Shown: piece after piece, positions 1 through 64,000 of the stretch
Position numbering within the stretch: the first letter of the stretch is position 1
Layout of the letters: the number at the start of each line of letters is the position of its first letter
Origin: Maledivibacter sp.
GTDB lineage: Bacteria; Bacillota; Clostridia; Peptostreptococcales; Caminicellaceae
Length of the DNA stretch: 64,000 nt
NCBI GenBank assembly: GCA_025210375.1
Contig: JAOASB010000005.1
Span: 1-64,000, forward strand
Direction: 5' to 3'
The notes under the pieces: generated by a model
What the model was told of the DNA's origin: nothing
The model's input: only the letters and a program-made list of their open reading frames with translations
Database searches by the model: none
Translations under genes and position numbers: made by a program

Positions 1-156
1 CAAATTGCATAATTACCTTCTGCAAAAACTATCTGCCATATGTAGTCTAAAATTCTTCAAAGCCATACCATCAAATATGCTTATATCTTAAGCAATTAAA
101 TCAAGGATGATATTCGCATATTAGGTTTAGCCAAGTAAGAGTTATGCAATTTCCTC
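1..156. mobile_element. MITE-like element, copy 1 (left tip cut by window edge)
   Basis: This stretch matches the element at 52530-52688 almost end to end. It begins CAAATTGCATAATTAC (lacking only the first three bases, GAG) and ends AAGAGTTATGCAATTTCCTC at 156. The ends are inverted repeats of each other. No coding capacity is visible. The right flank is TATC; the left target duplicate lies outside the window. Confidence 0.85.
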
Positions 157-492
157 TATCAACACAATTATCGGACAAAAGGATAAAAATGTTTAATAAT
201 ATAAAAATTTCAATATGTTGAAGTATAAATAAATTATGCTTATATTTAACTTTTTGAATTAGGAATAATTGTTTTTATCCATTAAAATAAATTGTATGAA
301 TTTTTAAAGAGGTTTTAGTAAAATACAAAAAAATACTGAAAACTTTGTAGTTTATCATAAAGGAAATAGATTGGTAAAAATTGAATATTTAAGATATAGC
401 ATATTTGGTGGTATGTCTCGCTATTTGTTACAAGAATATAAAATTTTTTAAGATTTTGGCTTGAAGAAATTTACGATGAAAGGAAGTTTTCT
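157..492. other. AT-rich intergenic region
   Basis: No convincing gene, terminator or operator is visible here. It is the leader region of the dehydratase-like gene, whose ribosome site AAAGGAAG lies at 479-486. Confidence 0.5.
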
Positions 493-1452
493 ATGTTTAG
501 TCATATTGATGTGGTAAATGCATATGAAAGAATAAAGGATAGAATTTATAAGACCCCCTTAGATAAATCAATTTATTTAAGTAATGAAAATATAAATTAT
601 TATTTAAAGCTAGAGTGTCTTCAACCTGTTAAAAGCTTTAAAATTAGAGGTGCTTTAAGTAAATTGACTACACTTACAGAGGAAGAAAAGAAAAGAGGGG
701 TTGTGGCAATATCCTCCGGTAACCATGGAGCCGCAGTTAGTTATGCCTCTAGGTTAATGGGAATAGATAATGTAATGATATTTGTATCTAAGGCTACTCC
801 ACAGAGTAAAATAGAAAAAATAAGATACTATGGGGGAAATGTTAAGATTGTCGGTGAAAATTATGATGAAGTACATGAATATGGAATGGAACATATAAAG
901 AATTATAATATGACTTATATAGATGCATATTACAATGATCCTATTGTATATGCAGGTCAGGGAACGGTAGCTATCGAAATATTTGACCAAAATCCAGACA
1001 TTGATACCATACTGGTACCTATAGGTGGTGGAGGATTGATAACAGGAATAAGTGTTGCTGCAAAGAAAATTAATCCTTTAGTTAAAATTGTTGGAGTACA
1101 AACAGAAGCTTGTCCAGCTATGATTAAAGCTATAAAAGATAATATTTTTTATGATGCTTATCCAACAAAACCATCTATTTGTGAGGCATTGGTCGGTGGT
1201 ATTGGAGAATTAGCATATCAAATGTCAAAGGATTGTATAGATGAAATTATTGAGGTTAAGGAATCATCTATTGAAAAGGCCGTTGCACATACAATTAAAA
1301 AAGAAAAGATTATAGCTGAGCCCTCTAGTGCCATTTGTATTGCTGCTATTATGCAGGAAAAACACAGAATTAAAGGTAAAAATGTGGCATTAGTCATTTC
1401 AGGTGGGAATATAGATGAAGATTTAATGGTTGAACTATTAAATAAATATTAA
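493..1452 (+). CDS. Threonine/serine dehydratase-like PLP enzyme
   Basis: This is a 319-residue fold-type II PLP enzyme of the threonine ammonia-lyase/serine racemase group. The Schiff-base lysine sits in SFKIRGA (about residue 51). The phosphate-handling motifs SSGNHG (about 74) and GGGGLITG (about 178) and the C-terminal SGGN are all present. It lacks the C-terminal ACT-like domain of biosynthetic IlvA and has the length of catabolic TdcB. The expected reaction is deamination of threonine or serine to a 2-oxoacid and ammonia. Racemase or hydroxy-amino-acid dehydratase activity cannot be excluded. It stands alone, with AAAGGAAG six bases before the ATG. Confidence 0.85.
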   Translation: MFSHIDVVNAYERIKDRIYKTPLDKSIYLSNENINYYLKLECLQPVKSFKIRGALSKLTTLTEEEKKRGVVAISSGNHGAAVSYASRLMGIDNVMIFVSKATPQSKIEKIRYYGGNVKIVGENYDEVHEYGMEHIKNYNMTYIDAYYNDPIVYAGQGTVAIEIFDQNPDIDTILVPIGGGGLITGISVAAKKINPLVKIVGVQTEACPAMIKAIKDNIFYDAYPTKPSICEALVGGIGELAYQMSKDCIDEIIEVKESSIEKAVAHTIKKEKIIAEPSSAICIAAIMQEKHRIKGKNVALVISGGNIDEDLMVELLNKY

Positions 1453-1493
1453 TCAATTCATTTATACCTTTGATTTTTTCTGTGAAGTATCAT

Positions 1494-1520
1494 TTTATAA
1501 ATATTTACCATATTTATAAA
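1494..1520 (+). terminator. Weak AT-only hairpin after dehydratase gene
   Basis: A 10-bp arm TTTATAAATA (1494-1503) pairs with TATTTATAAA (1511-1520). The stem has no GC pairs and only an A-rich tail, so terminator function is uncertain. Confidence 0.3.
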
Positions 1521-1653
1521 AAAATATATAAATTAGAATATAAAATAAATTTTTAGTTGAAATAATACGGATTTAGGGTTATAATAGATGTTGATTAACT
1601 TATTTATTACAAAAAATATGGCTAGAAATACTTGAAGTTATATTTTTTTTGCA

Positions 1654-1679
1654 TAAAAGTTAGATTAATCTAACTTTTA
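1654..1679. promoter_or_regulatory. Perfect 26-bp palindrome, candidate operator of the ABC exporter
   Basis: The core AGTTAGATTAATCTAACT lies in a 26-bp perfect palindrome with no spacer, about 120 bases before the ABC exporter start. Uninterrupted dyads of this kind are typical binding sites for dimeric TetR- or MarR-type repressors. No such regulator gene is in the window, so the cognate protein is unknown. Confidence 0.55.
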
Positions 1680-1799
1680 AGTGGATGTATTTCTATTGTA
1701 GATGTAGTTTTGAAGAACTAATCACAGAGAATTTAAATTTCTTATTAAAATATAAAATTAAGATATTTAAAATATTTTAGATTTAGGAGGATGAAGATT

Positions 1800-3611
1800 A
1801 TGACCGAAAATAAAAAAACGTCTATTTTAAAAAGATTTACCCCCTATATGGGCAAGAAAAAAGCACTTTTGCCCTTAGCACTAGTATTGACAGGAATTTC
1901 AGCGGTTTTAAATATTTTGCCCTTTGTTCTTGTGTGGTATATAGTACGGGATATATTATTGTCTCCCCAATCAATCGATGTGTCGAATGTCAGTTTTTAT
2001 GCGTGGCTTGCCTTTGCAAGTGCAGTAGGAGGAATAGTAGTGTATTTCTGTGGGCTTTTGAGTTCACATCTTGCGGCATTTCGAGTAGAGGTAGGAATGC
2101 AAAAAGTTGGTATGGAAAAAATTATATCTATGCCACTTGGTTTTTTTGATAATTATTCAAGTGGGAAAATAAGAAAAATAGTAAACGATGGTGCAGGAAC
2201 GACCCACGGATTTTTAGCCCATCAGCTCCCGGATATGGCGGGGAGCATTGTTTCACCTATTATTCTTATAATTTTGATCTTCACTGTAGACTGGAGAATG
2301 GGTACTGCTTCCCTTGTTCCAATTCTCTTGGGTTTTATAACAATGAAGTTTATGTCAACCACTTTAGGTAAAGAATTTCAAAGAAAATATTATGATTCTT
2401 TAGAAGAGATGAGTTCTGAATCCGTGGAATATATCAGGGGAATCCCGGTTGTAAAGACCTTTGGACAAAGTATATTTTCCTTTAAACGATTTTATGACAG
2501 TATAATTAGATATAAAGAGATGGTTCATGCATATACTCTTCTTTGGAGAAGACCCATGTCTTTTTTCACTACGATTATGCAATCGGCGGCATTCTTTCTA
2601 ATTCCCATGGCTATCTTTTTAATAGGAAGAGGAGAAAATCTTCCCCTTGTGTTGGCAGATTTCATTTTTTACATTCTTATATCTCCTATATTTACTACGC
2701 TTTTGATGAAATCCATGCATTTTCAGCAAAATATTTTGATTGCAGGGCAAGCTATTGACAGATTAGATAATCTTTTAGCTTATCCAAAGATGAGTCATAT
2801 AGAAGAAGCTAAGAATATTAAAGATCACAGCCTAGAATTCAAGGATGTAGTTTTTTCCTATGAAGGAAGTGATAAACGTGCTATAGATAAAATCAGCTTC
2901 AAATTAAACGAGGGTGAAACTATTGCACTTGTTGGAGCTTCTGGGGGAGGAAAAACTACTATTGCTAGGTTGGCGGCCCGTTTTTGGGATGTAGATGAAG
3001 GAGAAGTATTAGTGGGAGGAATAAATGTCAAAGATATTCCAAAGAAGGAACTGATGGACAATATCTCTTTTGTCTTTCAAAGTACAAAGCTATTTAAGGG
3101 CTCATTAAGGGAAAATATAGTTTTTGGTAAAGAAAATGTGGTAGAAGAAGGAGTAGATAAGGCAATTGATTTATCTCAGTCAAGGGATATAATAGAAAAT
3201 CTACAGGATGGCATTGATACCATAATAGGTTCTAAAGGAACATATCTTTCAGGGGGAGAACAGCAAAGGATTGCACTTGCCAGGGCAATTGTAAAGGATG
3301 CCCCCATAGTACTTTTAGACGAAGCCACTGCCTTTGCAGATCCGGAAAACGAGCATTTAATCCAAAGTGCCCTTAAAGAGCTTAGTCGTGATAAAACTAC
3401 TTTAATGATTGCCCATCGTCTCACGAGTATAAAAAATGTGGATAAAATCTTGGTTATACAAGAAGGAAAAATTGCGGAAACAGGAACCCATGATGAACTA
3501 ATCAATAAAGGTGGTATATATAAAAAAATGTGGGATGAATACCAAAAATCCGTAGCATGGAAAATAATCTCTAAGGATAATGGAGAAAAAGGAGGAGGAC
3601 AAAATGATTAG
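1800..3611 (+). CDS. ABC exporter half-transporter, subunit 1
   Basis: This is a fused membrane and ATPase half-transporter of about 603 residues. The N-terminal half carries about six hydrophobic spans of an exporter fold. The nucleotide-binding domain has Walker A GASGGGKTT, signature LSGGEQQR, and Walker B LLDEATAFADPENE with its catalytic Glu. The switch His is in IAHRLTS. The AFAD variant after DEAT is common in one subunit of heterodimeric exporters. I chose the ATG at 1800 because AGGAGG at 1785-1790 is correctly spaced there and abuts the earlier ATG at 1791. It overlaps the next gene by 8 bases, implying a heterodimer. The substrate is not predictable, though drugs or peptides are typical of the family. 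Confidence 0.88.
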   Translation: MTENKKTSILKRFTPYMGKKKALLPLALVLTGISAVLNILPFVLVWYIVRDILLSPQSIDVSNVSFYAWLAFASAVGGIVVYFCGLLSSHLAAFRVEVGMQKVGMEKIISMPLGFFDNYSSGKIRKIVNDGAGTTHGFLAHQLPDMAGSIVSPIILIILIFTVDWRMGTASLVPILLGFITMKFMSTTLGKEFQRKYYDSLEEMSSESVEYIRGIPVVKTFGQSIFSFKRFYDSIIRYKEMVHAYTLLWRRPMSFFTTIMQSAAFFLIPMAIFLIGRGENLPLVLADFIFYILISPIFTTLLMKSMHFQQNILIAGQAIDRLDNLLAYPKMSHIEEAKNIKDHSLEFKDVVFSYEGSDKRAIDKISFKLNEGETIALVGASGGGKTTIARLAARFWDVDEGEVLVGGINVKDIPKKELMDNISFVFQSTKLFKGSLRENIVFGKENVVEEGVDKAIDLSQSRDIIENLQDGIDTIIGSKGTYLSGGEQQRIALARAIVKDAPIVLLDEATAFADPENEHLIQSALKELSRDKTTLMIAHRLTSIKNVDKILVIQEGKIAETGTHDELINKGGIYKKMWDEYQKSVAWKIISKDNGEKGGGQND

Positions 3612-5337
3612 ATATTTTCAAAATAAATATGCTATGTCCGAAAAAGGTGTAAAAGACTTTTTGAAATCCATTGTTTGGACTGTAATAATGGAAATAAGCT
3701 TTATGGTTCCTGTAGTCCTCAGCTTTAAATTTCTAGATGAATATATGGGGGTACTTTTGAACTCTCCAAGCAATCAAAAAAATAGCATCCTCTACTATGC
3801 TATTATGTCCATAGTGGTTTTTATAGTAATGTTTGCCATTACTTATTTTCAATACAACGCTACTTATACCAAAATTTATGAAGAAAGTGCCCGAAGACGG
3901 ATTAGTCTGGCGGAAACACTTAGAAAACTGCCTTTAGCTTTCTTTGGTAAAAAGGATATTGCTGATTTGAGTTCAACAATAATGGAAGATGCTACACAGA
4001 TAGAGATGCTTTTTTCCCATTCCGTTCCTCAGATATATGCATCGGGATTAACTATTTTTATTATGGGAATAATGATGTTCTTTTATAATTGGAAACTATC
4101 CCTTGCTGTATTTTGGGTAGTTCCAGTTGCAGCTTTAGTATTTTATCTATCGAAGAAGTTTCAAAACAGCACCCATGAAAAGCTTTATAAAATAAAAAGG
4201 GATATTTCAGATAAAATTCAAGAAGGACTTGACTCAGCCCATGAGATAAAATCCTATAATAGAGAAGAAACTTTTTCAAATACTTTAAACTCAAAGTTAG
4301 ATAATTATGAAAGAGATTTGATTAAAGGAGAGCTTTTGATAGGTGCGTTTGTTAATCTGTCCCACGTATTATTAAAGCTTGGGCTTCCAAGTGTTATATT
4401 GTTTGGAGCATATCTTTTATCAGCGGGTTCAATAAATATTTTTACTTACATTGCTTTTCTTATAGTGGCTGCACGTATTTATAACCCTATAATGAATATA
4501 ATGGAGCATTTTGCGGCTCTTATCTATCTAAATGTACGTATTCAACGTATGAAAGAGATGGATGAAATGCCAAGGCAAGAGGGAAAATCTGAGTTTTATC
4601 CTAAAAATTACGATATCGAATTTAAGAATGTGGATTTTTCCTATGGAGACGGCGTGCAAACATTAAGTAACGTAAGCTTTACTGCAAGACAAGGAGAGGT
4701 AACAGCATTGGTGGGGCCTTCAGGTGGAGGTAAGAGTACCCTAGCAAAGCTGGCTGCACGATTTTGGGATATAGACAAGGGACATATTACCTTGGGTGGA
4801 GAGGATATCTCTCTAGTTGATCCTGAAACTCTTTTAAATAATTATTCAATAGTTTTTCAGGATGTTACACTTTTTAATTCAAGCGTTATGGATAATATAC
4901 GTCTTGGGAAAAAAGATGCCACCGATGAAGAAGTAATAAAGGCATCAAAGCTTGCCAGGTGCCATGAGTTTATAAAAAAACTTCCAGAAGGATACGATAC
5001 TTTGATTGGTGAGAATGGGGAGCGATTATCGGGAGGAGAAAGACAACGTATATCAATAGCTAGAGCAATGCTAAAGGATGCTCCGATTATTTTACTAGAC
5101 GAAGCTACGGCATCCCTTGATACAGAAAATGAGAGTAAAATCCAAGGTGCCCTTAGTGAGCTTATAAAAAACAAAACGGTTTTAATTATTGCTCATCGTA
5201 TGAGAACAGTTTCCGGGGCCGATAAAATTGTTGTTATTAAGGATGGCTCCGTGGCAGAAACCGGTACACCTTCGGAATTAAAAGAAAGACAAGAAATTTT
5301 CGCATCAATGGTAAAGGCACAATATCAGAATGGTTAA
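3604..5337 (+). CDS. ABC exporter half-transporter, subunit 2
   Basis: This is the partner half-transporter of about 577 residues, with an N-terminal six-span exporter domain and a C-terminal ATPase. Motifs are Walker A GPSGGGKST, signature LSGGERQR, Walker B IILLDEATASLDTENE and switch IAHRMRT. Both partners keep a full set of catalytic motifs, so two working ATP sites are expected. The ATG at 3604 follows AAAGGAGGAGG and lies inside the 3' end of subunit 1, so translation is probably coupled. The BlaI/BlaR pair follows directly but has its own promoter. Confidence 0.88.
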   Translation: MIRYFQNKYAMSEKGVKDFLKSIVWTVIMEISFMVPVVLSFKFLDEYMGVLLNSPSNQKNSILYYAIMSIVVFIVMFAITYFQYNATYTKIYEESARRRISLAETLRKLPLAFFGKKDIADLSSTIMEDATQIEMLFSHSVPQIYASGLTIFIMGIMMFFYNWKLSLAVFWVVPVAALVFYLSKKFQNSTHEKLYKIKRDISDKIQEGLDSAHEIKSYNREETFSNTLNSKLDNYERDLIKGELLIGAFVNLSHVLLKLGLPSVILFGAYLLSAGSINIFTYIAFLIVAARIYNPIMNIMEHFAALIYLNVRIQRMKEMDEMPRQEGKSEFYPKNYDIEFKNVDFSYGDGVQTLSNVSFTARQGEVTALVGPSGGGKSTLAKLAARFWDIDKGHITLGGEDISLVDPETLLNNYSIVFQDVTLFNSSVMDNIRLGKKDATDEEVIKASKLARCHEFIKKLPEGYDTLIGENGERLSGGERQRISIARAMLKDAPIILLDEATASLDTENESKIQGALSELIKNKTVLIIAHRMRTVSGADKIVVIKDGSVAETGTPSELKERQEIFASMVKAQYQNG

Positions 5338-5368
5338 GTATCATTCAAAAAAATAAAGATTTATAGTA

Positions 5369-5430
5369 TTGACAAACACCTCCTACTAACGTAGTATTAA
5401 AACATACTACATTAGTAGGAGGTGTTTGTC
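5369..5430 (+). promoter_or_regulatory. Promoter and double BlaI-type operator in a 60-bp inverted repeat
   Basis: A near-consensus promoter is TTGACA (5369-5374), a 17-bp spacer and TAGTAT (5392-5397). Arms 5371-5397 and 5404-5430 are complementary over 27 bp with one mismatch and a 6-base loop. Each arm contains a 13-bp dyad of the form TACTA-N3-TAGTA (5384-5396 and 5405-5417). This resembles the TACTA/TAGTA half-sites known for BlaI/MecI. A repressor bound here would cover the -10 element and the AGGAGG of the next gene. Confidence 0.85.
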
Positions 5431-5442
5431 GTAAATAATAAT

Positions 5443-5823
5443 ATGAAGAAATTGCCAGACTCTGAGCTTGAAATTATGCAGGTTATATGGGGAGAAAAGC
5501 CGCCTATATCAACGGGGAGGGTAAGAGAGATTTTAAATGAAAGGAGAAAGAAGGATTTAAATATATCCACGGTACAGACTCTTTTAAATAGATTAATAAA
5601 AAAGGAATTTCTTTGTGCCGAGAAGATAGGAAAAGAGAAGGTATATTTTCCATTAGTTGAAGAACATAAATATTTACACTTTGAGGCAGAACATTTCATA
5701 GGTAAACTGTTTGGAAATTCCTTACCTAATTTAGTAACAACTTTGTATAAGCATAAAAGTATAAGCCAGAAGGATATAGAAGACATAGCAGATTGGTTTT
5801 CAGAGCAAGTTAAGGAGGATTAG
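5443..5823 (+). CDS. BlaI/MecI/CopY-family repressor
   Basis: This is a winged-helix repressor of about 126 residues beginning MKKLPDSELEIMQVIW. That matches the start of the BlaI family, where a DSE-E-M-x-x-[IL]W block opens the first helix. Recognition helix residues follow in STVQTLLNRLIKKEFL. The C-terminal part is the dimerization region cleaved in BlaI/MecI when the partner protease signals. An in-frame GTG at 5422 would add seven residues but overlaps AGGAGG (5417-5422). The ATG at 5443 sits about 20 bases after that site, so the true start is uncertain. The sensor gene follows after 4 bases. Confidence 0.88.
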   Translation: MKKLPDSELEIMQVIWGEKPPISTGRVREILNERRKKDLNISTVQTLLNRLIKKEFLCAEKIGKEKVYFPLVEEHKYLHFEAEHFIGKLFGNSLPNLVTTLYKHKSISQKDIEDIADWFSEQVKED

Positions 5824-5827
5824 ATAG

Positions 5828-8086
5828 TTGGAAATATTAATAAGGATATTTTGGAAATATTTTGATATATCAATAGGAATGACGGCTATAATAATATCCC
5901 TTTTGCTTTTGTCAAATATTCATATAAAAAAATATAGTGCAAAGTTTAGGTATTACATGTGGATACCAATCATCATAGCCTTAGTTATGCCTATAAATCT
6001 TAAGATGGATAAGATTTTTATAAAACCCCAAAGGGTACTAGAGGAACAATTATCCCAAGAAGATATACATAAAGAGAGTATACAACAGCAAAATATTGTA
6101 AAACCAAAGGATATAGATAATAGTGCAGATGATTCAACCCACAAAATGCATCAATATGATGGGGAAACAAAGCAAATGATAAAGGCTGATAGATGGAAGC
6201 CAATAAAAGAAAAAAAAGTCATGGACCCTGGATTGCTAATTATTGTATGGCCATTGATAGCAGGTTTGTATATATTGTATAGTATTTTCAAATACATATT
6301 GTTTCTAAAAAAGCTTAGAAGCTGGAGTGTAGATATAAAAGACAATAATATTATTCATATATTCAATCAATTGAAGGCGGACATGGACATAAGCAGTAAT
6401 ATATCTTTGAAAAGATGCAGCCTAATATCAAGTCCATTAATTATAGGATTTTTAAAGCCCACATTATTTATATCAAAGAAAGAATATACATCGGAAGAAC
6501 TAAGGTTTATTTTCAAACATGAACTTACACATTATAAAAGAAAAGATGTGTACTATAAGCTAATCCTATTTATAGTAAGTGCAATCCACTGGTACAATCC
6601 AGTTGTACATATTATGTGTAGATATATATCTACGGAATGTGAGGCTTCTTGCGATGAACAAGTAGTATTTAATCAATGTAAGAAGGTAAAGGAAAGCTAT
6701 GGTAGATTTATAATTAACGAAATAAGTTATGCAAAGGATACAGAAACCATATTTGGACATTATTTTTATGGAGAAAAAAAGGAGCTTAAAAGGAGGTTAA
6801 AAACCATTATGAATAAAGAGAAAAAGAAAAAAGGCATAGTTGCAACCATGACTATTTCCGTAGTGGTAGTACTATTATTAGTACTATCATCATCAGCAGG
6901 TGTCTTTCCAAATGATAAAAAGGCAATTAACAATATCAAAGAAATTAAGAATAGTAAGGATATTCATAAATCAATAAATGCTAAAACCTATAATATATCT
7001 GAAGAAGTCGGTGATTTTTCACCTTTATATATGTATGACGGAGATACATATATTGCTTTTTCTTCATATACCGAAGGTCATGGATATTTACCTAAGGTAA
7101 TGAAATATACTGATGAGCAATGGGAAACAATTGGAAACTTTGATTTTGAAAAGGAGCCCGTAGAATCTATAAGTTTATTTGTGGATAAAGGTAATTTATA
7201 TGTATCCTATAGTGTATGGCATAACCAGGAGACTGTATTAAAGGTAATGAAATATAATAGTGATAAATGGGAAGCTTTAGGTAAAGAGTGGATAACTAAA
7301 GAGTTTAATCATTCATTGTACGTATATGATGGTATACCATATATAGATGAATATGACCACGAAACAAAGGAACTAACGGTTAGGATGTTTAGTGAAAATA
7401 AATGGCAAAAAGTTGGTAACAAAAACGTTTCTACAGAAGAATGTGATACCCATAGTTTAGTTGTAGATAATGGAATACCATACATTGTCTATTCTGTGCC
7501 CTACTCTGGAGATATGGATGCTAAGGATAAACGAGGGAAAATAGCAGTGAAACGATTTAATGGTACTGATTGGGAAGATTTAGGGGCAAATTTGAATAAT
7601 GTACAAAATTCCTATAATAAAATTTCATTGTTCTTCGAAGACCATATTCCATATATAGCCTATGTGGAAGAAAGTAATGATTCCGATGAAAGTAATATGA
7701 GAGCTGTTGTGATGAAGTATGATGGTAAGCTTTGGAATGAGATAGGATATTTAGAGGATATAGATGGATTACAAAATGTCTATTTAGCTATTCAAAAGGG
7801 GACTCCATATATGGCATATGATTATACAGTAGATGAATCATATATGCCACAAATGGGATTAGCTAGATTTGAAGATGGAAAGGCTGAAATACTAGTTAAA
7901 AGTATTAAGGCTGAGGATGAAAAACGAACACTGGGTAATGTGGAAATTTATATGCAAAATAATGAAATATATATTGCATATCAAAATAGTTTTCCCTATG
8001 AAAACCATCCTGAAAAGGAATTTGATATGCATGGACGGGATTTAATGATTAAAAAATTCGTCATTGATAATTCTAAGGAAAACTAA
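5828..8086 (+). CDS. BlaR1-like M56 sensor protease with predicted seven-bladed propeller domain
   Basis: This is a 752-residue membrane protein starting at TTG, nine bases after AGGAGG. The first ~335 residues resemble the BlaR1/MecR1 transducer, with several membrane spans and the zinc motif HELTH at 231-235, which is expected to trigger repressor cleavage. A last membrane span lies near 336-360. BlaR1 normally has a penicillin-binding domain outside. Here the ~390 outer residues instead hold seven repeats, each with a core like DG-x-PYIAY, near 402, 452, 499, 545, 603, 656 and 709. Tryptophan-containing strands (KWEALG, KWQKVG, DWEDLG, LWNEIG) separate them. A seven-bladed propeller sensor is inferred; its ligand is unknown. 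Confidence 0.85.
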   Translation: MEILIRIFWKYFDISIGMTAIIISLLLLSNIHIKKYSAKFRYYMWIPIIIALVMPINLKMDKIFIKPQRVLEEQLSQEDIHKESIQQQNIVKPKDIDNSADDSTHKMHQYDGETKQMIKADRWKPIKEKKVMDPGLLIIVWPLIAGLYILYSIFKYILFLKKLRSWSVDIKDNNIIHIFNQLKADMDISSNISLKRCSLISSPLIIGFLKPTLFISKKEYTSEELRFIFKHELTHYKRKDVYYKLILFIVSAIHWYNPVVHIMCRYISTECEASCDEQVVFNQCKKVKESYGRFIINEISYAKDTETIFGHYFYGEKKELKRRLKTIMNKEKKKKGIVATMTISVVVVLLLVLSSSAGVFPNDKKAINNIKEIKNSKDIHKSINAKTYNISEEVGDFSPLYMYDGDTYIAFSSYTEGHGYLPKVMKYTDEQWETIGNFDFEKEPVESISLFVDKGNLYVSYSVWHNQETVLKVMKYNSDKWEALGKEWITKEFNHSLYVYDGIPYIDEYDHETKELTVRMFSENKWQKVGNKNVSTEECDTHSLVVDNGIPYIVYSVPYSGDMDAKDKRGKIAVKRFNGTDWEDLGANLNNVQNSYNKISLFFEDHIPYIAYVEESNDSDESNMRAVVMKYDGKLWNEIGYLEDIDGLQNVYLAIQKGTPYMAYDYTVDESYMPQMGLARFEDGKAEILVKSIKAEDEKRTLGNVEIYMQNNEIYIAYQNSFPYENHPEKEFDMHGRDLMIKKFVIDNSKEN

Positions 8087-8119
8087 ATAACTAAGAGGTC
8101 TTTTAAATTTACAATGAAG

Positions 8120-8158
8120 ATCGAGAACATTTATTATTAGAATGTTCTCGATTTTTTT
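8120..8158 (+). terminator. Rho-independent terminator of the BlaI/BlaR operon
   Basis: A 12-bp stem with arms ATCGAGAACATT (8120-8131) and AATGTTCTCGAT (8141-8152) has a 9-base loop and is followed by a T run to 8158. Confidence 0.9.
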
Positions 8159-8266
8159 GTCTAAATCCAAAAGTAAGAAGGTATATGTGACATTCATAAA
8201 GAAGTTTCAAAAACAAATATAAATAATTGCTTTATACTTAAAGTTGAATTCAAGGGGGATGGTTCT

Positions 8267-9427
8267 ATGTCTATAACTATAAAAGAAGCTCTTAAGTTAA
8301 ACAATTTAATGAATTTTAGGCTCGTAGCCGGTGAATGGGGTCTTGATAAGGGGATAGAGAAGGTTGGTATATTGGATTATGAAATAATAGATGAAATAGA
8401 AGGCAAGTTTGGGGAAGGTGATTTTGTACTGACCAGTTTTACTGTTGCAAGAAATGATGTTAATTTATTAATACAATCCATTGAAAAGTTGATTAAAGCA
8501 GGAGTTAGTGGTTTAGCAATTAAAAGCATATTTTATAGTGAATTACCCATCCAAGTAATTGAATATGCCAATGAAAGATCCTTCCCTGTATTTATCTTTG
8601 GGAATAGCGTATATTTCGAAGACATAATAACTGATATTATGGATGCTATTAGAAATAAGGATGATTACGAGCTTCTTGAGACTAAAATTGATATAATCAT
8701 AAAAAATGGTATAAGTAAATCAATGGTAAGGGAATTGGCCTTTGAGATAAATACTTCCTTTAAAGAAAACTTCATTGTGGCTTATTGTAAAGAAAAAAAG
8801 TATATTAATAATGAAAATATTATTAGGCTAATAGAGGGACTAAAAAGAAATAAAACAAAAAGTATTTATCAATCAGTTTTTAAATACAGAAGTGGTATCC
8901 TTATAATTTTTAGCTTTGAAAATATAGAATATAATACTGTGATAAATAAACTCTACGGTTTAATGGATAATATAGGGATAGATAATGACAAATACACTAT
9001 TGGAATAAGTAACAGTCATGTTAATCTAAATGAACTAGATAGGGGCATTAATGAAAGTATGTATGCGGTAAAGGTAAGTGAGATTTCTGGAGAGAAGAAG
9101 TCATTTTATAAGGATATTGGTATCTATAAAATAGTAATGCCATTTATAGATAAAGTATGGATAAAAGACTTCCATGAAGAAATAATTAAGCCACTGAAAA
9201 GCTATGATGAAAAGTATAACACTCAAATTTTAACCACTGCAATAAAATATATTGAGAATGATGGTAATGTTAAAAAAACTTCCCAGGAATTATTTCAGCA
9301 TGATAATACTATTAGATATAGAATTAATAAAATGAAAGAAATATTAAATATGGAGGATTTAGATGGGGGCTTCTATGAACAGCTTTCTATAGCCATAAAG
9401 ATACATAAAATTATTAGCAAAAGTTAA
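8267..9427 (+). CDS. PucR-family transcriptional regulator
   Basis: This is a 386-residue regulator with an N-terminal PucR-type sensory domain (about 8-125, including the conserved stretch VLTSFTVARND) and a C-terminal helix-turn-helix of the CdaR/PucR class (about 320-380). In the latter, NVKKTSQELFQHDNTIRYRINKM is split by the turn. PucR-type proteins are usually activators of nitrogen-compound catabolism genes that lie next to them. The start ATG follows AAGGGGGA. The next two genes, an OCD-family protein and an aminotransferase, run the same way and are the likely targets. The effector is unknown. Confidence 0.88.
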   Translation: MSITIKEALKLNNLMNFRLVAGEWGLDKGIEKVGILDYEIIDEIEGKFGEGDFVLTSFTVARNDVNLLIQSIEKLIKAGVSGLAIKSIFYSELPIQVIEYANERSFPVFIFGNSVYFEDIITDIMDAIRNKDDYELLETKIDIIIKNGISKSMVRELAFEINTSFKENFIVAYCKEKKYINNENIIRLIEGLKRNKTKSIYQSVFKYRSGILIIFSFENIEYNTVINKLYGLMDNIGIDNDKYTIGISNSHVNLNELDRGINESMYAVKVSEISGEKKSFYKDIGIYKIVMPFIDKVWIKDFHEEIIKPLKSYDEKYNTQILTTAIKYIENDGNVKKTSQELFQHDNTIRYRINKMKEILNMEDLDGGFYEQLSIAIKIHKIISKS

Positions 9428-9607
9428 CTTATCATATTAGTACATATAAGTTTCATGATCTTCATATATTCTTTATGAAATCACAAAAATATACTGTTAG
9501 ATTATAGTTTATTACAAAGGGAATGGGTCTAGAATAATTGAATATTTATATTAAAAGTTAATGGGAATCCATTGAGGGTTATCATCTAATAAAAGAGGAG
9601 GAAAAAA

Positions 9608-10663
9608 ATGTTTAAAATCAAGGTTCTAAATCATGATGTTATTGAAGAAATTTTGGATATGAAAGAAGTTATTGAAATTGTTGAAAGGGTTTACACATTG
9701 AAATCAGAAGGAAGTACAGAGCTTTTTCCAATGGTGTTCCATGAATTTGAAAGAGGCGTAGCTGATATGGATATTAAGTCGGGATATCTTAAGGGGGCAG
9801 ATATTTTTGGGTTGAAGTTAGTTAGTTGGTTCGGTGAAAATCCTAAAAAGGATTTGCCTGCATTGATTGGGAGTACTATGGTATTTGATGCTAAAACAGG
9901 TATGCCATTAGGATTGTTAAATGCAGAATATATTACGGGAATGAGAACCGGGGCTGCTGGAGCGATAGGAGCAAAATATTTGGCAAGAAAGGATTCGGAA
10001 AACCTATTGATGGTTGGAGCAGGGCACATATCTACATTTCAAATTGCGGCTGTACTAATTGCTATGGATAACATTAAGACAGTAAGAATATATGATCCTA
10101 TTAACTATGAAAATGCCGAAAAATTAAGTAGATCAATTAAATCCACCTTAATGGATAAATTCTTATCTAAGTATGAAAAAGGTACAGAAATATACAAGAA
10201 AATAAATGAAAAATTTGATATAGGGTTTGAAGTCGTATCGGATATTAAAGAAGCTGTAGGTGTAAGTGATGTAATTATCACTGCAACTCCTTCTAGAAAG
10301 CCTTTGATAATGAAGGAATGGGTGAAAAAAGGAACACATTTCAGCTGTGTAGGTGCCGATATGGAAGGGAAGCAGGAAATAGATGAAAATATTTTTGGTA
10401 GTGCAAGAGTATATGTTGATGATATTAACCAAGCCGTAGAAGTAGGAGAAACAGAAATTCCAATTCAAAAGGGAATAATTAAAAAAGAAAATATTATAGC
10501 TGAAATTGGAGATGTAATCATAGAAAAAAAACAGGGCAGAATAAGTAAAGATGACATAACTGTTTATGACACAACGGGCATTGCACTTCAAGACCTGTTA
10601 ACCTCAAAGCTGGTTTTAGATATTGCCAATAAAAGGGGATTAGGGGTAGAGGTAGATTTATAA
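9608..10663 (+). CDS. Ornithine cyclodeaminase/mu-crystallin-family protein
   Basis: This 351-residue NAD(P)-dependent protein belongs to the OCD/mu-crystallin superfamily. The N-terminal half carries MRTGAAGAIGAKYLAR, a conserved substrate and dimer region. The Rossmann motif VGAGHIS comes near residue 139 and is slightly off the usual GxGxQ. The downstream TATPSRKPL and GADMEGKQE match the family. Members act as ornithine cyclodeaminase, alanine dehydrogenase, imine reductase or SbnB-like enzymes. Public annotation also uses the label tyramine oxidase subunit B for a related group. A strong GAGGAGG precedes the ATG. It lies 20 bases before the aminotransferase gene, suggesting one operon. 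Confidence 0.85.
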   Translation: MFKIKVLNHDVIEEILDMKEVIEIVERVYTLKSEGSTELFPMVFHEFERGVADMDIKSGYLKGADIFGLKLVSWFGENPKKDLPALIGSTMVFDAKTGMPLGLLNAEYITGMRTGAAGAIGAKYLARKDSENLLMVGAGHISTFQIAAVLIAMDNIKTVRIYDPINYENAEKLSRSIKSTLMDKFLSKYEKGTEIYKKINEKFDIGFEVVSDIKEAVGVSDVIITATPSRKPLIMKEWVKKGTHFSCVGADMEGKQEIDENIFGSARVYVDDINQAVEVGETEIPIQKGIIKKENIIAEIGDVIIEKKQGRISKDDITVYDTTGIALQDLLTSKLVLDIANKRGLGVEVDL

Positions 10664-10683
10664 AAAAGTGGAGGAAAATTGTT

Positions 10684-11802
10684 ATGAAGATCAAAGATTT
10701 TGGTGTTGAAATTTGGATGGGATTATATGAAAATGACTGCGATTACAACTTGGCGGAGACCTGTGTTGAATCCTTAACCGTTGAACAACTCTTAAATTAT
10801 ACAGATGATAAAAAGGAAATTATTGATGAAATCCTAAACATGAAGCTTACCTATGGAGCCATAGAAGGTTCTGATAGGTTAAGAAGGGGAATTACTGGGT
10901 TATATGAAAATATGGATATTGAAAATATAACAATTACCCACGGTGCAATTGGAGCAAATGCACTTTCTATTATGACATTAGTTGAACCTGGGGACAGAGT
11001 GATTTCAGTTCTTCCAACCTATCAGCAGCATTATTCTATTCCAGAATCAATAGGTGCCGATGTAAAGATATTAGAGTTAAGACCTGAAAATAATTTTTTG
11101 CCCGATTTAGATGAACTGAGATCCTATGTTAATGATAGAACAAAACTTATTTGCATCAATAATCCCAATAATCCAACGGGAGCATTGATGGATAAGGAAT
11201 TTTTAATGGAAATAGTAGAAATTGCTAAAACATGTGACGCCTATGTTCTTAGTGATGAGGTTTATAGGGGGCTGAACCATGAGGGGGAGAGCTTCACTGC
11301 TTCAATTGCAGATTTATATGAAAAGGGTATTAGTACTGGTAGTATGTCCAAGACCTTTTCATTGGCGGGGCTAAGAATTGGTTGGGCAGCTGGGCCAAAG
11401 GACTTTATTAAAGGAATAAATAAGCAAAGAGACTATCATATTATTAGCTGTGGAATGATCGACGATAGATTGGCGGCTATTGCAATAGAAAACAAGGAAG
11501 CAATCGTAAAAAGAAATCTTGAAATAGTTAGAAGGAATCTTAGGACCCTAGATAGATGGATAGCCAATGAGCCACTAATGACATATGTAAAACCAAGAGC
11601 TGGAACAACAGCATTTCTAAAATATGATATTGATATGTCTTCCGAGGAATTTTGTTTAAGGTTACTTAAGGAAAAGAGTGTTATGTTATTGCCCGGTAAG
11701 GCACTAGACATGGAAGGCTATTTAAGGATAGGCTTTGCCAATACTCCTAGGATTATTGAAGATGGTTTAGAAAGGATTTCAGAATTTCTAAGGGAATTAT
11801 AG
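10684..11802 (+). CDS. Class I/II PLP aminotransferase
   Basis: This is a 372-residue fold-type I aminotransferase. Visible motifs are NNPNNPTG (about 160) for substrate and cofactor placement, the aspartate in LSDEVY (about 192), and the Schiff-base lysine in SMSKTFSLAGLRIGW (about 220). The C-terminal arginine region is GYLRIGFAN. It follows the OCD-family gene with its own GGAGG site. The pair, downstream of a PucR regulator, suggests catabolism or remodelling of an amino acid or amine. The exact substrate cannot be read from the sequence. Confidence 0.87.
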   Translation: MKIKDFGVEIWMGLYENDCDYNLAETCVESLTVEQLLNYTDDKKEIIDEILNMKLTYGAIEGSDRLRRGITGLYENMDIENITITHGAIGANALSIMTLVEPGDRVISVLPTYQQHYSIPESIGADVKILELRPENNFLPDLDELRSYVNDRTKLICINNPNNPTGALMDKEFLMEIVEIAKTCDAYVLSDEVYRGLNHEGESFTASIADLYEKGISTGSMSKTFSLAGLRIGWAAGPKDFIKGINKQRDYHIISCGMIDDRLAAIAIENKEAIVKRNLEIVRRNLRTLDRWIANEPLMTYVKPRAGTTAFLKYDIDMSSEEFCLRLLKEKSVMLLPGKALDMEGYLRIGFANTPRIIEDGLERISEFLREL

Positions 11803-11903
11803 TATATTGGGTTAAAATATTGATGGATTCTTAGATTAATGTGGTAAGGTGTTCCCTTGGATGGTACAATTATACTATTGATAATACATATGGAGGTAAT
11901 AAT

Positions 11904-12659
11904 ATGAAACTAGTCTCTTGGAATGTTAATGGGCTTAGAGCTTGTGTTAAGAAAGGATTTTTAGAATATTTTAAAGAGGTTAATGCAGATATATTCTGTG
12001 TTCAGGAAACTAAATTACAAGAGGGGCAGATTGATCTAGACTTAGAAGGATATGAACAATATTGGAATTATGCTGTTAAAAAAGGGTATTCAGGTACAGC
12101 AGTATTTACAAAAAAGAAGCCCTTATCCGTTAAATATGGTTTAGGAATTGAAGAACATGATCAAGAAGGAAGGGTTATAACCCTTGAATTTGACAAATTC
12201 CATTTAGTTAATGTCTATACGCCTAATTCTCAAAGGGGATTGGCAAGACTTGACTATAGGGTGTTATGGGAGGATGCCTTTAGAAGCCAACTTAAGGATT
12301 TAGATTCTGTAAAACCCGTTATTTTATGTGGGGATTTAAATGTAGCCCATAAAGAGATAGATTTAAAAAATCCAAAAACTAATACTAAAAATGCTGGGTT
12401 CACAATTGAAGAGAGAGGGAAGATCACAGAGCTATTGGAAGAAGGATTTATTGATACCTTTAGACATTTCTATCCCGACAAGGAAGAAGTTTACTCATGG
12501 TGGTCATATATGAGGAAAGCAAGGGAAAGGAATTCTGGATGGAGGATCGATTATTTTATTGTATCCCAAGCACTAAGGGGCTTATTAAAGGACGCACAGA
12601 TTCATTCCCATATAATGGGCAGTGACCATTGTCCTGTTTTTCTAGAAATAGGTTTATAA
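11904..12659 (+). CDS. xth: Exodeoxyribonuclease III
   Basis: This is a 251-residue AP endonuclease/3'-5' exonuclease of the endonuclease-exonuclease-phosphatase fold. Catalytic motifs are SWNVNGLRA at the N terminus, QETK (about 33), VYTPNSQRG, CGDLNVAH (about 150), WRIDYF (about 215) and GSDHCPV at the end. It removes abasic sites during base-excision repair in the cytoplasm. The frame is open upstream to 11841, but GGAGG at 11892-11896 and the conserved MKLVSWN start select 11904. A terminator follows. Confidence 0.93.
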   Translation: MKLVSWNVNGLRACVKKGFLEYFKEVNADIFCVQETKLQEGQIDLDLEGYEQYWNYAVKKGYSGTAVFTKKKPLSVKYGLGIEEHDQEGRVITLEFDKFHLVNVYTPNSQRGLARLDYRVLWEDAFRSQLKDLDSVKPVILCGDLNVAHKEIDLKNPKTNTKNAGFTIEERGKITELLEEGFIDTFRHFYPDKEEVYSWWSYMRKARERNSGWRIDYFIVSQALRGLLKDAQIHSHIMGSDHCPVFLEIGL

Positions 12660-12697
12660 TTATATATCTTATAAGTAATCATATTTAATGTTAATAG

Positions 12698-12736
12698 AAA
12701 ACCTTTGTGCTTAATAATAAGAAGCATAAAGGTTTT
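12698..12736 (+). terminator. Terminator between converging genes
   Basis: A 15-base arm starting AAAACCTTTGTGC (12698-12712) pairs with AAGCATAAAGG-TTTT (12722-12736) and runs into six T. It ends xth and may also serve the converging exonuclease gene. Confidence 0.85.
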
Positions 12737-12785
12737 TTGTATTTGATTTATCTATTATGACATGAGGAGATGACACTGAAAAAAA

Positions 12786-13703
12786 TTATAACATTCTTAA
12801 GAAATCTTCCTCGGGGATTATTTCAATATTAATTCCTTGTTCAATATAGGAATAAGCCTTTCTCAATTTAGTAGTTAATTCATGGAATTTTAGTGTTTTA
12901 TAATCCTTGATACCTACCACGAGATAACTTGTATCCTTTGTAACACCATATCCGCTAAATCCTCCAAGGCTTTCCACTTTTTTATTGGCCTCAGAGCGGG
13001 TCATGGATCGCAAAGGGCCCGTAAATATGACTTTTTTATGATAAAATAGGTGGTTTTTATCCCATGCTTTTAAGGGCTTTTGGTCAATCGGTTTTACTTT
13101 CTTGATATTTGTACTATGCCTATGCTGCTTACATGGTTCATATCCTCTTTCATAAATCTTACCTAGCTTAATTTTAGTATTAATACATAAATCCTCAACG
13201 GAATTCGACTTAGTTGACTTCAAAGCTGCTAATAAGACCTTTGCACATGCAACAGCATCATGACACGCATCGTGATGTTTGAAGGTGATATTGAGCATAT
13301 TAGCCAGGGTATCGAGCTTGTTGTTAACCTGTTCCTGCCATGTGGCTTTTGAAACAGCGACGGTGCATAGGTAGTCAAAGCTTGGATAAGGGATGTCATA
13401 TTCATTTAGAATATGTCTGAGGACACTCATGTCGAAACTAGCATTATGGGCAACAACAATCTGATTTTCTAGATAGGTTTTTATAGAGTCCCAAAGCTCA
13501 TTGAATTCAGGTTCATTCTTAACATCTTCCTTTGTTATTCCATGAATATAAACATTGATTCTATCAAACCTAAGCTCCTTAGGACGTATTAACCAGGATT
13601 TTTTTTCGATTATTTCACCATCTTTAACAACGGCTATTCCCATTGCACAGGCACTAGACCTTCTAGAATTAGCTGTTTCAAAATCTATTGCTACAAAATT
13701 CAT
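12786..13703 (-). CDS. DEDDh 3'-5' exonuclease with C-terminal BRCT domain
   Basis: This 305-residue protein has an N-terminal DnaQ-like exonuclease and a C-terminal BRCT domain. The exonuclease acids are visible in FVAIDFETAN (D and E), in VVAHNASFDMSVL (about 88-100) and in KHHDACHDAVACA (His-Asp pair, about 140). The BRCT part (about 222-303) starts KKVIFTGPLRSMTR and includes GGFSGYGVTKDTSYLVVG, as in NAD-dependent ligases and polymerase III epsilon relatives. It probably trims or proofreads DNA 3' ends in repair. AGGAGG lies before the ATG. It converges with xth, another repair nuclease. Confidence 0.9.
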   Translation of the reverse strand: MNFVAIDFETANSRRSSACAMGIAVVKDGEIIEKKSWLIRPKELRFDRINVYIHGITKEDVKNEPEFNELWDSIKTYLENQIVVAHNASFDMSVLRHILNEYDIPYPSFDYLCTVAVSKATWQEQVNNKLDTLANMLNITFKHHDACHDAVACAKVLLAALKSTKSNSVEDLCINTKIKLGKIYERGYEPCKQHRHSTNIKKVKPIDQKPLKAWDKNHLFYHKKVIFTGPLRSMTRSEANKKVESLGGFSGYGVTKDTSYLVVGIKDYKTLKFHELTTKLRKAYSYIEQGINIEIIPEEDFLRML

Positions 13704-13762
13704 ATAGATATCCTCCTAATTCCCACTTCAGTAGCTAATTTTTATATATTGATTTTATCATA

Positions 13763-13898
13763 TATATAGGATTTTCATAGTATAACTTAATTTATACATG
13801 GACAAATATGCGATGGTTCTGGGCATTTTGGGCATGTATAAGTTAAAGTCTATACTAAAATTCCTATATAGGATTTTCATAGTATAAATTAAGTTATA
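13763..13898. repeat. Direct and inverted repeats in a 460-bp gene-free stretch
   Basis: A 23-bp sequence (TATATAGGATTTTCATAG plus TATAA) occurs identically at 13763-13785 and 13865-13887. Each copy runs into an 18-base segment, GTATAACTTAATTTATAC (13780-13797) or GTATAAATTAAGTTATAC (13881-13898), and these are exact reverse complements. Related, more diverged sequence is seen near 17733-17775, 25715-25770 and 26828-26885. No coding is visible in 13704-14173. Confidence 0.65.
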
Positions 13899-14173
13899 CT
13901 AAAACCCCTATATGATAAATTCTTAAAACCCATATAGGATTAGTTGTTTCAGGTGTTTTTTAGATTAATAATTATTGTAAATATGACGATATATGTAATG
14001 TAGGTATTTGTATTTCATTTGAAATGGGTTTTATTTTAAATAAAGAATTTAATAGATACTAAGCATATAGAATTATATAATTAGGCTTAAAACGTTCGAC
14101 AAGATTTGACATATCCTTATTTTAAAAAAGTATATAATAATTTTGAATATGATTGAAAAGTTAGGTGGGACAG

Positions 14174-15772
14174 ATGATTTTGTATAACAACTTATATAGC
14201 AATGATTTTTTTAATTTACTTGAATATAATAATGAAGTCTACATCAAAGTTAGTAAACCCGGATTTGACATGAAAAATTTTAATGGAGTCTTAGAAGAAA
14301 TTCCACGGGGGAGTTTAACTAATTTTTTAGGACTAAAAAAGGCTTTAGAGGATGCCAATAATGATGAAATTAAAATAGGTAAATTTAGACCTGAGGTAGA
14401 AGTAATCTTATCTGAGGATGAGATGAAATGCAAGGTTAGAGTAAACCATACTAAGGAATATATTTTTGAGAACAGCAAGAATATTACTACGGATATTCTT
14501 ATGGAGTTAAAGAAGGAAGGCATCACAGAAGGGATAATATCCCATGCAATTAATAATGACATAGTGGCATGTGAAGAGTTTGTGGTGGCTAATGGAGTAT
14601 TGCCGACCAACGGTGATGATGCAGTAGTAAAATATTATGAAATGTCTGAGAGAAAGCCACAGATTAGAAAGGATGGAAGTACTAATTATTATGAATTAAA
14701 TTTAATCGACGTTGTTTATAAAAATGACTGGCTAGGAGAAAAAATACCACCAACTGAAGGCAAGGATGGAATAACGGTTACGGGTAAGACTTTACCTGCA
14801 AAACGGGGGAAGGACAAGCCCTTAAGATATGATAGGAAAACAGTTGGAATGTATGGCAAGGATGGAAAATTCTTTTTGAAAGCTTTGGTGGATGGGGCTG
14901 TTACCTTTAATAATGGAAAAATATGTGTAGAAAACCACTTGACTATAAATGAAGATGTTGATTATTCCAGTGGGAATATTGATTTTGATGGATTTGTAAC
15001 CGTTAATGGTACTGTAAAGGATGGTTTTTCAATCAAGGCTAAATATGATATTTCTATACATAGTAAAATGGGTATAGGGGCTACAGGTAAAATTCAATCT
15101 ACTGAAGGTAGTATTTTTATTAAAGGAGGAGTCAATGGAAAATTAATTACAGAAATTGAAGCTAAAAAGGATGTTTATATAAAATATTGTAATGAAACTA
15201 AAATAACTGCTGGTGGGAAAATAGATATTGGATATTATTCCATAGATAGTGATCTAAAGGCAGAGAAAATATTGATGGATCAAAAAAATGGGAGATTGAT
15301 TGGCGGAAATGTATGTGCTGGAAGTCAAATCATAACAGGAACCATTGGTAATAAATTTGAAAAAAAAACAAAGGTTAACGTAGATGGATTCGATAGAATA
15401 TTAATTAAAAAGGAGTATGAAGAGGTTTTACAGAAATATAGGAAGCTATTAATTCGTGCAGAGGAGTTAAAGGCCGATTTGGATATCTATGATCTAAACT
15501 TTATGGTAAATGAAGATGAAAGTTTAGTACAAGACTATAATAAGCAGCTTGAAAAGTATGATAAATTAATTGAAGGAATTGCACAGCTGGATGAGGAAAG
15601 AATTAAGCTTCAAGAAATACTGAAATCTAAAGGTGAAGGACAGGTTTCAATAGCCACAGGGGCTTATCCTAAAACATACTTAGAGCTTAAAAGAGTTACA
15701 AAAAGGATAGATTCATTAGTCAAGGGTACATTTTATATAAATGGCAGAGATCTCTTTTTTGATGAGGACTAA
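14174..15772 (+). CDS. FapA/DUF342-family protein
   Basis: This is a 532-residue DUF342 (FapA) protein. The N-terminal part is a small alpha/beta domain. The central part (about 150-360) is the polymerized beta-helix typical of the family, with the signature around KIPPTEGKDGITVTGK and successive short strands such as VTVNGTVKDGFSI. The C-terminal ~110 residues are a charged coiled coil. FapA in Vibrio helps localize polar machinery; the clostridial role is not settled. I chose ATG 14174, five bases after AGGTGG, over GTG 14165. A TTGACA lies at 14106 with a TATAAT-like element near 14133. A GAF protein follows in the same direction. Confidence 0.85.
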   Translation: MILYNNLYSNDFFNLLEYNNEVYIKVSKPGFDMKNFNGVLEEIPRGSLTNFLGLKKALEDANNDEIKIGKFRPEVEVILSEDEMKCKVRVNHTKEYIFENSKNITTDILMELKKEGITEGIISHAINNDIVACEEFVVANGVLPTNGDDAVVKYYEMSERKPQIRKDGSTNYYELNLIDVVYKNDWLGEKIPPTEGKDGITVTGKTLPAKRGKDKPLRYDRKTVGMYGKDGKFFLKALVDGAVTFNNGKICVENHLTINEDVDYSSGNIDFDGFVTVNGTVKDGFSIKAKYDISIHSKMGIGATGKIQSTEGSIFIKGGVNGKLITEIEAKKDVYIKYCNETKITAGGKIDIGYYSIDSDLKAEKILMDQKNGRLIGGNVCAGSQIITGTIGNKFEKKTKVNVDGFDRILIKKEYEEVLQKYRKLLIRAEELKADLDIYDLNFMVNEDESLVQDYNKQLEKYDKLIEGIAQLDEERIKLQEILKSKGEGQVSIATGAYPKTYLELKRVTKRIDSLVKGTFYINGRDLFFDED

Positions 15773-15847
15773 ATAAAAACAGACTTTAGTAAATGAATTT
15801 TATATTGGTTATCTAGTATAGTGACGGGACCACTTGGAGGGGAATTG

Positions 15848-17668
15848 ATGTACAATAATGACAATACATGTAAGCTATATAGACACAAGATATTACTTTA
15901 TGCAATAGATTTTTTTTCCCAAGGATTTACTACATACCAGATTGAAAAACACGCCTTTGATTTTACCAATGAAATATTAACTTTAAATTCCACGGCTATA
16001 TTTCTAAGGAAAAACCATGAGTTTGTTTTACATAAATCAAAGAACTATGGACTGAAAAGCTATGGTATATATGCTTCGGATAAGCTTGAAAATATAGCAA
16101 GATTCCATGGTAATATAATTAATTCTAATTTTTCTGCTTTTTTAGATGATAAAGACATAGAGATGTTTAAACCTAAGTTAATTATTCCTTTGATTGTTAG
16201 GGATATGACATTAGGTTTTATTATTTCAGATGGAAAGGTTATTGGAGAACTAGATAATAATGATTTTGAGATTGCAACGGCTTTAATGAGATTGATAAAT
16301 AAATCCTTAGAAAATAGACAGTATGCTAAGGAATTAAAGGAAAACAATAAAAAACTGGATACACAGATATATAATCTTTTTTTTATATACCAAACTACTA
16401 AAACCTTGTTATCAGAGTTGGATATTGAATCCATATATTCATTATGTACGGATATCATTGGAGAGGTTGCTTGTAGCAAAATTACTACATTTGGGTTGTA
16501 TGATGGGATAAAGGGGAAAATTATTTTAAGAAGTTATAGAGACATCTTTAGCTTCACAAAATATTATTCAGAGTTTGAATTAATAGATAGAGAATATAAG
16601 GGTAATAAAATAATTTTGAACTATCATGAGGATAAAGAGGAAATCAAAAAAATATTTAAAAACTGGAAGGCTTTTGAGGAGTTGGATACGGAGTACATTA
16701 TTTTAATAGTTCAAGATAAAATACATGGTTTTATTACAATCAGTAAACCAGTTAATGATAGAGAATACAATGAATTAATGTTCGATCTTATTAAGAGCTT
16801 GGCTTCAATTATATACATAGCAATAAACAATGCTAATTTATTTAAGAAAACCAATGAGCAAAAAGTTCTTATTGAAAAGAAATATAATATTTTACATAAA
16901 CTTAGCAAGATTATAAAAAACATAAATTCAACCTCAAATATAGAAGGACTTTCTAAGCGGCTTATGCGAACGTTAAACATAGGATTTGGTATTGAAAAGG
17001 GCTGTATTATTCTTAAAAATAATGCAGATTATTGCATAGTAGATACCCTTGGATTTCATACAACCATCGATACAATATATAAAAATGATATATGGGAGTC
17101 CATAGATAATAATGGTATAACCTATGAGTTCTCTTCAGTCCATAATAATAAATACTTTAATAAAGAACTATGTGTAGATGTGGGAGACAGCAATTGTTTG
17201 GTTATTTCGCCCTTAGCCATAAGTAATATTGGCTTTGACACACAGGATAATATTTTAGGATACATAGTGGTATTTAAAACCAAAAGGAGTCTTGAACCCG
17301 AAGAAATTCTCCTTATCAATACAATAAGTGGAAGTATTGCTCCAGTAATAAGGCAGCTGAATAATGTACAAAGAATGAAGAAGGAATATGTTCAGGATCA
17401 GCAAGAGTTATTCCTAAGGGCGTTGAAGGAGAAGCTTTATAATAAAGAGAAATACTACATTGATTTTAGAGTATACTATAAAAAAATAATTAAAAAACCC
17501 TTTGAGGAAATAGATACTACACCATATTTTGATTTAGAATACTATTATTTTGATAATTACGTTTTTGTTTTAAGTGAGTATAAATTAAGGGATGAAGATT
17601 TTGAAGGAGTATTGGAATTGAACAATTTCAATGAGATTTTTGAAGCCTTTGAGGGAATTACGTATTAG
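15848..17668 (+). CDS. Multi-GAF-domain protein without output domain
   Basis: This is a ~606-residue soluble protein with three segments that read as GAF domains (about 20-165, 190-345 and 370-530). They are separated by helical linkers such as NRQYAKELKENNKKLDTQIYNLFF. No histidine-kinase, GGDEF, EAL, HD or DNA-binding domain follows. The last ~75 residues (FDLEYYYFDNYVF and onward) are not recognised. GAF domains bind small ligands or mediate dimerization. TGGAGGGGA before ATG 15848 selects this start over the upstream GTG. It lies between FapA and an M23 peptidase gene. A role as a sensing partner of FapA is only an inference from position. Confidence 0.7.
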   Translation: MYNNDNTCKLYRHKILLYAIDFFSQGFTTYQIEKHAFDFTNEILTLNSTAIFLRKNHEFVLHKSKNYGLKSYGIYASDKLENIARFHGNIINSNFSAFLDDKDIEMFKPKLIIPLIVRDMTLGFIISDGKVIGELDNNDFEIATALMRLINKSLENRQYAKELKENNKKLDTQIYNLFFIYQTTKTLLSELDIESIYSLCTDIIGEVACSKITTFGLYDGIKGKIILRSYRDIFSFTKYYSEFELIDREYKGNKIILNYHEDKEEIKKIFKNWKAFEELDTEYIILIVQDKIHGFITISKPVNDREYNELMFDLIKSLASIIYIAINNANLFKKTNEQKVLIEKKYNILHKLSKIIKNINSTSNIEGLSKRLMRTLNIGFGIEKGCIILKNNADYCIVDTLGFHTTIDTIYKNDIWESIDNNGITYEFSSVHNNKYFNKELCVDVGDSNCLVISPLAISNIGFDTQDNILGYIVVFKTKRSLEPEEILLINTISGSIAPVIRQLNNVQRMKKEYVQDQQELFLRALKEKLYNKEKYYIDFRVYYKKIIKKPFEEIDTTPYFDLEYYYFDNYVFVLSEYKLRDEDFEGVLELNNFNEIFEAFEGITY

Positions 17669-17857
17669 AAGTTCTTGAGTATTTAAGAGTTGTATTTTTG
17701 ATCTTAGATGAATAGGACCCCCTAATGTATTTTTGTATGTATAAATTAAAGTTCTGGCTGGAATCTATATGAAAAAGCTAGAGGTGAAGATAAAAATCCT
17801 TGTTCTTTCTTTACCACTTTATGCATATAAAATTTAATATAGGAAAAGGGGGACAAG

Positions 17858-18817
17858 ATGAAAAGTAGAACAAAATATTTACTTAAAGCTAGAATAAGAA
17901 GCAGATTGATAAAAAAAAGAAAAAGAAGATTTATTAGCTTTAAGGGCATTATAGTATCTTTGTTAATTCTTCTTATACCCATGCTAATAATGTTTATTCT
18001 AAATATATCTGAACAAAAACCTTCAGATGTATATGAGATCAGAACACAAAAAGATTTGTATATCCCCAATGAATATTTGAAAAAAGCATATACTAAAGCA
18101 AATAGCGAGGGGATATCCTTTCCAAAGCTATTAACTTACTCAGCTAATGAAGCTGATTTTGCAGTGGAAGCATATACAGATAAAGTATTAAGAAATGCAG
18201 TGAAATTAGCTAAAAAAAATGAAGAAATGACTAAACCTCAAAAAGCCCTCTATGATATTTATGCAAAGGTATTTGATGATCTTAGGGTTGGGCCAATACC
18301 TAATAAAAAAGAAATATATATATGGAATGAAAATAAAAATAAATGGGAAATGAAGGATACTGAAGAATATTGTTATATATCCGAGGATGATTTTGGAGCA
18401 GCTAGAAGCTATGGTGGAGATAGGACCCATGAAGGAAATGATCTGATTGCGGATTTGGGTACGCCCATAGTTTCCATGACAGATGGAGAAATAACTAGAA
18501 TAGGGTGGCTTGAGTATGGTGGACAAAGAATAGGTATTACTACAAGTAAAGGAACGTATTTTTACTATGCTCATATGGATAGATACGCTGAGGGTATGGT
18601 AAAGGGTAAAAAGGTAAGAGCTGGAGATATAATAGGGTACATTGGTGATACCGGGTATGGACCTCCGGGTACGAAGGGGAAATTCCCACCCCATTTACAT
18701 GTGCAGATAGGCTTTAGGAGGGGAGAATTTTCAAAGGGCTATACTTGGTTTAATCCCTATGATATTGTTAAGTTTTTAGATGATTATAGGGTTACATTAG
18801 TAGAAAAGAAAAATTAA
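17858..18817 (+). CDS. Membrane-anchored M23 peptidase
   Basis: This 319-residue protein has a basic N terminus, one membrane span (about 28-50) and a C-terminal LytM/M23 domain outside the cell. Zinc-ligand motifs are HEGNDLIAD (His and Asp, about 191-197) and HLHVQIG (about 277), plus YYAHMD. These match active glycyl-glycine or peptidoglycan endopeptidases, so cleavage of peptide crosslinks is expected. A strong AAAAGGGGGA precedes the ATG. It may belong to the FapA/GAF group or to spore morphogenesis; the sequence does not decide this. A terminator follows. Confidence 0.87.
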   Translation: MKSRTKYLLKARIRSRLIKKRKRRFISFKGIIVSLLILLIPMLIMFILNISEQKPSDVYEIRTQKDLYIPNEYLKKAYTKANSEGISFPKLLTYSANEADFAVEAYTDKVLRNAVKLAKKNEEMTKPQKALYDIYAKVFDDLRVGPIPNKKEIYIWNENKNKWEMKDTEEYCYISEDDFGAARSYGGDRTHEGNDLIADLGTPIVSMTDGEITRIGWLEYGGQRIGITTSKGTYFYYAHMDRYAEGMVKGKKVRAGDIIGYIGDTGYGPPGTKGKFPPHLHVQIGFRRGEFSKGYTWFNPYDIVKFLDDYRVTLVEKKN

Positions 18818-18819
18818 AG

Positions 18820-18861
18820 CCAGGGCTGACTCATGATTTTTCAATGTGAGGCCCTGGTTTT
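18820..18861 (+). terminator. Terminator after M23 gene
   Basis: CCAGGGC (18820-18826) pairs with GCCCTGG (18851-18857) across a 24-base loop, followed by TTTTG. Confidence 0.75.
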
Positions 18862-18965
18862 GCCATTCCTTGACCTAAGTTACATTTAAAAAATAAGCTG
18901 CCCATCTTACTCGTCCCTTTAAAATAATCGGAATTACCTTATGAGCCAACTTGTTTTTATGTGCC

Positions 18966-19012
18966 TAACAAAAATGTAAGGTTGCTTTTATTCCTGGATA
19001 CTCTGATATAAT
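18966..19012 (+). promoter_or_regulatory. Promoter with BceR-like box before the response-regulator gene
   Basis: The box TAACAAAAATGTAAG (18966-18980) recurs almost identically before the transporter genes at 20785. It lies just upstream of a TTGCTT-like -35 (18982) and a TATAAT at 19007-19012. The position suggests activation by the response regulator of this module. Confidence 0.65.
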
Positions 19013-19032
19013 AATAGCAAGGAGTGATAATT

Positions 19033-19707
19033 ATGTATAGGATATTAATTGTTGAGGATGATGATACTATATCCTCAATCATGGGGGATAAATTAAATAA
19101 ATGGGGATACGATACATTGGTAATTTCAGATTTTAATAATGTCATCGCAGAATATACAGCCTTCCAGCCCCATCTCGTATTAATGGATATAAACCTACCA
19201 TACTATGATGGTTTTTTTTGGTGTGCTAGGATAAGGCAGATATCAAAGATTCCTATTATTTTCATATCATCAAGGGATACAGAGGGTGATAAGATACGTG
19301 GCATAACTCAAGGTGGAGACGATTATATAGAAAAACCATTTTCGCTAGATATGCTGATAGTAAAAATACAGGCGATATTACGCAGAGCATATTCATATAG
19401 CGACCAGACGTTAAATGTAATTGGGCATAGGGATATTTTATTGAACATAGAGGATTCGCGGGTATTTTGTAGAGAAGAAGAAATCAGACTAACCCATAAT
19501 GAATGCAAGATACTATCTCTTCTCATTAGAAACTCCAATAAAATTATAACTCGACCTCGTTTAATTAAAGCGCTGTGGGATGATGAAAGCTTTGTGGATG
19601 ATAATACTTTAACTGTAAACATTAATCGGTTGCGTAGGAAGTTAAGGGAATTAGGATGCGATGATTATATAGAGACTATAAAGGGTGAGGGGTATAAACT
19701 CATATGA
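19033..19707 (+). CDS. bceR: BceR-type response regulator
   Basis: This is a ~224-residue OmpR-family regulator. The receiver has the acidic pair in VEDDD, phospho-acceptor Asp in LVLMDINLP (about 50) and Lys in IEKPFS (about 102). The C-terminal winged helix carries TVNINRLRRKL and ETIKGEGYK. ATG 19033 lies eight bases after AAGGAG, so the GTG at 19024 is not preferred. Its stop overlaps the kinase start. With the kinase and ABC pair it forms a Bce-type detoxification module. Such regulators activate the ABC genes when a cell-wall antibiotic is sensed. Confidence 0.9.
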   Translation: MYRILIVEDDDTISSIMGDKLNKWGYDTLVISDFNNVIAEYTAFQPHLVLMDINLPYYDGFFWCARIRQISKIPIIFISSRDTEGDKIRGITQGGDDYIEKPFSLDMLIVKIQAILRRAYSYSDQTLNVIGHRDILLNIEDSRVFCREEEIRLTHNECKILSLLIRNSNKIITRPRLIKALWDDESFVDDNTLTVNINRLRRKLRELGCDDYIETIKGEGYKLI

Positions 19708-20735
19708 GCATTATTAATTATCTAAAGGAAAAATGGTTAATATATACTTTTATTGTAGCTAGTGTTACATTCACTTCTACAGTATATAAATTAGACAGAA
19801 AGTTTACTATGTCAAAGTCAAATGCAACATATGCTATTATAGGATTTTTTCTATTACTGATTATATTTAGTACAATAGATTATATTATTTATAGGTGTAG
19901 GATAAAGAATTTTAAAAGCTATTGTAGAAATGATGCCTTATCTAATGAAGCCTTGGATTTATTTGTATACCCTATGGATAGAGAATATGGGGAAAGCGTT
20001 CATAATATATTTAAGGAATATGAAAAATTTAAATCGGATATACATACAAAGTCCTCGGAGGAATTAGAGTTTATTACAAAATGGGTACATGATATAAAGG
20101 TACCCATAGCTGCTATGCGGTTGATTTTAGAAAGTCATGATGATATAGGGCAAGCTTTTTATCGTAGGATGGATACAGAAATAGCAGCTATAGAGCATTG
20201 CTCCCAAAGAGTTTTCTATAATATTAAGGCTAATACACTCTATAATGATTACAAAATTTCCGAGGTATGTACCAAAAAATTGATTGGGGACGCCCTTAAG
20301 AACTACTCAAGCTTTTTTAGCTATAAAAGGATAAATATATCTATTTCAGAGGATAATCATAGAGTATTAACCGATGAAAAATGGAGTGGATATATCATTT
20401 CCCAGATACTTTCAAATGCTGTTAAATATACGCCTACTAATGGATATATATCAATCAATACAATTAAAAGTGGCAATAGAATCACAATACAGATAAAGAA
20501 CAGTGGTAAAGGGATTTTAGATAAAGACATTAATCAAATATTTAAAAAAGGTTATACTTCATCGGAGGATAGAGATGGAATGAAGGCAACGGGTTATGGG
20601 ATGTATCTCTCAAAAAAACTTAGTGATATGTTAGGGCACGAGCTTCTTGTGGAATCTAAGTATGGGAAATACGCTAAGTTCAGTCTTACCTTCATAAACA
20701 ATGACACTGTATATAGTGTGATAAGAACCCACTAA
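19704..20735 (+). CDS. bceS: BceS-type intramembrane-sensing histidine kinase
   Basis: This 343-residue kinase has two N-terminal membrane spans (about 12-30 and 41-64) with almost no extracellular loop, the hallmark of intramembrane-sensing kinases. The phospho-acceptor is in WVHDIKVPIA (His about 129). The ATP-binding part has the N box ISQILSNAVKYT and G boxes NSGKGI and GYGMYLSKKL. Family members do not bind antibiotics directly but read the state of the BceAB transporter. It overlaps the regulator gene by four bases. Confidence 0.9.
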   Translation: MSIINYLKEKWLIYTFIVASVTFTSTVYKLDRKFTMSKSNATYAIIGFFLLLIIFSTIDYIIYRCRIKNFKSYCRNDALSNEALDLFVYPMDREYGESVHNIFKEYEKFKSDIHTKSSEELEFITKWVHDIKVPIAAMRLILESHDDIGQAFYRRMDTEIAAIEHCSQRVFYNIKANTLYNDYKISEVCTKKLIGDALKNYSSFFSYKRINISISEDNHRVLTDEKWSGYIISQILSNAVKYTPTNGYISINTIKSGNRITIQIKNSGKGILDKDINQIFKKGYTSSEDRDGMKATGYGMYLSKKLSDMLGHELLVESKYGKYAKFSLTFINNDTVYSVIRTH

Positions 20736-20784
20736 GCATATGTATAAATTGGACAAACAATAATGAAAGTGCATATAAAGCATA

Positions 20785-20820
20785 TGACGAAAATGTAAGA
20801 TGAAGCAGCCAAAATGTAAG
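20785..20820 (+). promoter_or_regulatory. Two direct BceR-like boxes before the ABC genes
   Basis: TGACGAAAATGTAAG (20785-20799) and CAGCCAAAATGTAAG (20806-20820) share AAAATGTAAG at 21-bp spacing, two helical turns apart. The first matches the box at 18966 in 13 of 15 positions. A possible -10 TATGAT lies at 20853. Confidence 0.65.
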
Positions 20821-20889
20821 GCTATTCGATTTTCCTAGGATTATTTATAAAGTATGATTTGTTTATAAATAATATGGAGGTGGAGCATA

Positions 20890-21642
20890 ATGGAAGTACT
20901 AAAAGTAGAAAATATTAGAAAAATATATGGAAGCAAAAAAAGCACAAAGCGGTATGTGGCTTTAAATAACATAAGCTTCGATGTAGAGGAAGGTCAGTTC
21001 ATCGGTGTAATGGGACCATCTGGTTCTGGTAAAACCACGCTGCTTAACATATTAGGAAGTATTGATAAACCCACAACGGGAAGGTTTTTTATGGGAGATA
21101 GAGATATAACGGCCTTCAATAAAAAGCAGCTTGCAAAGCATAGAATAGAGAATATAGGTTTTATTTTTCAGGACTATAATTTGTTGGAGACAATGACCTT
21201 AAAGGAGAATATAATACTGCCATTAGCATTGGCAGGTCATGAACCTAAAATCATGGAAGAAAAACTAATGGAAATCACCAAAAATGTGGGAATTGATAAG
21301 CTATTGGACAAATACCCCTATGAAGTATCGGGAGGAGAACAACAGCGTGCCGCTGCGTGTCGTGCTTTAATAACAAGTCCTAAAATCATATTAGCCGATG
21401 AACCTACGGGCAATTTAGATTCAAAATCTGGGAAGGATTTACTTGGATTGTTATCCTATATAAATAATGAATACAAAACTACAATACTTATGGTAACCCA
21501 CGATGTTTTTGCCGCAAGCTATTGTCACAAAATAATGTTCATACGTGATGGAGAGATATATAATGAGTTGTATTCGGGAAATAATAAGAAGGAATTTTTT
21601 GACTCCATAATTGATGTTATGAGTGTGATTGGAGGTGAATAG
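20890..21642 (+). CDS. bceA: BceA-type ABC ATPase
   Basis: This is a 250-residue ATPase of the MacB/BceA class. Motifs are Walker A GPSGSGKTT, Q-loop FIFQDYNLL, signature VSGGEQQR, Walker B IILADEPTGNLDS and switch MVTHD. It powers removal or release of peptide antibiotics such as bacitracin or lantibiotics from lipid-cycle targets, together with the following permease. GGAGGTGG precedes the ATG. The permease starts two bases after its stop. Confidence 0.92.
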   Translation: MEVLKVENIRKIYGSKKSTKRYVALNNISFDVEEGQFIGVMGPSGSGKTTLLNILGSIDKPTTGRFFMGDRDITAFNKKQLAKHRIENIGFIFQDYNLLETMTLKENIILPLALAGHEPKIMEEKLMEITKNVGIDKLLDKYPYEVSGGEQQRAAACRALITSPKIILADEPTGNLDSKSGKDLLGLLSYINNEYKTTILMVTHDVFAASYCHKIMFIRDGEIYNELYSGNNKKEFFDSIIDVMSVIGGE

Positions 21643-21644
21643 AA

Positions 21645-23612
21645 ATGAAGCTGACCACATTAGCTATCTCCAATATAAAAAGGAATCTAAAAAAATATGT
21701 CATGTATTTCTTCTCATTAAGCTTTAGTGTGTTTACTGCATATACATTTTTTGCCTTGATGCAAAATGAATATGTATCCATGGCGTTCACATATGATTTT
21801 AGATATAAAACCATGCTTAAAAGCTTTGGTATCATTATAATAGTATTTGTAATGTTCTTTTTGATAAGCTCCAATAGGAGCTTTATTAGAGCTAGAAAGA
21901 AAGAAATCTCAACATATTCACTTTTAGGAATGACAAATGGTAGAATAGGAAGACTTTTATTTCTTGAAACTATGATAGTGGGAATTATGGCCCTACTAAT
22001 AGGTATAGCAGCAGGAATATTTCTGTCAAAGCTTATAGCCATGATTCTATTGAATATTTCTCTAGCATCCTTTACGGGCAATATAAAATTTACTATTGCT
22101 CCTAGGGCAGCTTATATTACAGCTATGATATTTATAGGGATATTTTCCATTATGGGATTGTCAGGATTCATAGTTATAAATAAATTTGAACTGGTAGATT
22201 TATTTAAGGCCCATAGGATGTCAGAGGGAAAATCTAGGGGCTCAGTCATAGCACTTATTATATCACTGTTACTGATTGGATCGGGCTATTATTTGGCTTC
22301 AAGGCCTAATCCGGTGACCGTTGTGAAATCGGCTATTCCCATACTTATATTAGTTATAAGTGGAACATATCTATTCTTTTGGGGGGGATTACCTAAGGTA
22401 CTGAGCCTCATGAAAAATAGCAAAAATAATTATTATAAAGGAGTAAATCTAATCTCGATCTCCATATTTTCACATAGGATGAGATCCATAGGTCTTGTCA
22501 TGGCCACGATAGCAGTTTTATCAGCTGTTGCTACAACGGCAATCGCCACGGGATATACTTTATATTATAATATCGAGAACAATGTCTACGAGCAATTGGG
22601 CTATGATATGTATTTCTATGGGGGGCAGGAACAAGTATTGGAGGAGGTAGAGGCTGCCTTTGAAAGACATGGCAATAAAGTCATTGAACAGTTTACTACC
22701 CAGAGATATACATGCCCATCAACTATTGAGGTTTCTCGGGTTAAAGATTCATATTTTAAAATAACTAAGGATGATTATTTTAGAGTATATTCTGAATCAA
22801 TGTATAACAAGCTTATGTCCTTGACTAGATGTGATCACAATCCTGCTAAGATTAAATCCGGTGAGGCCATATATGTCTATCCCTTTTTAGCTGATAGAAT
22901 AGGGAATGCAATGATTGGTCAGAGCCTTAATTATACAGATAAACAATTAACTATTACACAGACTATAAAGTCAGACATGTTATCCTTTGGGGCAATTCAT
23001 ATGATTATTATCAGCGATAATGATTTTGATAAGCTTCTAGAAAAAGGTGATATAACCGACAAAGATGGTGTAGATCATTTCTATGACAAGGTAACGGTAT
23101 TTAAATATGAAAGGCCTTTGAGTTCACCAAAGTTGAATAAAGAATTAACTGACATATTGTCTGGCAAAGTAGGTAGTTTTAGAACCGCATATAGGCTTTA
23201 TGATGAATCCTTACAAATCTTTGGGTTGGTGTGCTTTATAGGTTTCTTTATGGGGGTCGTATTTATACTGATGACAGCTAGCCTACTATACTTTAAACAG
23301 GTTATGGCGGCAGAGGAAGAGAGACATCAGTATAGAATCCTTAGAAAGATTGGAATGAATGAAGTGACAGAGAAGATAGTAATAGCAAAGAGATTGATAC
23401 CAGTATTTGCGGTGCCTTTGCTGGTCGGCATTGTACATAGTATATTTGCCATGAAATCCGCCGATACAATGGTCTTTTCAAATATGATATCAGTAGAAAA
23501 TTCCTATGCCAGGGTACTTATGTGTTCCTTTGTAATGTATGGAATATATGCTGTAGTCTATAGTATATTCTATTTTATTACTCAAAGGCAGTATTCAAGG
23601 ATAGTAAAATAG
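21645..23612 (+). CDS. bceB: BceB-type ABC permease
   Basis: This is a 655-residue FtsX-fold permease. Ten membrane spans are expected: the first near 17-40, then pairs near 50-75 and 105-170, and the C-terminal set near 525-650. A ~200-residue extracellular domain lies between spans 7 and 8 (about 310-515), the family's sensing and specificity domain. The architecture is that of BceB/PsdB. It senses and counters peptide antibiotics and signals flux to the kinase. A terminator-like hairpin follows. Confidence 0.9.
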   Translation: MKLTTLAISNIKRNLKKYVMYFFSLSFSVFTAYTFFALMQNEYVSMAFTYDFRYKTMLKSFGIIIIVFVMFFLISSNRSFIRARKKEISTYSLLGMTNGRIGRLLFLETMIVGIMALLIGIAAGIFLSKLIAMILLNISLASFTGNIKFTIAPRAAYITAMIFIGIFSIMGLSGFIVINKFELVDLFKAHRMSEGKSRGSVIALIISLLLIGSGYYLASRPNPVTVVKSAIPILILVISGTYLFFWGGLPKVLSLMKNSKNNYYKGVNLISISIFSHRMRSIGLVMATIAVLSAVATTAIATGYTLYYNIENNVYEQLGYDMYFYGGQEQVLEEVEAAFERHGNKVIEQFTTQRYTCPSTIEVSRVKDSYFKITKDDYFRVYSESMYNKLMSLTRCDHNPAKIKSGEAIYVYPFLADRIGNAMIGQSLNYTDKQLTITQTIKSDMLSFGAIHMIIISDNDFDKLLEKGDITDKDGVDHFYDKVTVFKYERPLSSPKLNKELTDILSGKVGSFRTAYRLYDESLQIFGLVCFIGFFMGVVFILMTASLLYFKQVMAAEEERHQYRILRKIGMNEVTEKIVIAKRLIPVFAVPLLVGIVHSIFAMKSADTMVFSNMISVENSYARVLMCSFVMYGIYAVVYSIFYFITQRQYSRIVK

Positions 23613-23650
23613 AAGTAAAGACATGTATTTATTCCATAAAGTGTGGCGTG

Positions 23651-23710
23651 GGGGTGGACCTATGGGATCCTTGATTTTAAGTGGGCTCATAGGTTTGTCC
23701 CCCTCTTTTT
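23651..23710 (+). terminator. Terminator of the bce module
   Basis: GGGGTGGACCTATG (23651-23664) pairs imperfectly with CATAGGTTTGTCCCC (23688-23702), followed by CTCTTTTT. Confidence 0.8.
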
Positions 23711-23777
23711 ATCCTTTGAATCCAATGTATTTAATTGTTTTTCATAAGTCGACAATTGTAGTTTTATTTTAATATAG

Positions 23778-23821
23778 GACAAAAGCCCTATGTTGCAAGG
23801 GAAGAACATAGGGCTTTTGTC
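23778..23821. terminator. 17-bp perfect hairpin upstream of the ParM-like gene
   Basis: GACAAAAGCCCTATGTT (23778-23794) and its exact complement (23805-23821) enclose a 10-base loop. The stem itself has an A/T-rich base as in bidirectional terminators, but no long T run follows. Confidence 0.6.
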
Positions 23822-23946
23822 GTATTTAGCATAATTTTGGAATAATATGCAGGAAAAACAAGATGAAAGAAGTATAATGTTATCTAATGGAAAGTCATAT
23901 TAGATAATTTGATATTCTTAATTCTTAAATTAAGGGGCGTGTATAT

Positions 23947-25104
23947 ATGAAAAATTATGACGATATAGAGATTTATTTTAATGATAATGGAAATGAATCG
24001 ATAAAGGCTATGGATGAAGATTTTGGAAGAGTTCATTTTCTGAATATTGCCACAGAAGTCACAGATATTGAGGCCAATAATCATGAAGAAATCGAAGAAA
24101 GGTTTCAGAAAGAAAGAAAAGCCGTATATGATTGCCTTGATGTAACCATATTTAAAAATGGAAAGAATTTAGGCCGATATTATTTAGGAAATTTAGCAAT
24201 TGAATACTTTAGTTCAAAGGCAGGAAGAAGAAATGCAAGTATAAAAAAGGCCCAAGACAAACAGACTTATATCTGTTCCTATGTAGCTACAGCACTTAAA
24301 ATCTTAGAAAGAAATCCTAGAGAAGATCATATAGAAAAAGAAAATATTATGTTTGGGACTTGCTTACCTATGGCTGAATTTTTAAAAAAAGATATATATG
24401 ATGAAATGATGGAAGAATTCATAGGAAGTGTAAGGATTGAATTTAATAGGGGTGCATTGAAGGGAAGAACAGTAGAATATAATGTGGATAAAGGAGATGT
24501 TTTTCTATATCCTGAAAGCACTATAGCTTTGAAAGGGCTGTATTATAATAATGATGGTACCTATAATGATGAGTTCTCAGAAGATGTTGGTGATCGCTAT
24601 ATCATTGGGATAGATATTGGTTCGATATCTACTGATATGGGGGCATTAAGAAATGAAAAAGCTGTACCACAGCTTTGCCATCATGTTGGAGAAGGAATAA
24701 GACAACCCTTGTATAGAGTAAGAAATGTATTACAACAATATATTGCAAGTGAGTATAACAAAGAAGTGGATATTAGTGTGGAAGAATTAAATGTTGTTTT
24801 ATTGGATTTCGATAATAAATATCCCTTTGGAAGAACTCAACTGGATATAGAAGAAGTTGTAACCGTAGAGCTTCGTAGAAGTGTAAAGAACACTCTAAAT
24901 ACATTCGACAATAGAATAGATGTAAATATGAATAATAAAATATATGGGATATACACTTTTGGCGGGGGCTCAATCCTAATGAAAGATTTTATTGAAGAAA
25001 GCATGAAGAATAGATTTGAACTAGTACATGTTGAGGATGCACTTTGGTTTAATGCACGTTCAGCTATAAAAGTAATGAAAAATGAGAGATTAGATAAAAT
25101 ATAA
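23947..25104 (+). CDS. ParM/StbA-like actin family protein
   Basis: This is a 385-residue actin-fold ATPase of the ParM/Alp type. The phosphate-1 motif appears as DNGNESIKAM near residue 13, like ParM's D-x-G-x-x-x-x-K. Phosphate-2 is IGIDIGSISTDMG (220-232) and the adenosine motif is TFGGGSILM (337 on). The C-terminal WFNARSAIKVM fits the last helix of the fold. Plasmid ParM pushes DNA copies apart as filaments, whereas the surroundings here look chromosomal. AAGGGG precedes the ATG. The next gene encodes a small membrane coiled-coil protein, not a recognisable ParR. Confidence 0.82.
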   Translation: MKNYDDIEIYFNDNGNESIKAMDEDFGRVHFLNIATEVTDIEANNHEEIEERFQKERKAVYDCLDVTIFKNGKNLGRYYLGNLAIEYFSSKAGRRNASIKKAQDKQTYICSYVATALKILERNPREDHIEKENIMFGTCLPMAEFLKKDIYDEMMEEFIGSVRIEFNRGALKGRTVEYNVDKGDVFLYPESTIALKGLYYNNDGTYNDEFSEDVGDRYIIGIDIGSISTDMGALRNEKAVPQLCHHVGEGIRQPLYRVRNVLQQYIASEYNKEVDISVEELNVVLLDFDNKYPFGRTQLDIEEVVTVELRRSVKNTLNTFDNRIDVNMNNKIYGIYTFGGGSILMKDFIEESMKNRFELVHVEDALWFNARSAIKVMKNERLDKI

Positions 25105-25148
25105 TATAATTTATGTATTATTGATTATATATTAAGGAGGCATTATGA

Positions 25149-25565
25149 ATGAAGAGTGATGTTTTCTTTGTATTGATTCCACTCATCATTATTGCTGGGG
25201 TTTTGCTATATTTAATTATCACACAGAGGAAAAAATTTCAACAGTTACATAATGAAATTGATGAATTGAACAGTAATATTACGCGGTTAATAAGTGAAGC
25301 ACAAAGTAGTCGTGATATAAAATATGATGATAAAGAGAAAATAGAAAGAGTAAGTAGTAAATCCGTTGAAAATCATAGAGTTAGAGTACTTGAAACCAAT
25401 GATTTTGACTTGAAAGTTAAATCCAATGATAGAGATAGACAAAAAAAAGAGGATGAAACAAATAATGGAGAAATTGATTTTGGACAAAAATATCTATTTA
25501 ACCATTTCTCAAATAGGTTAACTGAGAGAAATAGGGATGTGGAAGTAGTAAAAAAGCTTAAATAA
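25149..25565 (+). CDS. Small membrane-anchored coiled-coil protein
   Basis: This is a 138-residue protein with an N-terminal membrane span (about 5-24) followed by a basic stop and a coiled coil (QQLHNEIDELNSNITRL, about 31-50). A long charged, probably disordered tail comes after. It matches no family I recognise. It starts 44 bases after the actin-like gene with AAGGAGG at 25134-25140, and a strong terminator follows, so the two genes look like a closed operon. A membrane anchor or nucleator for the filament is a positional inference. Confidence 0.65.
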   Translation: MKSDVFFVLIPLIIIAGVLLYLIITQRKKFQQLHNEIDELNSNITRLISEAQSSRDIKYDDKEKIERVSSKSVENHRVRVLETNDFDLKVKSNDRDRQKKEDETNNGEIDFGQKYLFNHFSNRLTERNRDVEVVKKLK

Positions 25566-25641
25566 GCAAATCGTTGAGGTTTTTAGTATTTAGCTATGTT
25601 CTTTTAGATATTGTATCCTAAAACATTTCGGGATTGAACTC

Positions 25642-25672
25642 AAGGGACTGTCTTTTCGGACAGTCCCTTTTT
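25642..25672 (+). terminator. Strong terminator after the actin-like operon
   Basis: AAGGGACTGTC (25642-25652) pairs perfectly with GACAGTCCCTT (25659-25669) across TTTTCG, followed by T residues. Confidence 0.93.
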
Positions 25673-25784
25673 AGATTATTGGTTTTTCCTATCTATAATA
25701 TAGATTTCCCAAAGTTAAATTTAATTTATACATATCAAAATATCCGATGCTTCTAGTTAGTTCCATATTATAGGGTCTTTAAAA

Positions 25785-26489
25785 TTAATCATTCTTTGTA
25801 GAATAATAATTCATAACAGCCTTAGTCATAGCCTCGGCACACTGATTTTTACCATCTTCTGACATTAGAAACATTAAATCCTCTGGGTTACTCAAATAGC
25901 CCAATTCAACCAGTATTGAAGTTGAGTTAGTATTTCTTAAGACATAAAGCCCCTTATCCGTTTCATACCTTAAGCCCCTATTCCTCGTATAACCTATATC
26001 TGAAAGACCGTTGCTGATTCCATTAGCAAGGACTTCTGCTTCGGTATCTTTAAACCTGCACCATACCTCGGTACCCTTGACGTCCTTGGATTTTGGAAAA
26101 TTGTTAGCATGTATGGATATGAAAATATCAGCATTATATTTATTAGATATTTTACATCTGCCTTCTAATGATTCCCTTTGATTTTTCCAAGGGACTTTAT
26201 CCTTTTTGCGAGTATATATAACCTTTACATCTTTTTTCTTTAGAAGCTCGCCTAATCTTAATGAAACATCTAATACTATGTCTTTTTCGTAAACATTATA
26301 GGTTTCATTGACTGCACCGGTATCGTATCCACCATGTCCAGGGTCTATACAAATAGTAAAAATATGATCCGATGAACATTTTATAAAAATAAAAACAGTT
26401 ATAGTGATAATTAATACCGTGAGTATAAATATACTCCTATAGAAACGTTTTTTATTGGATATATATATATTCTTAGAATTCACCCTCAT
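25785..26489 (-). CDS. cwlD: N-acetylmuramoyl-L-alanine amidase, CwlD-like
   Basis: This is a 234-residue Amidase_3 enzyme with an N-terminal signal/anchor span (about 16-37). Zinc-site motifs are DPGHGG (His), VYEKDIVL (Glu), SIHANNF (His) and the catalytic Glu in LVELGYLSN. Length and layout match CwlD, which removes stem peptides for muramic-lactam formation in the spore cortex. A vegetative amidase remains possible. GGGGAG lies before the ATG. It is a single-gene unit facing the actin-like operon. Confidence 0.82.
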   Translation of the reverse strand: MRVNSKNIYISNKKRFYRSIFILTVLIITITVFIFIKCSSDHIFTICIDPGHGGYDTGAVNETYNVYEKDIVLDVSLRLGELLKKKDVKVIYTRKKDKVPWKNQRESLEGRCKISNKYNADIFISIHANNFPKSKDVKGTEVWCRFKDTEAEVLANGISNGLSDIGYTRNRGLRYETDKGLYVLRNTNSTSILVELGYLSNPEDLMFLMSEDGKNQCAEAMTKAVMNYYSTKND

Positions 26490-26609
26490 AAAGTAGACTC
26501 CCCTTGATAACAGACCTGTAATATTTAATGAATTATTGCATCATATTTAATTATACTATATATATTTGGAAATGAATCTGTTTATGTGAAATTTCCACAA
26601 AAAGAAATA

Positions 26610-26822
26610 CTATATAAGGCCTATACTAATGGGTATATTTTGGCTCCTGTTCAATAACAGATATTGTATGGTTTTAATGCTCCTAGCATCTTGATGGAAA
26701 TTGTTCATGTGACCTTCATCAAAGGGTGGTCTTAGATCTACCATAGCTTGAATATTGTATGCATATTCTCTTCGATCATCTGGAGTTGGTAGTTTGAGAC
26801 CTATATTAGCATATCCCCACAA
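26610..26822 (-). other. Unrecognised 70-codon open frame, possible gene remnant
   Basis: The frame reads with a protein-like composition (for example PTPDDRREYAYNIQAMVDL) but shows no recognised domain and no good ribosome site. It may be the remains of a larger gene. Diverged copies of the AT-rich repeat of 13763-13898 border it. Confidence 0.25.
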
Positions 26823-26882
26823 TCCTGTTTCAATTTATAAATTAAGATTTACTTGGAACTCTCTATATTTGAATTTCATAGT

Positions 26883-26922
26883 AAAAAGCTTGTAATAACC
26901 CATGGATCATTACAAGCTTTTT
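26883..26922. terminator. Bidirectional terminator
   Basis: AAAAAGCTTGTAAT (26883-26896) and its exact complement (26909-26922) enclose 12 bases. T runs occur on both strands. Confidence 0.85.
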
Positions 26923-26996
26923 CTATTCTATTTAAAAATTATGGTGATATAATTCTAAAATGATTAAAGTCCAATTCTTATATATAGTATTGCATT

Positions 26997-27386
26997 TTAT
27001 TTTTGATAACCTACATCCGGTGGATCATTGTGGCTACCACCACCGCTGCCCCCCGATATTTTAACCCATTTCCATTGTGCTTCTATAGTTTGGGCGGCCT
27101 CAAACGTAACTAAGCTACCATTGGTAAAATGGAATGTTACGATCCAAGCAATCTTATTTTGAGGGAAATACTTAAGTCTATAACTGAAAGAATAGTTATT
27201 GGATGTTAGTTGATTTACTACTTTCTGTGGAGGTTGCCAATTCGGATTGTAATATCTGCATTCTGGGATATGTGGGACTGTATCTACATTTTTATCGCCA
27301 CAAGGACAACCATTATTAGCTAGGGCAAATGACAAGTTTCCAAAAACTAATAGGATAATAAGAACTGTAGCAGTTATTTTTTTCAT
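26997..27386 (-). CDS. Small secreted protein of unknown function
   Basis: This is a 129-residue protein with a clear signal peptide (MKKITATVLIILLVFGNLSFALA, split after the Ala-rich end). The mature part has CPCGDK and a third cysteine in PECRYYNP, an aromatic-rich beta-type stretch (about 60-110) and a Gly/Ser/Pro-rich tail. The frame is open upstream to 27443, but AAGGAAG before ATG 27386 and the signal peptide set the start. I recognise no family. It is a single gene with a terminator downstream. Confidence 0.7.
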   Translation of the reverse strand: MKKITATVLIILLVFGNLSFALANNGCPCGDKNVDTVPHIPECRYYNPNWQPPQKVVNQLTSNNYSFSYRLKYFPQNKIAWIVTFHFTNGSLVTFEAAQTIEAQWKWVKISGGSGGGSHNDPPDVGYQK

Positions 27387-27587
27387 TAATACACTTCCTT
27401 TCCTTTTTACTATATATATATGTATATATATAATATTATGCACTTAAGTTTACATGGGATGAAGGTATTTTCAAAATATAAATTTATTGAAAATATAGGA
27501 GTGAAAGAAAAAAAGTAGTATAATTATTTATTAGAAGCTATAGAAATGATAAATAGCATATTATAGTAGACCATGAGGTGCATATGG

Positions 27588-28292
27588 ATGAATGTAAATA
27601 TATATGATCGTCAATTAATATGTAAAATAGAGTATAGCAGAAGAAAAACTATACAGATTAAGCTATTACCACCGGATAATGTTAGTATAAAAGCTCCCTA
27701 TGGTTTTTCAAACATGGAGATAAAAGCATTTGTGGAGGGGAAGAGAAACTGGATTAAGAAGAAGCTTGATTTCTTTGAACAGCATAATATACAGGTTATG
27801 GATAGGAAATATGTAGAGGGAGAAAAGCTCCTTTTATATGGGGATGAATATATATTATCCATTACAGAAAATAATCATAAAAAATCCAGTGTAGCATTGG
27901 AATCACATAAGCTTATAGTAAATTCTCCATCGGCTAAATCTGAATTGATAAAACAAGTATTAGAAGCCTTTTATAGAATAAAGGCTAAAGAAATTATTTT
28001 TAGTCTTTCATTAAAGTACGAGGGCTTGTTAGGTTTAAAGCCCAATATGATCAGAATAAAAAAACAAAAAAAGAGATGGGGAAGCTGTAGCAGTAAGGGA
28101 AATCTTAACTTTAATTTTAAGCTAGCTATGGCACCAATAAGGGTAATAGATTATGTAGTATTACATGAATTTTGTCACCTAAGACATATGAACCATTCAA
28201 GGGAGTTTTGGAATTTAGTTGAGGAATATATGCCCGACTATTTGGAGAAAAGAGAATGGCTAAGGATCAATGGCCATAGGCTTGAGCTTTAG
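27588..28292 (+). CDS. YgjP/DUF45-family metallopeptidase
   Basis: This is a 234-residue protein of the YgjP-like (DUF45, M48-clan) family. The C-terminal zinc site is HEFCHLRHMNHSREFW (about 191-206, HExxH plus a third ligand). The conserved WGSCSSKGNLNFN comes just before it. The N-terminal half is a beta-rich domain (residues 1-90). Family members are presumed cytoplasmic metalloproteases, often near DNA-repair or restriction genes, with no settled substrate. ATG 27588, seven bases after GAGGTG, is preferred over 27573. Confidence 0.85.
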   Translation: MNVNIYDRQLICKIEYSRRKTIQIKLLPPDNVSIKAPYGFSNMEIKAFVEGKRNWIKKKLDFFEQHNIQVMDRKYVEGEKLLLYGDEYILSITENNHKKSSVALESHKLIVNSPSAKSELIKQVLEAFYRIKAKEIIFSLSLKYEGLLGLKPNMIRIKKQKKRWGSCSSKGNLNFNFKLAMAPIRVIDYVVLHEFCHLRHMNHSREFWNLVEEYMPDYLEKREWLRINGHRLEL

Positions 28293-28320
28293 CGTTAGCT
28301 TTAATAATGGAGGAATAGAA

Positions 28321-28739
28321 GTGGATGCAGAAAAGATAGCAATAATATCTGATATAAAGGCAAATAAATATGCATTGGAAGCATTTATAAAGTATATGGA
28401 GAAGGATAAAGAAATAGAGTATGTTCTGAATTTGGGGAATTTTATCCAAAACGGATCAAATCCTTGTGAGGTATTTGACACTATTATAGTGGATAAAAGA
28501 TAGGATTGGACAGGAAAGATTAGATAGGATTAGGGCATTACCAAGGTACATGGATTTAGAAATAAATAATGAAAAAGCTCTGATGGTACATGCCAAGCGT
28601 AGTCATAGATTAATTTCAGAATTTAATATGATGGTTCCTCTTTTGTGGAAAGGAAATACAACTCCTTAATTTAAATAAGAAAGAAGTGAAATTTATTAAG
28701 TCTATAATTGATTATGATGAAATAATGTATAGAATATGA
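28321..28739 (+). pseudogene. Decayed calcineurin-like phosphoesterase
   Basis: After GGAGG, a GTG opens a frame reading EKIAIISDIKANKYALEAF and LNLGNFIQNGSNPCEV. These match the start of YfcE-type phosphoesterases (SDIHGN, LGDxxGxGPNP), but the metal ligands have become SDIKAN and LGN. The frame stops at 28503. Downstream, LPRYMDLE and KALMVHAKRSH continue the family pattern in another frame, with the middle of the domain missing, and then stop again. Loss of ligands, a stop and an internal gap mark a dead gene. Confidence 0.75.
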
Positions 28740-28770
28740 TGTCTTTCTCGTAAGTATTATAGGTTTCATT
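28739..28770 (-). pseudogene. Short remnant of an amidase gene
   Basis: Thirty-two bases match the internal cwlD segment at 26278-26309 at 29 positions and read NETYNTYEKDI on the minus strand, the zinc-ligand Glu region. Nothing else of the gene is seen. Confidence 0.55.
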
Positions 28771-28806
28771 AAAAGCCAATGATGCTGTGTAGCATCATTG
28801 GCTTTT
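28771..28806. terminator. Bidirectional terminator
   Basis: AAAAGCCAATGATGCT (28771-28786) and its exact complement (28791-28806) enclose GTGT. It lies after the AGCS symporter operon on the minus strand. Confidence 0.85.
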
Positions 28807-28837
28807 AAACTGGGGGCAAAACAAATAATAAATATAA

Positions 28838-30229
28838 CTATTTATAAGCTTTTTGTTTAATATCCTTAAGATAATAATTTTCCGAAGTAAAAAATTCATT
28901 GGTTTTAGCTGCTACGACTCCTGACAGAAGTAACACACCTATCATATTTGGTATAACTGCTAATCCAAATAGTAAATCTAAGAAAACCCATACAAATTTA
29001 AGTCCGCCAATTGCACCTATGAAGCACGCTACAAGATATACATATCTCATAAATAGTGAAAAGCCTTTACCAAACAGATATTCTGCCAATCTCTCACCGT
29101 AGAAAAGTATTACATAAATAGTTGATATAACAAATAAAAGTACGGAAAAACTAACTACTCCTCCACCAATTTCACCATAGAAACTAGTAAATGCTTCTGC
29201 TGTCATTCCTGATGCAACTATATCATTATTTTGCCATATACCAGTTGTCAATATAACCATTGCTGTCATTGTACATATTAGCAAGGTATCAAAGAATACA
29301 CTAAACATACCCCACATTCCTTGTCTAACTGGGTGGTCAGTTTTTGCTGCTGCATGGGCTATTGGAGCGCTACCCATACCTGCTTCATTTGAATATGCTC
29401 CTCTAGCAACTCCCCACCTTAGGCATATAGAAAGTGTGCTTCCTGCAAATCCACCTATCGCTGCGTGTCCAGTGAAAGCGGTCTTAAATATTAAAGCAAA
29501 TACAGCAGGTATCTGATTGATATTAGCTATGATTATAATTAGGCATCCTAATACATATAAAGAAGCCATAAATGGCACAAATTTTTCAGAAACCTTACCA
29601 ACTCTTTTAACTCCACCTACAACGATTAATCCTACTAAGAGAGTTATTAGGCCACCTGAAAAATACACATTTATACCTAGAGTGGATACTGAACCTGCTG
29701 CTGAATTAGCTTGAACCATTATTCCTGAAACTATAGTTAGCATAAATAGGAATGCATATAGATTACCTAGAAACTTAGATTTGAGGCCATTTTTCAAATA
29801 GTACATTGGGCCTCCAACAAATTCTCCATTTGCATTTTTTTCTCTATATATTACACCTAGAACAACTTCAGCGTACTTAGTAATCATTCCAAGAATTGCT
29901 GTAATCCACATCCAGAAAACTGCTCCAGGGCCTCCAAAGAAAATAGCTACAGGTACTCCAACTATATTTGAAGCACCAATTGTAGATGCTAAAGCTGTTG
30001 TAACAGCTTGAAATGGAGTTAAGCTGCCATCACAATCATCATTGTTTTCTAATTTTCTCTTAAACAAAGAACCAAAGGTTTGATTCCACATATACTTAAA
30101 ATGAGTGATTTGTATAAACTTTAATCTGATGGTTAAAAATACACCACCGCCAACCAGCAATATGAGCATAAATGGGCCCCATAAAAGTCCAGTGAGATAA
30201 TTAACAGCATTAATGATAACATCCTTCAT
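28838..30229 (-). CDS. Sodium:alanine symporter (AGCS family)
   Basis: This is a 463-residue membrane carrier of the alanine/glycine:cation symporter family. Conserved stretches are GGGVFLTIRLKF near residue 28, PFQAVTTALASTIGASNIVGV (in two parts, about 69-90) and FVGGPMYYLKNGL (about 140). SNEAGMGSAPIAHAAA (about 270) is the family hallmark. About ten to eleven spans are expected. It imports a small amino acid with Na+. ATG 30229 follows GGGGGA. It lies ten bases after the RocB-like peptidase, so import and hydrolysis may be linked. Confidence 0.92.
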   Translation of the reverse strand: MKDVIINAVNYLTGLLWGPFMLILLVGGGVFLTIRLKFIQITHFKYMWNQTFGSLFKRKLENNDDCDGSLTPFQAVTTALASTIGASNIVGVPVAIFFGGPGAVFWMWITAILGMITKYAEVVLGVIYREKNANGEFVGGPMYYLKNGLKSKFLGNLYAFLFMLTIVSGIMVQANSAAGSVSTLGINVYFSGGLITLLVGLIVVGGVKRVGKVSEKFVPFMASLYVLGCLIIIIANINQIPAVFALIFKTAFTGHAAIGGFAGSTLSICLRWGVARGAYSNEAGMGSAPIAHAAAKTDHPVRQGMWGMFSVFFDTLLICTMTAMVILTTGIWQNNDIVASGMTAEAFTSFYGEIGGGVVSFSVLLFVISTIYVILFYGERLAEYLFGKGFSLFMRYVYLVACFIGAIGGLKFVWVFLDLLFGLAVIPNMIGVLLLSGVVAAKTNEFFTSENYYLKDIKQKAYK

Positions 30230-30239
30230 CAAATTCCCC

Positions 30240-31853
30240 CTAAATCATTTTTATTGTTTCTAGTATTAACATAGGTGTTTGACCAATCGCATCGGGTAAA
30301 TAAACCCTTTCTGTGAGTTTATGATAGTCCTGCCCCCAAGGACCAATATTAACAACGGGTAAGTTCAACTGCTTCATTTCCTCTAAAGGAATAGTGTAAT
30401 AGTTATTTAAAAGTAATGGCATATTTTGTTGAATATAAGGAATAACTTTATCACTATCCTGTAGTCCCAAATAGCTTAAGTCCGAAATACCCATAAAGTA
30501 CTCACTTATTTGTAGATTATTAGAGAAATAATTTGAGCATATGCTTTGAAGGTGGTTCAAATCTAATTTAAAGCCTCTGATATTATTTGATATATGAGGA
30601 TAATATGGTGGTGATAAACCTATTATTACTGTAGGGTTGTTATCCTCTATGTTTTCCAGAAGAGCTTCAACTATATAAAAGTTACTCTCAGGAATTGTTA
30701 AAGTACTATCATTTATTCTTTTTGATACAATAGAGAAAACTCTATTCAAATCATCAATTGTCTTTTCTTTATTATTGTTTATTGCTTCATCATATAATTC
30801 ACTATAGAGTTTGACTTTGGGTCTGTAACCTATAAATTCTTTATTATAAAGCTCGGTATAATTTGATTTAATTTGACTGATAGACTCAAGTAAACTATCA
30901 TGACATATTTCTTTCAACTTCAGTAATATTTCCTTAGGTGTTTTATTTAATGTAAGAAAGCTTAAATAACCTCCAGCAGAAAGAGGAACTGATGCGTCAT
31001 ATCTTTTCTTAAAGTCTCTGGCAAAGCTCCATGAAGGTGGTGGGGAGATCTGTCCACAGGATTTATCACTAAACTTACTATTCACTTCGGTTTTTAGCAA
31101 TATGTTGGAAAGAATTAGACTTGGGTTTATTCCATTAAAAATGTCACCTATATGAGTTTTCTTGCCTCTGACATATACAAAGGCCATGGTTTTGCCTACT
31201 GATCCTTCATATATTCTATAGCTGTTTTTATCAGATCTTTCATGGGGCTCAGAGTTTATAACAAGCTTATAGTCAAAACCAAGCTTTTCTTTTAACTCGA
31301 CTAGAAATTTACTGCAATTCCTCATTCCTGCCGACAGACTTTCTTCATCTGGAACAGAAACAAACAGAATGTTACTAGCAAGCCTTTGCGATGAACAAAT
31401 CTGTTTTAGGATTGAAAGCTGTATAGCTAGACCAGCTTTCATATCTGCAGTTCCCCTGCCAAAAAGCCAATCCTTTGAGGATAAGTCATCCATAATATTT
31501 TTGTTGAAATCTAGTTTGATTAATTGTTTCTTGAGCTTTTCAGGATAGTAAGCAATATCTGACAGTGAACCGTAATCAAAGCTATCTACTACATCATGAT
31601 GGTTAAGTAAGATTATGGTTTTAGATCCTGTACCTTTATAATAAGCCCATATAAAGCCTCTTTGTAATGGATCATTGTCCAATTTTCTTAAACCATATTG
31701 TGTGCTCCGATTTTTAAAATATTCAATATTAGATATATAGTCTAGTAGATAATTTTCAATTTCTCTTTCCCTTTTAGTTCCCGTATGGCTTTGAAATTCA
31801 ACGGTTTTCAGTAATAATTCCATTATTTCCTCTTTTAACTTACTATTAATCAA
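30240..31853 (-). CDS. RocB-like M20-family peptidase
   Basis: This is a 537-residue M20/M25/M40-clan metallopeptidase of the RocB type. Metal-site motifs are NHHDVVDS (about 97), GRGTADMKAG (about 132), and the Glu pair in VPDEESLSAGM (about 166). RGKKTHIGD in the dimerization domain and a C-terminal GPWGQDYHKLTER complete the site. RocB in Bacillus belongs to arginine use, but its reaction is not well defined. The start is TTG after AAAGGGGGT. It shares an operon with the AGCS symporter and diverges from an amidohydrolase gene, suggesting a small nitrogen-compound scavenging locus. Confidence 0.85.
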   Translation of the reverse strand: MINSKLKEEIMELLLKTVEFQSHTGTKREREIENYLLDYISNIEYFKNRSTQYGLRKLDNDPLQRGFIWAYYKGTGSKTIILLNHHDVVDSFDYGSLSDIAYYPEKLKKQLIKLDFNKNIMDDLSSKDWLFGRGTADMKAGLAIQLSILKQICSSQRLASNILFVSVPDEESLSAGMRNCSKFLVELKEKLGFDYKLVINSEPHERSDKNSYRIYEGSVGKTMAFVYVRGKKTHIGDIFNGINPSLILSNILLKTEVNSKFSDKSCGQISPPPSWSFARDFKKRYDASVPLSAGGYLSFLTLNKTPKEILLKLKEICHDSLLESISQIKSNYTELYNKEFIGYRPKVKLYSELYDEAINNNKEKTIDDLNRVFSIVSKRINDSTLTIPESNFYIVEALLENIEDNNPTVIIGLSPPYYPHISNNIRGFKLDLNHLQSICSNYFSNNLQISEYFMGISDLSYLGLQDSDKVIPYIQQNMPLLLNNYYTIPLEEMKQLNLPVVNIGPWGQDYHKLTERVYLPDAIGQTPMLILETIKMI

Positions 31854-31925
31854 AAGTTGTACCCCCTTTGTTTATATAGTGTCTTATATATAATTCTAAT
31901 ACTCTAATGTTTATTACGTAATTTA

Positions 31926-31948
31926 TTTAGCGTTAGTACAACGTTAAA
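31926..31948. promoter_or_regulatory. Dyad in the divergent promoter region
   Basis: TTTAGCGTT and AACGTTAAA are complementary at 8 of 9 positions around AGTAC. The dyad lies between the RocB-like and amidohydrolase genes and is a candidate site for a shared regulator, possibly the SARP-like protein encoded downstream. Confidence 0.45.
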
Positions 31949-32036
31949 TATACAAAAAAAGGTAATTTTATTGTAATAATTCAAAGGGGAATAGAATTTT
32001 CTATAGAAATAGTAATTATCCAATGGTATTAACATC

Positions 32037-33608
32037 TTGGAGGTGGAGGCTATAAAAAAGAGAAGCGTACTTTTTAATGGTAACATTATAAAGATGACTA
32101 AGGAGAAGGATTATTGCAGTGCTTTAATCATTGAAGATGAGAAAATTGTAGACCTTGGTAGTGATGAAGAGATATTAAATAAAGCTTGGGATGAGGATAG
32201 GATAATTGACCTCAACAAAAAAACGATTTTACCTGGATTTATAGATTCACATCTACACCTTATGTCAACCATAATAAATGAGATTTCTCTCAATTTTGAA
32301 AGGGCTACATGTATTGAAGAAGTATTACAGATGATAAGTGATAAAGCTAAGGGACTTTCAAAAGGTAGTTTGCTTTATGGGAATAGACTTTCAGAATTCA
32401 CTTTGAAGGAGAGAAGCTTTCCTACAAGACAAGATATAGACAAAGTTGCAGCAGATGTTGCTGTAATCATTAGTAGTATTGAATTTCATACCGTAGTATT
32501 GAATTCCTATGCAATGCATTTATTCAACATCCCATTTACAAGCAATTCCTTTGAGAAGGATATCTGTAACAATTTTACTGGGAAGATAAGAAATAGAGGA
32601 AGCTTTATAGCAAGAAGAAAAATGTTTGCAATGATGAGTGACGAAGATCATTTAAGGGGAATAGACTCTGCTGTACAAAAAATAATAAGTAAAGGGGTAA
32701 CTACTACAGTAACCATGGAGAGCGGTTCATTATTTCATGAAAAGCATATACGTTTGATTAAAGATAATTTAAGAAGATTTCCTTTTGATGTAGAGATATT
32801 TTATTCCACCACTGATATAAAAAAGGCTATACAATATGATCTTACAAGGATAGGTGGAGACATTTTTTTAGATGGATCTTTTAGATCTCAAAATGCAGCC
32901 ATTTACCAACCTTACTCCGATGATCTCAACAACTATGGACACCTTTTCTTTACACAAGAGGAATTAAAGGAATTCATGGGACAAGCCCATAGTCTAGGAC
33001 TTCAGATATCTGTACATGCTGTGGGAGAGAGAGCTATAGATATGCTTTTAGATTGCTATGAACAAATTCTTCGAGACTCAAATGTTTTTGATTATCGTCA
33101 TAGAATTGAGCATTTTGAGCTTCCAACTACTAATCAGATTAAGAGGGTAAGAGAGCTTGGGTTGATTTTAGCAATGCATCCAACATATGAGTATTTTTTT
33201 AGGGGGAAAGGAGATATGTATGATACTAGATTAGGTATGGAAAGATCTTTGAAGACAAATCCTTTTAAAGAAATATTAGATAATGATATAGTGGTTATTG
33301 GATGCTCAGATAGTGATGTTATGCCAGTAGATCCACTGCTAGGGGTGCATTCTGCAGTAAACCACCCTAATATATATTCTAGAGTATCTGTATTTGATGC
33401 ATTAAAGATGTATACTAAAAACGGTGCTTATTCGTTATTTGATGAGAATACAAAGGGGACAATTGGAGAAGGCAAGCTTGCAGACTTAATAATGCTAGAT
33501 AAGGACCCGTTAAAAACTGATAAGGACAAGATAAAGTATATCAATATTCTCAATACAATTAAAGGAGGAAAATCCATATATACAGCTGCTGGGGGGATCG
33601 ATCTATGA
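32037..33608 (+). CDS. YtcJ-like amidohydrolase
   Basis: This is a ~520-residue amidohydrolase of the Amidohydrolase_3 (YtcJ) group. Metal-site motifs are GFIDSHLHLM (about 67), SVHAVGERAID (about 327), HRIEHFE (about 357) and CSDSDVMP (about 425). Such enzymes hydrolyse N-acyl or cyclic amide bonds. The start is unusual. TTG at 32037 has no ribosome site, whereas GGAGG at 32039-32043 is ideally placed for an ATA codon at 32052, where homology (IKKRSVLFNGNI) would also begin. The SARP-like gene overlaps its stop by four bases. Confidence 0.83.
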   Translation: MEVEAIKKRSVLFNGNIIKMTKEKDYCSALIIEDEKIVDLGSDEEILNKAWDEDRIIDLNKKTILPGFIDSHLHLMSTIINEISLNFERATCIEEVLQMISDKAKGLSKGSLLYGNRLSEFTLKERSFPTRQDIDKVAADVAVIISSIEFHTVVLNSYAMHLFNIPFTSNSFEKDICNNFTGKIRNRGSFIARRKMFAMMSDEDHLRGIDSAVQKIISKGVTTTVTMESGSLFHEKHIRLIKDNLRRFPFDVEIFYSTTDIKKAIQYDLTRIGGDIFLDGSFRSQNAAIYQPYSDDLNNYGHLFFTQEELKEFMGQAHSLGLQISVHAVGERAIDMLLDCYEQILRDSNVFDYRHRIEHFELPTTNQIKRVRELGLILAMHPTYEYFFRGKGDMYDTRLGMERSLKTNPFKEILDNDIVVIGCSDSDVMPVDPLLGVHSAVNHPNIYSRVSVFDALKMYTKNGAYSLFDENTKGTIGEGKLADLIMLDKDPLKTDKDKIKYINILNTIKGGKSIYTAAGGIDL

Positions 33609-34897
33609 TTGAGATGAAGATCCTCGGGGATATTAAAGTATATGCTAAAAATAATGATATAACCTCAAAATTGTCAAAAAAAGGACTTGGACTATTGGCG
33701 TATATGCTGATTAGTAATAAAGATACATTTTATCGGGAGAAACTTGCGGCTATGCTTTGGAATAGTCACACTAAAGAATCTGCGTATGGAAACTTAAGAT
33801 ATACAGTGTGGAAAATTAGAAGGGTCTTAAATGAGTACCTATCATACAATGTTTTAAGAGGAAATGGAAGAAACAAGTTGACTTTAGAAAAGGAATACTT
33901 TAATATCGATGCTATGGAGTTTAACTATCTTAGTAGTGAGTGCAATAAAGAAAATCTAATAAAAGTTGCTAGCTTATATAGAGGTAATTTCATGGAAAAT
34001 TTCTATATTTACGGAGCTACATATTTTAATGATTGGATATTTAATGAGCGAGAAAATTTTCAGAGAAAATATTTTGATATTGAAATTAAGCTAGCATCAA
34101 TATATGCAGGTGACAATGAACTTAAGAAGGCTACTAATGAACTAAACAAGCTAATAAAAATTGATCCATTAAACGAAAAAGTATATTTTACTTTGATGAA
34201 ATATCAAAAACAAATAGGCAATCGAGTTGCAGCAGTAAATACATATAAGAAGATAAAACAAGTTCTAAGAGACGAGTTAAATATAAGTCCAGCAATAGAG
34301 CTTCAGAACTTATATAATGAAATATTAATGGAAAAGTCCTATAAAAATACAGAAAATAAAGGGATACAATTCCAAGATTATACTACTAATCTTTCTAAAA
34401 CTCAAATCAAGATATTTAAATCCAATATACCTGAGAAATTAAAGTCTTATTCACAAATTCTCTCAAATATCTATAATGATAAAGATTATATAATTGATAT
34501 TGCAACTACTCCAGGACTCAGAATAGACTATGAGGGAATCTTTGAAATATTGGACGGTATAGAAGCTCTGTTGAATAAATATAGTATTAATGAATATAAA
34601 AAAATAGTTGAAATAATAAGTGACATAAAACATTCCTATAAGCTACAAGAATACCATATGTTTAGAAAAATAGTAGACTTATTTAGACTTTTAGGAGATA
34701 AAAAAGTAATTATAAAGATATGGAATTTACATTATTTGGATGATAAAACCATTGATTTGATCTCATTTTTATATAGAAACGCATATAGAGAAAAGGTATA
34801 TATATACGGTATATATAATACCAATTGGTATCATAACAGAGTGGATCAATTTCTCAAAGCTTTTAACAGCGAGGATAGTGTTAATGTTATATGTTGA
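33605..34897 (+). CDS. SARP-like regulator with BTAD domain and degenerate C-terminal ATPase-like part
   Basis: This 430-residue protein has an N-terminal winged helix of the OmpR/SARP kind (about 1-95, including YREKLAAMLWNS and YGNLRYTVWKIRRVL). A bacterial transcriptional activation domain of helical repeats follows (about 100-245, ending DELNISPAIELQNLYNEIL). The C-terminal ~160 residues include IKIWNLHYLDDKTIDLISFLYR, which resembles the Walker B region of LuxR/AfsR-type STAND ATPases. No P-loop is seen. It probably activates the amidohydrolase operon or the divergent transporter operon. SARPs are unusual in Clostridia. Confidence 0.75.
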   Translation: MIEMKILGDIKVYAKNNDITSKLSKKGLGLLAYMLISNKDTFYREKLAAMLWNSHTKESAYGNLRYTVWKIRRVLNEYLSYNVLRGNGRNKLTLEKEYFNIDAMEFNYLSSECNKENLIKVASLYRGNFMENFYIYGATYFNDWIFNERENFQRKYFDIEIKLASIYAGDNELKKATNELNKLIKIDPLNEKVYFTLMKYQKQIGNRVAAVNTYKKIKQVLRDELNISPAIELQNLYNEILMEKSYKNTENKGIQFQDYTTNLSKTQIKIFKSNIPEKLKSYSQILSNIYNDKDYIIDIATTPGLRIDYEGIFEILDGIEALLNKYSINEYKKIVEIISDIKHSYKLQEYHMFRKIVDLFRLLGDKKVIIKIWNLHYLDDKTIDLISFLYRNAYREKVYIYGIYNTNWYHNRVDQFLKAFNSEDSVNVIC

Positions 34898-35040
34898 AAA
34901 GATTAAGAAAAATCATTCGCCTGGCTAAATAATATTCAATAAGAATGTAAGTAGGGGTGATTAGGAGGATGTAATAGGATAAAAAATTATAGCAGCTTTA
35001 CTAATAGTATTTCTAATTGTATGTAGAATTTATAATTATA

Positions 35041-35064
35041 GAGCAAATTGCATAATTACTTTCT
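35041..35064. mobile_element. Solo left end of the MITE family
   Basis: GAGCAAATTGCATAATTAC and five further bases match the left terminal repeat of the copies at 51700 and 52530 exactly over 24 bases. The rest of the element is gone. Confidence 0.75.
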
Positions 35065-35610
35065 ATATTTAGAATATGAAACCATCGAGCCGCCTTTTAT
35101 CTGTATAGTGTATTTTTCGGTATGGGATAGTAAAGTAAAAAAGAAAGATATAGGCATTTAGAGGAAATATCTAGAGTTGCTGTGATATATATAATGTATG
35201 GGTAAAAATAAATTGCAAATATTAAATATATATGATATACTATAAAAGTTAGTTTATTGTTTGAGGGAAATTGGATAGATAACAACAGGATATTTTTTAC
35301 AGTAATCTTATCATTGCTTTAAAAAAGTATCATCAAGATGCTTTTCATCCTATTCTAATGATTTCAAGAATTAAGATGCCTTTCTTGTTTTTAATTGGGG
35401 ATTCTCAAAATATTTGAATGATTTAATGAAAGCGGTTTTATTCCATTCTTAAATTTTCAATATGGATTATTTAAATGAACAATTACATAATTACTCTTAT
35501 TAATCTTTAATACGATATGGAATGTTATTATCCCATAATAAAAATATACATATTTTATGTGAAGCCTTTAAGTTTTAAATTATGAAAAATCTTTAAATAA
35601 CTGATTATTT

Positions 35611-35641
35611 ACTAACATACTTCTACTATGTTAGTTTTTTT
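35611..35641 (+). terminator. Orphan terminator
   Basis: ACTAACATA (35611-35619) pairs with TATGTTAGT (35627-35635), followed by seven T. It may end the SARP transcript or a lost gene. Confidence 0.75.
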
Positions 35642-35811
35642 ATGCTTAAAATTTGTGAAAAGAAAAGTACGCTGAGTATTCCTAAACTCAGATAAATCTA
35701 TAATGTAAAGAGCTAAGAGCTACTATAGAAACGATTGATGGCAGATAGCTTTAATATAAATAATAGGCTAATAAAAAATAACAATAAATAAATTATGAGG
35801 GAGGTGTTATA

Positions 35812-36351
35812 ATGACAAGAAGTGTTATATTTCCACTGATAGGTTTATTTCTAATAACGTCATTTACCAATATCTTAGCAACTCTAAAAACTATATTGAT
35901 ATCAAAAAAAATTATGAACCCGGTTTATCTTGTAGTATTTATTGATGCTATGATTTTTGCAACAGTGGTTACTAAAGTAACTAGCTCAAAGGGACTTCAT
36001 TTTACAATGGCATATGCTCTGGGGAGGACGATGGGAGTATTTATAGGTAGTAAGCTTGAAGAACGATTAGCCCTTGGTATTTTGGAAGTAGATATATTTT
36101 TAGATAATAAAAATAAAATGATCAAGATAGCAGAGAACCTGAGAGATGAAGGATATACAGTAAATAATTTTCTGGCACGAGGTAATAATGGGGATAGAAG
36201 GTACAAGGTTGAAGTGGTAATTAAAAGAAAAGAATTTAAAATACTTGAAGATATTATGGATAAATACGGTGTAAGTAATCCGACTTTAAAGATTAAAAAT
36301 CTAAGTAAGGTAAATGGTAAAATAAGTACTACAAGAATCAAAACAACATAA
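35812..36351 (+). CDS. UPF0316/DUF2179 membrane protein
   Basis: This is a 179-residue protein with about three N-terminal membrane spans (residues 5-85) including the conserved AYALGRTMGVFIGSKLEE. A cytoplasmic C-terminal domain of the DUF2179 type follows (about 93-165). The combination matches the YebE/UPF0316 family, whose function is unknown. GAGGGAGGTG precedes the ATG. It is a single gene with no obvious partner. Confidence 0.85.
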   Translation: MTRSVIFPLIGLFLITSFTNILATLKTILISKKIMNPVYLVVFIDAMIFATVVTKVTSSKGLHFTMAYALGRTMGVFIGSKLEERLALGILEVDIFLDNKNKMIKIAENLRDEGYTVNNFLARGNNGDRRYKVEVVIKRKEFKILEDIMDKYGVSNPTLKIKNLSKVNGKISTTRIKTT

Positions 36352-36367
36352 TATATTACATTTGGAA

Positions 36368-36403
36368 GAAGGAGTTAGGTTGAAATTCGAACCTAGCTCC
36401 TTC
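36368..36403. repeat. 14-bp hairpin without T run
   Basis: GAAGGAGTTAGGTT (36368-36381) pairs with AACCTAGCTCCTTC (36390-36403) with a single G-U pair. No T run follows, so it is a structured 3' end or leader rather than a classical terminator. Confidence 0.55.
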
Positions 36404-36614
36404 AACGCATTCTATGACTATAAAAATATTAGGATATGTTTACCCGGGATTAATAGCTAAGGCTGTATGTTGATATTATTTTGTGGAAACTAATCCTGTA
36501 TTAAAGTGTTCTTGTTTTACTGTTTGTAATAAAAGGAATCCATAGAACAATATAGAAGTATTTATTAATGGGAAAGATTTTACTTAAAAGCGTTGGACGG
36601 GAGGAAGCTAGAAA

Positions 36615-39125
36615 ATGTATGGTTTAAAGAAGAGAAAAAAAATAAAGCTATTTAATTTCTTAGTTCCTATTCTAGTTTTAGTATTAATAACAACATACTT
36701 TATCGTTGCATATGGGAGATCATTTGATGAAACTATTTTTAGTGTTGATAATATCCATGATCACATAAGAGAATTATCATCGTCTAAGTATAATGGCAGA
36801 TTAGTTGGGAGCCGCGGGAATGAATTAACTCTTCAATATGTAGAAAATCACTTTAAAAACCTGGGAATTGAGCCGGGCGGTCAGAATGGTACTTATTATC
36901 AAGATTTTGATACCATGATAACTCAAATTGACTCAAATCCGCACTTTACCATTGAAAATGTGGATGGAGAAATTCTTGAAGAATTTAAACTGTTTAAGGA
37001 TTATAAATTCTTCACCTATTGGTATGGTGGAGGGGGAAGATTCAAAGGAGACATTTTATTTGTTGATAAGCATTTGTATGATGTTCCAAAGCAATTGCTT
37101 AAGGATAAAATAGTTGTTATGGGAACCTTTGATATTAGGATAAAGGATGTAGAATATGTACTTGAAAATGGGAGTAGGGGTATATTATTTAGAAGGACAT
37201 CTCCCTATGACAAACTGGATAGAGAGCTTCAGCTTCAGAAAAAGGTTGAAAACACCATAAAAACAGGGAAAAGTATATTTTTTGGATATCTAGGCGGCGA
37301 TGCATATTACAAGATAAAGCATCATTCCAGTCATGAAGCGATAGATAAACAAGTCCTAAAGGATATTGAAATAAAGAGAAAAATACCCCGGAGTGTAGGC
37401 TTGTTAAAGGGGGTAGACCTAAAGTGTGATATTGATTACCCAGTTGTTAAATCCGTAAATATTTTTGGAAAGATTGAAGGAAAAAGAAGGGATGAATATT
37501 TAATAATAGGTGCTAATATTGATCATGTAGGGAGTGGAATAGATGGTCAGTATTTCCCTGGTGCATTGAATAATGCTTCGGGAACAGGAATGATGCTCGA
37601 ACTGGCAAGGATCATAAAATCTCAAAGGAATTTACCGGAAAAAACGATTATCTTTGCTGGATGGAATGCAAGGGAAAATGTTGCCGCCGGGTCCCAATAT
37701 TATGTGGAAAATCCTTTGTATTCCTTGGGAAAAACTCAAGTTATCAATTTAGGGTGTATTGGCAATAAAAACGAAGAAAAAATTATTTTTGAAAGTGAAG
37801 AGAAGGTTGGAAAGATATTAAGAAATAAGTTTTTTCAGTATTCAGAGGATCTAAAGGATACAGAAAAACTAGAAATACAAGGGATTGAAGCAAAGGTAGG
37901 GAGCTGGAGCGACCATATGCCCTTTATAGAGGCAAAGGTTCCTGCAATTAATGTGACAGACGGTTATTCAAATATGAATACATATAAGGATACTATAGAC
38001 AATGTTAGTAAAGAGAAATTAGAGAAAATTGGAATAGTCTTAACAAGCTATATCAAGAGAGAGGTCTTTAAAGACACTCTTCCAGACTTCTTTAATGGTA
38101 TTGAGTTAGCATTAATAATTGTATTTTTATTGGGAGCTGTATTAATTTATATAATCCTATCATTTAATAAAGGAAATTTAGGTATCAGTATATTCAGTGC
38201 AACTATAGAAGATATATATTATTCATCGGGATTTAATGCTTTGTTGAAATTCTATTATTTTGTAACCCCAGCCTTCATAATATTATTTTCTTTAATTTTT
38301 ATAGCAAACTTGCCTCCGAGCTTTAACCTAGAATTTCATAATGGTCAGGTATACACTAATCTATCAATGTATTTAAGCTTGAAAAAAAGTGTTTTATATA
38401 TTAGAAATTTGATTTTTAATGGACTAGGTACAACAGAAAATCATGTTGAAATAATTAAAATCATGTATGCATCTGTAGGTAGAAGTATGAAGCTAATACT
38501 CACAACAATTGCTATTTCCTTAGTATTGGGAGTACTAAAGGGGATGTTTGATAGCTATAGAGGTGGAAGAAAAGGAGCTTTAAGAACGTTAGGAACCTTG
38601 ATAACCTTCTCACTGCCAGACGTCTTAATAGTTCTATGTGGGATGCTGTTGATTACTTTCATTTCCAAGAGTGATACCATGAGGCAGTTATTTGATTTAA
38701 AGGTTCTTAGGGGATTTATTATACCACTACTAACTTTATCTATAATTCCAATGGTCTATATATCTAGAATCACATTTATTGTTGTACAAGAGGAAGTACA
38801 AAAAGGATATGTGGTGGCAGCTAGAAGTAAGGGCTTAACGAAATTTCAAGTATTTACTAAACACATATTGATTTCCGTAATACTCAAGGTTATTGACTCC
38901 ATCCCAACATTGATTACAATAATAATTTCAAACTTAATTGTAGTGGAGTATCTATTGAATTATAAAGGGATTCTTTTTAATCTTTATAGATTCTATGAGG
39001 GTCATGATGTAACTAGCTTTATAGGTTTCTCCCTGGCCCTGGGGTTAATATACATACTATTTATTACTGTATCTAAGGCAGTTTCAAAATTAATTAATCC
39101 TATGAAGAGGGAGGGTGCCCAATGA
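36615..39125 (+). CDS. M28-like pseudopeptidase fused to DppB-type ABC permease
   Basis: This is an 836-residue fusion. A membrane span (about 14-34) leads to an extracellular M28 aminopeptidase-like domain with an inserted PA-like region (about 35-490). Two more spans (about 497-520 and 555-582) follow, then a DppB/OppB permease (about 610-836) whose EAA loop reads GYVVAARSKGLTKFQVFTKH (731 on). The M28 zinc ligands are mostly lost. The expected His is N301 (GANIDH), Asp is N319 (GALNNASG), catalytic Glu is R353 (NAREN), and Asp is G380. E354 and H434 (SDHMPF) remain. It probably binds rather than cuts peptides. The start follows a GGGAGGAAG site. It overlaps the partner gene by four bases. 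Confidence 0.87.
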   Translation: MYGLKKRKKIKLFNFLVPILVLVLITTYFIVAYGRSFDETIFSVDNIHDHIRELSSSKYNGRLVGSRGNELTLQYVENHFKNLGIEPGGQNGTYYQDFDTMITQIDSNPHFTIENVDGEILEEFKLFKDYKFFTYWYGGGGRFKGDILFVDKHLYDVPKQLLKDKIVVMGTFDIRIKDVEYVLENGSRGILFRRTSPYDKLDRELQLQKKVENTIKTGKSIFFGYLGGDAYYKIKHHSSHEAIDKQVLKDIEIKRKIPRSVGLLKGVDLKCDIDYPVVKSVNIFGKIEGKRRDEYLIIGANIDHVGSGIDGQYFPGALNNASGTGMMLELARIIKSQRNLPEKTIIFAGWNARENVAAGSQYYVENPLYSLGKTQVINLGCIGNKNEEKIIFESEEKVGKILRNKFFQYSEDLKDTEKLEIQGIEAKVGSWSDHMPFIEAKVPAINVTDGYSNMNTYKDTIDNVSKEKLEKIGIVLTSYIKREVFKDTLPDFFNGIELALIIVFLLGAVLIYIILSFNKGNLGISIFSATIEDIYYSSGFNALLKFYYFVTPAFIILFSLIFIANLPPSFNLEFHNGQVYTNLSMYLSLKKSVLYIRNLIFNGLGTTENHVEIIKIMYASVGRSMKLILTTIAISLVLGVLKGMFDSYRGGRKGALRTLGTLITFSLPDVLIVLCGMLLITFISKSDTMRQLFDLKVLRGFIIPLLTLSIIPMVYISRITFIVVQEEVQKGYVVAARSKGLTKFQVFTKHILISVILKVIDSIPTLITIIISNLIVVEYLLNYKGILFNLYRFYEGHDVTSFIGFSLALGLIYILFITVSKAVSKLINPMKREGAQ

Positions 39126-41419
39126 AGAAGTTTAATTTACCATTAATTTTAGGAGGAATAATAATATTCCTTGTTATTGTGGTGATGGTGTTTCCTAGTT
39201 TTTTCACCAAGGTCAATCCCTATGGTATACAGCAGATTAAAACATGGACTGAAGAAGTGGGTAAGTTTAAACTTCAGGCCGCACCCTTTCCACCTTCTAG
39301 GGATGCCATACTTGGCACCGATGAATTAGGCAGAGATACATTAAGCCTCATTATTTACGGGACAAAGCTAACTATTTCATTAGGCTTACTTGTTGTTATA
39401 GGCAGATTCTTAATTGCTTTGCCTATAGGTATGACAGCTGGCTTTGGTAGTTTAATATCAAAGGCAGTAATTAATCAATTTAATGTTATTTTCAGTGCCA
39501 TACCGGCTCTCTTAATAAGCTTAATAGTACTAAAACTAGATTTTTTTGTGAATCTAGATAAGCACCAGTCTATTGTTGCCTTTGTTATTGTCCTTTCCTT
39601 TGTAGGCTGGGCTAAGTTAGGATTGATTATTATGGAAAGGGTTCAGGAGATTTTGGCTAAACCCTTTATCAAAGATGAGATAGCCATAGGGAAGAGTAGA
39701 TTTAAAATAGCAATAGAAAATGTTATTCCCCATCTAGCTGCTGAAATAGTTGTGATTTTCTTTATGGAAATAGCAAGGGCTCTTACTCTAATCATGCAGC
39801 TTGGAATATTTGGTGTTTTTGTTGGAAATCTTAGGATTATTGAGGATACAGAGGGTGGAAAAATATTAGCGAAAAACATCAGCTTTGAACCCGAATGGGC
39901 AAGTATGCTTGGTACAGCTAGAAACCAAATAAGAAGCGCACCGTGGAATGTTTTTTCACCTGCATGTGCATTTTTTATAAGTGTATTAGGATTTAATCTA
40001 TTTGGTGAAGGCTTGAGGGGGTATTTACAAAAAAAAGATTCAAAATTCATTCCTACTTTAAGAAGAATATTATCCTTTGATTTTAAAGTGCTTAAATCCC
40101 CATTCCAAAGTGATGGAGGAAAAAGGAGTATAAACTATAAAGTCATAACAGTTTTTCTGGTAATTTTAATTGCAGCTACAGGCATATTTTATGCTAAGGC
40201 TAATAAATATGAATTCTGTCTTAATAACTCCACATATAACTTTACTTCAAGCCTCGAAAATCAAGTGGTAATTGGATCCGATGAGGCTGAAAAAGTAGCC
40301 TTGGATATTGCTATGAAGATGAAAGAAATAGGACTAGAGCCTTTGTATGATGAAGGATTTATAAAGGAATACAAGACTGTGGATATTTATGTTCCCACAT
40401 GGGAGAGTTTTGAGATGAAAGTGGGTAATGAAAAAAGAAAATTAATATTAGGCAAGGATTATTCACTTATTGGATTTGGTGATATTGATAGGGCAGGGAA
40501 GATTTATGACGCAACTAGGGATGACATGTTTAACATAAAGGATTATAATAGGTTTTCAGATAAATTTGTACTTATCAATACAAGATTTTACACCGAGGAT
40601 GCAGTAAAATATTTTGCTAACAATATACTTGAAAAATCCAGTGCTAAGGGAGTCCTGTGTATTGCCAAGGAAAAACAAGAACTGCCAACGTCCTTGGGAC
40701 ATGATATTTATGGTGGGATAGTAGCTGTAATAACAAAGGATATGGGGAAGGTTCTGATCGATAATAAGGATGTAAACTTAAATATTTCTGTCAAAAGTAA
40801 TAAGTTGAATTCCGTAGGAAGAAATGTCCTAGGAATACTCCGTGGAGAAGATCAAAGGGTAGGGGAGGAAGCTATTATAGTAGGTTTAGGCTATAATTAT
40901 ACTGATAAAGAACTTGGAGAAAAAAGGCTTCAGTTTGATTTAGAACTTATGAAAAGACTTTCCCAGGACAATATAAATAGAAATAGGTCGATTATATTTG
41001 CTTTTTGGGATGGGACAATTAAGGATGAGTACGATGGTATTAGGGATTATGTAGAAAATCCCATATATCCTGTTAAAAAAAGTACTGTCTATATAGATTT
41101 AAGTAAATTAAACTCTTATAAATATGATTACTTGAATTATAGTACAGCCCAAGCACCTTTAACTAGATATTTTGGCTGGAGTCTAGGCCATCAGCTTGAG
41201 AAAAACTGTGAAGAAAAGGAAATTGAAATCAAAGAGTATGGGGTAAAGAATTATTACCAGACTAAATTACAAGGTAGCCTTGTAGATAATCTCATGTTCC
41301 TAGAAAGGGGGATCGCAACAATCATTATTAGAACTACAGATGAAGATAATGAAGGTAGGTTTGATTTAGAGGATATTGGAAGGATATTAATTAGGACTAT
41401 AAATGAAAACAATTATTGA
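39122..41419 (+). CDS. DppC-type ABC permease fused to M28-like pseudopeptidase
   Basis: This is a 765-residue fusion in mirror order. The DppC/OppC permease comes first (span about 7-25, LGTDELGRDTLS near 64, EAA loop from about 186, last permease span before 310). After a span near 341-361 the rest is extracellular and M28-like, with a PA-like insert and a peptidase core from about 580. The core strands align as VGLGYNYTD (588, no His) and FAFWDGTIKDEYDG (626, no Glu pair). No SDH motif is evident at the end. All zinc ligands seem lost. With the previous gene it would form a heterodimeric channel topped by two extracellular domains. No SBP or ATPase gene is near. Confidence 0.85.
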   Translation: MKKFNLPLILGGIIIFLVIVVMVFPSFFTKVNPYGIQQIKTWTEEVGKFKLQAAPFPPSRDAILGTDELGRDTLSLIIYGTKLTISLGLLVVIGRFLIALPIGMTAGFGSLISKAVINQFNVIFSAIPALLISLIVLKLDFFVNLDKHQSIVAFVIVLSFVGWAKLGLIIMERVQEILAKPFIKDEIAIGKSRFKIAIENVIPHLAAEIVVIFFMEIARALTLIMQLGIFGVFVGNLRIIEDTEGGKILAKNISFEPEWASMLGTARNQIRSAPWNVFSPACAFFISVLGFNLFGEGLRGYLQKKDSKFIPTLRRILSFDFKVLKSPFQSDGGKRSINYKVITVFLVILIAATGIFYAKANKYEFCLNNSTYNFTSSLENQVVIGSDEAEKVALDIAMKMKEIGLEPLYDEGFIKEYKTVDIYVPTWESFEMKVGNEKRKLILGKDYSLIGFGDIDRAGKIYDATRDDMFNIKDYNRFSDKFVLINTRFYTEDAVKYFANNILEKSSAKGVLCIAKEKQELPTSLGHDIYGGIVAVITKDMGKVLIDNKDVNLNISVKSNKLNSVGRNVLGILRGEDQRVGEEAIIVGLGYNYTDKELGEKRLQFDLELMKRLSQDNINRNRSIIFAFWDGTIKDEYDGIRDYVENPIYPVKKSTVYIDLSKLNSYKYDYLNYSTAQAPLTRYFGWSLGHQLEKNCEEKEIEIKEYGVKNYYQTKLQGSLVDNLMFLERGIATIIIRTTDEDNEGRFDLEDIGRILIRTINENNY

Positions 41420-41545
41420 TGTGAAGAATAAAGCAAGGGAATAGAAGTCGGCTCTTCCATGAAACTTTATGTTAACTAAGCCATAATCCCATACCCTTGC
41501 CTTTGAAATTTTCATGATTCTTACTAGTCAGTCTAGTTTTATTAA
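41420..41545. other. Intergenic stretch with imperfect long hairpin
   Basis: AAAGCAAGGGAAT (41431-41443) can pair with ATACCCTTGCCTTT about 50 bases later. It may end the permease operon and the converging TPR gene, but it has no clear T run. Confidence 0.35.
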
Positions 41546-43129
41546 CTATTCACCCGTTAGCTCATCAAATTCCTTAGGACCAATTATACCTATAAATACA
41601 TCATCCGCTAATGCCAAATCTAAATAGCTTTCATCAAGGCTGATTGCTATTTTTAGATTTGCAACTGTCTCATCATGATTCTTTAGCATAGCATAACATC
41701 GGCTTTTACCAGCATATGCCTCGGCTGCATCGGGATATAATTTTATGCATTTGTCATAGTTTGAGATAGACATTGTGTATTCCTTTAACATAAACAATGC
41801 ATCTGCTTTGTTAAGATAAGCTATTTCAATATCAGGATTTATCATAATGATTTTATCATAATTTTCAATGGCTTCATTATATTTCTTTTGTTCAAATAAT
41901 ATATCAGCAATATAAAAATAAGCATCTATATCATTTGGAACTAATTCCAAATTCTTTTTAAAGTTTTCTAATGCTTTATCATATTTTTTAAGGGCTAAAT
42001 ATGTTATTCCCTTGCCATAATATGCAAAGGACACTTCCGGATCTATTGCTAAAGCCTTGTCATAGCACTTTAAAGCTTCATCATATCGTTCCAAATTCTT
42101 TAAAGCATTTCCCTTATTATTGTAGGGTGCAGCAGCATCAATAGGATCTATCTCTATGGATTTATCTATATAGGGTAATGCTTCCTCGGGTTTTCCCAAC
42201 TCAATCAGTGCCCAACCAATATTATTATAGGCAGAATCATGCTCCGGATCAAATTCAATGGCATAATTATAATATTTTATGGCATCTTCATATCTTCCAT
42301 CGGAATGTAGCTTATAACCGTATTCATTATAAAAATTGGCACAAGCAATGGGATCACAGACGGGAGCCTTGATAAGAACATTTTTTTTATTTGAAGTCAT
42401 TTCCCTTGAAATTTTAAGCTTACCCTTTTCTGTTTCTTTAGTTTCAAATATCGTAGTTTCTTTTATAAGTTCATTGTTTTCGTCTATAACAGCCTTTAAA
42501 ATATAATTTTCAATATCAGACTTTTTAAGGCCGATATTACCGGTTATGGACTGAAAAAGTAGCTGAGAATCTATATTTTTATAGTCAATGGTGTACTCTG
42601 TATATACTTTATCTTCAACAGTGATTTTATTTACACTAATATCATTTAGCAGATTGAATCCTTCAAGAAAAATATTTATAGTTTCATTTATATCTAAGAA
42701 TTCTTTTTCCAAATCTTCCTTTTTCAAATCTTCCTTGGTTGTTGTTTTAACCTTTATCCAAGAACCATCGTTCTCATTAAAATACAATTTACCATCTGCT
42801 AAAATATAATGTACTTTTCTAGTAGATGGATTATCGGAGCAGTTATCCTGTTTATCAAAGACAATTTCCATATTATTTTCATTTAACAATATAGTAGTTT
42901 TTGTATTCACATTATGAGTAACTTCATTTTCTAATATTTCTACATTATCTATGGTTGTTATTTCTCCATTATAATCTGAAATATTAAGCTTTTTATATGC
43001 TTCATATAAATCAGGATATTTTTCTTCATTACTGCTAGCAGCTGTGTTTCCATTTTCTTCACCATAAGCCGATATCCCCATAGAAGCCATAATCATTACA
43101 ATGAAAAAGATAAAAAGACCTTTTTTCAT
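41546..43129 (-). CDS. Secreted TPR-repeat protein with N-terminal lipoprotein-type domain
   Basis: This is a ~527-residue exported protein. A signal peptide (MKKGLFIFFIVMIMASMGISAYG) leads to a ~220-residue beta-type domain, with strands such as TTILLNENNMEIVF and DGKLYFNENDGSWIKV. It resembles LolA/LppX-like folds used in DUF6612-type proteins. From about 265 there are eight TPR units (for example YNNIGWALIELGKPEEALPY), ending in a half-repeat with FIGIIGPKEFDEL. There is no lipobox cysteine. It probably scaffolds proteins at the cell surface. GGAGGTG before ATG 43129 sets the start. It converges on the fusion-permease operon. Confidence 0.8.
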   Translation of the reverse strand: MKKGLFIFFIVMIMASMGISAYGEENGNTAASSNEEKYPDLYEAYKKLNISDYNGEITTIDNVEILENEVTHNVNTKTTILLNENNMEIVFDKQDNCSDNPSTRKVHYILADGKLYFNENDGSWIKVKTTTKEDLKKEDLEKEFLDINETINIFLEGFNLLNDISVNKITVEDKVYTEYTIDYKNIDSQLLFQSITGNIGLKKSDIENYILKAVIDENNELIKETTIFETKETEKGKLKISREMTSNKKNVLIKAPVCDPIACANFYNEYGYKLHSDGRYEDAIKYYNYAIEFDPEHDSAYNNIGWALIELGKPEEALPYIDKSIEIDPIDAAAPYNNKGNALKNLERYDEALKCYDKALAIDPEVSFAYYGKGITYLALKKYDKALENFKKNLELVPNDIDAYFYIADILFEQKKYNEAIENYDKIIMINPDIEIAYLNKADALFMLKEYTMSISNYDKCIKLYPDAAEAYAGKSRCYAMLKNHDETVANLKIAISLDESYLDLALADDVFIGIIGPKEFDELTGE

Positions 43130-43413
43130 TAGGTACACCTCCATTAATTTTTATCCTACCTTAAAAGGTATGTAACCAACCAGCTTTACATGCTCCATTT
43201 TTAATTTCAACATTTGAGCTGTAATAATACCTATTACTAAAATTATGATATAATACCCTAGGAAATTTTTATTTATAGGTACAGCATTATAATTACGATT
43301 AGGCATAAATTATCAAAAAAAATAAAATATTCAATAATTAAGATTATACACCAAAAAAGTAGAATAAGATAGTAGGTGTTACATCTTATAGGTAGTAAGT
43401 AGCCACTTTTATA

Positions 43414-44052
43414 ATGGATAAGAAAGAGGTGTTTTTTATAAGACTTTGGACTATACAAGACGAAAGAGGATATAATCAACTAAAAGAAAATAAAGTTTTC
43501 AGTGGGAATATTGAATATGTTGATTATGATTTCAGAAGGCCATATAGATGGATGATCGAGCAGATGGAAAAGAGACTCAAAACCCCAAGAGTAGATTTAT
43601 CTACATATCCAGTCTGGGCATGGTATCAGTGGAATGGTACCAATAAAAGAAAGCCAGATTTAAGATATACAGCCCATTTGCCAAAAGGGAAAAAAGGGTA
43701 CAGAGTTGAATTTGAGATAGAAGAGGAAGCAGTATTGTTATCGGATTTTGACCTGTTCCATCATGTGATAAATTATTGGTACCTGCCTAAGGGTGAAAAA
43801 GATGATAAATCATTTGAACTTGAAATGGAGAAAAATCAAATAGAATTATTTACCTTGCAGGATTTCAATAAACATTCAAGGGTAATTGATGATTTAAGAT
43901 TGAGGATAGAAAAAAGCTGGGATTTAATATTTGATTTGGAGTGGTACGACAAATATATAAATTATCCAAAGGATAAAAAGTCAATTCAAGCAACTTTTTG
44001 GGAACTGCGATGGGAGCAGGTAATTGATGTGAAGGGATTTATTGCAAAATAA
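43414..44052 (+). CDS. DUF3841 protein
   Basis: This ~204-212-residue protein matches DUF3841, with RLWTIQ at the start, the aromatic block YPVWAWYQW (about 65) and RVEFEIEEEAVLLSDFDLFH. The function is unknown. ATG 43414 has no ribosome site. AAGAGGTG at 43424-43431 lies inside the frame and six bases before ATA 43438, exactly where family members begin (then RLWTIQ), so an ATA start is plausible. It is a single gene. Confidence 0.8.
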   Translation: MDKKEVFFIRLWTIQDERGYNQLKENKVFSGNIEYVDYDFRRPYRWMIEQMEKRLKTPRVDLSTYPVWAWYQWNGTNKRKPDLRYTAHLPKGKKGYRVEFEIEEEAVLLSDFDLFHHVINYWYLPKGEKDDKSFELEMEKNQIELFTLQDFNKHSRVIDDLRLRIEKSWDLIFDLEWYDKYINYPKDKKSIQATFWELRWEQVIDVKGFIAK

Positions 44053-44097
44053 TGAAAACGGTAGTTTATAAAAGTACTAAGGTTTTCATTATCTTGC
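44044..44097. repeat. 16-bp inverted repeat overlapping the DUF3841 stop
   Basis: Arms 44044-44059 and 44082-44097 (GCAAAATAATGAAAAC and its complement with one mismatch) enclose 22 bases. No T run follows. It may be a terminator variant or a protein site. Confidence 0.5.
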
Positions 44098-44111
44098 AGT
44101 GGAAATTTTTT

Positions 44112-44228
44112 TCATCTCCTACCGTTCATTTTATCCAAAGACTCTTTTAACATCTGTAATTTTTCTATACCATCAGTGAGTACTCCCGGGTCAATATTTT
44201 CTTCAACCATTCTTTTTACAAATTCCAT
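44112..44228 (-). other. Possible 38-codon remnant
   Basis: The frame MEFVKRMVEENIDPGVLTDG continues to a stop, with an amphipathic, protein-like pattern. The same frame is open and hydrophobic further upstream but has no start codon or ribosome site, so this is probably the 3' end of a lost gene. Confidence 0.3.
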
Positions 44229-44393
44229 TTGTTGATAAAAAAGTAATACAAGAATTACAATGTAATCATAAGAAGTAACTTACACTATACATCTCTTAGT
44301 ATTATAGAATACCCCAAATCACACATAAATTGCCATATAGGACATAAAAAATAATCTGGAGGTAGTATTAAATGAACTCCATATTCCCGATTT

Positions 44394-45050
44394 TTAATGC
44401 ATCTTCTCAACAATTTTATCTATATTAGCAACCCTTTCTTCAAGCTTTAAAATCCAATCATATTTTTCTTTGCCCGATAAAAATAATTCATACTGTTTAA
44501 TACCAAACTGACTAGTTTGTGAGCTTCCTAGTTGACTTAGATAATGCTCGATCATCACCAATTCAACTTTCAGTTTCTTATAATTATTTAAAAGCTGTGG
44601 GGTAATTGGTTTATCATTTGAAAAGTAGGTATTGTGTACATGGATAAATTCATTCAAGTTATTTTTTAGGCTGTTAACTAGGGAATAGAAACGCTCACTA
44701 TCATAGGTTAGTTTGGAAGCTCTCAAATCTAGCTCTAGGAGCTGTAGCGTTTTATTTATTTCTTCGATTATGGTTACAAGCTTGATAATATCTCCTTCAT
44801 TTTCCATTTTATTTGGATATTTAATAGCATGAAAAGCTTCTTCTACAAAGTTATAGGCTATATAAGTAGAAGTATTATGGCTGCTTTTGATCTGTATGTA
44901 TTTATATGTGATTATAGTATTTAATACCAACATCCCTGCTAATGCTATGAGGTATTTTTTATTATTGAAATTATACTTCTTTAAAGCTGTACCTATTAGA
45001 TATAGGATTATTAAGACCGGCATTATATCGAAGAGAATTAGAAATAGCAT
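44394..45050 (-). CDS. Two-span membrane protein with helical domain, unknown function
   Basis: This 218-residue protein has two N-terminal membrane spans (about 2-22 and 32-50). A long, mainly helical domain with heptad patterns follows (LVTIIEEINKTLQLLELDLR, about 92-110, and the C-terminal KLEERVANIDKIVEKM). I recognise no family. AAGGAG precedes the ATG. It lies beside two XRE regulator genes but has its own terminator upstream at 45095-45117. Confidence 0.65.
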   Translation of the reverse strand: MLFLILFDIMPVLIILYLIGTALKKYNFNNKKYLIALAGMLVLNTIITYKYIQIKSSHNTSTYIAYNFVEEAFHAIKYPNKMENEGDIIKLVTIIEEINKTLQLLELDLRASKLTYDSERFYSLVNSLKNNLNEFIHVHNTYFSNDKPITPQLLNNYKKLKVELVMIEHYLSQLGSSQTSQFGIKQYELFLSGKEKYDWILKLEERVANIDKIVEKMH

Positions 45051-45094
45051 AAAAGACTCCTTCGGGATTTGATTATATCATTATGAAAGTACAG

Positions 45095-45118
45095 AAAGCT
45101 GGAAAACCCAGCTTTTGC
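45095..45118. terminator. Terminator hairpin
   Basis: AAAGCTGG (45095-45102) pairs with CCAGCTTT (45108-45115) across AAAAC, with a short T run. It follows the XRE gene on the minus strand. Confidence 0.65.
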
Positions 45119-45176
45119 TTCTATAACAATTTGTGAAAATAAAGATATTGACTATCATAGATATAGTTGGATAAAA

Positions 45177-45527
45177 TTATTTCCTATCTACTCCCTTACC
45201 AAAACTATCCTTCTGCCTCAACAAATCAACATATTCTTTAACCTTAGCTATATCTTCCTTAGACAGATCACCTACATCTAAGGTATAAGAAGCTTTGCTT
45301 TCTTTTAGGACTATTTCTTTGTATAAATTTCTGATGTCTGTTCTTCCTAGAAGATAGTCTGTTGAAACATCGAAAAAATCAGCAATTTTTTGGAGTATTT
45401 GAAAATCAGGTTTTCTTTGTCCCGTTTCATACATGGCTATTGTACTTGGAGATAGATTAAGTAATTTTGCTAATTGTCGTTGGGTGAGTTTTCTTTCATT
45501 TCTTAGTTGTTTTAATATTGCATTCAT
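45177..45527 (-). CDS. XRE-family repressor
   Basis: This 116-residue regulator has an N-terminal Cro/CI helix-turn-helix (about 7-61; LTQRQLAKLLNLSPSTIAMYE) and a C-terminal ~50-residue helical part that may dimerize, as in SinR-like or ImmR-like proteins. AGGGGA precedes the ATG. It diverges from a second small XRE gene, and four matching dyads lie between them, so it very likely controls both promoters. Confidence 0.87.
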   Translation of the reverse strand: MNAILKQLRNERKLTQRQLAKLLNLSPSTIAMYETGQRKPDFQILQKIADFFDVSTDYLLGRTDIRNLYKEIVLKESKASYTLDVGDLSKEDIAKVKEYVDLLRQKDSFGKGVDRK

Positions 45528-45576
45528 ACAATTCCCCTGTTAGTCTTATTTTGTATCATAGTATATAACTAATTTA

Positions 45577-45702
45577 TCACTAAATGTGAGAATTATCAAA
45601 TAAATAAAGACAAAATCACAAAAAGTGAAAATTGCATATAATAGTTGTTGACAATATCACTAAATGTGATACAATGTTATTGTCGACACTCACATAACGT
45701 GA
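45577..45702. promoter_or_regulatory. Four-box operator TCAC-N5-GTGA and divergent promoter
   Basis: Boxes are TCACTAAATGTGA (45577-45589), TCACAAAAAGTGA (45616-45628), TCACTAAATGTGA (45657-45669) and TCACATAACGTGA (45690-45702). All have perfect 4-bp arms. The third lies within the spacer of a plus-strand promoter, TTGACA (45648-45653) and TACAAT (45670-45675). Confidence 0.88.
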
Positions 45703-45722
45703 AGAGTAGAGGAGGTGGTTTA

Positions 45723-45926
45723 GTGGAAACTCTTAGTGGACTAAGGCAGAAACTTGGGCTGACCCAAAAGGAATTACATGAGAAAACGGGTATACCAATG
45801 AGTTCTATTGCAATGTATGAAATAGGTGAAAGAATGCCTAGTTTAAAAAGAGCTAAAAAGCTCGCTAAATTTTTTGAAGTACCAATAGAAGAAATTGCTT
45901 TTGGGAAAAAAGTTCACAATGAGTGA
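45723..45926 (+). CDS. Small XRE-family regulator
   Basis: This is a 67-residue protein that is almost only a Cro/CI helix-turn-helix (GLTQKELHEKTGIPMSSIAMYE, split over its two helices) with a short charged tail. The start is GTG 45723, a few bases after GGAGGTGG. The longer upstream frame crosses the operators. It is probably a Cro-like partner or antagonist of the divergent 116-residue regulator. Nothing cotranscribed follows. Confidence 0.82.
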   Translation: METLSGLRQKLGLTQKELHEKTGIPMSSIAMYEIGERMPSLKRAKKLAKFFEVPIEEIAFGKKVHNE

Positions 45927-46220
45927 TATATATAATGCTGCATAAAAACAGACTAGAGGAATGAATTGATGCAAGAAAGGAAAGTTATTATTATGAAGAT
46001 ATAAAGTCTATTAGCTTTTATATTATAATACGGGGACAGACCCCTAGACATATTATGAAGATAGCATGTCAAATGGGTTAGTTCCCGTGGTATATTCTAC
46101 AAATTATTATTAGCCCATAAAAAACTATATTTAAATTCAAATTGTTTCTTAATAAGGATTGAAAAAAATATATATGTTGTGGTAAAATATACCAAGAGGC
46201 ATCCCGAACGTTTGTTTGTT
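45927..46220. other. Intergenic region without visible gene
   Basis: No supported gene is visible. A GC-rich island GGGGACAGACCCC near 46034 stands out from the AT-rich background. Confidence 0.45.
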
Positions 46221-46565
46221 CTATTTATTCCTTTGTAGTATATCAATAAATTTTTTTATATCTCCGGGACATATTTGTTTATCTTGTATTTCCTTGGCTA
46301 ATATTAGATATTCATGGGATATTTCTTTGGTGAGATAATGTTTACTTAATTGTATTTGGCTTGGATCATCTGCGGTATCAAGTAAATAATCTATAGAAAT
46401 ATTAAAGATACACGATATTTTTTTTAGTGTGGAGGTATCGGGGTCTCTTTTATCAATCTCATACATACCTATAGTGCCTCTAGAAACACCTATTTGTTTT
46501 GCTAGATCACTTTGTGTTAAATTAAATTCTTTGCGTAATAAAGATAATTTTTTACCAAATGACAT
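46221..46565 (-). CDS. XRE-family regulator
   Basis: This 114-residue regulator has an N-terminal helix-turn-helix (about 5-60; LTQSDLAKQIGVSRGTIGMYE) and a C-terminal helical tail. The long upstream frame to 46712 is not used, because AGGAGG precedes ATG 46565. It diverges from a Spo0E-like gene about 300 bases away, with a TGTAAC dyad between, so it may control entry to sporulation through that gene. That link is inferred from position. Confidence 0.85.
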   Translation of the reverse strand: MSFGKKLSLLRKEFNLTQSDLAKQIGVSRGTIGMYEIDKRDPDTSTLKKISCIFNISIDYLLDTADDPSQIQLSKHYLTKEISHEYLILAKEIQDKQICPGDIKKFIDILQRNK

Positions 46566-46702
46566 TTTGGGCCTCCTAAAAATGACTTTCATTTTGATTG
46601 TAACATGAAATGGGGCTTCTAGTAATCCACTGAAACGATAAGTTGCAAAACTATGATAATAATTGACAATCATATAAAAATTTACTATTATTGTTTTATG
46701 GT

Positions 46703-46719
46703 TGTAACTCAATGTTACA
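46703..46719. promoter_or_regulatory. Perfect dyad TGTAAC-N5-GTTACA
   Basis: The 17-bp palindrome lies between the XRE gene and the Spo0E-like gene. A further half-site TGTAAC occurs near 46599. It has the same 6-5-6 style as XRE operators. Confidence 0.6.
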
Positions 46720-46862
46720 TATATTCCGCTGAAATATTATGGTGAAAAATGGATTATTTATAAATTTGAAATTATTTATGAAGTGACTTGATATAAAGAG
46801 GTAGTAAAGCTTAAGGAAGTTCAATGAACATCATAAAGGGATAGTTTGGGAGGTGGTATATA

Positions 46863-47048
46863 ATGAAAGAGATAGAAGCAAAGATTAAGCAAAATATCAA
46901 AAACAGAATCGATACATTAAGATTAGAATTAAATGAAGTATATGAGACACAAGGACATACTAAGGAAGTAGTTAAGATGAGTCAAGAATTAGATAAATAT
47001 ATTTTTTTTGCCCAGCGAGAAGCTATGAGAAAGAGCGGAGATGAATAG
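46863..47048 (+). CDS. Spo0E-like aspartyl-phosphate phosphatase
   Basis: This 61-residue protein is a helical hairpin with the Spo0E signature SQELDKYI (about 40-47). Family members dephosphorylate Spo0A~P and hold back sporulation. Length and motif placement are typical. GGGAGGTGG precedes the ATG. It is transcribed away from an XRE regulator with a palindromic site between them. Confidence 0.88.
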   Translation: MKEIEAKIKQNIKNRIDTLRLELNEVYETQGHTKEVVKMSQELDKYIFFAQREAMRKSGDE

Positions 47049-47115
47049 ATACTAGATTGCCCATGTAGGGTTACATAATAGGGTAATAACTAAGTATTTT
47101 ATATGGAAAAAGGGC

Positions 47116-47145
47116 AAGCCCCTATGGAAATCTCCATGGAGGCTT
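47116..47145. terminator. Hairpin between converging genes
   Basis: AAGCCCCTATGG (47116-47127) pairs with CCATGGAGGCTT (47134-47145) with two wobble positions, then TATTTT. It overlaps the prfH stop. Confidence 0.55.
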
Positions 47146-47764
47146 ATTTTACTTCTCTAAACTCTTTTCCTTTAAATACCCTTATTGGATCACCACGTTT
47201 AATGCTGTGATGTTTTTCCCAAAGAGTTTTATGTCTTTCTTTATTTTTTTCATTATTTAATTCTTCGAGTTTTCTATTTAATCTAATCATAGCAAGCTTT
47301 TTATTTTGGTATTGACTTCTTTCCTCTTGAGCCTTTACAACTATTCCCGTAGGGTTATGGGTGATTCTGACCCCTGTCTCAAGCTTATTGACATTTTGAC
47401 CTCCATTACCGCTGGACCTCATGGTCTCAATCTTAATATCCTTTAAGCTCAAAGCTATATTTTCTTCCTCATTAAAGGTTTCAATCTCAATAAACCAATT
47501 TTTTCTTTTATGATTAGGTCTAAATTCACTCTTGCATACCCATAGCATACTTCCTTCTATAGATACCACATAGTCTTTAGCCGCTTTACCTGTCAATCTA
47601 AGAAAAACGGACTTTAGAGTATTCCTTTCCTCACCTTCAGTATAGGCAAGGAGGGTAGTTTTAATATCTTTACGAATACATTCCTTTTCGATTTTTTTTA
47701 GTAAAAGGTAGACAAATCTACAACATTCTATGGGCGCCGACCCGGCGCTTATTTGAACCCACAT
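47144..47764 (-). CDS. prfH: Peptide chain release factor H
   Basis: This is a 206-residue release-factor-like protein. It keeps the catalytic GGQ loop (SSGNGGQNVNK, about 115-125) and the basic C-terminal tail but lacks the codon-reading domain of RF1/RF2. It starts four bases after the rtcB stop on the same strand, the classic rtcB-prfH pair. Published work on such pairs links PrfH to rescue of ribosomes cut in the 16S decoding centre, handing the RNA to RtcB for resealing. Confidence 0.92.
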   Translation of the reverse strand: MWVQISAGSAPIECCRFVYLLLKKIEKECIRKDIKTTLLAYTEGEERNTLKSVFLRLTGKAAKDYVVSIEGSMLWVCKSEFRPNHKRKNWFIEIETFNEEENIALSLKDIKIETMRSSGNGGQNVNKLETGVRITHNPTGIVVKAQEERSQYQNKKLAMIRLNRKLEELNNEKNKERHKTLWEKHHSIKRGDPIRVFKGKEFREVK

Positions 47765-47768
47765 GGTT

Positions 47769-48875
47769 TTAAGCCTTATAGGTAATTAAGGGATTCAAAC
47801 TAGCAATAGGCTTTATCATTTTTTTGCCTACCATATCCTCAATTACTCTATCTATATTTTTATATGCTTCCGGGGCTTCCTCATATATTAGATTTTTGTC
47901 CTTGTATATGATGCCTGTTGTAAATTTGTTTTGTCTTATGGATTTTTTAGAGTAGATTTTTTCTAATCTTTCTTTACAACCAAGCCGTGACCATTTTCTT
48001 CCTGCTCCATGGGAAATAGAAAAAGCATATTCAAATAGATTGTCCGTAGGTTTAACTATATATGATTTTGATCCCCTAGAGCCTGCTATAACCACGTAGC
48101 CTATGTCAGAAGGGGCTGCACCCTTTCTATGTATATAGTAGGTTTCACCATTGTATTCTTTTTTTGTTATACTATTATGAATACTATCTAAGAGCTTTAT
48201 ATTTTCTTTGCTGCTGATGGCAGTTAAAATCCTATGGGCTATCAGTTCTCTGTTTAAAGTTGCAAAGTCTATAGCTTTATCATGCTCCTTTAGATACTGA
48301 TTAAATCCCATATCTTCAATATTAAGACCATTTTGACAAGAGTATTCCTTTATATACTTGTTCAAGATGTATTCACCATAGCTTCTAGATCCACTATGTA
48401 CTAATAGAAAGATATTGTTTTTTTCTATCCCTATATCTTCTAAAGCATCTTTATCATAAACTGTGTCAATTTCCTCAAGCTCTGCAAAGTGGTTACCAGA
48501 GCCGATAGTTCCTAGTTTTTCTTTGAAAGGAATATCCACGTATATTTTATCCTCAATCATGTGCTTGATATCAATGTGATTAGTATCCTTTAAATTTTCA
48601 AGTTTTTTCATTATTTTAATTACATTAAATTTCCTTTTCTTTATGCCCGTTGAAAAAAGTGCGATTCCACAGCCTATATCATTTCCTATGATATGGGGAT
48701 AGATGACATCCTTTGTCATATAGCTGGCACCAACTGGAGTTTTACCAACATGTAAGTCTGGTAGCCCCACGGCCTTTATGATCCCAGGTAAAGTTGATAC
48801 TTTTTTCAATTGCTCTACAGCATTACTTTCAATCCATGATTTTTCACTTTTAACTATTATAATCTTTTTATCCAT
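47769..48875 (-). CDS. rtcB: RtcB-family RNA ligase
   Basis: This is a 368-residue RtcB-type 3'-phosphate RNA ligase. Metal and guanylylation motifs are visible in order: GLPDLHVGKTPVG, NDIGCGI (Cys-Asp), GTIGSGNHFAEL, LLVHSGSRSYG, HRKGAAPS and the nucleotidyl-His region SISHGAGRKWSR. It is shorter than the ~400-residue or longer general RtcB, as expected of the form paired with prfH. GGAGAGAAT precedes the ATG. An inverted repeat of GAGAGAATA lies in its leader. Confidence 0.92.
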   Translation of the reverse strand: MDKKIIIVKSEKSWIESNAVEQLKKVSTLPGIIKAVGLPDLHVGKTPVGASYMTKDVIYPHIIGNDIGCGIALFSTGIKKRKFNVIKIMKKLENLKDTNHIDIKHMIEDKIYVDIPFKEKLGTIGSGNHFAELEEIDTVYDKDALEDIGIEKNNIFLLVHSGSRSYGEYILNKYIKEYSCQNGLNIEDMGFNQYLKEHDKAIDFATLNRELIAHRILTAISSKENIKLLDSIHNSITKKEYNGETYYIHRKGAAPSDIGYVVIAGSRGSKSYIVKPTDNLFEYAFSISHGAGRKWSRLGCKERLEKIYSKKSIRQNKFTTGIIYKDKNLIYEEAPEAYKNIDRVIEDMVGKKMIKPIASLNPLITYKA

Positions 48876-48907
48876 ATTCTCTCCTTAATTTTTAGTTTTT
48901 CACCTAT

Positions 48908-48965
48908 AGAGAGAATAAAGATATGAATCATTATTAGTGTCTAATTCTATCTATATTCTCTCACC
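48908..48965 (-). promoter_or_regulatory. Leader inverted repeat before rtcB
   Basis: GAGAGAATA occurs as inverted copies near 48909-48917 and 48955-48963 (read as TATTCTCTC). A third copy overlaps the rtcB ribosome site. The repeats could form a leader hairpin or bind a regulator. Confidence 0.45.
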
Positions 48966-49080
48966 GTATTATATTTATTCATCATATTGATCACGTCCCT
49001 TCAAAAAATTATATAGCCTATGATGTTTAGGCTTTATAGATTATTCTATCACATTATACATAATAATTAACATAAAAAAG

Positions 49081-49146
49081 TTGACAAGAATAGAGGAATA
49101 TAGTATTCTATATTTGTAATCGTTACAAACTTGGAATTGTTACAAA
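49081..49146 (+). promoter_or_regulatory. Promoter with Fur/PerR-type box
   Basis: TTGACA (49081-49086) and TATTCT (49104-49109) are 17 bp apart. A perfect dyad TTTGTAATCGTTACAAA (49113-49129) follows, and half-site GTTACAAA repeats at 49139. This is the expected place for autoregulation. Confidence 0.75.
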
Positions 49147-49188
49147 ATAGTAGTGGGAAATAAGTTTATCTCAAAGGTTGGTGATCAA

Positions 49189-49593
49189 ATGGAATTAAGA
49201 ATTGATAAGATAGATGAGTATCTAAAGAGTAATGATATAAAGCCATCCTACCAGAGAATAAAAATTTTAGAATATTTAATACAAAACAAAAATCATCCCA
49301 CAGTAGATATGATTTATCAAGAGCTAGTTAATAGGATTCCTACACTTTCCAAAACTACTGTATATAATACATTAAAACTATTTGTGGATAAAAAGATTGT
49401 AGCATTGATAAACATAGAAGATAATGAAACAAGATACGATGTGGATACAACATTTCATGGACATTTTAAATGTAAAAAATGTAATGAAGTATATGATATC
49501 AAAACTGAGATGCCCATATTAAAAGATATGGATGATTTTCAAATTGATGAGTATCATTTGTATTTGAAGGGTATATGTAAAAAGTGCATATAA
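49189..49593 (+). CDS. perR: PerR/Fur-family repressor
   Basis: This is a ~134-residue Fur-superfamily protein. The winged helix includes KPSYQRIKILEYL and SKTTVYNTLKLF. The dimer domain has the metal motif FHGHFKCKKCNEVYD with the first CxxC, and a second pair CKKC at the very end. These features and the adjacent rubrerythrin favour a peroxide-sensing PerR. ATG 49189 is preferred over GTG 49153 because family members start there. A palindrome upstream suggests autoregulation. Confidence 0.85.
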   Translation: MELRIDKIDEYLKSNDIKPSYQRIKILEYLIQNKNHPTVDMIYQELVNRIPTLSKTTVYNTLKLFVDKKIVALINIEDNETRYDVDTTFHGHFKCKKCNEVYDIKTEMPILKDMDDFQIDEYHLYLKGICKKCI

Positions 49594-49641
49594 AATATGC
49601 TTTTTTAAATAAAAATATTAAAGTAATGGGGGAATTCAAAA

Positions 49642-50193
49642 ATGAAGAAATTTGTTTGTACTGTATGTGGTTATGTTCATGAAGGGGAAAACGCACCAGA
49701 AAAATGTCCACAATGTGGGGTCCCAGCTGATAAGTTTAAAGAGCAAGTAGCGACAGAAGGATTAAAGTGGGCTGATGAGCATAAAATAGGTATCGCCAAA
49801 GGAGTAGACCCAGAGATAGTAGAAGGATTAAAGGCTAACTTTATGGGTGAATGTACAGAGGTAGGTATGTATTTAGCTATGAGTAGACAAGCCGATAGAG
49901 AAGGTTTTCCAGAAGTTGCGGAAGCATATAAGAGAATAGCCTTTGAAGAAGCTGAACATGCCGCAAAATTCGCAGAGCTTCTTGGAGAAGTTGTAACAGC
50001 TGATACAAAAACTAACTTAAAGATGAGAGTAGATGCTGAGCATGGTGCCTGTCAAGGGAAAAAGGATCTTGCAACGAGGGCAAAGGAATTAAACTATGAT
50101 GCTATCCATGATACAGTACATGAGATGTGTAAAGATGAAGCTAGACACGGTATGGCATTTAAAGGATTATTAAAGAGATATTTTGGAGAGTAA
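49642..50193 (+). CDS. Reverse rubrerythrin
   Basis: This is a 183-residue protein with an N-terminal rubredoxin-like domain (CTVCGY and CPQCGVP) followed by a four-helix diiron domain ([34 protein letters not shown]). This reversed order marks reverse rubrerythrin, an NADH-linked peroxidase of strict anaerobes that reduces hydrogen peroxide and oxygen in the cytoplasm. A GGGGGA site precedes the ATG. It follows the PerR-type gene and is probably its target. Confidence 0.93.
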
Positions 50194-50220
50194 TACAGGA
50201 ATTATTATTTCTACATAAAA

Positions 50221-50257
50221 AGATAGCATCGTTGACAACGATGCTATCTTTTTTTTC
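50221..50257 (+). terminator. Strong terminator after rubrerythrin
   Basis: AGATAGCATCGTT (50221-50233) and its exact complement (50237-50249) enclose GAC, with nine T at the end. Confidence 0.93.
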
Positions 50258-50265
50258 CTATATAT

Positions 50266-51288
50266 CTATATCCATACATAGTTCAAAACTAGGTAGGTAA
50301 AATAAATACCCGAAAGGAATAGACCTTCTTTCTTTGAAATCTCATCATTTTTATTTTTTGAAAAAATTCTAAATGCAGATAGTATGATAAGCATTGCTGG
50401 TATCTGAAGCTTATAGAAATTAACGGGAACATCCAGTCCACCCTTTGTTACAGCAGCTGCACTACCAACTACAAATAGTACGTTGAGGATATCGGCCCCG
50501 ACTATATTCCCTACAGCTAATTCGCCGTGTCCTTTTCTCACAGCCGTTACAGCCGTTACTAGTTCCGGTAAACTGGTACCAAAAGCAACTAGGGTAGCAG
50601 CAATGATACTCTGTGGGATACCTACTCTAACAGCTGTAATACCTACAGAGGGTATAAGTATCTTGGATGAGACGATAACAAGTAATATGCCAATGATTAG
50701 CTTTAGTATTTGAATTACTATGGGATTTTTTTCTACAGCGAAGGCTGCTTCATCTGCTACATCATCCCCGGGACAGTTCGTATTTTTAGCCCATTTTAAT
50801 GAAACGTAAGTATAAATTATAAGTATTAGGAGAAAGAGCCATCCCATCCATTGGCTTATATTACCAGTCACACCGTTGGATAAAATAGGAAGACTGACGA
50901 TGGCTAATAAAAGACCAGAAAGGAACTGAATCCTGCCTTGCCTATCAACCACCATTTTATCTACTGGGAGATGCCCAATAAGGGCAGCTAAACCTATTAT
51001 AAGTCCGGTGTCGACTATTATAGACCCAATGGCATTGCCTAAAGCAAGATCAGGGTTGCCGTTCACAGCTGCTAGGACTGAAACAGTTGCTTCGGGAAGG
51101 GTGGTTCCCAGGGATACAATAGTTGCTCCAATAATAATTTTAGGTACACCCCAATGTATAGAAAGGCTAACAGCTTCATCAACTAGCATATCTGCACCTT
51201 TACTTAAGGTGTACAGCATGGCTGCCACAATCAAGACCAATACTAGAGTAGGAAATGATGTTAAATAACTGAGAATAAGTTCTTCCAT
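50266..51288 (-). CDS. CaCA-family Na+/Ca2+ antiporter-like protein, Mn2+-riboswitch controlled
   Basis: This is a 340-residue membrane exchanger with the two inverted alpha repeats of the CaCA family, IVSLGTTLPEATVSV with LGNAIGSIIVDTG (about 62-105) and LVAFGTSLPELVTAV with VGNIVGADILN (about 230-280). About ten spans are expected. The family exchanges Ca2+ for Na+ or H+. A yybP-ykoY riboswitch before it points to Mn2+ control, so Mn2+ export is a good alternative. ATG 51288 follows AAAGGAAG and is preferred over 51312. Confidence 0.9.
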   Translation of the reverse strand: MEELILSYLTSFPTLVLVLIVAAMLYTLSKGADMLVDEAVSLSIHWGVPKIIIGATIVSLGTTLPEATVSVLAAVNGNPDLALGNAIGSIIVDTGLIIGLAALIGHLPVDKMVVDRQGRIQFLSGLLLAIVSLPILSNGVTGNISQWMGWLFLLILIIYTYVSLKWAKNTNCPGDDVADEAAFAVEKNPIVIQILKLIIGILLVIVSSKILIPSVGITAVRVGIPQSIIAATLVAFGTSLPELVTAVTAVRKGHGELAVGNIVGADILNVLFVVGSAAAVTKGGLDVPVNFYKLQIPAMLIILSAFRIFSKNKNDEISKKEGLFLSGIYFTYLVLNYVWI

Positions 51289-51361
51289 AAATATACTTCC
51301 TTTCTTTTCCACATGGTTTATGGTTTATAATGTATCGGGATTAAAGGAGTAGATTGAAAAA

Positions 51362-51499
51362 ATAAAAAAGACTCTACAATCAACCTCGGTTGATCGTAGA
51401 GTCTCACCAGACATATTTGCCATCAAAGCCGGGAAAATATCCTTTCCGAAATGACGACTTTGATCCCTTTTTCAAGGTCAGTTACTCCCTCTATTCACG
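51362..51499 (-). promoter_or_regulatory. yybP-ykoY manganese riboswitch with terminator
   Basis: Read on the minus strand, AGAGGGAGTAAC opens the aptamer. It is followed by ATCAAAGTCGTCATTTCGG, then CCCGGCTTTGATGGCAAA and GAGACTCTA. These match the conserved loops and the CAAAGTCGTCA/CCGGCTTTG helix of the family. A 15-bp terminator stem (51370-51384 with 51389-51403) ends in an A tract on the plus strand (51361-51369), read as U. The base P1 strand CTCTA is shared with the terminator, giving an on-switch when metal binds. Confidence 0.88.
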
Positions 51500-51505
51500 A
51501 TAGTA

Positions 51506-51534
51506 ATTATAAGTTAATTAATAAATTTTGTCAA
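51506..51534 (-). promoter_or_regulatory. Consensus promoter of the riboswitch transcript
   Basis: On the minus strand TTGACA (51529-51534) and TATAAT (51506-51511) are separated by exactly 17 bp. Confidence 0.9.
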
Positions 51535-51646
51535 TCTTATTTGCAAAAATAAAAATATTGGAGGATAATAGGTATGGATAAAGAATTATTGTTAATAGAT
51601 TCCATTAGATAATGATTTTTATTTGAGGATTGAAGGAGGGGTTGTA

Positions 51647-51972
51647 ATGAAGGCCTTAGGGTCTGTAGGTATATCCATACACAGTATAATATGGCAATTG
51701 AGCAAATTGCATAATTACTTTCTGTAAAAACCATCTACTACATGTAGTTTTAAAATCCTTAAAGCTATACCATATATATTATGCAATTGTGCCAAGTAAG
51801 AGTTATGCAATTTCCTCAATTAATAAATACAATATTCCTAATTGGATTTATTTATGCTATTTATTATTTGATATTCAAGCTGCCTAAGAAGGGGAAGGAA
51901 CGTGATAGGAGGATTGATGAGCTAGAAAGAAAAATCAATGATATGAATGATAAATTAGATAAAATGGTTTGA
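51647..51972 (+). pseudogene. Small membrane protein gene split by a MITE
   Basis: After GAAGGAGGGG, ATG 51647 opens MKALGSVGISIHSIIWQ, then runs into a MITE (51700-51817) and stops at 51727. Downstream of the MITE the frame LINTIFLIGFIYAIYYLIF continues to a charged coiled coil ending at 51972. Removing the MITE and one AATT target copy joins the halves in frame as a ~68-residue one-span protein. A shortened product could still start at ATG 51805 inside the MITE, but that start has a poor ribosome site. Confidence 0.8.
51700..51817. mobile_element. MITE copy 2 (118 bp)
   Basis: The left end GAGCAAATTGCATAATTAC and right end AAGAGTTATGCAATTTCCTC are inverted repeats. It is flanked by AATT on both sides (51696-51699 and 51818-51821). 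Compared with copy 3 it lacks about 40 internal bases. Confidence 0.9.
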
Positions 51973-52009
51973 ATTATATTATTTTTAACATAAAGGGGAT
52001 GATTATAAT

Positions 52010-52528
52010 ATGACTAAAGAAATACTTGAATGGATAAAAACCATTGGACTATCCGTAGTTATTGCTTTGTTTATCACAACATTTATTGCGAGACCTACTT
52101 TGGTACAGCAGTCCTCCATGTATCCTACATTGAACTCAAATGATTATCTGATGCTCAATAAGATTTCCTATAGGTTTCATAAGCCTGAAAGAGGGGATAT
52201 AGTGGTGTTTGAGAGTTGTTTGAAATCAAAGAAGGGTAAGGCTAAGAATTTAATTAAAAGGGTGATCGGGGAAGAGGGAGATAAAGTAGTTATTAGGGAT
52301 GGCAAAGTTTATGTTAATGATGAAGAGCTTAAAGAGAATTATATCAATGGAGGCGTTACTCCCGGTGATGTTGATGTAGTGGTTCCAAAGGATAATGTTT
52401 TTGTAATGGGAGATAATAGGCAGGGAAGCCTTGATAGTAGAAGGCTAGGAACAATTGATATTGATAATATAGAAGGAAAGGCTTTGGTAAGGCTTTTTCC
52501 CTTTAATAGAATTGGAAGAGTTAACTAG
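52010..52528 (+). CDS. lepB: Signal peptidase I
   Basis: This is a 172-residue membrane serine protease. One N-terminal span (about 12-30) is followed by the catalytic Ser in QQSSMYPTL (about 37) and the catalytic Lys in LIKRVIGEEGD (about 84). MGDNRQGSLDSR completes the signature. It cuts signal peptides of exported proteins on the outer face of the membrane. AAAGGGGA precedes the ATG. MITE copy 3 begins one base after its TAG stop, which forms part of the target duplication. Confidence 0.94.
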   Translation: MTKEILEWIKTIGLSVVIALFITTFIARPTLVQQSSMYPTLNSNDYLMLNKISYRFHKPERGDIVVFESCLKSKKGKAKNLIKRVIGEEGDKVVIRDGKVYVNDEELKENYINGGVTPGDVDVVVPKDNVFVMGDNRQGSLDSRRLGTIDIDNIEGKALVRLFPFNRIGRVN

Positions 52529-52529
52529 T

Positions 52530-52688
52530 GAGCAAATTGCATAATTACTTTCTGTAAAAACCATCTACTACATGTAGTTTTAAAATCCTTAAAGCTATAC
52601 CATCAAATATGCTTATATCTTAAGCAATTAAATCAAGGATGATATTCGCATATGCAATTGTGCCAAGTAAGAGTTATGCAATTTCCTC
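52530..52688. mobile_element. MITE copy 3 (159 bp, intact)
   Basis: The ends are as in the other copies. TAGT flanks it on both sides (52526-52529 and 52689-52692). The interior matches copy 1 (1-156) and has no coding capacity. Confidence 0.92.
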
Positions 52689-52692
52689 TAGT

Positions 52693-53008
52693 ATTTAAAA
52701 TATAGGGATTACAATCGAAACTTTCTAGAATCAATTAAATATGCATTTGAATATATTATTATAAATGAAATATTGTAGATTGAATGTTATTAGGGCTTAG
52801 CTTTTGGCAGATGAAAAAATAAACAAGTTAGATTGTGAAGTGATTTTGATTTTTTTTAAGTAGTTCATTTTGGGCATACTCACCATATGTAAGGGATGAA
52901 GTAACGACGAAAGGAATTAGGGGAGCGAGTAGGATGACTAGTTTATTTTTAAATGTGCCTTAGGGAGGTTCTATTTATATTAATATATAATTTAGAAGGA
53001 GTAATGTA
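52693..53008. other. Intergenic region before map
   Basis: No gene is supported. AGAAGGAG near 52995 serves the next gene. A purine-rich stretch near 52895-52935 has no recognised role. Confidence 0.45.
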
Positions 53009-53872
53009 ATGATGAAGCTTTCAAGAAATGACTTGTGTTGGTGTGGTAGCGGTAAAAAATATAAGAAGTGTCACTTAGAAATCGATGAGATGCTTAGAAA
53101 ATTTGAATTAGAGGGGTATAGGATACCCTCGAGGAAACTAATAAAATCCCATGATCAAATAGAAGGTATTAAGAGAAGTGGAAATATAAATAGAAAAATC
53201 TTCGACTTATTACAAGACTTTATTCGTCCTGGAGTTACTACGGATGAGATAAATAATATAGTTCATAGGGTAACAATTGAAGACGGTGGCCGTCCTGCTC
53301 CCTTAAATTATAATGGATTTCCTAAAAGTGTGTGTACTTCTATCAATGATGTGATTTGTCATGGTATACCCGATGAAACTGTTTTAAGGGAAGGGGATAT
53401 AATTAACATTGATATAACCACTATACTAGATGGATATTATGCAGATTCAAGTAGGATGTATAAGGTAGGAAATGTATCCCATAATGCAGAGGACTTAGTT
53501 AAGACTGCCAAGGAGTGCTTAGATATAGGAATAAGCATGGTAAAGCCCTTTGAAACGTTAAAAGCCCAGGGGATGGAAATAGAAAAGTATGCTAAGGAAA
53601 AGGGGTATTCAGTGGTAAAGGATCTAGGAGGCCATGGAACCGGTTTAGATTTCCATGAAGAGCCCCATGTGCATCATTTTGATACAAATGAAAATGATAT
53701 GATTTTAATTCCAGGTATGGTTATTACCATAGAGCCAATGATAAATGAAGGTTTGTTTTTTTGCAGACAAATGAGTGATAATTGGACTATAAAGACTATA
53801 GATGGAGGATTATCGGCACAATGGGAACATACTATTGTTATTACGGAAACAGGAACAGAGATATTGACTTGA
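53009..53872 (+). CDS. map: Methionine aminopeptidase type I with SEC-C motif
   Basis: This 287-residue enzyme begins with a SEC-C zinc motif (LCWCGSGKKYKKCH, about 9-22) and continues with a type I methionine aminopeptidase. Metal ligands appear in NIDITTILDGYYADSS (Asp pair, about 133-147), GHGTGLDFHE (His, about 210), ITIEPM (Glu) and the final Glu in SAQWEHTIVI. It removes N-terminal Met from new proteins. The SEC-C motif probably helps ribosome or protein contact. Either of two adjacent ATG codons (53009 or 53012) could start it. Confidence 0.93.
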   Translation: MMKLSRNDLCWCGSGKKYKKCHLEIDEMLRKFELEGYRIPSRKLIKSHDQIEGIKRSGNINRKIFDLLQDFIRPGVTTDEINNIVHRVTIEDGGRPAPLNYNGFPKSVCTSINDVICHGIPDETVLREGDIINIDITTILDGYYADSSRMYKVGNVSHNAEDLVKTAKECLDIGISMVKPFETLKAQGMEIEKYAKEKGYSVVKDLGGHGTGLDFHEEPHVHHFDTNENDMILIPGMVITIEPMINEGLFFCRQMSDNWTIKTIDGGLSAQWEHTIVITETGTEILT

Positions 53873-54064
53873 TTATTACAAGTATACGTAGTATTCATAA
53901 CTATAGCTGAAATAGCTTTAAGATTCATGAATTCAATAAGAGATGAGGAAGCAAACTAATATTTTTACACACTTTTTACACATTTATCACAATTTTATTC
54001 CAAGATCAGAATTTATAATAAAAATAAGAAAGGAACAAAAAACAAAAAAAGGAGTGTGTAGAAA

Positions 54065-54790
54065 ATGTTAAGGAATTCAAAATTATTAAAGGGTATTGTA
54101 ACAGCGAGTTTAGCGGTGACTTTATTGGTTCCAACAGCGGCATTTGCAAACGAAAATGACGTCACAGAGGACAGATCTAAACCAGCTATTGAAAAAAGAC
54201 AAAATCTAAAGGAAAAGAAACAAAACTTCAAGGAAAGAAGACAAGAGCTAAAGGCATCAAGAGAAAAATATAAAGACGGAGATCATGCAAGATTGCTTAG
54301 TGTTATTGAAAAATATGCACAAGGGGATTTAGATGATTGGAAGGATTTGTTTGAAGAAAAAAAGGATTTAAAGGAAGAGTTAAATGAGCTGCGTGACGAG
54401 TTAAAGGAATTAGCGGGTGGAAGAAAGGAAGACAAGAAAGAAGAAGGAAAATCATTCAGAGAAGAGCTAAAAAACAAGGTTGAGGCTGGAGAACTTACTA
54501 AGGAAGAAGCCAAGGAAGAATTTAAGAATTACATAAAAGATAAAAAGGGTGGTTTTAAAGAAAAAAGAGAAGATTTTAAAGAAAAAAGACAAGAAAAGAG
54601 AGAAGAATTTAAGGAAAAAAGAGAAGAAATAAAGGAACTTAGAAAATCCTTGACTGAAGCAGTTAAAGAAGATGACGCAGACGAAGTTAACGATATATTA
54701 AATGAAATCTTTGAAAAGTTAGACAACCGCACAGATTTAGTTAAGGAAAAGATAGAAGCTGTAAAACAAATAATTGAAGAGAAACAATAG
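54065..54790 (+). CDS. Secreted Lys/Glu-rich coiled-coil protein
   Basis: This is a 241-residue protein with a signal peptide (VTASLAVTLLVPTAAFA, cut near 29). The mature chain is almost entirely charged helix, with repeats of KEKREEFKEKR type (about 155-200). No catalytic motif is visible. It resembles DUF-type exported helical proteins but I cannot name a family. AAGGAG precedes the ATG. It lies alone between map and a stretch with small genes and terminators. A surface spacer or cation-binding role is speculative. Confidence 0.75.
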   Translation: MLRNSKLLKGIVTASLAVTLLVPTAAFANENDVTEDRSKPAIEKRQNLKEKKQNFKERRQELKASREKYKDGDHARLLSVIEKYAQGDLDDWKDLFEEKKDLKEELNELRDELKELAGGRKEDKKEEGKSFREELKNKVEAGELTKEEAKEEFKNYIKDKKGGFKEKREDFKEKRQEKREEFKEKREEIKELRKSLTEAVKEDDADEVNDILNEIFEKLDNRTDLVKEKIEAVKQIIEEKQ

Positions 54791-55076
54791 ATCCAAAGCA
54801 CAGCTTATGCTGTGTTTTAGGCTGTTAAGAAAAGCTCAAATTTAATGCTATTATCACTATGAAAATAATGTAAATTTTTACAAAAATAATCAACGGAATT
54901 TTCTGATAATGTATGCATATTTTTTAAAATCTATGGTATAATATAAATAAGAAGAGAAATCTTCTTAAAACAGATTCTAATTCACTTTTTTTAAAAATTT
55001 TTTAAACAGTAATGAAGATTAGGATTTTAGTTAATGTATAACTTTTTTTAGCTTAAGGATTTGTTAGTTTTGCGGA
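54791..55076. other. Intergenic promoter region
   Basis: A TATAAT near 54938 is followed by a small hairpin AAGAAGA-GAAA-TCTTCTT. These probably serve the 58-codon frame downstream. Confidence 0.45.
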
Positions 55077-55253
55077 ATGCCTGTAAAATTGCGACTTGGA
55101 TATGACATAAATATTAGATTAATTAAGCAACATGATATTAACATTCAAGAATTAGAAGTATTGTTATATTTGGTTGTTTTCAAGGAAAGGAATGAGGATT
55201 CAATACAGTTAGAAGAGTCAAAGCTTTTAAGTGAATTAGAATCTAACCCATAA
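55077..55253 (+). CDS. 58-residue protein, unknown function
   Basis: The frame MPVKLRLGYDINIRLIKQHD is followed by an acidic helical tail ending ESNP. It has balanced composition, lies in its own unit behind a possible promoter, and its stop codon is the first part of a clear terminator. The ribosome site is weak. No family is recognised. Confidence 0.5.
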   Translation: MPVKLRLGYDINIRLIKQHDINIQELEVLLYLVVFKERNEDSIQLEESKLLSELESNP

Positions 55254-55297
55254 CCGGTTCTTATAGATTATATAAGAATCGGTTATATTATTTTTTT
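55251..55297 (+). terminator. Terminator overlapping the small gene's stop
   Basis: TAACCGGTTCTTATA (55251-55265) pairs with TATAAGAATCGGTTA (55271-55285) with one mismatch, then seven T. Confidence 0.88.
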
Positions 55298-55389
55298 GTC
55301 TGAATTCTAGAATCTGAACTCTTGAGCCTTGAAGACTGATATTAAAACTTGTAAATTTGAACATCCAACATGGGATATGCAACTAAAAA

Positions 55390-55576
55390 AGCGTCTTATT
55401 AGACGCTTTAGATTGTTGACAAACTCAACAAGATAGCAGGCTGCCTAAAAATCTGAAGTTCGAGGCGTGCTGAAACCAAGAGACTGCAGCGTATATAGAC
55501 ATACGTAAGGGTTCTTGGTTTCAGCAACAACGAAGAAATTCGGGTTTTTAGGCAGCCTGAAGCGTCTTATTAGACG
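55390..55576. repeat. Palindromic element between duplicated terminator hairpins
   Basis: AGCGTCTTATTAGACG occurs at 55390-55405 and 55561-55576. Between them lies a large inverted repeat with arms 55437-55482 and 55513-55559. Both arms contain CAGGCTGCCTAAAAA and GCTGAAACCAAGA (or complements), and the loop has its own CGTAT/ATACG dyad. The first hairpin has a T tract for minus-strand transcription. Confidence 0.75.
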
Positions 55577-55582
55577 TTTTTG

Positions 55583-57376
55583 CTACTTATATGAACTTAT
55601 TTGAATATCATCTAACCAAATAGGAGAGATGAAGTCTTTAAAGGTTATTTCTATTTTATCTATGCTAGTAGTTGTATCACCAATTTCAATCATTTCCCAG
55701 GCATTTATCTCCTTTGGAGTAAATGAAAGCTGTTTTTGAAATTTTAGTTTATTGTTTTTATAACCCCCTACCGATATCTTAATATTTTCCTTTGAGCTTG
55801 AGGCAAGCCACATGGAAATGATGGGTTTATCATTAATTTTGATATCATTTATGATTATTTTTTCAGAATTAGTTCTTCCTGCCTCACCAAGTTTTAAGGA
55901 ATAGTTGCCACTTCTGAAGGCACTATAATCCTTCACTATAGATTTATTTGAATATACTAGATTTAATGCTTCAAGATTTTCTAAAGAATCAACTTTATTT
56001 TTCAATTCATCTATTTGTATTTGATTATTATATATAATTTGACTATAATCATCGATATTATTATATATATCCTTTATGCTTACAACTACCTTGTATTCAC
56101 CTTCATTTTCAAATGTTACTTCAAAACGGGTTGAATTACTAGCCTCTTTTACAACCTCATCCCCCTTATATATGGCCCATGATATTTCAGTTATCCTATT
56201 ATCATCACCAAAAACTTTGCTTTTATCTTCAAAATAATATGTATTAGGAGTCACCTTGCTATATTCAAAATAGGCATTTGGCTTTTGCAGAGGAGTCTTC
56301 TGTTGCAGTTTAAAGGTGTTAAGTACAGGCTTGTATAAAAATATTGCACTAGATAAAAGTAAAGCTAGAAGTATACCAACTACTGCCATAGGTATATAAT
56401 TCCTTGATCTTTTTTTATGATCATTATATTCTTCTCTTTCATCAATTGCCATCTCGTTTCCTATAAGTACTTCCCTGTGGTTTATGCCAGGGGAGTCCCC
56501 GACATTAGAATTATCTGCTATATAATCTAAGGAACCGTTTATGGCATCATCAAGCATTTTGTTTTCTTGTAGGTGAGTACTATTAGCTTTCTTGTTTTCT
56601 CCGGACTCAGATATTTCATTATTGACTATGATATCAGTATCGGTAGTTCCTATAGGTAAAGGAATTACATGGGGGTTCTCTTTTGCAGCTAATTTGTACT
56701 CATCCCCCATGAAAAGATCATAAATGTATATTTTTCTAAAACCATTATATACCCCTTCGATGGTATTGAAATCATGATCACCATTTTTTAATTTGTGTAT
56801 GAATTCTAAAATTTTTTGGGAAGCTAGGGCGTTATCTTTGTCCTCAGTAGGGGCATTGGAGAAAACAATTTTTTCAATTATATCTCCTATCTGAGAAACT
56901 ATAATATCAAAATCCGTTGATTCAGAAAAATTATTATTAAGAAATAATAATTCGCTAAAATAGAGTTCATTATTCTTAATATTTACCTGGGATTCATCAA
57001 TCAATATTTTCTTTATGGAGTTGGAGAAAATATCGTACTTTACTATTTTCGTCATGTACTCATAGGCTAAATTAATCTTATGCTTTACTGTAGTGTTAAA
57101 ATAGCTTAGGTATGAATCAAGAGGAGTTCCTTCCTTGTATTCGGTTATAACAATTAAGTCATTATCCTCTTCCTCTAAATGAACTAGATTATGCAAGCCC
57201 TTTGGGAACTGAGACTTAGATATTACCTTTGATACTTTGTCCTTATATAAGATATTGATAACAACAACTTCATTGCTGTCTTCTTTATTTGAGCCAATCA
57301 ATACATTTTGACGATCATCCCTTTTGAAGGTTCTAAGTATTTCGTATTTATTAGTATATGAATTACTCACATGCAT
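55583..57376 (-). CDS. Receptor-like pseudokinase with PKD-type and jelly-roll outer domains
   Basis: This is a 597-residue protein. Residues 8-235 follow the outline of a Ser/Thr kinase (YEILRTF start, hinge LIVITEYKEGTPLDSYL). They lack the Gly loop, the VAIK Lys and the HRD and DFG motifs, so the domain is presumably inactive. A linker leads to one span (about 327-348). Outside are a PKD-like domain (FEYSKVTPNTYYFEDKS and FENEGEYKVVVSIKD, about 365-445), a short coiled coil, and a beta-sandwich resembling carbohydrate-binding modules (about 480-597). It is likely a structural sensor. AAGGCAGG precedes the ATG. Confidence 0.7.
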   Translation of the reverse strand: MHVSNSYTNKYEILRTFKRDDRQNVLIGSNKEDSNEVVVINILYKDKVSKVISKSQFPKGLHNLVHLEEEDNDLIVITEYKEGTPLDSYLSYFNTTVKHKINLAYEYMTKIVKYDIFSNSIKKILIDESQVNIKNNELYFSELLFLNNNFSESTDFDIIVSQIGDIIEKIVFSNAPTEDKDNALASQKILEFIHKLKNGDHDFNTIEGVYNGFRKIYIYDLFMGDEYKLAAKENPHVIPLPIGTTDTDIIVNNEISESGENKKANSTHLQENKMLDDAINGSLDYIADNSNVGDSPGINHREVLIGNEMAIDEREEYNDHKKRSRNYIPMAVVGILLALLLSSAIFLYKPVLNTFKLQQKTPLQKPNAYFEYSKVTPNTYYFEDKSKVFGDDNRITEISWAIYKGDEVVKEASNSTRFEVTFENEGEYKVVVSIKDIYNNIDDYSQIIYNNQIQIDELKNKVDSLENLEALNLVYSNKSIVKDYSAFRSGNYSLKLGEAGRTNSEKIIINDIKINDKPIISMWLASSSKENIKISVGGYKNNKLKFQKQLSFTPKEINAWEMIEIGDTTTSIDKIEITFKDFISPIWLDDIQISSYK

Positions 57377-57560
57377 TACCTGCCTTTTAAATGATTTATA
57401 TTTGAAAAAATAATATCCGACAAATTTCTTGGTTAAAATAAGAAATTCTTCATTTATTCCTAAATTCCTGCTAGGATATAAAATTTCATCTATATTTCAT
57501 ATAACATAGGCATGGAGTTTCATATGGGAGAGGGATAGGAAATCGTTGAACAAAGTTGAA

Positions 57561-58355
57561 TCAATATATATCAACGATAACTGGATAATGATCTGAAAAA
57601 TCAAAGTCCGAAACCCCATAGGACTTAATGAAATAGGTTTTGGGTACAAATATATAGTCTATTCTGGCGTGATACTTATGATCTTTAAAGGTTTTTAAAT
57701 GAGTTTGATTTGTTATGTCAGCGGGGTCGTTCAAAAAATAGAGTAGCGGTTTTAGCTCCGTCATATCCGTTGTATTAAAATCACCTGCTAAGATGGTCGG
57801 TAGCCTATCTTCTAGAATCCAAGTTTTAATAATTTCTATTTGCTTTTTTCTTTCTTTCCTTGATAAGGACAAATGGGTATTTATAACATTAATTTTACCT
57901 ATAGGAGTCTTTAGGGTTACCTTTAAGGCACTTCTTTTATATTTGGAAGAAGGTAAAACCCTATTTTTTACGGATAATATAGGGAATTTACTTAAGATAA
58001 GGTTACCCGTTTTACCAAGGATTATATTGTCTGTTATTCCATAAGCAATTTTCATAGATAAGTCTTCGTTTAACTTAGTGGATTGGTCTAAAAATAGGCT
58101 TCTTATGGTATTTTGGTCAACTTCTTGTAAACAAAGTATGTCTGGGTCTATAAGGCTCAAAAATCTGGATACTACGGATATGGCGGGTTTTCCCTTTTTA
58201 CTAGCTCCGAAATGAATATTATAGCTAACTACACGAATAGAGTTATCTCCAGGAGAAGCAAAGCTTTCATTAAAAAATGTAGAAGAAACATCTGGATTCA
58301 TTTGTGAAAAAATCATATAGCAGCAAAGCAAATAAGAAATAATTTTATATTTCAT
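57561..58355 (-). CDS. Secreted endonuclease/exonuclease/phosphatase-family enzyme
   Basis: This is a 264-residue protein with an N-terminal signal/anchor (about 3-19) and a full EEP-fold active site: VVSYNIHFG, CLQEVD, INTHLS, LAGDFNT, RIDYIFV and SDHYPV. The layout matches exported EEP proteins that hydrolyse phosphodiesters in nucleic acids or lipids. It is distinct from the exonuclease III in this window. It lies upstream of the pseudokinase gene on the same strand, about 185 bases apart. Confidence 0.85.
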   Translation of the reverse strand: MKYKIISYLLCCYMIFSQMNPDVSSTFFNESFASPGDNSIRVVSYNIHFGASKKGKPAISVVSRFLSLIDPDILCLQEVDQNTIRSLFLDQSTKLNEDLSMKIAYGITDNIILGKTGNLILSKFPILSVKNRVLPSSKYKRSALKVTLKTPIGKINVINTHLSLSRKERKKQIEIIKTWILEDRLPTILAGDFNTTDMTELKPLLYFLNDPADITNQTHLKTFKDHKYHARIDYIFVPKTYFIKSYGVSDFDFSDHYPVIVDIY

Positions 58356-58615
58356 AGATGACTATCCCTTCAATATGATGTTATATTAAAAAATATGCAA
58401 GATTTTTTTGAATATTAAAGATATAAATAATTTCGACATTTTTCTGCCATTACCTCCAGGTAAAATATTGTAAAAGGAAGGGATGGGACTTTATACCTAA
58501 ATATTGTAAAAATCAACAAAAAGCTTCTTTCTCATGAAAAATTATGGAGGAAAACAAAGGTATTTGTAGTAAAATAATATGTGAACGATCATGGGTACAG
58601 AAAGGGGGATGAAAC

Positions 58616-58936
58616 TTGGGAAGTCTATTAAAGGGAGATAGAGAGTTTGAAAAAAATAAAAGAGAAATTCTTAGGAGAATAAAAAACTCAAATCCTAATT
58701 TAGCAATGATAGATAGTAAAATTAGTACTAAAAATGAAAATTCCCAATGTGGTAGTGGATCAAGGAAATATGCTTGGGAGTATGAGGTAGAAGAATATAG
58801 GAAGAAAAAACATCTTGAGAGGTTCTATAAAATAGGGGCCCTATGTGGTATAGCGAGCTTGGTAATTACTATTATAGATAGGTTTATGCCAATCAAGGAA
58901 ATAACTTATACTGCCATTAGTAGCATGCTGAATTAA
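58616..58936 (+). CDS. Small membrane protein, unknown function
   Basis: This 106-residue protein has a charged N-terminal half with a basic helix (FEKNKREILRRIKNS) and one C-terminal span (about 71-90, KIGALCGIASLVITIIDRF). The start is TTG 58616 after AAAGGGGGA. The nearby ATG 58610 is out of frame. No family is recognised. A terminator follows directly. Confidence 0.65.
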   Translation: MGSLLKGDREFEKNKREILRRIKNSNPNLAMIDSKISTKNENSQCGSGSRKYAWEYEVEEYRKKKHLERFYKIGALCGIASLVITIIDRFMPIKEITYTAISSMLN

Positions 58937-58938
58937 AG

Positions 58939-58962
58939 AAAAGCCGAAGAAAGGCTTTTTTT
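58939..58962 (+). terminator. Terminator
   Basis: AAAAGCC (58939-58945) pairs with GGCTTTT (58953-58959) and runs into T residues. Confidence 0.8.
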
Positions 58963-59226
58963 CATGTGATTTATTGTTAAAACATAAATTTTATGGGTGG
59001 ATTATGTGTCTTTATTGTAAAAAAGTTATAATTTTATGAATCGTAATTGTTTTGTAAGAAATTTTTTATTAATAATATGTTATAATTTACAGTGGAAAAT
59101 CTATAAAAATATGGAAATGGTGTTGTCGAATTTTGGTTGATAATTTAGGTTTCACATGGGAACAAAAACCATTTAGGATTTGTCTAATGATTATAGATGC
59201 AATTCTATTAAGGAGGGGAGTAAAAT

Positions 59227-59928
59227 TTGGCGCTGTTAAAATTAAAGGATATACATCACAGCTATAAAATGGGTCAAATTAGTGTTGATGTATTAAAAGG
59301 AATTGATTTAGAGATTTCTAAGGGGGAATTTGTTTCTATAATGGGTCCCTCGGGTTCTGGTAAGTCTACTTTGCTTAATATATTGGGTTGTTTAGATATA
59401 GCAACATCGGGCACATATGAGATAGATGATAACAGAATTGAAAAGCTAGGGGATTCGAAACTTGCTGATATTAGAAACGAATTTTTAGGTTTTGTTTTTC
59501 AACACTTTCATCTTTTATCCCACTTAAGTGCCAGGGAAAATGTAGAATTACCACTGGTATATAGAGGGGTATGGGGGAATGAACGTAAGGTTAAAGCTAC
59601 TAAAGCCCTTGAGATTGTAGGACTAGGAGATAGACTTCATCACCTGCCATCCCAATTATCAGGTGGAGAAAAACAAAGAGTTGCCATAGCAAGGGCCATC
59701 ACCATGGAGCCTGCAGTAATACTTGCTGATGAACCTACAGGAGCATTGGATTCCCGTTCAAGTAGCAATATTATGGACATCTTTAAGAAGTTAAACAAGG
59801 ATCTAGGAATGACTGTTGTTCAAGTAACCCATGATTATGATGTTGCATTACATGGACAAAGGATTTATCACATATTAGATGGTTTAATCGAAAGGATAGA
59901 AGAAATACAATCAGGAGGTGTAGTTTAA
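59227..59928 (+). CDS. MacB-type ABC ATPase
   Basis: This is a 233-residue ATPase of the MacB/LolD class. Motifs are Walker A GPSGSGKST, Q-loop FVFQHFHLL, signature LSGGEKQR, Walker B VILADEPTGALDS and switch QVTHD. The start is TTG after AAGGAGGGG. An extended -10 (TGTTATAAT) lies at 59078. It overlaps the adaptor gene by one base. With the next two genes it forms a tripartite-type transporter adapted to a Gram-positive envelope. Confidence 0.92.
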   Translation: MALLKLKDIHHSYKMGQISVDVLKGIDLEISKGEFVSIMGPSGSGKSTLLNILGCLDIATSGTYEIDDNRIEKLGDSKLADIRNEFLGFVFQHFHLLSHLSARENVELPLVYRGVWGNERKVKATKALEIVGLGDRLHHLPSQLSGGEKQRVAIARAITMEPAVILADEPTGALDSRSSSNIMDIFKKLNKDLGMTVVQVTHDYDVALHGQRIYHILDGLIERIEEIQSGGVV

Positions 59929-61613
59929 TGTTTCAAAGAATCGGTATGATAGCTTTAATAATTATAGTTGTGCTTGGCGGAGGATTTTATGCATATAACC
60001 AGCTTATGCCAACTGAGACAGAAGAAGCTCAGGGACCAGTGTATTCTACTAAGGAGGTTGTAAGTGGAGATATTTCCGTAGGAGTAGAAGTTACTGGATC
60101 ATTAGAATCTTCTAGATCAAATGGAGTAAGAGTTGGAGGACAAAGACGTTATTATGATTGGGGTACTGCGGAATATAAGATAGATGAGATCCTTGTTGAA
60201 GAAGGGGATAGTGTAAAGAAGGATGAAGTAATCGTTACCCTTGATGCTTCCAATATAAGTTCAAAGGTTAAAGAAAAGGAAGAGGAGTTAAGAACAGAGG
60301 TTGAACAGCTAGCTAATATGGCTAGTGTAGGTACTGATCAAGTATACAATCTTAACCCTGCAAAGGGTATTGTTTTAAAGGCTCCCATTGATGGTACTAT
60401 AATAGATATTAAGGCTAAAGAGGCTGAAGAGCTTGAAATTGGCCAAGTTATAGGTAGAATAGTTGATGATGGTACTTTTAAAATAAAAGCCAAGTTGACT
60501 AGCACTGAATTTAGTAGAGTTAAAGTTGGAGATGAAGTTTCTTTAAAATTTCCTTTATTTGATGCTTTTTACCCAGGAAAAATTACTAAGCTCAATGCTA
60601 ATCCTGTACCTAATAATGGAAAAAAAGGAAACGATGAGTCTTATGCCCAGGGGTTTGTTCATATAGCTGAAATAGAAGCAAAAAATCCAGGTTTAGTTCA
60701 GAATGGGATGGAGGTAAGTGTGGGCCTTAAGGGTGATAATAGCTATGTTATCTTTTTGAGTAATATGGCTGAAGTAATTGGATTTGCTAAGGAAGAAAAG
60801 GTATCAAATACAGCCAAGGCCGTTGTGACAGAGATACATGTTGATGAAATGGAAAAGGTTAAAAAAGGTGATCCTATAGTTACTATGGCAAGTAAGAATA
60901 TACAGGATACTATAGAAGAAAAATTATATAAGATAAAACGCATAAAACAAGAAATGAGTGAGCTTAAAGAAGGTTTAGATAATCTTGAGGTTAGGGCTCC
61001 TGCTAATGGTGTTATTGCTTATATGGATGTACAAGCTGAGGAAACAGTAAGGCCAGGAAACTATATATGTGATTTATTCAATCTTGATTCTATGGAGCTA
61101 TTTTCACAAATAGATGATATAGATATTTTGAATGTTAAGGTAGATTCACCGGTTAGAGTTACCTTTGATGCTTTACCTGGAGAAATATTTAAGGGTAAAG
61201 TAGTGGATATAAGAACGGGTTCAAGGGGCGGTAATAATAATGGTGTAACTAAGTATCCTATACGTATCGATGTTGAAGGTAATGCAGAATTAAAGCCGGG
61301 TATGCAGGCTAAAGCGTATATAGATGCTGGAAGTGCTAAAGGCGTTTTATTGGTACCAATGGAAGCGGTCTTTGATGAAGAAGGTAAGACAATGGTAGAG
61401 ATACTCGATGAAGATGGTAATGCAAAAGCAGTACCAATTAAGCTAGGGTTAATGAATGCAAGATTGGCGGAAGTAAAGGAAGGACTTAAAGAAGGAGATA
61501 AGGTAATAACAGGAAGTACTGCTGACTTGCTTCCAAGTCAACGTTTAGGTAACAAGGATAACTTACTTCCAACAAAGGACAAATCAAAGGATAAAGAGGG
61601 AAAAGTTAATTAA
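59928..61613 (+). CDS. HlyD/MacA-like adaptor with duplicated lipoyl domains
   Basis: This is a 561-residue membrane-anchored adaptor, about 1.5 times the usual length. After one span (about 5-24) come two lipoyl-type modules. The first halves are IDEILVEEGDSVKKDEVIV (about 84) and VTEIHVDEMEKVKKGDPIV (about 301). The matching second halves are VLKAPIDGTIIDI and EVRAPANGVIAYM. A beta-barrel and membrane-proximal domain follow (to about 540), then a charged tail. Such adaptors couple the ABC permease to the cell exterior. AGGAGGTG precedes the ATG. Confidence 0.85.
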   Translation: MFQRIGMIALIIIVVLGGGFYAYNQLMPTETEEAQGPVYSTKEVVSGDISVGVEVTGSLESSRSNGVRVGGQRRYYDWGTAEYKIDEILVEEGDSVKKDEVIVTLDASNISSKVKEKEEELRTEVEQLANMASVGTDQVYNLNPAKGIVLKAPIDGTIIDIKAKEAEELEIGQVIGRIVDDGTFKIKAKLTSTEFSRVKVGDEVSLKFPLFDAFYPGKITKLNANPVPNNGKKGNDESYAQGFVHIAEIEAKNPGLVQNGMEVSVGLKGDNSYVIFLSNMAEVIGFAKEEKVSNTAKAVVTEIHVDEMEKVKKGDPIVTMASKNIQDTIEEKLYKIKRIKQEMSELKEGLDNLEVRAPANGVIAYMDVQAEETVRPGNYICDLFNLDSMELFSQIDDIDILNVKVDSPVRVTFDALPGEIFKGKVVDIRTGSRGGNNNGVTKYPIRIDVEGNAELKPGMQAKAYIDAGSAKGVLLVPMEAVFDEEGKTMVEILDEDGNAKAVPIKLGLMNARLAEVKEGLKEGDKVITGSTADLLPSQRLGNKDNLLPTKDKSKDKEGKVN

Positions 61614-61642
61614 TATGCCGTCTAATAAAGGAGGAATAAATA

Positions 61643-63013
61643 ATGCACGATAATAAAAAACGAGGCTCCTTTTTAGTAAGATGGTGGTTTACTGCAAAAA
61701 TGGCGTTACATGGAATTTTAGCTAATCCTTTACGTTCTGCTCTCACAATACTGGGGGTTGCAATAGGTGTAGCTTCTGTAGTAAGCTTGATGGGAATTGG
61801 AGAAGGTGCCAGAATGGCAGTTGTGGAACAATTTCAAAGCTTTGGTTCTAATGTTATTACAATTACAGCCCATGATCCTTCTGTAGAATTTGATCCAGGG
61901 TATAGTGAAGAGTTGGTAGAAAGAGTACAAGGACTAGAAGCGGCTACCCCAGTAGTTAATACTAAATCAAGTATGAAATGGAGAAGAACGAGGGGAAAGG
62001 TTGGAATTGTAGGTGTAGATAATGAATTTCCGATTATAAGGGATCATCCATTAGCTATTGGCCACTTTTTTACTAAGGCCCATGTTGAGCAAAGAATTCC
62101 TGTGGCAGTCGTAGGATATAATGTAGGAACTAACCTTTTAGGAGGTCGAAACCCTGTAGGTAAATCCCTTACTTTAAATGGTAATACATATAGGATAATT
62201 GGTGTACTTAGTCCAAAGGGTGAAGGGAAAGCCGATGATATAGATAATAAAATAGTAGTACCATATACGTCGGCACTAAAGATCGCAGAAAAAAGAACTG
62301 TTGATGCTATATGGGGAAAGGCAGCTTCTGAGAAGGATGCGGATTTAGTAATTGTTCAGCTAGGTAGAATATTTAGAAGGAAACTAGGACTAGATCAGAA
62401 GGCACCAACCCATAGCTCAGGAGGAGAATCAAGCAGACCCGAGAGAAATGATGATATGGAAATGGGCGAAATGAATGTTATGGATGGCATGGATGGGATG
62501 AATTCTATGATGTCATCGAAGCCCATGGAATCCGAAGATCCTAATCCAATTATACAAAGCTCCGGGGATGAGCTTATAAGTATCACCAGTCTTAACCAAC
62601 TTGTACAGGAGGCTGATAAAGCCAATAGGGTTATGACTTTACTTCTTGGAGGTATTGCGGCAGTATCCCTTTTAGTTGGTGGACTTGGGATTATGAACAT
62701 AATGCTTGTTTCAGTTACCGAGAGGAAAACTGAAATAGGTGTTAGGAGAGCTTTGGGGGCGAAACAAACTGACCTTCTATTACAGTTTCTTTTAGAAGCA
62801 TTATATGTAAGTTTGATAGGTTCAGTAGCAGGTGTTGCTGCTGGTATATGGGGGCTGAGTATATTTCAGGGACAAGGCTTTGAAACTGCAGTTAGTTTTA
62901 AGGCCATAAAGATAGCAACTGTTGTTGCATTATCTTCGGGATTACTATTTGGAGTATATCCTGCAATATCAGCATCCTCAGTACCACCGGTAGAAGCCTT
63001 AAGAAGTCAATAA
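61643..63013 (+). CDS. MacB-type ABC permease with Met-rich extracellular loop
   Basis: This 456-residue FtsX/MacB permease has span 1 near 25-48, a large extracytoplasmic domain (about 50-325) and three C-terminal spans (about 330-355, 380-405, 415-440). The hallmark SVTERKTEIGVRRALGAK lies between spans 2 and 3. At about 269-297 a segment of nine methionines plus acidic residues (MEMGEMNVMDGMDGMNSMM and on) is inserted. Methionine clusters like this bind soft metals in copper proteins. AAAGGAGG precedes the ATG. It ends the operon. Confidence 0.9.
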   Translation: MHDNKKRGSFLVRWWFTAKMALHGILANPLRSALTILGVAIGVASVVSLMGIGEGARMAVVEQFQSFGSNVITITAHDPSVEFDPGYSEELVERVQGLEAATPVVNTKSSMKWRRTRGKVGIVGVDNEFPIIRDHPLAIGHFFTKAHVEQRIPVAVVGYNVGTNLLGGRNPVGKSLTLNGNTYRIIGVLSPKGEGKADDIDNKIVVPYTSALKIAEKRTVDAIWGKAASEKDADLVIVQLGRIFRRKLGLDQKAPTHSSGGESSRPERNDDMEMGEMNVMDGMDGMNSMMSSKPMESEDPNPIIQSSGDELISITSLNQLVQEADKANRVMTLLLGGIAAVSLLVGGLGIMNIMLVSVTERKTEIGVRRALGAKQTDLLLQFLLEALYVSLIGSVAGVAAGIWGLSIFQGQGFETAVSFKAIKIATVVALSSGLLFGVYPAISASSVPPVEALRSQ

Positions 63014-63043
63014 AAAAAGTATCTAGGGGTAGTATAAACTATA

Positions 63044-63076
63044 AAATAAGACCTGATTTTATATCAGGTCTTATTT
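63044..63076. terminator. Bidirectional terminator
   Basis: AAATAAGACCTGA (63044-63056) and its exact complement (63064-63076) enclose seven bases. The converging Crp/Fnr gene probably shares it. Confidence 0.85.
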
Positions 63077-63082
63077 GCCGTA

Positions 63083-63766
63083 TCACCATATTGATTTAGT
63101 ATGTTTTCTTAGACCATCCACATCCTTTATTATTATACGTCTATTTTGAACATCTATAAGATTATTTTCTTTAAAACTGTTTAATACATGTGTAATAGTG
63201 CTTCTTGAACAACCTAGATATTTAGCTAATTCCTCATGGGTGTAAGTATATTGGTAGCCCAGTTTGGTGCCATTTTTAGGTTCGCCCTCTTGAAGTGCAG
63301 TGAACCGTAACAGGGTACTGGCTACCTTGCCTATAGAATCATTAAACTTGTCATCAGTTATTTTAAGCATTAATAGACGATATTTTCTAGTGATACTATG
63401 GATAAAATATCCATGAATTTTAGGGTTTTTTTGTAGCTCCTTATCTAAAATTTTTCTATGGATAACGGATACAATACTGTTTTGCATGGCCTTTGTGATA
63501 ACACAGGTTCTATGTCCATCAAAGTAGTCCATCTCTCCTGAAATAGTACCCTTTGGTAATCTAAAAAAGCATACTTCATCCCCATCGGTGCTATATAGAA
63601 CTTCTTTTAAGCTTCCCTTTAGGACAATATATATTTCGTCCGCATGGGTTGACTTAACTTCCTGCCCTTTCTTATATAATCTATGGTCACCTAATCTTGA
63701 TAAGTGATTTAAGAAAAAAGAAGTCATTTCATTTTGCAATTTTAAATCAAATAGCTCCTTATACAT
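63083..63766 (-). CDS. Crp/Fnr-family regulator
   Basis: This 227-residue regulator has an N-terminal cyclic-nucleotide-binding-type barrel (about 25-120, including VLKGSLKEVLY and PKGTISGEMDYF), a dimer helix and a C-terminal Crp helix-turn-helix (THEELAKYLGCSRSTITHVL, about 175-194). The barrel lacks the RxS cAMP signature and there is no Fnr cysteine cluster. The ligand is therefore unknown. It converges on the MacB-type operon and could regulate it or a gene outside the window. Confidence 0.88.
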   Translation of the reverse strand: MYKELFDLKLQNEMTSFFLNHLSRLGDHRLYKKGQEVKSTHADEIYIVLKGSLKEVLYSTDGDEVCFFRLPKGTISGEMDYFDGHRTCVITKAMQNSIVSVIHRKILDKELQKNPKIHGYFIHSITRKYRLLMLKITDDKFNDSIGKVASTLLRFTALQEGEPKNGTKLGYQYTYTHEELAKYLGCSRSTITHVLNSFKENNLIDVQNRRIIIKDVDGLRKHTKSIW

Positions 63767-63857
63767 TTAAAATCCCCCAAACACTAAATCTGAATAATAT
63801 TATTATACCAGATGATTTGAGGGGATTTATAGATTGTTTTAGTCATATGAAAAAAAT

Positions 63858-63882
63858 AAACACTTCGGAGTACGAAGTGTTT
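63858..63882 (-). terminator. Terminator of the minus-strand gene at the right edge
   Basis: AAACACTTCG (63858-63867) pairs with its complement (63873-63882) around GAGTA. On the minus strand a T-rich tract follows. Confidence 0.8.
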
Positions 63883-63921
63883 TGGAGTATTCCCTAGGTA
63901 GCACTCATTTACGAGCATACT

Positions 63922-64000
63922 CTAGCAGATTTTACCACAGGACAACTTTATATCTTCTTTATTTTCTACCGCAGCTTCTATTGCATAGGTCAATCCATCT
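63922..64000 (-). CDS. 3' end of a gene running off the window
   Basis: On the minus strand the frame reads DGLTYAIEAAVENKEDIKLS and then CGKIC before a TAG at 63922-63924. A terminator lies downstream. Too little is present to name the product. Confidence 0.5.
   Translation of the reverse strand, partial: DGLTYAIEAAVENKEDIKLSCGKIC

Follow-up and report, generated by a model that had tools for sequence, protein, structure and literature searches.

Gene pair and domain organization

The window, the whole stretch of 64,000 nucleotides from Maledivibacter sp. that was analysed, contains no N bases and carries two plus-strand open reading frames, P0001 and P0002, which overlap by four bases (ATGA) and are each preceded by a good ribosome-binding site (Table 1). 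Both proteins combine a permease subunit of the Dpp/Opp type with a domain of the peptidase M28 fold, in mirror order: in P0001 the M28 domain precedes a DppB permease, and in P0002 it follows a DppC permease. The reality of this architecture is essentially certain. A scan of the locus for promoters and terminators gave hits at chance level only.

Table 1. Features of the two fusion genes (positions in the window)
Feature	Residues	Position	Strand	Basis
P0001, M28 pseudopeptidase-DppB permease fusion	836 aa	36615-39125	+	RBS GGGAGG at 36599-36604
P0001, N-terminal membrane anchor	15-33	36657-36713	+	hydropathy; AF2 helix 2-34
P0001, M28 domain, predicted extracellular, with an insert as in BSAP	35-490	36717-38084	+	Pfam, fold
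P0001, second membrane helix, returning the chain to the cytoplasm	498-516	38106-38162	+	hydropathy
P0001, outer loop between DppB TM1 and TM2, without scoop signature	568-626	38316-38492	+	motif comparison
P0001, DppB-type permease core, EAA loop EEVQKGYVVAARSKGL	590-834	38382-39116	+	Pfam, NCBIfam, phmmer
P0002, DppC permease-M28 pseudopeptidase fusion	765 aa	39122-41419	+	RBS GGGAGGG at 39108-39114
P0002, DppC-type permease, motif LGTDELGRDTLS	2-304	39125-40033	+	NCBIfam; VIA Z 27.4 to 8z1x_B
P0002, extra membrane helix	340-358	40139-40195	+	hydropathy; K/R-rich cytoplasmic linker 296-339 before the helix
P0002, M28-fold domain, predicted extracellular, with zero catalytic residues	361-765	40202-41416	+	fold, alignment

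The initial annotation had read the pair as two M28-permease fusions in mirror order, and both domain searches and fold comparison bear this out. In P0001, Pfam identified Peptidase_M28 at residues 282-477 (E = 4e-28) and BPD_transp_1 at residues 636-830 (E = 9.5e-17). In P0002, BPD_transp_1 at residues 100-304 passes the cut-off (E = 1.9e-6), and the M28 match is sub-threshold (E = 0.061), so that M28 similarity is clear from the domain search for the first protein and is decided by the fold for the second. The BPD_transp_1 domain with its EAA loop scores 61.8 and 28.2 bits, respectively, at a cut-off of 26.4. The NCBIfam models matched are Opp2B/Opp3B for P0001 and Opp2C/Opp4C/NikC/DppC for P0002, all under their equivalog cut-offs, and phmmer aligned the permease of P0001 with M. 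tuberculosis DppB (3.4e-7).

Single-chain AlphaFold2 models of both proteins were built from alignments of 33 and 37 sequences, with a mean pLDDT of 84.3 and 82.6. Residues 37-488 of the P0001 model superimpose on the Bacillus aminopeptidase BSAP/YwaD (Z 32.4 over 376 residues), as do residues 361-765 of the P0002 model (Z 24.8, rmsd 4.8, 358 residues); residues 2-304 of the latter match E. coli DppC (8z1x_B; Z 27.4, rmsd 2.2, 265 residues). Both fused domains have the M28 fold and neither has the periplasmic-binding-protein fold. Because the M28 domain occupies the list of the VIA fold comparison of P0001, DppB is absent among the matches listed, and the permease identity of this protein rests on Pfam, NCBIfam and phmmer. 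As to whether the M28 domains of DppB and of DppC could be copies from a single recent duplication, a tree with other M28 proteins places them apart, a separation that its long branches and weak forks make tentative.

The M28 domain of P0001 is flanked by a helix on each side, the N-terminal anchor being preceded by the positively charged MYGLKKRKKIK, and that of P0002 stands after one added helix. Hydropathy and the positive-inside rule predict an extracellular location for both, in agreement with the site first proposed for them.

Occurrence and operon structure

A motif from the DppC part, in the form of an alignment of P0002 residues 226-312, was used to scan one genome per species and revealed 37 true loci; an unrelated match in Bacteroides (L171) was left out. 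A scan of contigs by P0001 alone gave zero matches. The loci come nearly all from Clostridia and include Maledivibacter halophilus, Geosporobacter ferrireducens (a complete chromosome), G. subterraneus, Anaerosolibacter carboniphilus, three Fusibacter, Acidaminobacter, three Clostridium and one metagenome-assembled genome labelled Spirochaetales. The search for the same two-gene order in other genomes, suggested at the outset, was thus rewarded, and the recurrence of the mirror order in 37 named loci rules out a chance fusion or an artefact of joined contigs.

The operon order M28-DppB / DppC-M28 / DppD / DppF is kept in all 37 loci, except for ends lost at contig edges. Both fusion genes are whole in 31 of them, the others being broken by contig ends or frame breaks, and the DppD/DppF ATPases adjoin the pair in 36, the remaining locus (L145) ending after DppD at the contig end. 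An oligopeptide-binding protein gene (SBP_bac_5) is absent beside the pair, as the initial annotation implied, and is likewise found in none of the 37 operons, nor with the operon in the order-wide genome set. Among the clusters compared, no other gene is conserved around the operon.

Proteins similar to P0001 were detected in 28 of 394 genomes of the order (E ≤ 1e-30), part of these matches being M28-only proteins. An outer group combines DppC-M28 with a stand-alone DppB (L032, L034, L040-L042 and L102), and further DppC-M28 proteins occur in other families of the class. Two variants concern the ATPases. At L158:10563-12407 (the same as L106:10895-12739) DppD and DppF are fused into one protein of 614 residues, and in genome G015 (L030:743-2487) DppF and DppD have degenerate ATP-binding motifs (GESGSGKE, without LSGGQ); judged from these motifs, the G015 transporter seems to have lost ATPase cycling or to be decaying.

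An apparently split operon in the genome of the window

No ATPase gene adjoins the permease pair in the window. Paired DppD/DppF genes, with the oligo_HPY C-terminal domain typical of Dpp/Opp systems, lie on another contig of the same genome (G000:C29:117848-119606). They are the best matches to the ATPases of the relative Maledivibacter (75% and 78%), have intact frames and keep Walker A and LSGGQ. Their neighbours on both sides are those that flank the intact operon in Maledivibacter, and the permease pair is missing there; its place is taken by a gap of about 0.9 kb (L132:11107-11997) in which a chemoreceptor-like fragment lies together with a dispersed repeat. In Maledivibacter, the counterpart of the gene that precedes the pair in the window is found on a different contig. 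From the shared flanks, the missing pair and the location of this counterpart it seems that the permease pair moved out of the ancestral operon, although in this draft of 55 contigs a misassembly could give the same picture. The reading made from the window alone was right on identities, order and placement; it missed the degenerate catalytic sites, the ATPases on the other contig and the conserved family, one lineage of which keeps an intact peptidase site.

The dispersed repeat in the gap, about 180 bp long, also occurs at positions 1-159 and 51696-52703 of the window. A gene for an HTH_3 and TPR protein of RRNPP-like layout is divergent from the orphan ATPases (L132:11997-13358), and another is divergent from the whole operon in Maledivibacter (L029:6794-8155); a peptide-responsive regulator is a possible identity for it.

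Catalytic site and selection

The catalytic positions were read from an alignment to members matching YwaD/BSAP. P0001 has N301, N319, R353, E354, G380 and H434 where intact relatives have H, D, E, E, D and H; four of the six are replaced, and the five zinc ligands and general-base Glu of family M28 are not complete. The relative Maledivibacter reads N-N-K-E-D-H against N-N-R-E-G-H in the window. A complete H-D-E-E-D-H set is present in only four of the 37 rows (L140, L141, L142 and L146), two from Geosporobacter and two from Anaerosolibacter, all Thermotaleaceae. To judge by these residues, this is the only lineage found whose fused peptidase may be active. The DppC-fused domain lacks the catalytic residues in every member aligned. 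Members with an intact site are nested within the permease tree, and regain of a five-ligand zinc site is unlikely; the DppB-fused domain was therefore probably active in the ancestor, with activity lost repeatedly afterwards.

Between the window and the relative Maledivibacter, pN/pS is 0.25 and 0.26 for the M28 domains of P0001 and P0002; the permeases have values of 0.29 and 0.15 and the ATPases of 0.22 and 0.18, with synonymous sites near saturation. These ratios indicate that both M28 domains are under purifying selection, though catalytically dead in the window. The cleft residues of the M28 domains vary from one family member to another, as one would expect of diversified binding but also of a purely structural role.

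Loss of the DppB scoop signature

In E. coli, a scoop loop of DppB fills the cleft of DppA, and DppBCDF without DppA has no ATPase activity (PMC12136057). The scoop signature, as defined in the same work, was sought in the forms GDP, GLDxP and GD(L/F)GxS. At least one form is present in 11 of 12 canonical DppBs from the genome of the window and related genomes. The signature is absent from P0001 and from all five stand-alone DppB partners of DppC-M28; throughout the fused DppBs (n=37) a shorter loop replaces the scoop, two of them showing a single, chance-like match to the loosest pattern. That the M28 lobes would have taken over the receptor role from the binding protein is supported mainly, and indirectly, by the lost scoop signature and by the missing binding-protein gene, observed for the window transporter as for the family.

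Proposed mechanism and alternatives

The arrangement may be pictured as follows. DppB and DppC would form a channel heterodimer, with one M28 lobe on the N-terminus of DppB, between two helices, and the other on the C-terminus of DppC, after the added helix; because of this placement between or after membrane helices, both lobes would face the outside above the pore. Transport would be powered by the cognate DppD/DppF, supplied in trans from the other contig in the genome of the window. In place of DppA, the M28 lobes would hold the free N-terminus of a peptide in the old aminopeptidase cleft and hand the peptide over to the channel. The lobe on DppB would, in addition, have removed residues ahead of import in the ancestor, as it would to this day in Geosporobacter and Anaerosolibacter; in most other lineages, that of the window among them, catalysis would be gone, leaving capture or gating. 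The heterodimer, the direction of import, the peptide substrate and capture by the M28 cleft are what we infer here.

With some reserve, we hold it probable that the family is a Dpp-type importer that needs no separate binding protein, its fused M28 ectodomains capturing, and ancestrally also trimming, peptides. A fuller reading is offered more tentatively, its chances being slightly less than even: the family would constitute a new class of ABC importer, with two channel-fused peptidase-fold ectodomains in place of the binding protein, that of DppB being ancestrally a working aminopeptidase and the other always inactive, so that trimming and capture would be directly coupled to translocation.

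A free OppA/DppA-type binding protein encoded elsewhere might still serve the transporter, with the M28 lobes as accessories, for trimming where active and for docking or gating where inactive. The genome of the window has about 25 SBP_bac_5 genes, and at about 18 kb from the orphan ATPases there is an orphan OppA-like gene (L133:9736-11418, on C29), to which a gene about 31 kb away from the intact operon of Maledivibacter is 86% identical; this proximity is what gives an unlinked partner its standing, and the DppBCDF of Pseudomonas aeruginosa does work with five binding proteins, DppA1-A5 (PMC4206461). In Geosporobacter (G120), however, about 200 kb separate the operon from the best counterpart of this gene, and both the lack of an SBP gene in all 37 operons and the family-wide loss of the DppA-engaging signature speak against such a partner. 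We regard this arrangement as unlikely.

Still less probable is that the Dpp scaffold serves for export, with M28 lobes that would process a peptide or another solute, or receive it, once exported. The Dpp-like SapBCDF has been reported as a putrescine exporter (PMC12772348), the absence of a binding-protein gene is compatible with export, and weak matches to SapB/SapC models were obtained. These NCBIfam matches are, however, no better than those to Opp/Nik/Dpp importers, no peptide-precursor or biosynthesis gene is conserved near the clusters, and the loss of catalysis in most members speaks against processing as the core task.

Quite improbable is a role as peptide sensor, in which the transporter would supply peptides to a regulator, for instance the divergent HTH-TPR protein, or report on them. 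The gene of this protein adjoins the operon in Maledivibacter and the orphan ATPases in the genome of the window, and the degenerate Walker A and signature motifs of the G015 ATPases would suit such a role; the gene has this position in these two genomes only, however, and the ATPase motifs are intact in most members. Least credible of all is that relocation has left the pair of the window functionless and in decay, as the split operon, the chemoreceptor fragment left beside the ATPases and the loss of one zinc ligand more (D to G) than in Maledivibacter might suggest, since both frames are intact and pN/pS of 0.25-0.28 between the two genomes is similar to that of the ATPases, with a contribution from selection before the relocation.

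Relation to known systems

The importer proposed here resembles DppABCDF/OppABCDF of E. coli and M. tuberculosis in its DppB, DppC, DppD and DppF subunits and their gene order, in the EAA loops, the LGTDELGRD motif, the oligo_HPY ATPases and the DppC half (Z 27 to 8z1x_B). It differs in an operon without a DppA gene, in an M28 ectodomain on both permeases and in the vanished DppB scoop signature.

A receptor domain tied to the permease is found in OpuA, where the fused binding domain is C-terminal, and in GlnPQ, where it is N-terminal. Such substrate-binding domains are covalently attached to the permease outside the channel (PMC11065425, PMC8025302); they have classical binding-protein folds, whereas the domains described here have M28 folds and sit on two subunits in opposite orders. 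Their fold is that of the M28 aminopeptidases BSAP/YwaD, Aneurinibacillus AP and S. griseus AP, whose catalytic set is kept in the Geosporobacter and Anaerosolibacter DppB fusions; unlike these enzymes, the window domains are membrane-fused and have lost catalytic residues.

Use of the M28-superfamily fold for recognition of a ligand or substrate has a precedent in TfR1 and nicastrin, the latter with a role in substrate binding (PMC2647162). TfR1 is among the top fold matches, and the Nicastrin model matches two family members; both proteins differ in being eukaryotic, single-pass and outside any transporter. Genetic coupling of an importer to a peptidase-type enzyme is known from the five-gene glutathione import locus of S. 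aureus, which encodes an ABC transporter and a gamma-glutamyl transpeptidase (PMC10355420), the enzyme there being separate and unfused. In the open-access literature no description of an M28-permease fusion was found; the parts are known and their combination appears to be undescribed.

Type I ABC importers are regarded as relying near-universally on a binding protein with the periplasmic-binding-protein fold. If the proposal holds, a conserved family in which a peptidase fold replaces this component would represent another way for a substrate to switch an importer on. The gradation among its members, some with a complete zinc site and others with wholly inactive domains, would offer a natural series for the change from enzyme to receptor, comparable to the transferrin receptor and nicastrin, and a testable function would be given to reading frames now filed under generic permease or M28 names.

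Stand-alone M28 proteins

M28 proteins of about 705-723 residues with a hydrophobic C-terminal part also occur unfused, at L035:8621-10735, L036:10426-12597, L037:10362-12485 and L038:14221-16341. Three of them are near dpp-type operons and the catalytic residues of L035_7 are degenerate; these proteins possibly represent a separate pseudopeptidase partner.
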